Source of the DNA: Methylomicrobium sp.
GTDB taxonomy: Bacteria > Pseudomonadota > Gammaproteobacteria > Methylococcales > Methylomonadaceae
Assembly: GCA_007135635.1 (NCBI GenBank)
Contig: SLIO01000045.1
Coordinates: 1 to 14,502 of the forward strand
Length of the DNA: 14,502 nucleotides
Reading direction: 5' to 3'
Shown: piece after piece, positions 1-14,502 of the stretch
Layout: each line of letters opens with the position of its first letter
Numbering within the stretch: the first letter of the stretch is position 1
Notes under the pieces: model-generated
What the model was told of the DNA's origin: nothing
What the model saw: only the letters and a program-made list of their open reading frames with translations
Database searches by the model: none
Made by a program: the position numbers and the translations under genes

Positions 1-65
1 AGCAGGAGCGGAAGCTTTTCGAACGCGCCCCAAGCAAATCGAAACGTTCGAGGCGGGTTAAATAA
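1..65 (+). other. Possible 3' end of an upstream gene (unidentified)
   Basis: Two plus-strand frames are open from the left edge, one stopping at TAA 59-61 and one at TAA 63-65. Either could be the tail of a gene lying upstream of pgl. Neither short tail resembles a protein I recognise, and the stretch could equally be non-coding. In many proteobacteria pgl follows zwf, but nothing here shows that. Confidence 0.2.
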
Positions 66-71
66 CCCGCC
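52..71 (+). terminator. GC-rich hairpin upstream of pgl
   Basis: Perfect 9-bp inverted repeat, GGCGGGTTA / TAACCCGCC, with a 2-base centre. It overlaps the possible end of the upstream reading frame. No T-run follows, so it may be a weak terminator, a Rho-associated 3' end or an mRNA-stabilising hairpin between two genes. Confidence 0.35.
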
Positions 72-93
72 CCGCGCGAGAAAACAGAGGAAC

Positions 94-102
94 TGATACA
101 AT
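94..102 (+). promoter_or_regulatory. Candidate extended -10 promoter for pgl
   Basis: TGATACAAT matches an extended -10 (TG, one base, TACAAT). It lies 36 bases before the pgl start, after the hairpin at 52-71. No good -35 hexamer is visible at the usual distance, so this rests on the extended -10 alone. Confidence 0.3.
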
Positions 103-138
103 TTACTCATTATTGACTCCGTAAGAGGACTTACAACA

Positions 139-822
139 ATGCAGAAAATCCATTGGCATACGTTTGCCACAGCGGACAAGGTCGCCGCATCCGCCGCACA
201 GCAAATCCTTGCCGCCGCCGAGCAAGCCATCGCGGAAAGAGGCACTTTTAAACTGGTATTGGCTGGAGGAAGCACGCCGGAAAAGGTTTATAAATTGTTG
301 GCCGAAAGTTCGGCTGATTGGCCAAACTGGCACATTTATTACGGCGATGAACGCTGCTTACCGGTCGACCATGCCGACCGCAATAGTAGAATGGCCGGCG
401 CGGTATTTTTGGATAACGTTTCGATTCCAGCCGGGCAAATCAATACGATGCCGGCCGATCTCGGTCCGGAAAAAGCAGCCGAAGCCTACCGCACCACGAT
501 CGAACAGGCCGGCCGATTCGATATAGTCTTGTTAGGCATGGGCGAAGACGGACATACCGCGAGTTTGTTTCCCGGGCACGTTCATTCAGCCGATGAAACG
601 GTGCATGCCGTGTTTAATTCGCCGAAACCGCCGCCGGAAAGAATTTCTTTGAGCGCCAAAACCCTAAGCAATAGCCTGCAGGTGTTGTTTTTAGTGACCG
701 GAGCCGGCAAGCAAGAAGCCGTGAAGCAATGGCGTCAAGGAGAAGTGCTGCCGGTCGCATTAATCAGACCGGAAGACGGCGTCGATGTTTATATCGATGA
801 GGCCGCCCTAGTCGATGCTTAA
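139..822 (+). CDS. pgl: 6-phosphogluconolactonase
   Basis: Hydrolyses 6-phosphoglucono-delta-lactone to 6-phosphogluconate in the cytoplasm, the second step of the oxidative pentose-phosphate and Entner-Doudoroff routes. The 227-residue protein has the usual length of the short DevB/Pgl (glucosamine-6-phosphate isomerase-like) family. Its signatures are all present: the phosphate-binding loop AGGSTPEKVY at residues 42-51, YYGDERCLP at 67-75, and GMGEDGHTASLFPG at 133-146, which holds the catalytic Glu-Asp-Gly-His. The ATG at 139 is preceded by a strong ribosome-binding site, AAGAGGA (123-129), at good spacing. The gene converges with a minus-strand gene across a shared hairpin at 861-909. No zwf, edd or gnd lies downstream; any partner gene would be upstream of the window. 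Confidence 0.95.
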   Translation: MQKIHWHTFATADKVAASAAQQILAAAEQAIAERGTFKLVLAGGSTPEKVYKLLAESSADWPNWHIYYGDERCLPVDHADRNSRMAGAVFLDNVSIPAGQINTMPADLGPEKAAEAYRTTIEQAGRFDIVLLGMGEDGHTASLFPGHVHSADETVHAVFNSPKPPPERISLSAKTLSNSLQVLFLVTGAGKQEAVKQWRQGEVLPVALIRPEDGVDVYIDEAALVDA

Positions 823-860
823 TCCAGTGCTCCATAAGCATCTCCCCGAGACCTGCTACT

Positions 861-909
861 AAGAACACGAAGGAGAGCGAATTTTAAATTTCGGGCCTTT
901 CGTGTTCTT
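861..909. terminator. Hairpin between convergent pgl and DUF6515 gene
   Basis: AAGAACACGAA (861-871) pairs perfectly with TTCGTGTTCTT (899-909). Two further G/C bases on each side of the loop could extend the stem with a slip. The loop itself contains an AT-rich near-palindrome (about 879-892). It sits midway between two converging genes and has short T runs, so it could end transcription from both sides. Confidence 0.6.
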
Positions 910-926
910 TGTAGTTGAAGTAGGGA

Positions 927-1415
927 TTATCGCCAAAGCACAATGCCCGGATTATTGACGACGATATAGCCCCTCGGGTGCCGCCGATAAAACTTATTGT
1001 CTACGACAAAATACGGCGAGCCACCCCACATGACTTGATGATGCAGTCTCGGCAATGTGGCGATGACCGCGCCAATCGGCGCATCGACGATGACATAGCC
1101 GGATTGAAACGGCTGATAATAAAAGCCGTCGTAAAAATAATAATTCGAACGGTCAACGACTATCCTCGATGCGCCATGTGGCAAAGGTCTGGTCCGGTAA
1201 CCGGGTTTGTAATAATGCGGATAGGGCGGCGCCGGCGTGTAGTGTTGCCGAGGCGTCTTATGTATGCGTGATCGCGGCGCTTGCGGCGGCGCGGTCCGCT
1301 GTTTCGAATGACTGTGCCGGGTCGAGCGAGGCCAGTGGTCTTGAGCATAGACGGCGCTATTCATCAACAGCATCGCACTTATAGCCAAGGCGACTATTTT
1401 TGTTAGACTTTTCAT
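927..1415 (-). CDS. Secreted DUF6515-type protein
   Basis: A 162-residue exported protein of unknown function. Residues 1-24 form a clear signal peptide: MKSLTK, a hydrophobic core, then AVYA before QD. Residues 25-85 are low-complexity, rich in Pro, His, Arg, Tyr and Ser. The C-terminal half (about 86-162) carries Tyr/Phe-rich short strands, NYYFYDGFYYQP, then GYVIVDAPIGAVIATLP, typical of the DUF6515 family of small periplasmic or surface proteins in gammaproteobacteria. The family label comes from remembered motif patterns. GGGAGA lies 6 bases before the ATG. The gene is downstream of, and in line with, the Spy/CpxP-like gene, with 127 bases between them. The basic, His-rich middle could bind polyanions or metals, but that is inference. 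Confidence 0.8.
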   Translation of the reverse strand: MKSLTKIVALAISAMLLMNSAVYAQDHWPRSTRHSHSKQRTAPPQAPRSRIHKTPRQHYTPAPPYPHYYKPGYRTRPLPHGASRIVVDRSNYYFYDGFYYQPFQSGYVIVDAPIGAVIATLPRLHHQVMWGGSPYFVVDNKFYRRHPRGYIVVNNPGIVLWR

Positions 1416-1485
1416 AACGATCTCCCGGTGGTACCGAGCGAAACCGCTATCCGTCCCTGGTTTGCGGTTGCATTTTGCCGCGCGA

Positions 1486-1516
1486 AGTATACCTTCTCAG
1501 CCCTGCTCTTTGTAAA
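1486..1516 (-). promoter_or_regulatory. Candidate promoter for the DUF6515 gene
   Basis: On the minus strand TTTACA (1511-1516) and TATACT (1486-1491) are separated by 19 bases, about 70 bases before the DUF6515 start. The -10 is good, but the spacing is at the long end for sigma-70, so this is tentative. Confidence 0.28.
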
Positions 1517-1542
1517 GCGCCAAGAAGATCAAGTCGCTACGC

Positions 1543-1926
1543 TTATTGTGCGTCGACAGCTTTGCCGGATTTTCTTTCCTGTCTTTCCTGGCGTCTATCT
1601 TGACGTTTTTCCTGGCGTTTTTCCTGCCATTTTTCATGACGCTGCTGTCTTAACGCTTCCATTTTTTGCATTTGCTCTTCATTCAGAACTTCCTGCATGC
1701 GGCCGCGGGTTTCTTCGTGTATTGCTCTGTATTTTTCATGCTGTTCTTTGAAGATGGACTCCAGCTTAGTGCGCTGATCTTCAGTCAAGTCCAAATCCTT
1801 GGTCAAGCGTTCTATTCTTTGTCCATGACGGCCTTCCATATCGCCTTTTCCGCCGCCGGGAGGGAATGCGGCCGCAGTTAACGGAAGTGCCAATGCCAAT
1901 GCGATTGCGATGATTTTTTTGTTCAT
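1543..1926 (-). CDS. Spy/CpxP-family periplasmic stress protein (LTxxQ)
   Basis: A 127-residue periplasmic protein. The frame is open to 2064, but the ATG at 1926 is preferred. It begins a clean signal peptide (MNKKIIAIALALALPLTAAA, cleavage near 20) and has GAAGAGGA just upstream. The mature protein is helical and charged. It has the LTEDQ motif at 47-51 and a second, LNEEQ, at 81-85, the paired LTxxQ pattern of Spy/CpxP proteins, which act as ATP-independent periplasmic chaperones or envelope-stress modulators. Residues 100-119 are a Q-E-K-R/R-R-Q-E-R run made of near-identical codon blocks, a visible degenerate DNA repeat at about 1575-1640. In E. coli, spy is controlled by BaeSR, and BaeSR-like genes sit just upstream here, which supports the role. 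The Arg/Gln tail is longer than I expect for Spy. Confidence 0.82.
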   Translation of the reverse strand: MNKKIIAIALALALPLTAAAFPPGGGKGDMEGRHGQRIERLTKDLDLTEDQRTKLESIFKEQHEKYRAIHEETRGRMQEVLNEEQMQKMEALRQQRHEKWQEKRQEKRQDRRQERQERKSGKAVDAQ

Positions 1927-2118
1927 GATCTTATCCTCTTCGGGTTGGTGATAAAAGAACGGTTTATCTCCGCTCTTGGTTATTAATATAAACGCCAAAT
2001 GCGTAAACAATTTGCAGCAATTATGGAAACATTGTGAAAGTGTATGACAAAGGCAAAAACTCAAAACCCTCTTTTGCCAGTAACGCCTAGATAAAAATAG
2101 CGATTTACCCTATCCCTG

Positions 2119-2134
2119 AAAAAAAAAAAAAAAA
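2119..2134. repeat. Homopolymer A16 tract
   Basis: Sixteen consecutive A residues, read as T16 on the coding strand of the surrounding minus-strand genes. It lies about 190 bases upstream of the Spy-like start. Such tracts are slippage-prone and can act as UP-like or bent DNA. No hairpin precedes the T16 closely enough to make a standard intrinsic terminator. Confidence 0.85.
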
Positions 2135-2213
2135 TAGCTATATAAAACAATTTTCTATGGTTGAAAATTGAAAGCTAATTTAGTTTTTCGTATATATTCA
2201 GATCCCCTCCGCT

Positions 2214-2322
2214 GTTTCCCATACTCCGGAAGCTGTGAAAGTATTCGCGAATACATCTTAAAAATTCATTCACCATGAATAACATAATTGAATACTTTCA
2301 CAGGCTCTCCGGTTTGGGAAAC
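2214..2322. repeat. Imperfect long inverted repeat (MITE/REP-like)
   Basis: Two 33-base arms (2214-2246 and 2290-2322) face each other across 43 bases. The inner 14 bases, CTGTGAAAGTATTC / GAATACTTTCACAG, are perfect. The outer 8, GTTTCCCA / TGGGAAAC, are perfect, and the middle of each arm is diverged. Nested inside are a perfect 14-bp palindrome GTATTCGCGAATAC (2241-2254) and a small hairpin ATTCAT/ATGAAT (2264-2280). I found no flanking target duplication. The arms share AAGTATTC with the element at 13590-13733, so relatedness is possible but unproven. Confidence 0.7.
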
Positions 2323-2349
2323 CCTTCACGTATGCTCTTGCTTACCGGT

Positions 2350-2380
2350 TTCGACAAGCTCTTGCCCTGAGCTTGTCGAA
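2350..2380. repeat. REP-like palindrome TTCGACAAGCTC
   Basis: Perfect 12-bp inverted repeat, TTCGACAAGCTC (2350-2361) and GAGCTTGTCGAA (2369-2380), with a 7-base loop. This sequence type recurs as an intergenic palindrome in several proteobacterial genomes (from memory). It lies downstream of baeR and may protect or end its mRNA. No T-run follows. Confidence 0.75.
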
Positions 2381-2401
2381 GGGGGAGCTTCTCGTACTGC
2401 A

Positions 2402-2424
2402 TTCCCAAGCAAAGAACTTGGGAA
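2402..2424. repeat. Short palindrome TTCCCAAG
   Basis: Perfect 8-bp inverted repeat, TTCCCAAG (2402-2409) and CTTGGGAA (2417-2424), with a 7-base loop. It ends 19 bases before the baeR stop codon on the plus-strand scale. It is the nearest hairpin downstream of baeR and could serve as its 3' end, though it has no T-run. Confidence 0.65.
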
Positions 2425-2443
2425 CGAGCGAACTGCTTACCAC

Positions 2444-3130
2444 TTACTGCTCACCGTTAACCTGTAGTTCGTAACGGTAGCCGGCGCCGTAAACCGAGTG
2501 GACTAATTCCTGTCCCGGTAACAAGTCCGACAATTTCTTACGCAACTTCTTAATATGACTATCGATCGTGCGATCGGAAACGATTCGCTGATCTTGATAA
2601 ATCAAGTCCATTAATTTCGACCGCGAAAAAATTCGTCCGGGTTGATCGTATAAGGCCTGCAACAATTGAAATTCCACCGCAGTCAACTCGGTTTCCTTAT
2701 GACCCGCCCGGACCCGAAAACTTTCCGGAACGAGCGATATCGGACCTTCGGTCCCGCTTTCCTCTTGCGGCTGCAACCTGCGTAAAACCGCCTTGACGCG
2801 CGCAACCATTTCGCGCGGACTAAATGGTTTACAAATATAATCATCCGCGCCTAATTCTAAGCCCAACAACCTATCGACTTCTTCGATACGTGCAGTCACG
2901 ATGATAATCGGCACGAAACTGAAAGCCCGTATTTCGCGGCAAATCTCCAGCCCATCCTTACCCGGCAGCATTAAATCCAATAAAATCAAATCGACCGGAT
3001 TTTTCTTAAACCAGGGTACCACTTTAAGACCATCATCGAGACAATCGGTTGCATAACCGGCATTGTGGAGATAATCCGCCTCCAGCCTGGCCAGCTTGAG
3101 TTCGTCTTCTACGATCAAAATACGGCTCAT
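2444..3130 (-). CDS. baeR: OmpR-family response regulator, BaeR-like
   Basis: DNA-binding response regulator of 228 residues. The receiver domain (about 1-120) has the acidic pair E8-D9, phospho-acceptor D52 in LLDLMLPGKDG, T79 and K101, so it should be phosphorylated normally. The stretch IEEVDRLLGLELGADDYICKPFSPRE is nearly identical to E. coli BaeR as I remember it. A winged-helix output domain follows (about 130-225), with SDRTIDSHIKKLRKKL as recognition helix and VYGAGYRYE as wing. GAGGAG stands 7 bases before the ATG. The partner BaeS-like kinase is immediately upstream on the same strand, 84 bases away, matching the E. coli baeS-baeR order. The likely target is the Spy-like gene downstream. 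No mdtABC-type pump is present here. Confidence 0.9.
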   Translation of the reverse strand: MSRILIVEDELKLARLEADYLHNAGYATDCLDDGLKVVPWFKKNPVDLILLDLMLPGKDGLEICREIRAFSFVPIIIVTARIEEVDRLLGLELGADDYICKPFSPREMVARVKAVLRRLQPQEESGTEGPISLVPESFRVRAGHKETELTAVEFQLLQALYDQPGRIFSRSKLMDLIYQDQRIVSDRTIDSHIKKLRKKLSDLLPGQELVHSVYGAGYRYELQVNGEQ

Positions 3131-3166
3131 AAAAATACTCCTCGGGTCAAAAATATTCCTCAGATC
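3131..3166 (-). repeat. 18-base tandem duplication at the baeR ribosome-binding site
   Basis: Bases 3131-3148 and 3149-3166 are adjacent copies of one 18-mer with three differences. On the minus strand each copy carries an SD-like core followed by a T run: GAGGAG in the copy next to the baeR ATG and GAGGAA in the other. Only the proximal copy is correctly spaced for baeR initiation. The distal one is a decoy or relic. Confidence 0.7.
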
Positions 3167-3214
3167 AAAAGCCTCCTATAGCCAACCGCCTTAGCTAACA
3201 TGAATGCAGCTTTT

Positions 3215-4657
3215 CTAGGATATTAACGGTAGCGTAATACGGATGTTAAGCCCGCCCAACTCAGACTTTCCAGCTGTCATCGTGCCGTTGTGTGCACGGA
3301 CGATATTCGCGCAAATGGCAAGCCCCAATCCTGCGCCGCCATGGTGCCGGCTACGCGAACTTTCGACTCGGTAAAAGCGATCGAATAAATGCGCGATTTC
3401 CTTTTCGGGTACGCCGGGTGCGCTATCGGAAAACTCGACATGCAACAAACCGCCTTTTTGCAAAACGTCGATTTTCAAACAACCGCCCGGATCGGTATAT
3501 TTGGCGCTGTTGTTCAATAGGTTACGAAATAATTGCGACAAGCGGTCCGGGTCGGCATGAATGCGCACGGTTTTAGTCAACCGATTATGTAACTGCAAGC
3601 GGATTTGTCGGTTATCGAATTCCGGCGATAATGCGGCGGTGTTTTCACGCAGCACTGACATCGGGTCGAGCGCTTGCTTTCGATAGCTTAGCGCTCCCTG
3701 ATCGGAAAGCGCTAATTGATAAAGATCCTCCGTCAAACGATTCAGTCTCATAACATCACCAAACAACGAATCGACCGCTTCAGCTGTCAGCGGACGGATT
3801 CCGTCTTGCAAGGCCTCCAATTCTCCATGCAATACCGCCAAAGGCGTGCGCAATTCGTGGGAAATATCGGCGACCCAGCGCCGCCTCGATTGTTCGGATC
3901 CTTCCAACGCCATTGCCAATTCGTTAAAATCGCGCGCCAAATCGCCTAATTCGTCGGACGATTCGACCGGCAGCCGAACGTCGTATCGGCCGATGGCAAG
4001 CGCTTTCGCCGCCGTGGTAATCCGTCTTAGCGGTCTGCCCAGCATGTAAGCCAATAACCAGGCCAGAAAGGCGGAAAGTAATATCATCAATAAGGCAATC
4101 CAGACGAAGGATTTAGCCTGACCCTCGATAAACCTTATCTCGCCGGGCTGACTGACCGTTTTCCCCGGTAACATCCCCAAATACCCGACAATGCTGTCCC
4201 GATAATAGATAGGCTCCAGTTCCAATTGCTCAACGGCATCGGCGCGCCCGAAAATGATCGTTCGATCGTCACGTAACAGCATGACACGCAATTGCAAAGG
4301 CGTATAACGCCGACTCATCGAATCTTCCGGTAAAGTCGGCGGCCAAAAATCGGCTGGCTCGCTTTGCGCCTGCTCGATCAAAATAGGCGGTGGGCGATGA
4401 CGGCGATGATCGGCTTGCCACAATAAATGAATCCACAACTGCTTATTGCCGGCCAACTTTTCCCAATTTTGTTCTTCGGCATAATAATCGCCAAGCGTTT
4501 CGATTAGTGCCGTCACCCGTTCTTGCTGTCTCGACTTGATAAATTCGCTAAAACCCCGATCCAAAGACCAGCGCATGAACGCATACATCCCCGAAACAAC
4601 CAACAGGGTAGTCATTAAAAAGGTCAGAAATAATTTGATTCGTATTGATTGGCGCAT
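3215..4657 (-). CDS. baeS: Sensor histidine kinase, BaeS-like
   Basis: Membrane sensor kinase of 480 residues. TM1 is at about 10-29, a periplasmic sensor region spans about 30-183, TM2 is at about 184-206, and a HAMP linker covers about 207-257. The dimerisation box ADISHELRTPLAVLHGELEA has H267 as phospho-acceptor. The ATPase domain has an N box (N379-S384), G1 DSAPG (411-415), F box LFDRFYR (424-430) and G2 GGAGLGLAI (440-448). The H-box region and the tail closely follow E. coli BaeS, which senses envelope stress and phosphorylates BaeR. The periplasmic part contains a basic/proline patch (HRRHRPPP, about 84-91) that I do not recall in BaeS and that may change what is sensed. It lies between a double-receiver gene (61 bases upstream) and baeR. 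The SD is weak (GGGG, 9 bases before ATG). Confidence 0.9.
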   Translation of the reverse strand: MRQSIRIKLFLTFLMTTLLVVSGMYAFMRWSLDRGFSEFIKSRQQERVTALIETLGDYYAEEQNWEKLAGNKQLWIHLLWQADHRRHRPPPILIEQAQSEPADFWPPTLPEDSMSRRYTPLQLRVMLLRDDRTIIFGRADAVEQLELEPIYYRDSIVGYLGMLPGKTVSQPGEIRFIEGQAKSFVWIALLMILLSAFLAWLLAYMLGRPLRRITTAAKALAIGRYDVRLPVESSDELGDLARDFNELAMALEGSEQSRRRWVADISHELRTPLAVLHGELEALQDGIRPLTAEAVDSLFGDVMRLNRLTEDLYQLALSDQGALSYRKQALDPMSVLRENTAALSPEFDNRQIRLQLHNRLTKTVRIHADPDRLSQLFRNLLNNSAKYTDPGGCLKIDVLQKGGLLHVEFSDSAPGVPEKEIAHLFDRFYRVESSRSRHHGGAGLGLAICANIVRAHNGTMTAGKSELGGLNIRITLPLIS

Positions 4658-4718
4658 AAGCTTACCCCATCACCCGATAGCCTATTGTCGCCTGGAATTG
4701 TGCAAATATTAAGGAGCG

Positions 4719-5522
4719 CTAGCCGTTCAGCACCCGGAATAAAATTTCCTTCACATTTTGCGGTTCGAACGGCTTGTCGCAAATCGCCGATACCCCGGCT
4801 TGTTGAACTTGATCCAAACGGGTTTCGTTCGATTCGCTGGTCACCATGAGAATCGGTATGAAGGCATTTTGCCGGTCGTTTCGGATATGGCTGATCAATT
4901 CCATGCCGTCCATTTCCGGCATATTGTAATCGGTCACGATTAAATCGAAGGCTTCGCCAGTCGTTTGAAATAGCTCGGCCGCCGCTTTGCCGTCATTGGC
5001 CGTAGTAATCTGAGTAATACCCATGTTATTCAACACCCGTACGATATGCTTACGCGCCATCGAACTGTCGTCGACCACCAATACGCGCAATGCCTCGATC
5101 GCATAATTGTCCAACTCGAGCTCTTCCGGTTCGATGAATTCGATCGTCGAACGTAAGGCTCTGCGCAAATTGTCATGGTCGAATGGCTTGGGTAAGATTG
5201 CCATGACACCGGCCTGCCGGATCGGGTCCAAGGCCGAAAACCGGGTCTCGCTGGAAATCAACATAAACGGAATGTCGTTAAGTTCTTCATTGGCTTTGAT
5301 TTTGACAATCATCTCGGCAGCCGTCATGTCCGGCAAATACATACTGCTGATGATTAAATCGGGTTTATAATCGGCCAATATCGTTAAAGCCGACTCGCCT
5401 GAACTTGCCCCTTCAATATTGGCAATCCCTTCTTCCTTAAGATGTTTGATGATGACTTTAAGCTGCGTTGAGGATGGCTCGACCAGTAAAATCGACAGGT
5501 CTTTTATGTTTAAAGATGTCAT
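4719..5522 (-). CDS. Double-receiver response regulator with degenerate first domain
   Basis: A 267-residue protein made of two CheY-like receiver domains and no DNA-binding or enzymatic output. REC1 (about 8-125) is degenerate: the acidic pair is E15-P16, and the phospho-acceptor position in DLIISSMYLPD is S60 rather than Asp. The conserved K112 (PKPF) is kept. REC2 (about 146-266) is canonical, with D151-D152, D198 in TDYNMPEMDG, T228 and K250. REC1 probably docks a partner while REC2 takes the phosphate. AAGGAAA precedes the ATG by 6 bases. It is transcribed toward baeS with a 61-base gap and no visible terminator, so it may feed into the BaeSR pathway or draw phosphate from it. Similar stand-alone REC-REC proteins occur in motility and c-di-GMP networks, so the link to BaeS is positional inference. 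Confidence 0.85.
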   Translation of the reverse strand: MTSLNIKDLSILLVEPSSTQLKVIIKHLKEEGIANIEGASSGESALTILADYKPDLIISSMYLPDMTAAEMIVKIKANEELNDIPFMLISSETRFSALDPIRQAGVMAILPKPFDHDNLRRALRSTIEFIEPEELELDNYAIEALRVLVVDDSSMARKHIVRVLNNMGITQITTANDGKAAAELFQTTGEAFDLIVTDYNMPEMDGMELISHIRNDRQNAFIPILMVTSESNETRLDQVQQAGVSAICDKPFEPQNVKEILFRVLNG

Positions 5523-5905
5523 AAGCGTTTCCTTGATCCGTTACCGTTGCGGTTAGCGGTTAGCGGTTAGCGGTTAGCGGAATTTTGAAAGCAATCTTTC
5601 CCTTGTCAAAGTAAGTTTTCTCCCTGTTAACGGCTAACCGTTTACTACTGACTCAATATTTCTAACGTTCCCGGATCTAAAGTTTAGAGGTATTCCTGAC
5701 CTTTTGCTGTCTGGTACCCGAATTTAATCGCGATAATTTTTTTCGAATGAAATCAATAAACCGGAACCTTTGTAATATAATCACGCGCACGGTTTTGGCT
5801 TTTAATAAATTAAATTCAGTCGAAGCAATAAAACTATAAAATCAGAGCTAAAAAGGCCCGCTAAAACCGGGATCTCTATAACTATAAAAAATGAGGATAA
5901 GAATT
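5523..5905. other. Divergent intergenic region, 383 bases
   Basis: It separates the minus-strand double-receiver gene from the plus-strand membrane-protein gene and should hold promoters for both. It contains four tandem GGTTAGC heptamers (5551-5578) with an inverted CGGCTAACCG copy at 5631-5640. A TATAAT hexamer is present at 5776-5781 without a convincing -35. The last 100 bases are AT-rich leader. No coding sequence is supported. Confidence 0.6.
5551..5580. repeat. Tandem GGTTAGC heptamer array
   Basis: Four perfect copies of the 7-mer GGTTAGC at 5551, 5558, 5565 and 5572, followed by GG. An inverted relative, CGGCTAACCG, lies at 5631-5640, allowing a hairpin with any of the units. The array lies 28 bases upstream of the double-receiver start codon, within its probable promoter or leader, so changes in copy number could alter expression. 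Confidence 0.85.
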
Positions 5906-5908
5906 ATG
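5893..5908 (+). promoter_or_regulatory. Ribosome-binding site that fixes the start at 5906
   Basis: GAGGA (5893-5897) lies 8 bases before the ATG at 5906. An in-frame ATG at 5891 overlaps this SD and has no SD of its own. Family proteins begin MCWSxxAS, which also points to 5906. Confidence 0.75.
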
Positions 5909-6658
5909 TGTTGGAGTGGAGAAGCATCGACCGTTTTGGCGGCCGCTGGGCTGTCAACGGCGGTTTATGTCGCCAGGAAAGGCGAATCGAACGAGTTGTG
6001 GATCCCATTGGTGTATTTTGCACTGATGGAACTCTTGCAAGCGGCAACCTACGTTTACATTAATTTATGCGACAATCCGAATAATCAGATATTGACGCTT
6101 TTCGGTTATGTTCACATCGCTTTTCAGCCATTTTTCGTCAACATGGTCGCGATGTATTTCATTCCGGAAAGCATTAAATTGAAAATACGCACGACCGTTT
6201 ATACGATTTGCGCGATGGGCTCGTTGGCGATGCTGGTTAAGATGTTTCCTTTCGATTGGGCCGGTTCGTGTCAAATCGGCGTCGAAGGTTTTTGCGGACC
6301 GGCAACCTGCTCGGTATCCGGCGATTGGCATATTGCTTGGCAAATGCCGTTGAACGGCATCATGTCTGAACCGCAAAGCTGGTTATTCGGTTTCGACTGG
6401 GGACTGCATGCCTTTACTTACATTTTGGTATCTTTCTACCTACCACTCATGTATGGGTCTTGGCGCTTTGTCGGCTTTCATTATTTGATAGGACCATTCG
6501 TTTCAGACCTGACCACTACCGACCCGAACGAATATGCGGCAGTTTGGTGTCTGTTTTCGATCGCCTTATGTGTATCGGTAATCAAAACGCCAATCCGCAA
6601 GCATTTACATGTCAAAACATGGCCGTATTATCGCCGAGAAGTGTCGGACGCGTTATAA
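5906..6658 (+). CDS. Multi-pass membrane protein starting MCWSGEAS, function unknown
   Basis: A 250-residue integral membrane protein. About seven hydrophobic segments are visible, near residues 6-22, 31-52, 64-86, 95-113, 166-186, 188-201 and 209-226, with a basic C-terminal tail (230-245). The loop between the fourth and fifth segments holds three cysteines (C122, C130, C135). Others are at C2, C55, C102, C215 and C222. His70, His168 and His192 lie in or next to predicted membrane segments. The start MCWSGEASTVLAAAG recalls a bacterial family that I believe is catalogued as a DUF (possibly DUF5765), but I cannot confirm the number. The layout is compatible with a metal or haem membrane protein, which is speculation. 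It stands alone, closed by a strong hairpin at 6675-6704. Confidence 0.8.
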   Translation: MCWSGEASTVLAAAGLSTAVYVARKGESNELWIPLVYFALMELLQAATYVYINLCDNPNNQILTLFGYVHIAFQPFFVNMVAMYFIPESIKLKIRTTVYTICAMGSLAMLVKMFPFDWAGSCQIGVEGFCGPATCSVSGDWHIAWQMPLNGIMSEPQSWLFGFDWGLHAFTYILVSFYLPLMYGSWRFVGFHYLIGPFVSDLTTTDPNEYAAVWCLFSIALCVSVIKTPIRKHLHVKTWPYYRREVSDAL

Positions 6659-6674
6659 CGATATTACCAGTGCA

Positions 6675-6704
6675 TAGGAATGGGCAAATTCTTGTCCATT
6701 CCTA
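6675..6704 (+). terminator. Strong hairpin after the membrane-protein gene
   Basis: A 13-bp stem (6675-6687 with 6692-6704, TAGGAATGGGCAA / TTGTCCATTCCTA, one G-T wobble) encloses the loop ATTC, 16 bases after the stop codon. No T-run follows. It probably stabilises the 3' end or terminates weakly before rlmJ. Confidence 0.6.
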
Positions 6705-6737
6705 ACTCGTTGAAATTCTCACTGCGATACCAAAATC

Positions 6738-7577
6738 ATGCTCAGTTACCGCCACGGATTTCATGCCGGCAATTTCGCCGATGTACTCAAACACAGCTTG
6801 CTTTGCCTGGCAATCGCCGAGCTCAAGAAAAAAGACAAACCCTTCGTTTATATCGACACGCATGCCGGCGCCGGCGCCTATTCGCTGAAGTCGCTTTATG
6901 CCGAAAAAACCGGCGAATACCGGCAAGGCATCGGTCGTCTCTATGCTTACCCAACTGTTCATCCCTTGCTTGAAAATTATCTTGGTATCGTTCGCTCGAT
7001 CAACTCGGATAAGAAACTGAGCGATTATCCGGGTTCGCCGGAATTAGTACGATCATTGATGCGGCACCAGGACAGAATGCAGCTGAGTGAATTGCACAGT
7101 AGCGACTTTACGGACTTGCAAGAACGCTATCGTAACGACTGCCAAATCACGGTTGCTCAAGAAGACGGCTTAAAAAATCTATTAAAAAAACTGCCGCCGG
7201 TACAAAAAAGAGGATTGATTTTTATCGATCCGAGTTACGAAGTGAAGGAGGATTATAGTCGCGTGGTTGAAACGCTCGCAAAAGCGTACCGGCGTTTCGC
7301 CACCGGGGTGTATTGCCTTTGGTATCCTGTGATACGCCGGGTAACGACCGATATTCTAATGACCGCACTTGCCGAAACGGGTATCAGGAAACAGTTGCGA
7401 ATCGAACACTGCATGCTTCCGGACAGCGAGGAATTAGGCATGACCGGATCGGGCTTATTGTTCATCAATCCTCCTTGGCAATTGGAAAGTCAGGCCCGAG
7501 AATTATTGCCTTGGTTGAACGATAAGCTTGCGGATGGCTCGGGGACTTGGTCGGTCGATTGGCTGGTTCCGGAATAA
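6738..7577 (+). CDS. rlmJ: 23S rRNA (adenine2030-N6)-methyltransferase RlmJ
   Basis: SAM-dependent methyltransferase that modifies A2030 of 23S rRNA. At 279 residues it has the family length, and its start MLSYRHGFHAGNFADVLKH follows E. coli RlmJ closely. The SAM-binding motif YIDTHAGAGAY is at 38-48. The catalytic motif is DPSY at 164-167, where E. coli has DPPY. The second proline of the N6-methyltransferase motif is therefore serine, while D164 and Y167 are kept. C-terminal landmarks RFATGVYCLWYPV (186-198) and FINPPWQLE (242-250) are intact. No clear SD precedes the ATG at 6738. The gene is separated from the upstream membrane-protein gene by the hairpin at 6675-6704, and it converges with the ABC ATPase gene. 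Confidence 0.93.
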   Translation: MLSYRHGFHAGNFADVLKHSLLCLAIAELKKKDKPFVYIDTHAGAGAYSLKSLYAEKTGEYRQGIGRLYAYPTVHPLLENYLGIVRSINSDKKLSDYPGSPELVRSLMRHQDRMQLSELHSSDFTDLQERYRNDCQITVAQEDGLKNLLKKLPPVQKRGLIFIDPSYEVKEDYSRVVETLAKAYRRFATGVYCLWYPVIRRVTTDILMTALAETGIRKQLRIEHCMLPDSEELGMTGSGLLFINPPWQLESQARELLPWLNDKLADGSGTWSVDWLVPE

Positions 7578-7616
7578 TAATATGACGAGATAAACCTAAA
7601 TTCGGCAATTCAACCA

Positions 7617-7692
7617 TTAAGCAAATGAAGTTCATTAAGTCTTTCAAGGATTTGCCAAAATATTTTTGAACACCTTTTATAGTTAAGCAAAT
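7617..7692. repeat. Degenerate direct repeats between convergent genes
   Basis: TTAAGCAAAT occurs at 7617-7626 and again at 7683-7692. Both copies are followed by related AT-rich text containing TGAA and TTCA blocks. It may be a decayed intergenic repeat. No intrinsic terminator is obvious in the 188 bases between rlmJ and the ABC ATPase gene. Confidence 0.35.
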
Positions 7693-7765
7693 TAAGCTAT
7701 TGAATTCACTTCGTATTCTTCATGCGCTTGAGGGTGAAATGCTTTTTCTAGTATAAAGCCACTGT

Positions 7766-8434
7766 TCAAGATTTTCCTTCGATTTTTCCATCCACGATAC
7801 GTATCTTGCGCTTGGCACGTCCACCGATCGCTTGATCGTGAGTAATCACGATCAAAGTTACGCCTTGTTCGTTAAGACGCTCCAATAAATCGATGATTTC
7901 GGCTCCCGATTTGCTGTCGAGATTGCCGGTCGGCTCGTCAGCCAGAAGAATGCCGGGATTCATGATCATCGCGCGGGCAATCGCAACACGTTGCAACTGG
8001 CCGCCGGATAATTGATCAGGCCGATGACCGGCTCGATCTGATAATCCGACTTGCTTCAAGGCTGCTTCGATTCGCTGTTGCCGCTCCTTACGATCGATTC
8101 CGGCCAACATCATCGGCATTTCGACATTTTCGGCGGCAGTTAGGCGTGGGATCAAATGAAAAAACTGGAACACGAAGCCGATGTTTTCGCGGCGCACCTT
8201 CGCCAATTCGTCATCGCTATACTGAGTAATATCGCGGTCGTTTAAAAAATAGCGCCCCGAACTCGGTTGGTCCAACAATGCAATTACGTTCAACAGAGTC
8301 GACTTGCCGGAACCCGAAGGCCCCATCACCGATAAGTATTCTCCGTGCGCAATGGCCAGATCGATACCGTCAAGCGCATGCACGCTTTGATCCCCGACTT
8401 CAAAATATCGGTGTATGCCTTCGAGACGAATCAT
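7766..8434 (-). CDS. ABC transporter ATP-binding protein (MacB/LolD type)
   Basis: Cytoplasmic ATPase of 222 residues, closest in pattern to the MacB/LolD/DevA group that powers FtsX-like permeases. Motifs in order: Walker A GPSGSGKST (38-46), Q-loop Q90, signature LSGGQ (142-146), Walker B ILLADE (162-167) with the group-typical EPTGNLDS, and switch histidine H199. All catalytic residues are intact. Its ATGA start overlaps the stop of the membrane-fusion gene by 4 bases, so the two are translationally coupled. The expected next gene, a MacB-type permease, is absent: 188 non-coding bases and then convergent rlmJ follow. The transporter is therefore split from its membrane domain, which must be encoded elsewhere or have been lost. 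Confidence 0.92.
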   Translation of the reverse strand: MIRLEGIHRYFEVGDQSVHALDGIDLAIAHGEYLSVMGPSGSGKSTLLNVIALLDQPSSGRYFLNDRDITQYSDDELAKVRRENIGFVFQFFHLIPRLTAAENVEMPMMLAGIDRKERQQRIEAALKQVGLSDRAGHRPDQLSGGQLQRVAIARAMIMNPGILLADEPTGNLDSKSGAEIIDLLERLNEQGVTLIVITHDQAIGGRAKRKIRIVDGKIEGKS

Positions 8435-9567
8435 TGCTTTTCGCGCACCGCAACGCCTGCCTCAATACCTTCTTGGCCTACCGAGAATACAACTCGGTCG
8501 CCTTTGTCGAGCCCCGACACGACTTCGGTAAAATTCCAATTCGCCAAGCCCGGTTCGAAGCGGCGCTCATCAAGAACGCCGTCAGCTCCAATTAACAAAA
8601 CCCGCTCGGTACCTAAAATAGCCTCGGCGGGCAATCTCAAAGCACTGTCCTTGCGCGCCAACAGCACTTCGACATCGGCACTGTAACCGGGCATCAAGCC
8701 TTCAAGGTCTTCGGGTTCGGTTAATTTAACTTCGACTTCGACGGTACGCGCCTGTTTTTCCTTTTCCAACACATAAGGCGCAATGCGTGAGACTTTGCCG
8801 GAACAACGCTCGCCGCTAAATGCATCGAGCGACACGCAAGCCTGCATGCCGACTCGAATTGGCGAGGCATCGACTTCATCGATCGGCGCCGAGACATACA
8901 AACAACTGAGATCCAGCAAATCGATCGGCGGTAACGTGAGAATGCCGGGGGGCGACGGAGTGACGAATTCACCCACTTCGGCATTAACTTCGGCGACTAC
9001 GCCGTCGAATGGCGCGCGTATCGTCGTACGCTCGACGGCAGCCTTGGCTACATTCAAATTCGCAATACCGACCTCGATGTTATTGCGAGCGGATCGGCAA
9101 TTGGCTTGTTGCGCCTTGGCCTGGGTCACGGCCTTGTCGACCATATCGACCGAAACGAATTGTTGGCTGTGTTGCAACTTAACCAGTCGGTCGGCCTCCC
9201 GGCCGGCACCGGCGGCGAGTTCGCAAATTTGTTCGGCATTGGCCCGATTGACTTTGATCTGTGCCGCTTGAAGCTGCACTTGCGCCTTCAAGTCGTCGTT
9301 CCAAATTTCGAGCAGCAATTGATTTTGTTTGACGCTGTCGCCTTCAACCACATGCAGAGCCGCCACCTGCCCGCCGGTAGCAGGGGCCAAATAAGCCCTG
9401 CGGCACGCCTTGACGGTGCCAACCCGGGTATTTGACACGGTCGCCTTGACCTCGCCCTTTGTCAAAGTATAAACCTCGACCTCGAGCGGTTTGGGCCGTT
9501 TCGCATAATAATATCCGCCAATGACAATGGCCAGCACCGCAAGACCAATCAGTGCCGTTCGACTCAT
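8431..9567 (-). CDS. HlyD/MacA-type membrane-fusion protein
   Basis: Periplasmic adaptor of 378 residues, anchored by one N-terminal TM segment (about 4-21). The first lipoyl half-motif, [19 protein letters not shown] (61-79), leads into a long alpha-helical hairpin (about 90-180). The second lipoyl half follows ([19 protein letters not shown], 184-202), then beta-barrel and membrane-proximal domains. The hairpin contains Cys115 and Cys157, which could pair across it. This is the architecture of the adaptor that links an inner-membrane ABC permease to an outer-membrane channel. The start codon overlaps the icd stop as ATGA (9564-9567), and the stop overlaps the ATPase start in the same way. 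No outer-membrane factor or permease is nearby. The substrate is unknown. Confidence 0.88.
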
Positions 9568-10793
9568 TGCGTCAAGCGCTGTTCCAAATTAGTCCGCAAA
9601 ACGTTCAAAAAATCTTCGGTAGTCAAATAATGCGAGTCATTTAAATCTTCGCCATGAATACACAGTGCCAAGTCTTTGGTCATTTGCCCCGCTTCGACGG
9701 TTTCGACGCAGACTTTCTCGAGCGTATCGCAAAAATCAATCAAGGCCTGATTGCCGTCCAGCTTGCCTCGAAACGCAAGGCCCCGCGTCCAGGCGAAAAT
9801 CGATGCTATCGGGTTGGTCGAGGTTTTTTTGCCTTGTTGATGCATGCGGTAATGCCGCGTTACGGTGCCATGAGCGGCTTCGGCTTCCATGGTGTTACCG
9901 TCCGGCGTTACCAGGGTTGAAGTCATCAGTCCCAACGAACCGAAGCCTTGCGCGACCGTATCGGATTGCACATCGCCGTCGTAATTCTTGCAAGCCCAAA
10001 CAAATGCGCCGTTCCATTTCAAAGCCGATGCGACCATGTCGTCGATCAATTTATGTTCGTAAGTAATACCTTTCTCGGCGAAACGATCCTTATATTCGGC
10101 TTGATAGATCGCTTCGAAAATATCTTTGAAGCGGCCGTCGTATTTTTTCAGAATCGTGTTCTTGGTCGACAAGTACAACGGCCAGCCCCGATCCAGTGCG
10201 ACATTGAAACAACTGCGCGCAAAGCCTGATATCGACTCGTCGGTGTTGTACATCGCCAACGCCACACCGTCGCCTTCAAAATGATAAACTTCAAAATCCT
10301 GAACGTCGCCGCCGTCGTCCGGCGTAAAGCTGATGCGCAGCGTGCCTTTGCCTTTCGTTAAAAAATCGGTCGCGCGGTATTGATCGCCGAAGGCATGACG
10401 GCCGATACAGATCGGCTGCGTCCAATTCGGTACCAACCGTGGCACATTTCGGCAAATGATCGGCTCGCGAAACACGGTGCCGTCGAGAATGTTCCGTATC
10501 GTGCCGTTCGGCGATTTGTACATTTTCTTCAGATTGAATTCTTCGACACGCGCTTCGTCCGGCGTAATTGTCGCGCATTTTATGCCGACGCCGTGTTTTT
10601 TGATCGCATGCGCGGCATCGATTGTAATTTGATCCTCGGTCGCATCGCGTTTTTGAATGCTCAAATCGTAATAGTCGATCGTCAGATCCAGATAAGGCAG
10701 AATCAATTCTTGCTTGATAAAGTGCCAAATGATTCGGGTCATTTCGTCGCCGTCTAATTCGACAACCGGTGATTTAACAGGGATTTTATTCAT
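9564..10793 (-). CDS. icd: NADP-dependent isocitrate dehydrogenase, homodimeric type II
   Basis: Oxidatively decarboxylates isocitrate to 2-oxoglutarate with NADP in the TCA cycle. The 409-residue protein belongs to the type II group shared with eukaryotic cytosolic IDH rather than the E. coli-type enzyme. Evidence includes KSPNGTIRN (93-101, substrate loop), FREPI (108-112), [13 protein letters not shown] (131-143) and [14 protein letters not shown] (270-283). Catalytic K211 and metal-binding D251, D274 and D278 match human IDH1 positions offset by one. The NADP-binding GTVTRH (309-314) and [13 protein letters not shown] (327-339) are intact. AGGAG stands 6 bases upstream of the ATG. It heads a minus-strand series with the membrane-fusion and ATPase genes, each joined by a 4-base overlap, which is an unusual partnership for this enzyme. 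Confidence 0.96.
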
Positions 10794-10860
10794 GCCGCGC
10801 TCCTATTATTTTGGGATAGGTAAAGTATACCGCTAATTGCTTTCAAAAACTGCGATTGCA

Positions 10861-10883
10861 AAAAGCCTATTCACTAGGCTTTT
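10861..10883 (-). terminator. Intrinsic terminator overlapping the ankyrin-gene stop
   Basis: Perfect 9-bp stem AAAAGCCTA / TAGGCTTTT (10861-10869, 10875-10883) with loop TTCAC. On the minus strand it ends in five T residues. The stop codon of the ankyrin gene (10867-10869) is inside the stem. It should end that transcript before icd, which lies 67 bases further on. Confidence 0.75.
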
Positions 10884-11397
10884 CTTGTTCGTCTGTCACA
10901 CCCTCGCCGGCTTCGCCCTCCTCAGCTACCGGCTCGGCCTCTTCAGCTTGCGGCGCGTCCTGGGCCTCTGCTTGTTCAAGGATTTTGATGATTCGCTGAT
11001 TACCGACTTTTTTCGCTCGACCCAGTACGGTGATCTTTTGGTTGTCTTTTGCATTGACATCGGCACCAGCCGTTATTAGTAAGGTAACGATATTTTCATG
11101 ACTAAAAATCAATGCATCCATCAACGCCGTTGTCCCGGTATTATCAGCCATGTTCACATCGGCACCGTAAGCCAACAGGGTTTGCACGATCCGCGCATTA
11201 CCGCCGAAACTTGCCCCCATCAAAGCCGTGCGCCCGCCGGGTGTAGCGCTATTAACATCGAAACCTTGAGCCAGTAACGCTTCGACTCGGGCCTGATTAC
11301 CGCCGGCTGCGGCAGAAAACAAATCAACTGCGCTTGTCGCATAAGTGTTCAACGGCAACAAAAGTAATAGTAGTCTGAGTGCTTTTTGAATTCCCAT
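10867..11397 (-). CDS. Secreted ankyrin-repeat protein with acidic tail
   Basis: A 176-residue protein that probably enters the periplasm. The N-terminus (MGIQKALRLLLLLLPLNTYA) is a signal peptide with cleavage near residue 20. Three ankyrin repeats follow at about 22-53, 54-87 and 88-120, with a partial fourth to about 141. Consensus pieces are visible: GRTALMGAS, LLAYGADVN, GTTALMDA and LLITAGADVN. The last 35 residues are almost entirely Glu, Ala, Gly and Pro, a disordered acidic tail. Periplasmic ankyrin proteins of this size include AnkB-like factors linked to catalase activity, but no catalase is nearby and I do not assign that role. It has no obvious SD, diverges from apaG, and its terminator covers the stop codon. 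Confidence 0.85.
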   Translation of the reverse strand: MGIQKALRLLLLLLPLNTYATSAVDLFSAAAGGNQARVEALLAQGFDVNSATPGGRTALMGASFGGNARIVQTLLAYGADVNMADNTGTTALMDALIFSHENIVTLLITAGADVNAKDNQKITVLGRAKKVGNQRIIKILEQAEAQDAPQAEEAEPVAEEGEAGEGVTDEQEKPSE

Positions 11398-11478
11398 GTC
11401 GAATAGTTTCTTGCGTTTAAAACTGAGTTAAGTTGAAATATCAATCAATTTTCTACTCATAACTTATAACATCGGCTG

Positions 11479-11856
11479 ATGAGCACAAAAAATAAAATAA
11501 TGGTTGAGGCTACCCCTCATTTCATCGAAACGCAATCGTATCCTGAAGATGGTCGCTATGTTTTTGCCTATACGATTACGATTACCAATGCCGGCAATAT
11601 TCCGGCGAAACTTTTAACCCGGCATTGGCTGATTACCGATGCCAACGGCAAAGTACAAGAAGTTTCGGGCGAAGGCGTCATCGGCGAACAACCCTATCTC
11701 AAACCCGGCGAATCATTCCGTTATACCAGCGGCGCTATGATCGAAACGCCGGTTGGCGTGATGCAAGGTAAATATTCGATGCGTTCCGATGACGGCGAGG
11801 ATTTTGAAGCTTATATTCCTAAGTTTACGCTGTCGATTCCTAGAACCCTACACTGA
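11479..11856 (+). CDS. apaG: ApaG domain protein
   Basis: A 125-residue beta-sandwich protein of the ApaG/DUF525 family, at the normal family length. The family GxGxxG signature is present as GEGVIGEQP (64-72). It is flanked by the usual FAYTITITN (29-37), RHWLITD (48-54) and FRYTSG (80-85) strands. The function is not settled. In enterobacteria the gene lies next to ksgA and apaH, and the fold resembles fibronectin type III domains. Here apaH follows 2 bases after the stop, so the apaG-apaH pair is conserved but without ksgA/pdxA upstream. The ATG at 11479 has no strong SD. Its promoter should lie in the 81-base divergent gap with the ankyrin gene. Confidence 0.95.
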
Positions 11857-11858
11857 CC

Positions 11859-12692
11859 ATGTCCATTTATGCGATTGGCGATATTCAAGGTTGCTACGAT
11901 GACTTGCTCAGACTGTTGGATGCGCTTCGATTCAATGAAAACACCGATCAAATCTGGTTTGCGGGCGACTTGGTCAACCGAGGACCTAAATCACTGGAAA
12001 CCCTGCGCTTCGTAAGATCGCTTGGAGCCTCGGCCGTGACCGTGCTGGGCAATCACGATTTACACTTGCTCGCCACAGCTTGCTCGATTAGATCTGAGCG
12101 CAAAAAAGACTCGTTGAGTGAGATCCTTGATACACCGGACCGCGACGAACTGCTCGATTGGCTTAGGCACCGACCGCTGTTCCATCACAATGACGACTTT
12201 TGTCTCGTGCATGCCGGCCTGCCCCCACAATGGGACTTCGACACGACCCGCGAAATGGCCGCTCTGGCGGAAAACGCGCTGCAAGATGCCAATTATGCCG
12301 ATTTTCTCAAGGACATGTACGGCAACAAGCCGAACCTATGGTCGCCGCAATTAAAAGGCGTCGAGCGGCTGCGTTTTATTATCAATTGTTTTACGCGCAT
12401 GCGCTATTGCGATGACAGCGGTAAGCTCGATTTTATTCATAACGGGCCGCCCGGCACCCAACACAAAAGTCTAAAACCCTGGTTTGAAATATCCAACCGT
12501 AAAAACGCCGATCTGCGCATCGTATTCGGGCATTGGTCCTCGCTCGGTTACTATCGGGGCAATAACTGTTATTGCATCGACACCGGCTGTCTCTGGGGCG
12601 GCGCATTGACCGCGTTACATTTGGGCGAGAATGTTTTCCGGGTCAGTATCGATTGCGAAGGCGTTATGAAACCAAGGCAGAAAAAGAACTGA
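11859..12692 (+). CDS. apaH: Symmetrical diadenosine tetraphosphatase
   Basis: Hydrolyses Ap4A to two ADP molecules and removes Np4-type caps from RNA in bacteria. The 277-residue protein carries the metallophosphatase blocks in order: GDIQGC (7-12, with the Gln variant also seen in pseudomonads), GDLVNRGP (36-43), GNHD (64-67), HAG (118-120) and GHWSSLG (224-230). The ApaH C-terminal block DTGCLWGGALTAL is at 241-253. All metal ligands expected of the family appear to be present. It starts 2 bases after the apaG stop, without its own clear SD, which suggests coupling to apaG. No strong terminator is visible directly after it. Confidence 0.96.
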   Translation: MSIYAIGDIQGCYDDLLRLLDALRFNENTDQIWFAGDLVNRGPKSLETLRFVRSLGASAVTVLGNHDLHLLATACSIRSERKKDSLSEILDTPDRDELLDWLRHRPLFHHNDDFCLVHAGLPPQWDFDTTREMAALAENALQDANYADFLKDMYGNKPNLWSPQLKGVERLRFIINCFTRMRYCDDSGKLDFIHNGPPGTQHKSLKPWFEISNRKNADLRIVFGHWSSLGYYRGNNCYCIDTGCLWGGALTALHLGENVFRVSIDCEGVMKPRQKKN

Positions 12693-13074
12693 TTTATTGG
12701 TATTTCAATTTTCGGGTATTCGAAATCAGGTGTTAACAAGCAAGGTACCATCGCTGCTAGTGCATCCTTATTCGCGTGTCTTTTGACGCCATAGAGTTGA
12801 ATATCGGACTAGATATTGATCCTGAGTTTGTTTACAGCAAGCGCCAGCGTTCATCCGCACAACAAGTCGCTACAACCTGCGCGTGGCCGCGATTGTGAAT
12901 TCGCCACTCTTGATAGTTTACGTTGAGGTTTTTACCAAGCCAAGGTCCCTATATTAACAACCTCTCCGGAACGGTTTGACCATTCAACTATCGATAAGAT
13001 CAGGATGAAAGTTTAGCTCCGGTAATTTTAGAGTTTACCTTTCCGTTTTAAATTTACAAATTAGCAGATATTTT
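12693..13074. other. Non-coding stretch of 382 bases after apaH
   Basis: I find no supported gene, RNA gene, long repeat or strong hairpin here. The sequence is stop-rich in the plus frames. It marks the change from conserved housekeeping genes to the unfamiliar small genes and transposon-related sequences at the right end. It could be a decayed remnant or a long leader for the next gene. Confidence 0.5.
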
Positions 13075-13515
13075 ATGACCAAGCTTCCCGACGTCTCCAT
13101 GCTATCCCCGCATGAAAAAATACAACTTTTCGATTTGCTGAAAAATGAACTTCAAGAATATTTAAATGAAAGCGAAACAGCGCTGAGCTTTTATAATTTG
13201 AAAGTCACTTATGAAAATGTTCTTTGCCTAGCATCGGACAAGCATGAGGCGCTTGAAATTCTCGAGGAAAACATACAAAGCCTGTGCAAAGATTTCCAGG
13301 TTAATGAAGTAACTCTGATCGATTTAGTTAATTCCAGATACAACCTGATAGCGGACGATAAACTGCTCGCCGAGGAAATTAAGGACGATTTAAAAGCCTT
13401 GTGGGAATTAGAGGCGGATGGCCTGTGGAACAAGGAAAATTTGCTTACCTATTTTGACTTGATAAAGTCCGACCATGTGAAAAAACTGTTGCAACAGCAT
13501 ATAGACCAGTTTTGA
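13075..13515 (+). CDS. Hypothetical helical protein, 146 residues
   Basis: I do not recognise this protein. It is acidic, predicted entirely alpha-helical, without signal peptide or membrane segment, so probably cytoplasmic. The N-terminus has an EKIQLFDLLKNELQEYL amphipathic helix (about 14-30). The rest is Leu/Glu/Lys-rich with two tryptophans (in ALWELEADGLW, about 108-118) and cysteines in VLCLAS and SLCKDF. Codon use looks natural, and no competing frame fits as well. The SD is weak and the ATG at 13075 was chosen as the first in frame. It is followed within 75 bases by the MITE, and its upstream flank is non-coding, so its true partner genes are not visible. No toxin, antitoxin or immunity signature is evident. 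Confidence 0.65.
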   Translation: MTKLPDVSMLSPHEKIQLFDLLKNELQEYLNESETALSFYNLKVTYENVLCLASDKHEALEILEENIQSLCKDFQVNEVTLIDLVNSRYNLIADDKLLAEEIKDDLKALWELEADGLWNKENLLTYFDLIKSDHVKKLLQQHIDQF

Positions 13516-13581
13516 AGGCAAAATAGAATTACATTGCATTGCTTGAAATAATCCGATATACAAAAACTCAATTTTGTCAAA

Positions 13582-13741
13582 AAACAATCGTAAGTATTCA
13601 GTCCCCCTCTTTGAAAAAGAGGGGCTAGGGGAGATTTTTTAAATAAATCCCCCTCAATCCCCCTTTTTCAGAGGGGGAGGCCAACAATTACGTCTGAATT
13701 GCAGTAATTTGCCAACGGGGTCTGAATACTTACAAACAATC
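13582..13741. mobile_element. 144-bp IS66-type MITE with 8-bp target duplication
   Basis: The element proper is 13590-13733. Its ends are 17-base inverted repeats (GTAAGTATTCAG plus TCCCC / GGGGT plus CTGAATACTTAC) with one mismatch. The 8-mer AAACAATC occurs immediately outside both ends (13582-13589 and 13734-13741), a perfect target-site duplication. IS66-family elements typically begin GTAA and make 8-bp duplications, so this is best read as a non-autonomous derivative mobilised in trans by an IS66 transposase. No coding capacity exists inside. The interior carries nested CCCCTC/GAGGGG palindromes. Confidence 0.85.
13604..13677. repeat. Nested CCCCTC/GAGGGG palindromes inside the MITE
   Basis: CCCCTCTTT (13604-13612) pairs with AAAGAGGGG (13616-13624) across GAA. 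A second hairpin pairs CCCCCT (13659-13664) with AGGGGG (13672-13677). The two halves are also inverted relatives of each other through GGGGAGATTT and AAATCCCC. This C/G-block palindrome type is seen as dispersed repeats in many bacteria. It would fold into a strong RNA structure in either direction. Confidence 0.75.
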
Positions 13742-13756
13742 TGTTCGCGAAGAAAA

Positions 13757-14104
13757 ATGAAAAATACTCTTGAAATAAAATGGCCTTGGGAAATGATCTG
13801 GATCGAATATGCGGACGAGATTATTGCCCAGATTAAGGAGGCTTTACCTCCGAATCATGAGATACAGACGCATGAGATATTCCCCGGAATCAAGTGGGAT
13901 CGACGCCCCATCTTTATCGTCGATGACGACACCACAGGGCAACGGATTTTAATGAACTTTGAAAAAATGAAACGATGGAAGAAAACGAAGTTCAAGGTTC
14001 CAACGATGAAGGTATTCAAAGACAACGCGGAAATTAGGGCAATGATGGAGAGCGACCACCTGGCGGAATGCGCAAAGTACAACAAGGATGGGAGTCTGAA
14101 ATGA
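13757..14104 (+). CDS. Hypothetical protein, 115 residues
   Basis: I do not recognise this protein. The frame opens at 13709, but those first 16 codons lie within or just past the MITE. The ATG at 13757, 16 bases after the target duplication, is therefore preferred. It begins MKNTLEIKWPWEMIW and has only a weak GAAG as SD. Residues 1-50 are mixed with several tryptophans. Residue stretch IFIVDDDTTGQRILM (about 52-66) looks like a strand-loop with three aspartates. Residues 67-84 are strongly basic (KMKRWKKTKFK) and could contact nucleic acid. The tail is acidic to neutral. The MITE inserted just upstream probably displaced or replaced its promoter. The function is unknown. Confidence 0.6.
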   Translation: MKNTLEIKWPWEMIWIEYADEIIAQIKEALPPNHEIQTHEIFPGIKWDRRPIFIVDDDTTGQRILMNFEKMKRWKKTKFKVPTMKVFKDNAEIRAMMESDHLAECAKYNKDGSLK

Positions 14105-14117
14105 GGGCCTAGTTGAA

Positions 14118-14142
14118 AAATAAAAAAACGGTCTTTTTATTT
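14118..14142. terminator. AT-only hairpin between convergent genes
   Basis: AAATAAAAA (14118-14126) pairs with TTTTTATTT (14134-14142), with T-rich sequence on both strands. It lies 14 bases after the stop of the small orphan gene and downstream of the transposase fragment on the other strand. The all A/T stem makes it a weak candidate. Confidence 0.3.
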
Positions 14143-14197
14143 CCCATATCCAAAAATAGCTATGAATCTAGACCTAACCCTGAGGTATCCCCACAAA

Positions 14198-14502
14198 TTA
14201 CGCCTTTCCCAGAGTTCTGAAATAATCAACCAAGAGAGCCTGAGCGTGTTCCAATAAATTTTCCGGTAATTCAAATACCACATATTGGCAAGCAATTCGG
14301 GCAAGAAAAATGACCGCATAGGGCGAACGGTCACGGTTACTGCAGACTTTGATTTGCCGTTCGATGGCAGTGCCCTTCAAGCCCAGCCCAATCAGCCAAA
14401 GCGCAAAAATGATAAGCGCCGCAATCAATAATAAATTCGCGCGTCGTTCGGCATTTATCCGGCTATCTTGAGTTAAGTCGGCCCCGTAATGCGTGCTTTT
14501 GG
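14198..14502 (-). CDS. Transposase C-terminal part, probable IS4 family (runs off the window)
   Basis: The frame is open from the right edge to TAA at 14198-14200 (101 visible codons), so the 5' part lies beyond the window. The visible protein runs from HYGADLTQDSRINAERRANLLL through IAALIIFALWLIGLG to LLEHAQALLVDYFRTLGKA at its C-terminus. This order is typical of the end of IS4-type DDE transposases: a polar helix (often E/R with D-S-R), then a hydrophobic ALWLIGL helix, then a short basic region and terminal helices. The catalytic DDE residues would be upstream, outside the window. No ATG is needed inside the window; the TTG at 14426-14428 lies mid-domain and is not a real start. One IS end should lie between about 14105 and 14197, but without the other end its inverted repeat cannot be fixed. 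Confidence 0.72.
   Translation of the reverse strand, partial: KSTHYGADLTQDSRINAERRANLLLIAALIIFALWLIGLGLKGTAIERQIKVCSNRDRSPYAVIFLARIACQYVVFELPENLLEHAQALLVDYFRTLGKA

Follow-up and report, generated by a model that had tools for sequence, protein, structure and literature searches.

The analysed window, a stretch of 14,502 nucleotides, contains at positions 13590-13733 a real and precisely bounded mobile repeat, which is of an ordinary kind with an unusual filling. Very probably, this 144-bp element is a non-autonomous MITE of the genus to which Methylotuvimicrobium buryatense belongs and is moved in trans by a single-gene IS66 transposase of the ISBst12 type, with an 8-bp duplication. Reading of the sequence places the same octamer, AAACAATC, directly outside both ends (13582-13589 and 13734-13741). 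The left terminal inverted repeat, GTAAGTATTCAGTCCCC, which was delimited by sequence reading and the repeat search, occupies 13590-13606 on the forward strand; its right counterpart at 13717-13733 reads GTAAGTATTCAGACCCC on the reverse strand, and the top-strand letters GGGGTCTGAATACTTAC close the element at 13733. The two 17-nt arms are 94% complementary (16/17), are separated by 110 nt and both begin with GTAAGTATTCAG, that is with GTAA. The earlier note had described 17-base inverted ends with one mismatch and the 8-mer AAACAATC on both sides, which is correct to the base.

With its 144 bp, the element falls within the size range of 70-300 bp given for MITEs in PMC3733652. It lacks coding capacity: no DDE transposase domain (PF03050) was found inside it, and the only coding feature is a TTG frame of the downstream ORF that starts within the element. 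At most, it is an IS66 derivative and not an IS. As a repeat unit on the forward strand of 13590-13733, it recurs in the genome and in the genus. It is bordered by two ORFs, neither of which has a Pfam or NCBIfam match, namely a 146-aa ORF (13075-13515) on one side and a 115-aa ORF (13757-14104, forward strand) on the other, whose ATG lies 23 bp past the end of the MITE; an effect of the MITE on the latter is possible. Upstream of the element and of these two ORFs lie ORFs that carry an ApaG (DUF525) and a Metallophos domain, and we take the Metallophos-domain ORF to be ApaH-like.

The MITE is one member of a dispersed family. In its own assembly (G000; 2.78 Mb, 498 contigs, 79% complete), it matched 42 BLAST rows, counting partial rows and the reverse-strand rows of the palindrome, and nine two-ended copies, five of them with an exact duplication, were present in 20 own-genome stretches together with the window. 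Matches occurred in all six genomes of the genus and in 19 of 41 genomes in all, its own included. An exact 23-bp probe of the left end matched 58 stretches in the named genome collection, titled Methylococcaceae, Methylococcales, Methylobacter, Methylotuvimicrobium, Methylomicrobium or unplaced Gammaproteobacteria; no match was obtained among plasmids (blastn) or among viral contigs (one exact 23-base probe). For the count of copies, 69 end pairs were found in 81 stretches, 62 of which were kept for a MITE match of at least 80 bp, and the removal of four alternative pairings left 58 two-ended copies in the six genus genomes. This number excludes one-ended and truncated copies and the 80 fetched stretches are a part of the matches listed, so that the family comprises at least 58 copies. 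Among these copies, L266 (192 bp) possibly represents two ends that were paired in error.

The length of the target-site duplication is clearly defined, and shared octamers are more frequent than chance would give. Among the 58 copies, 30 have an exact duplication of 8 bp, 11 have one with a single mismatch and 17 have two or more mismatches. By length of the match at the boundary, an exact 8-mer was present in 30 copies and a 9-mer in one, and 4-, 5-, 6- or 7-mers were present in none, which agrees with the 8-bp duplication of the ISBst12 group; flanks of different copies paired with each other gave an 8-mer match in 3 of 3306 combinations. The 30 exact octamers all differ as written and represent 29 different sites, as GATTCAAG (L284) and CTTGAATC (L300) are reverse complements with shared flanks and thus mark one site in two genomes. 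Because the octamers are as AT-rich as their flanks (60% and 61% AT, respectively), no target motif is evident beyond the AT-rich spacers. Comparison of the flanks listed 25 copy pairs that share some flanking DNA, and in at least five pairs the copies seem to occupy one shared site of two genomes (L284/L300, L290/L314, L292/L339, L296/L306 and L269/L308); L265/L323 and L279/L321 have two rows each in this comparison, but their octamers differ. A search for short end pairs with an exact 8-bp duplication in 385 partly overlapping sequences (1.38 Mb) yielded 66 elements, and the control search of the same 385 sequences with the end motif read backwards yielded 0. The repeat family and its duplications bear out the reading of the earlier note as a mobile MITE with an 8-bp duplication, and the further copies it had expected, each with its own 8-bp repeat, were found at the 29 sites mentioned.

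The positions of the copies were evaluated by rejoining the flanks of the 41 copies with no or one mismatch in the duplication. Only six of these 41 rejoined sites, the window's own among them, lie inside an open frame of at least 100 aa, as opposed to 386 of 620 points placed at random in these stretches. This fits the survival of copies outside genes; most likely, the MITE copies have no required host function and persist mainly between genes.

An empty site could also be identified. The downstream gene is present in one of the five other genomes of the genus, that of M. buryatense (G004), with 91% identity, and the alignment with this genome is gapless across the 60-column block that holds the rejoined flanks of the window. 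Therefore, the site there has the length of one octamer and the element is absent. An empty site in a relative, as foreseen in the earlier note, thus exists, although the octamer itself matches at 4 of 8 bases; AAACAATG occurs 3 bp to the left. The insertion is read as “fairly recent” because of the clean duplication and because the only relative with the site lacks the element. Dispersed copies occur in all six genus genomes, with one empty site, and the evidence as a whole indicates a MITE family that has moved within the genus after its species diverged.

The most probable partners of the MITE are found in sister species. The search with PF03050 found no IS66 transposase in the own assembly, which is 79% complete, and gave matches in all five other genomes of the genus and in 21 of 41 genomes in all. 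Eight rows in G002, G003 and G004 have 96-100% identity to the 527-aa transposase of L105, a type that matches both PF03050 and NF033517. Seven of them belong to IS66 elements of 1676-1678 bp (L105, L106, L111-L115) with GTAACTATTCAG[A/C]CCC at both ends, and five of these seven have exact 8-bp duplications (L113 and L114 are without a matching one); at the eighth row (L093/L116), ends of the form GTAACTATTCAG[A/C]CCC were not found. Their single-gene layout corresponds to that of the ISBst12 group in PMC12898284, where the published ISBst12-group element ISDge4 has the ends GTGACTACTCAGCA/GTAACTGCTCAGCA and an 8-bp repeat, and PMC3281130 tabulates two IS66 elements with a duplication of 8 bp. 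The MITE has GTAA-type ends and the 8-bp duplication in common with it, whereas it differs in the absence of a transposase, in its length of 144 bp as opposed to about 1.7 kb and in a G at position 5 of both ends. According to the mechanism proposed here, an ISBst12-type IS66 transposase would recognise ends that consist of GTAANTATTCAG and a C-rich stretch, and, acting in trans, would move the MITE while duplicating 8 bp of the target.

The similarity of the MITE to these IS66 elements is confined to the ends. Its right end agrees with the IS66 ends at 16 of 17 bases, the IS66 ends of the genus having C instead of G at position 5, and the similarity of the window MITE stops after 17-19 bp; with permissive scoring, its right end gave no match to the IS66 elements. 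Under the same permissive scoring, longer matches to IS66 occur only in the variants L175, L185 and L186 from another genome and L333 from the own genome (26-32 bp at 78-87% or 41-42 bp at 73-76%). Since the window MITE matches over 17-19 bp only, its assignment to IS66 rests on the end sequence and the duplication length, not on the interior. None of the IS66 elements examined has GTAAGTATTCAG at both ends; the search for long elements with this exact motif at both ends was complete for G001, G002, G003 and G005 and covered G004 among the matches listed. A second IS66 group of the genus has GTAATCGTTTAG ends, with exact duplications in 11 stretches. The L105 transposase has matches with an E value of 0.001 or better in 62 of 151 genomes of the wider family, distant IS66 included, and in other genera four IS66 elements (L237, L238, L239 and L241) have exact 8-bp duplications and GTAA[A/T/G]TATTCA ends, L239 carrying GTAAGTATTCAC with G at position 5 at one side. 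The IS66-like ends and the duplication recognised in the earlier note therefore stand, as the IS66 elements of the sister species share the duplication length and have near-identical ends. Its expectation that a full IS66 element with the same ends moves the MITE from elsewhere in the genome held in part: such elements exist in G002-G004 with C rather than G at position 5, and none was found in the own assembly, which is incomplete. We infer that an IS66 transposase moves this MITE and that its source exists or recently existed in the own genome; the family has IS66/ISBst12-type ends and probable partner transposons in sister species.

It is very unlikely that a transposase of a different family moves the MITE and that the IS66-like ends are a coincidence. 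Such an origin would agree with the lack of IS66 in the own assembly, with an IS1182 element in G001 that lies between such ends with an exact 8-bp duplication, and with an IS110-type gene between two GTAAGTATTCAG ends in G003. However, three near-identical copies of the IS1182 element in G001 are without these ends, the IS110-type gene lies between ends that lack a matching duplication and that match the MITE at both sides, and IS66 alone, out of three transposon families detected in such a position, has these ends as its own boundary. The IS1182 element (L146:3514-5370; between GTAATTATTCAC and GTAACTATTCAG) was rejected as a partner: the DNA that it has in common with its other copies begins 25 bp inward of the left end and finishes 76-100 bp short of the right end, so that it is inserted in another MITE, which is palindrome-cored and keeps its own 8-bp duplication, TATTGATC. 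The second candidate (L159:1351-2968), 1618 bp in length between GTAAGTATTCAG ends, was rejected as an autonomous element because it is an IS110-type transposase in a MITE copy without a matching duplication. L163 from G005 has the same left flanking octamer as L159 and a different, shorter insert.

The unusual filling of the MITE consists of two REP-like modules arranged head to head. In each module, a C/G hairpin encloses a T/A-rich loop and precedes NTNAGGGG-type letters and GATTT. Module 1 (13604-13637, forward strand) consists of the hairpin CCCCTCTTTGAAAAAGAGGGG followed by CTAGGGGAGATTT, and module 2 has the opposite orientation (13645-13677), reading CCCCCTCTGAAAAAGGGGG and then ATTGAGGGGGATTT on the reverse strand. 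When 274 genomes of the class were searched for module 1 with up to three mismatches, nine matched, seven of them outside the genus (of 272 such genomes). There, the module occurs alone (L375), in direct tandem (L374 and L383) or in inverted pairs (L373 and L380-L382), and no IS66-type ends were found within 250 bp of the ten fetched non-genus loci. In ten of the module rows listed, a T of the first-block stem and its partner A change to C and G, and the third block is changed alike; these paired changes are as expected of a hairpin repeat, in rows that are limited to three mismatches and carry no statistical test.

An inverted pair of hairpin modules, with its alternating orientation, is a feature that the interior shares with REP/BIME sequences, which raises the question of whether a RAYT (Y1) transposase mobilises the repeat as a REP/BIME, all the more so as Y1 transposase genes occur in all six genus genomes. 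Nevertheless, the repeat unit ends at IS66-type inverted repeats with 8-bp duplications, in which the module pair is enclosed, and such duplications are not known from REPs. Moreover, no Y1 transposase gene adjoins the MITE and the module was absent from about 1.5 kb around each of 30 Y1 loci (of 32 rows); no association of the hairpin module with RAYT genes was found in the genus. Mobilisation by RAYT is accordingly regarded as extremely unlikely, and transposition in trans by IS66 remains the preferred reading.

Under the IS66 reading, REP-like repeats would have come to lie between two ends of the IS66 type. The other genera of the family have a short form, of about 103 bp, with the right end directly behind the module pair. 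The genus form is about 40 bp longer on the right, where the subterminal stretch (13681-13716, forward strand) is present in the genus-type form (about 144 bp) and missing from the short one. The start of this extra stretch, CCAACAATTAC, resembles the right end of the short form in a decayed state; judging from these letters, the genus form may have acquired a new right end. Among the cores of the 66 short elements with GTAANTATTCA[GC] ends and exact 8-bp duplications, 58 carry the CCCCTC/GAGGGG pair as in the window, 30 with the long right part and 28 without its 18-bp marker. The remaining eight comprise five GTTCCCACGC palindromes, one element with both cores, one of the TTCCGGCATGG type and one left unclassified by the script, which by eye is of the GTTCCCACGC kind; these proportions are no census, the sequences having been collected by MITE and IS66 matches. 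From their letters, the three cores (the CCCCTC/GAGGGG pair, the GTTCCCACGC/GCGTGGGAACG family and the TTCCGGCATGG type) appear to be unrelated; when the elements were clustered by similarity, chimeric matches and matches of the ends linked the first two. As at least three palindromic cores are bracketed by GTAANTATTCAG-like ends and exact 8-bp duplications, it may tentatively be considered that IS66-type (ISBst12) ends of these methanotrophs serve as a general vehicle by which IS66 transposases repeatedly capture REP-like palindromes and spread them, although this is rather doubtful at present.

Several related arrangements were observed along the way. A second short element (L377, L285, L304, L120, L125 and L160), with GTAACTATTCAG/GTAATTATTCAC-like ends and exact 8-bp duplications, is 73 to 390 bp long, contains GTTCCCACGC-type palindromes and occurs in G001, G003, G004 and G005. 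L186:6491-6657 has a third core, with TTCCGGCATGGATTGCCGGAA, between similar ends and the duplication AAAAATTA. In L143, L300, L019 and L022, MITE copies from G000, G002 and G004, a repeat of about 47-70 bp (GACGACTG...GTTGCC) lies inside the first hairpin at about the same place. L161:1207-1842 from G002 is a 636-bp element with GTAAGTATTCAG ends and the exact 8-bp duplication AAACGAAT, in which extra DNA lies between the MITE left part and the right end. On contig 57 of G000 (L016:1431-1670), the hairpin pair lies between other inverted ends, CACTGCCATTAAGTTAAG...CTTAACTTAATGGCAGTG, and another element may therefore also carry it.

The palindromes give the MITE strong predicted folds on both strands, with z values of -7.7 and -7.3, as the earlier note had anticipated from the C/G blocks. 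Its further suggestion of a regulatory or terminator cassette found no support. That the repeat is a selected regulatory RNA or terminator cassette, which is incidentally mobile, would agree with these very stable folds, with the insertion 23 bp upstream of a start codon and with the position of the copies mostly between genes. However, a simple consensus scan found no terminator- or promoter-like site inside the MITE, the only match of the terminator scan lying outside it (13894-13911), and no Rfam family reached its gathering score; microRNA models alone matched, far below that score, and are taken as chance hits on the hairpin. The structure test used 50 of the 58 two-ended copies (eight were excluded because of their length, their identity or the length of their alignment) and gave hardly any covariation, the term being 0.37 with a double change in one of 29 predicted pairs, the copies being too alike for a strong test. 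For the 41 copies with neighbouring frames, called by length only, on both sides, the frames are co-directional in 29 cases, convergent in seven and divergent in five, and the MITE occurs in both orientations, with no preference for convergent genes. A selected cassette is hence considered quite unlikely, and a mobile repeat moved by IS66 is preferred.

Short, non-coding elements with IS-like inverted ends are known from other bacteria, and as far as the available descriptions go, MITEPsy1, MITEPsy2, MITECca01 and QMITE2 resemble the window MITE in these respects; for several bacterial MITEs, target duplication, intergenic location and folding are described as well. MITEPsy1, MITEPsy2 and MITECca01 are linked in these descriptions to ISPsy2, ISPsy30 (Tn3) and an IS982 element, respectively, whereas the ends of the window MITE are of the IS66 type. 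The main text of the MITE review PMC10969869 has 0 mentions of IS66, and no bacterial MITE tied to IS66 was found in the available portions of the literature searched. A description of the repeat itself was not found in the literature either, including a search for the literal 12-mer end; this search had most subscription papers and ISfinder outside its scope. The element thus adds a well-delimited MITE family with IS66/ISBst12-type ends to the group of methanotrophs to which the laboratory strain M. buryatense 5G belongs. If IS66-type ends were indeed a general vehicle, IS66 transposition, besides RAYT enzymes, would explain a part of the abundance of REP-like repeats, and if capture is real, it would offer a way, open to testing, for REP-like palindromes to spread independently of RAYT enzymes.
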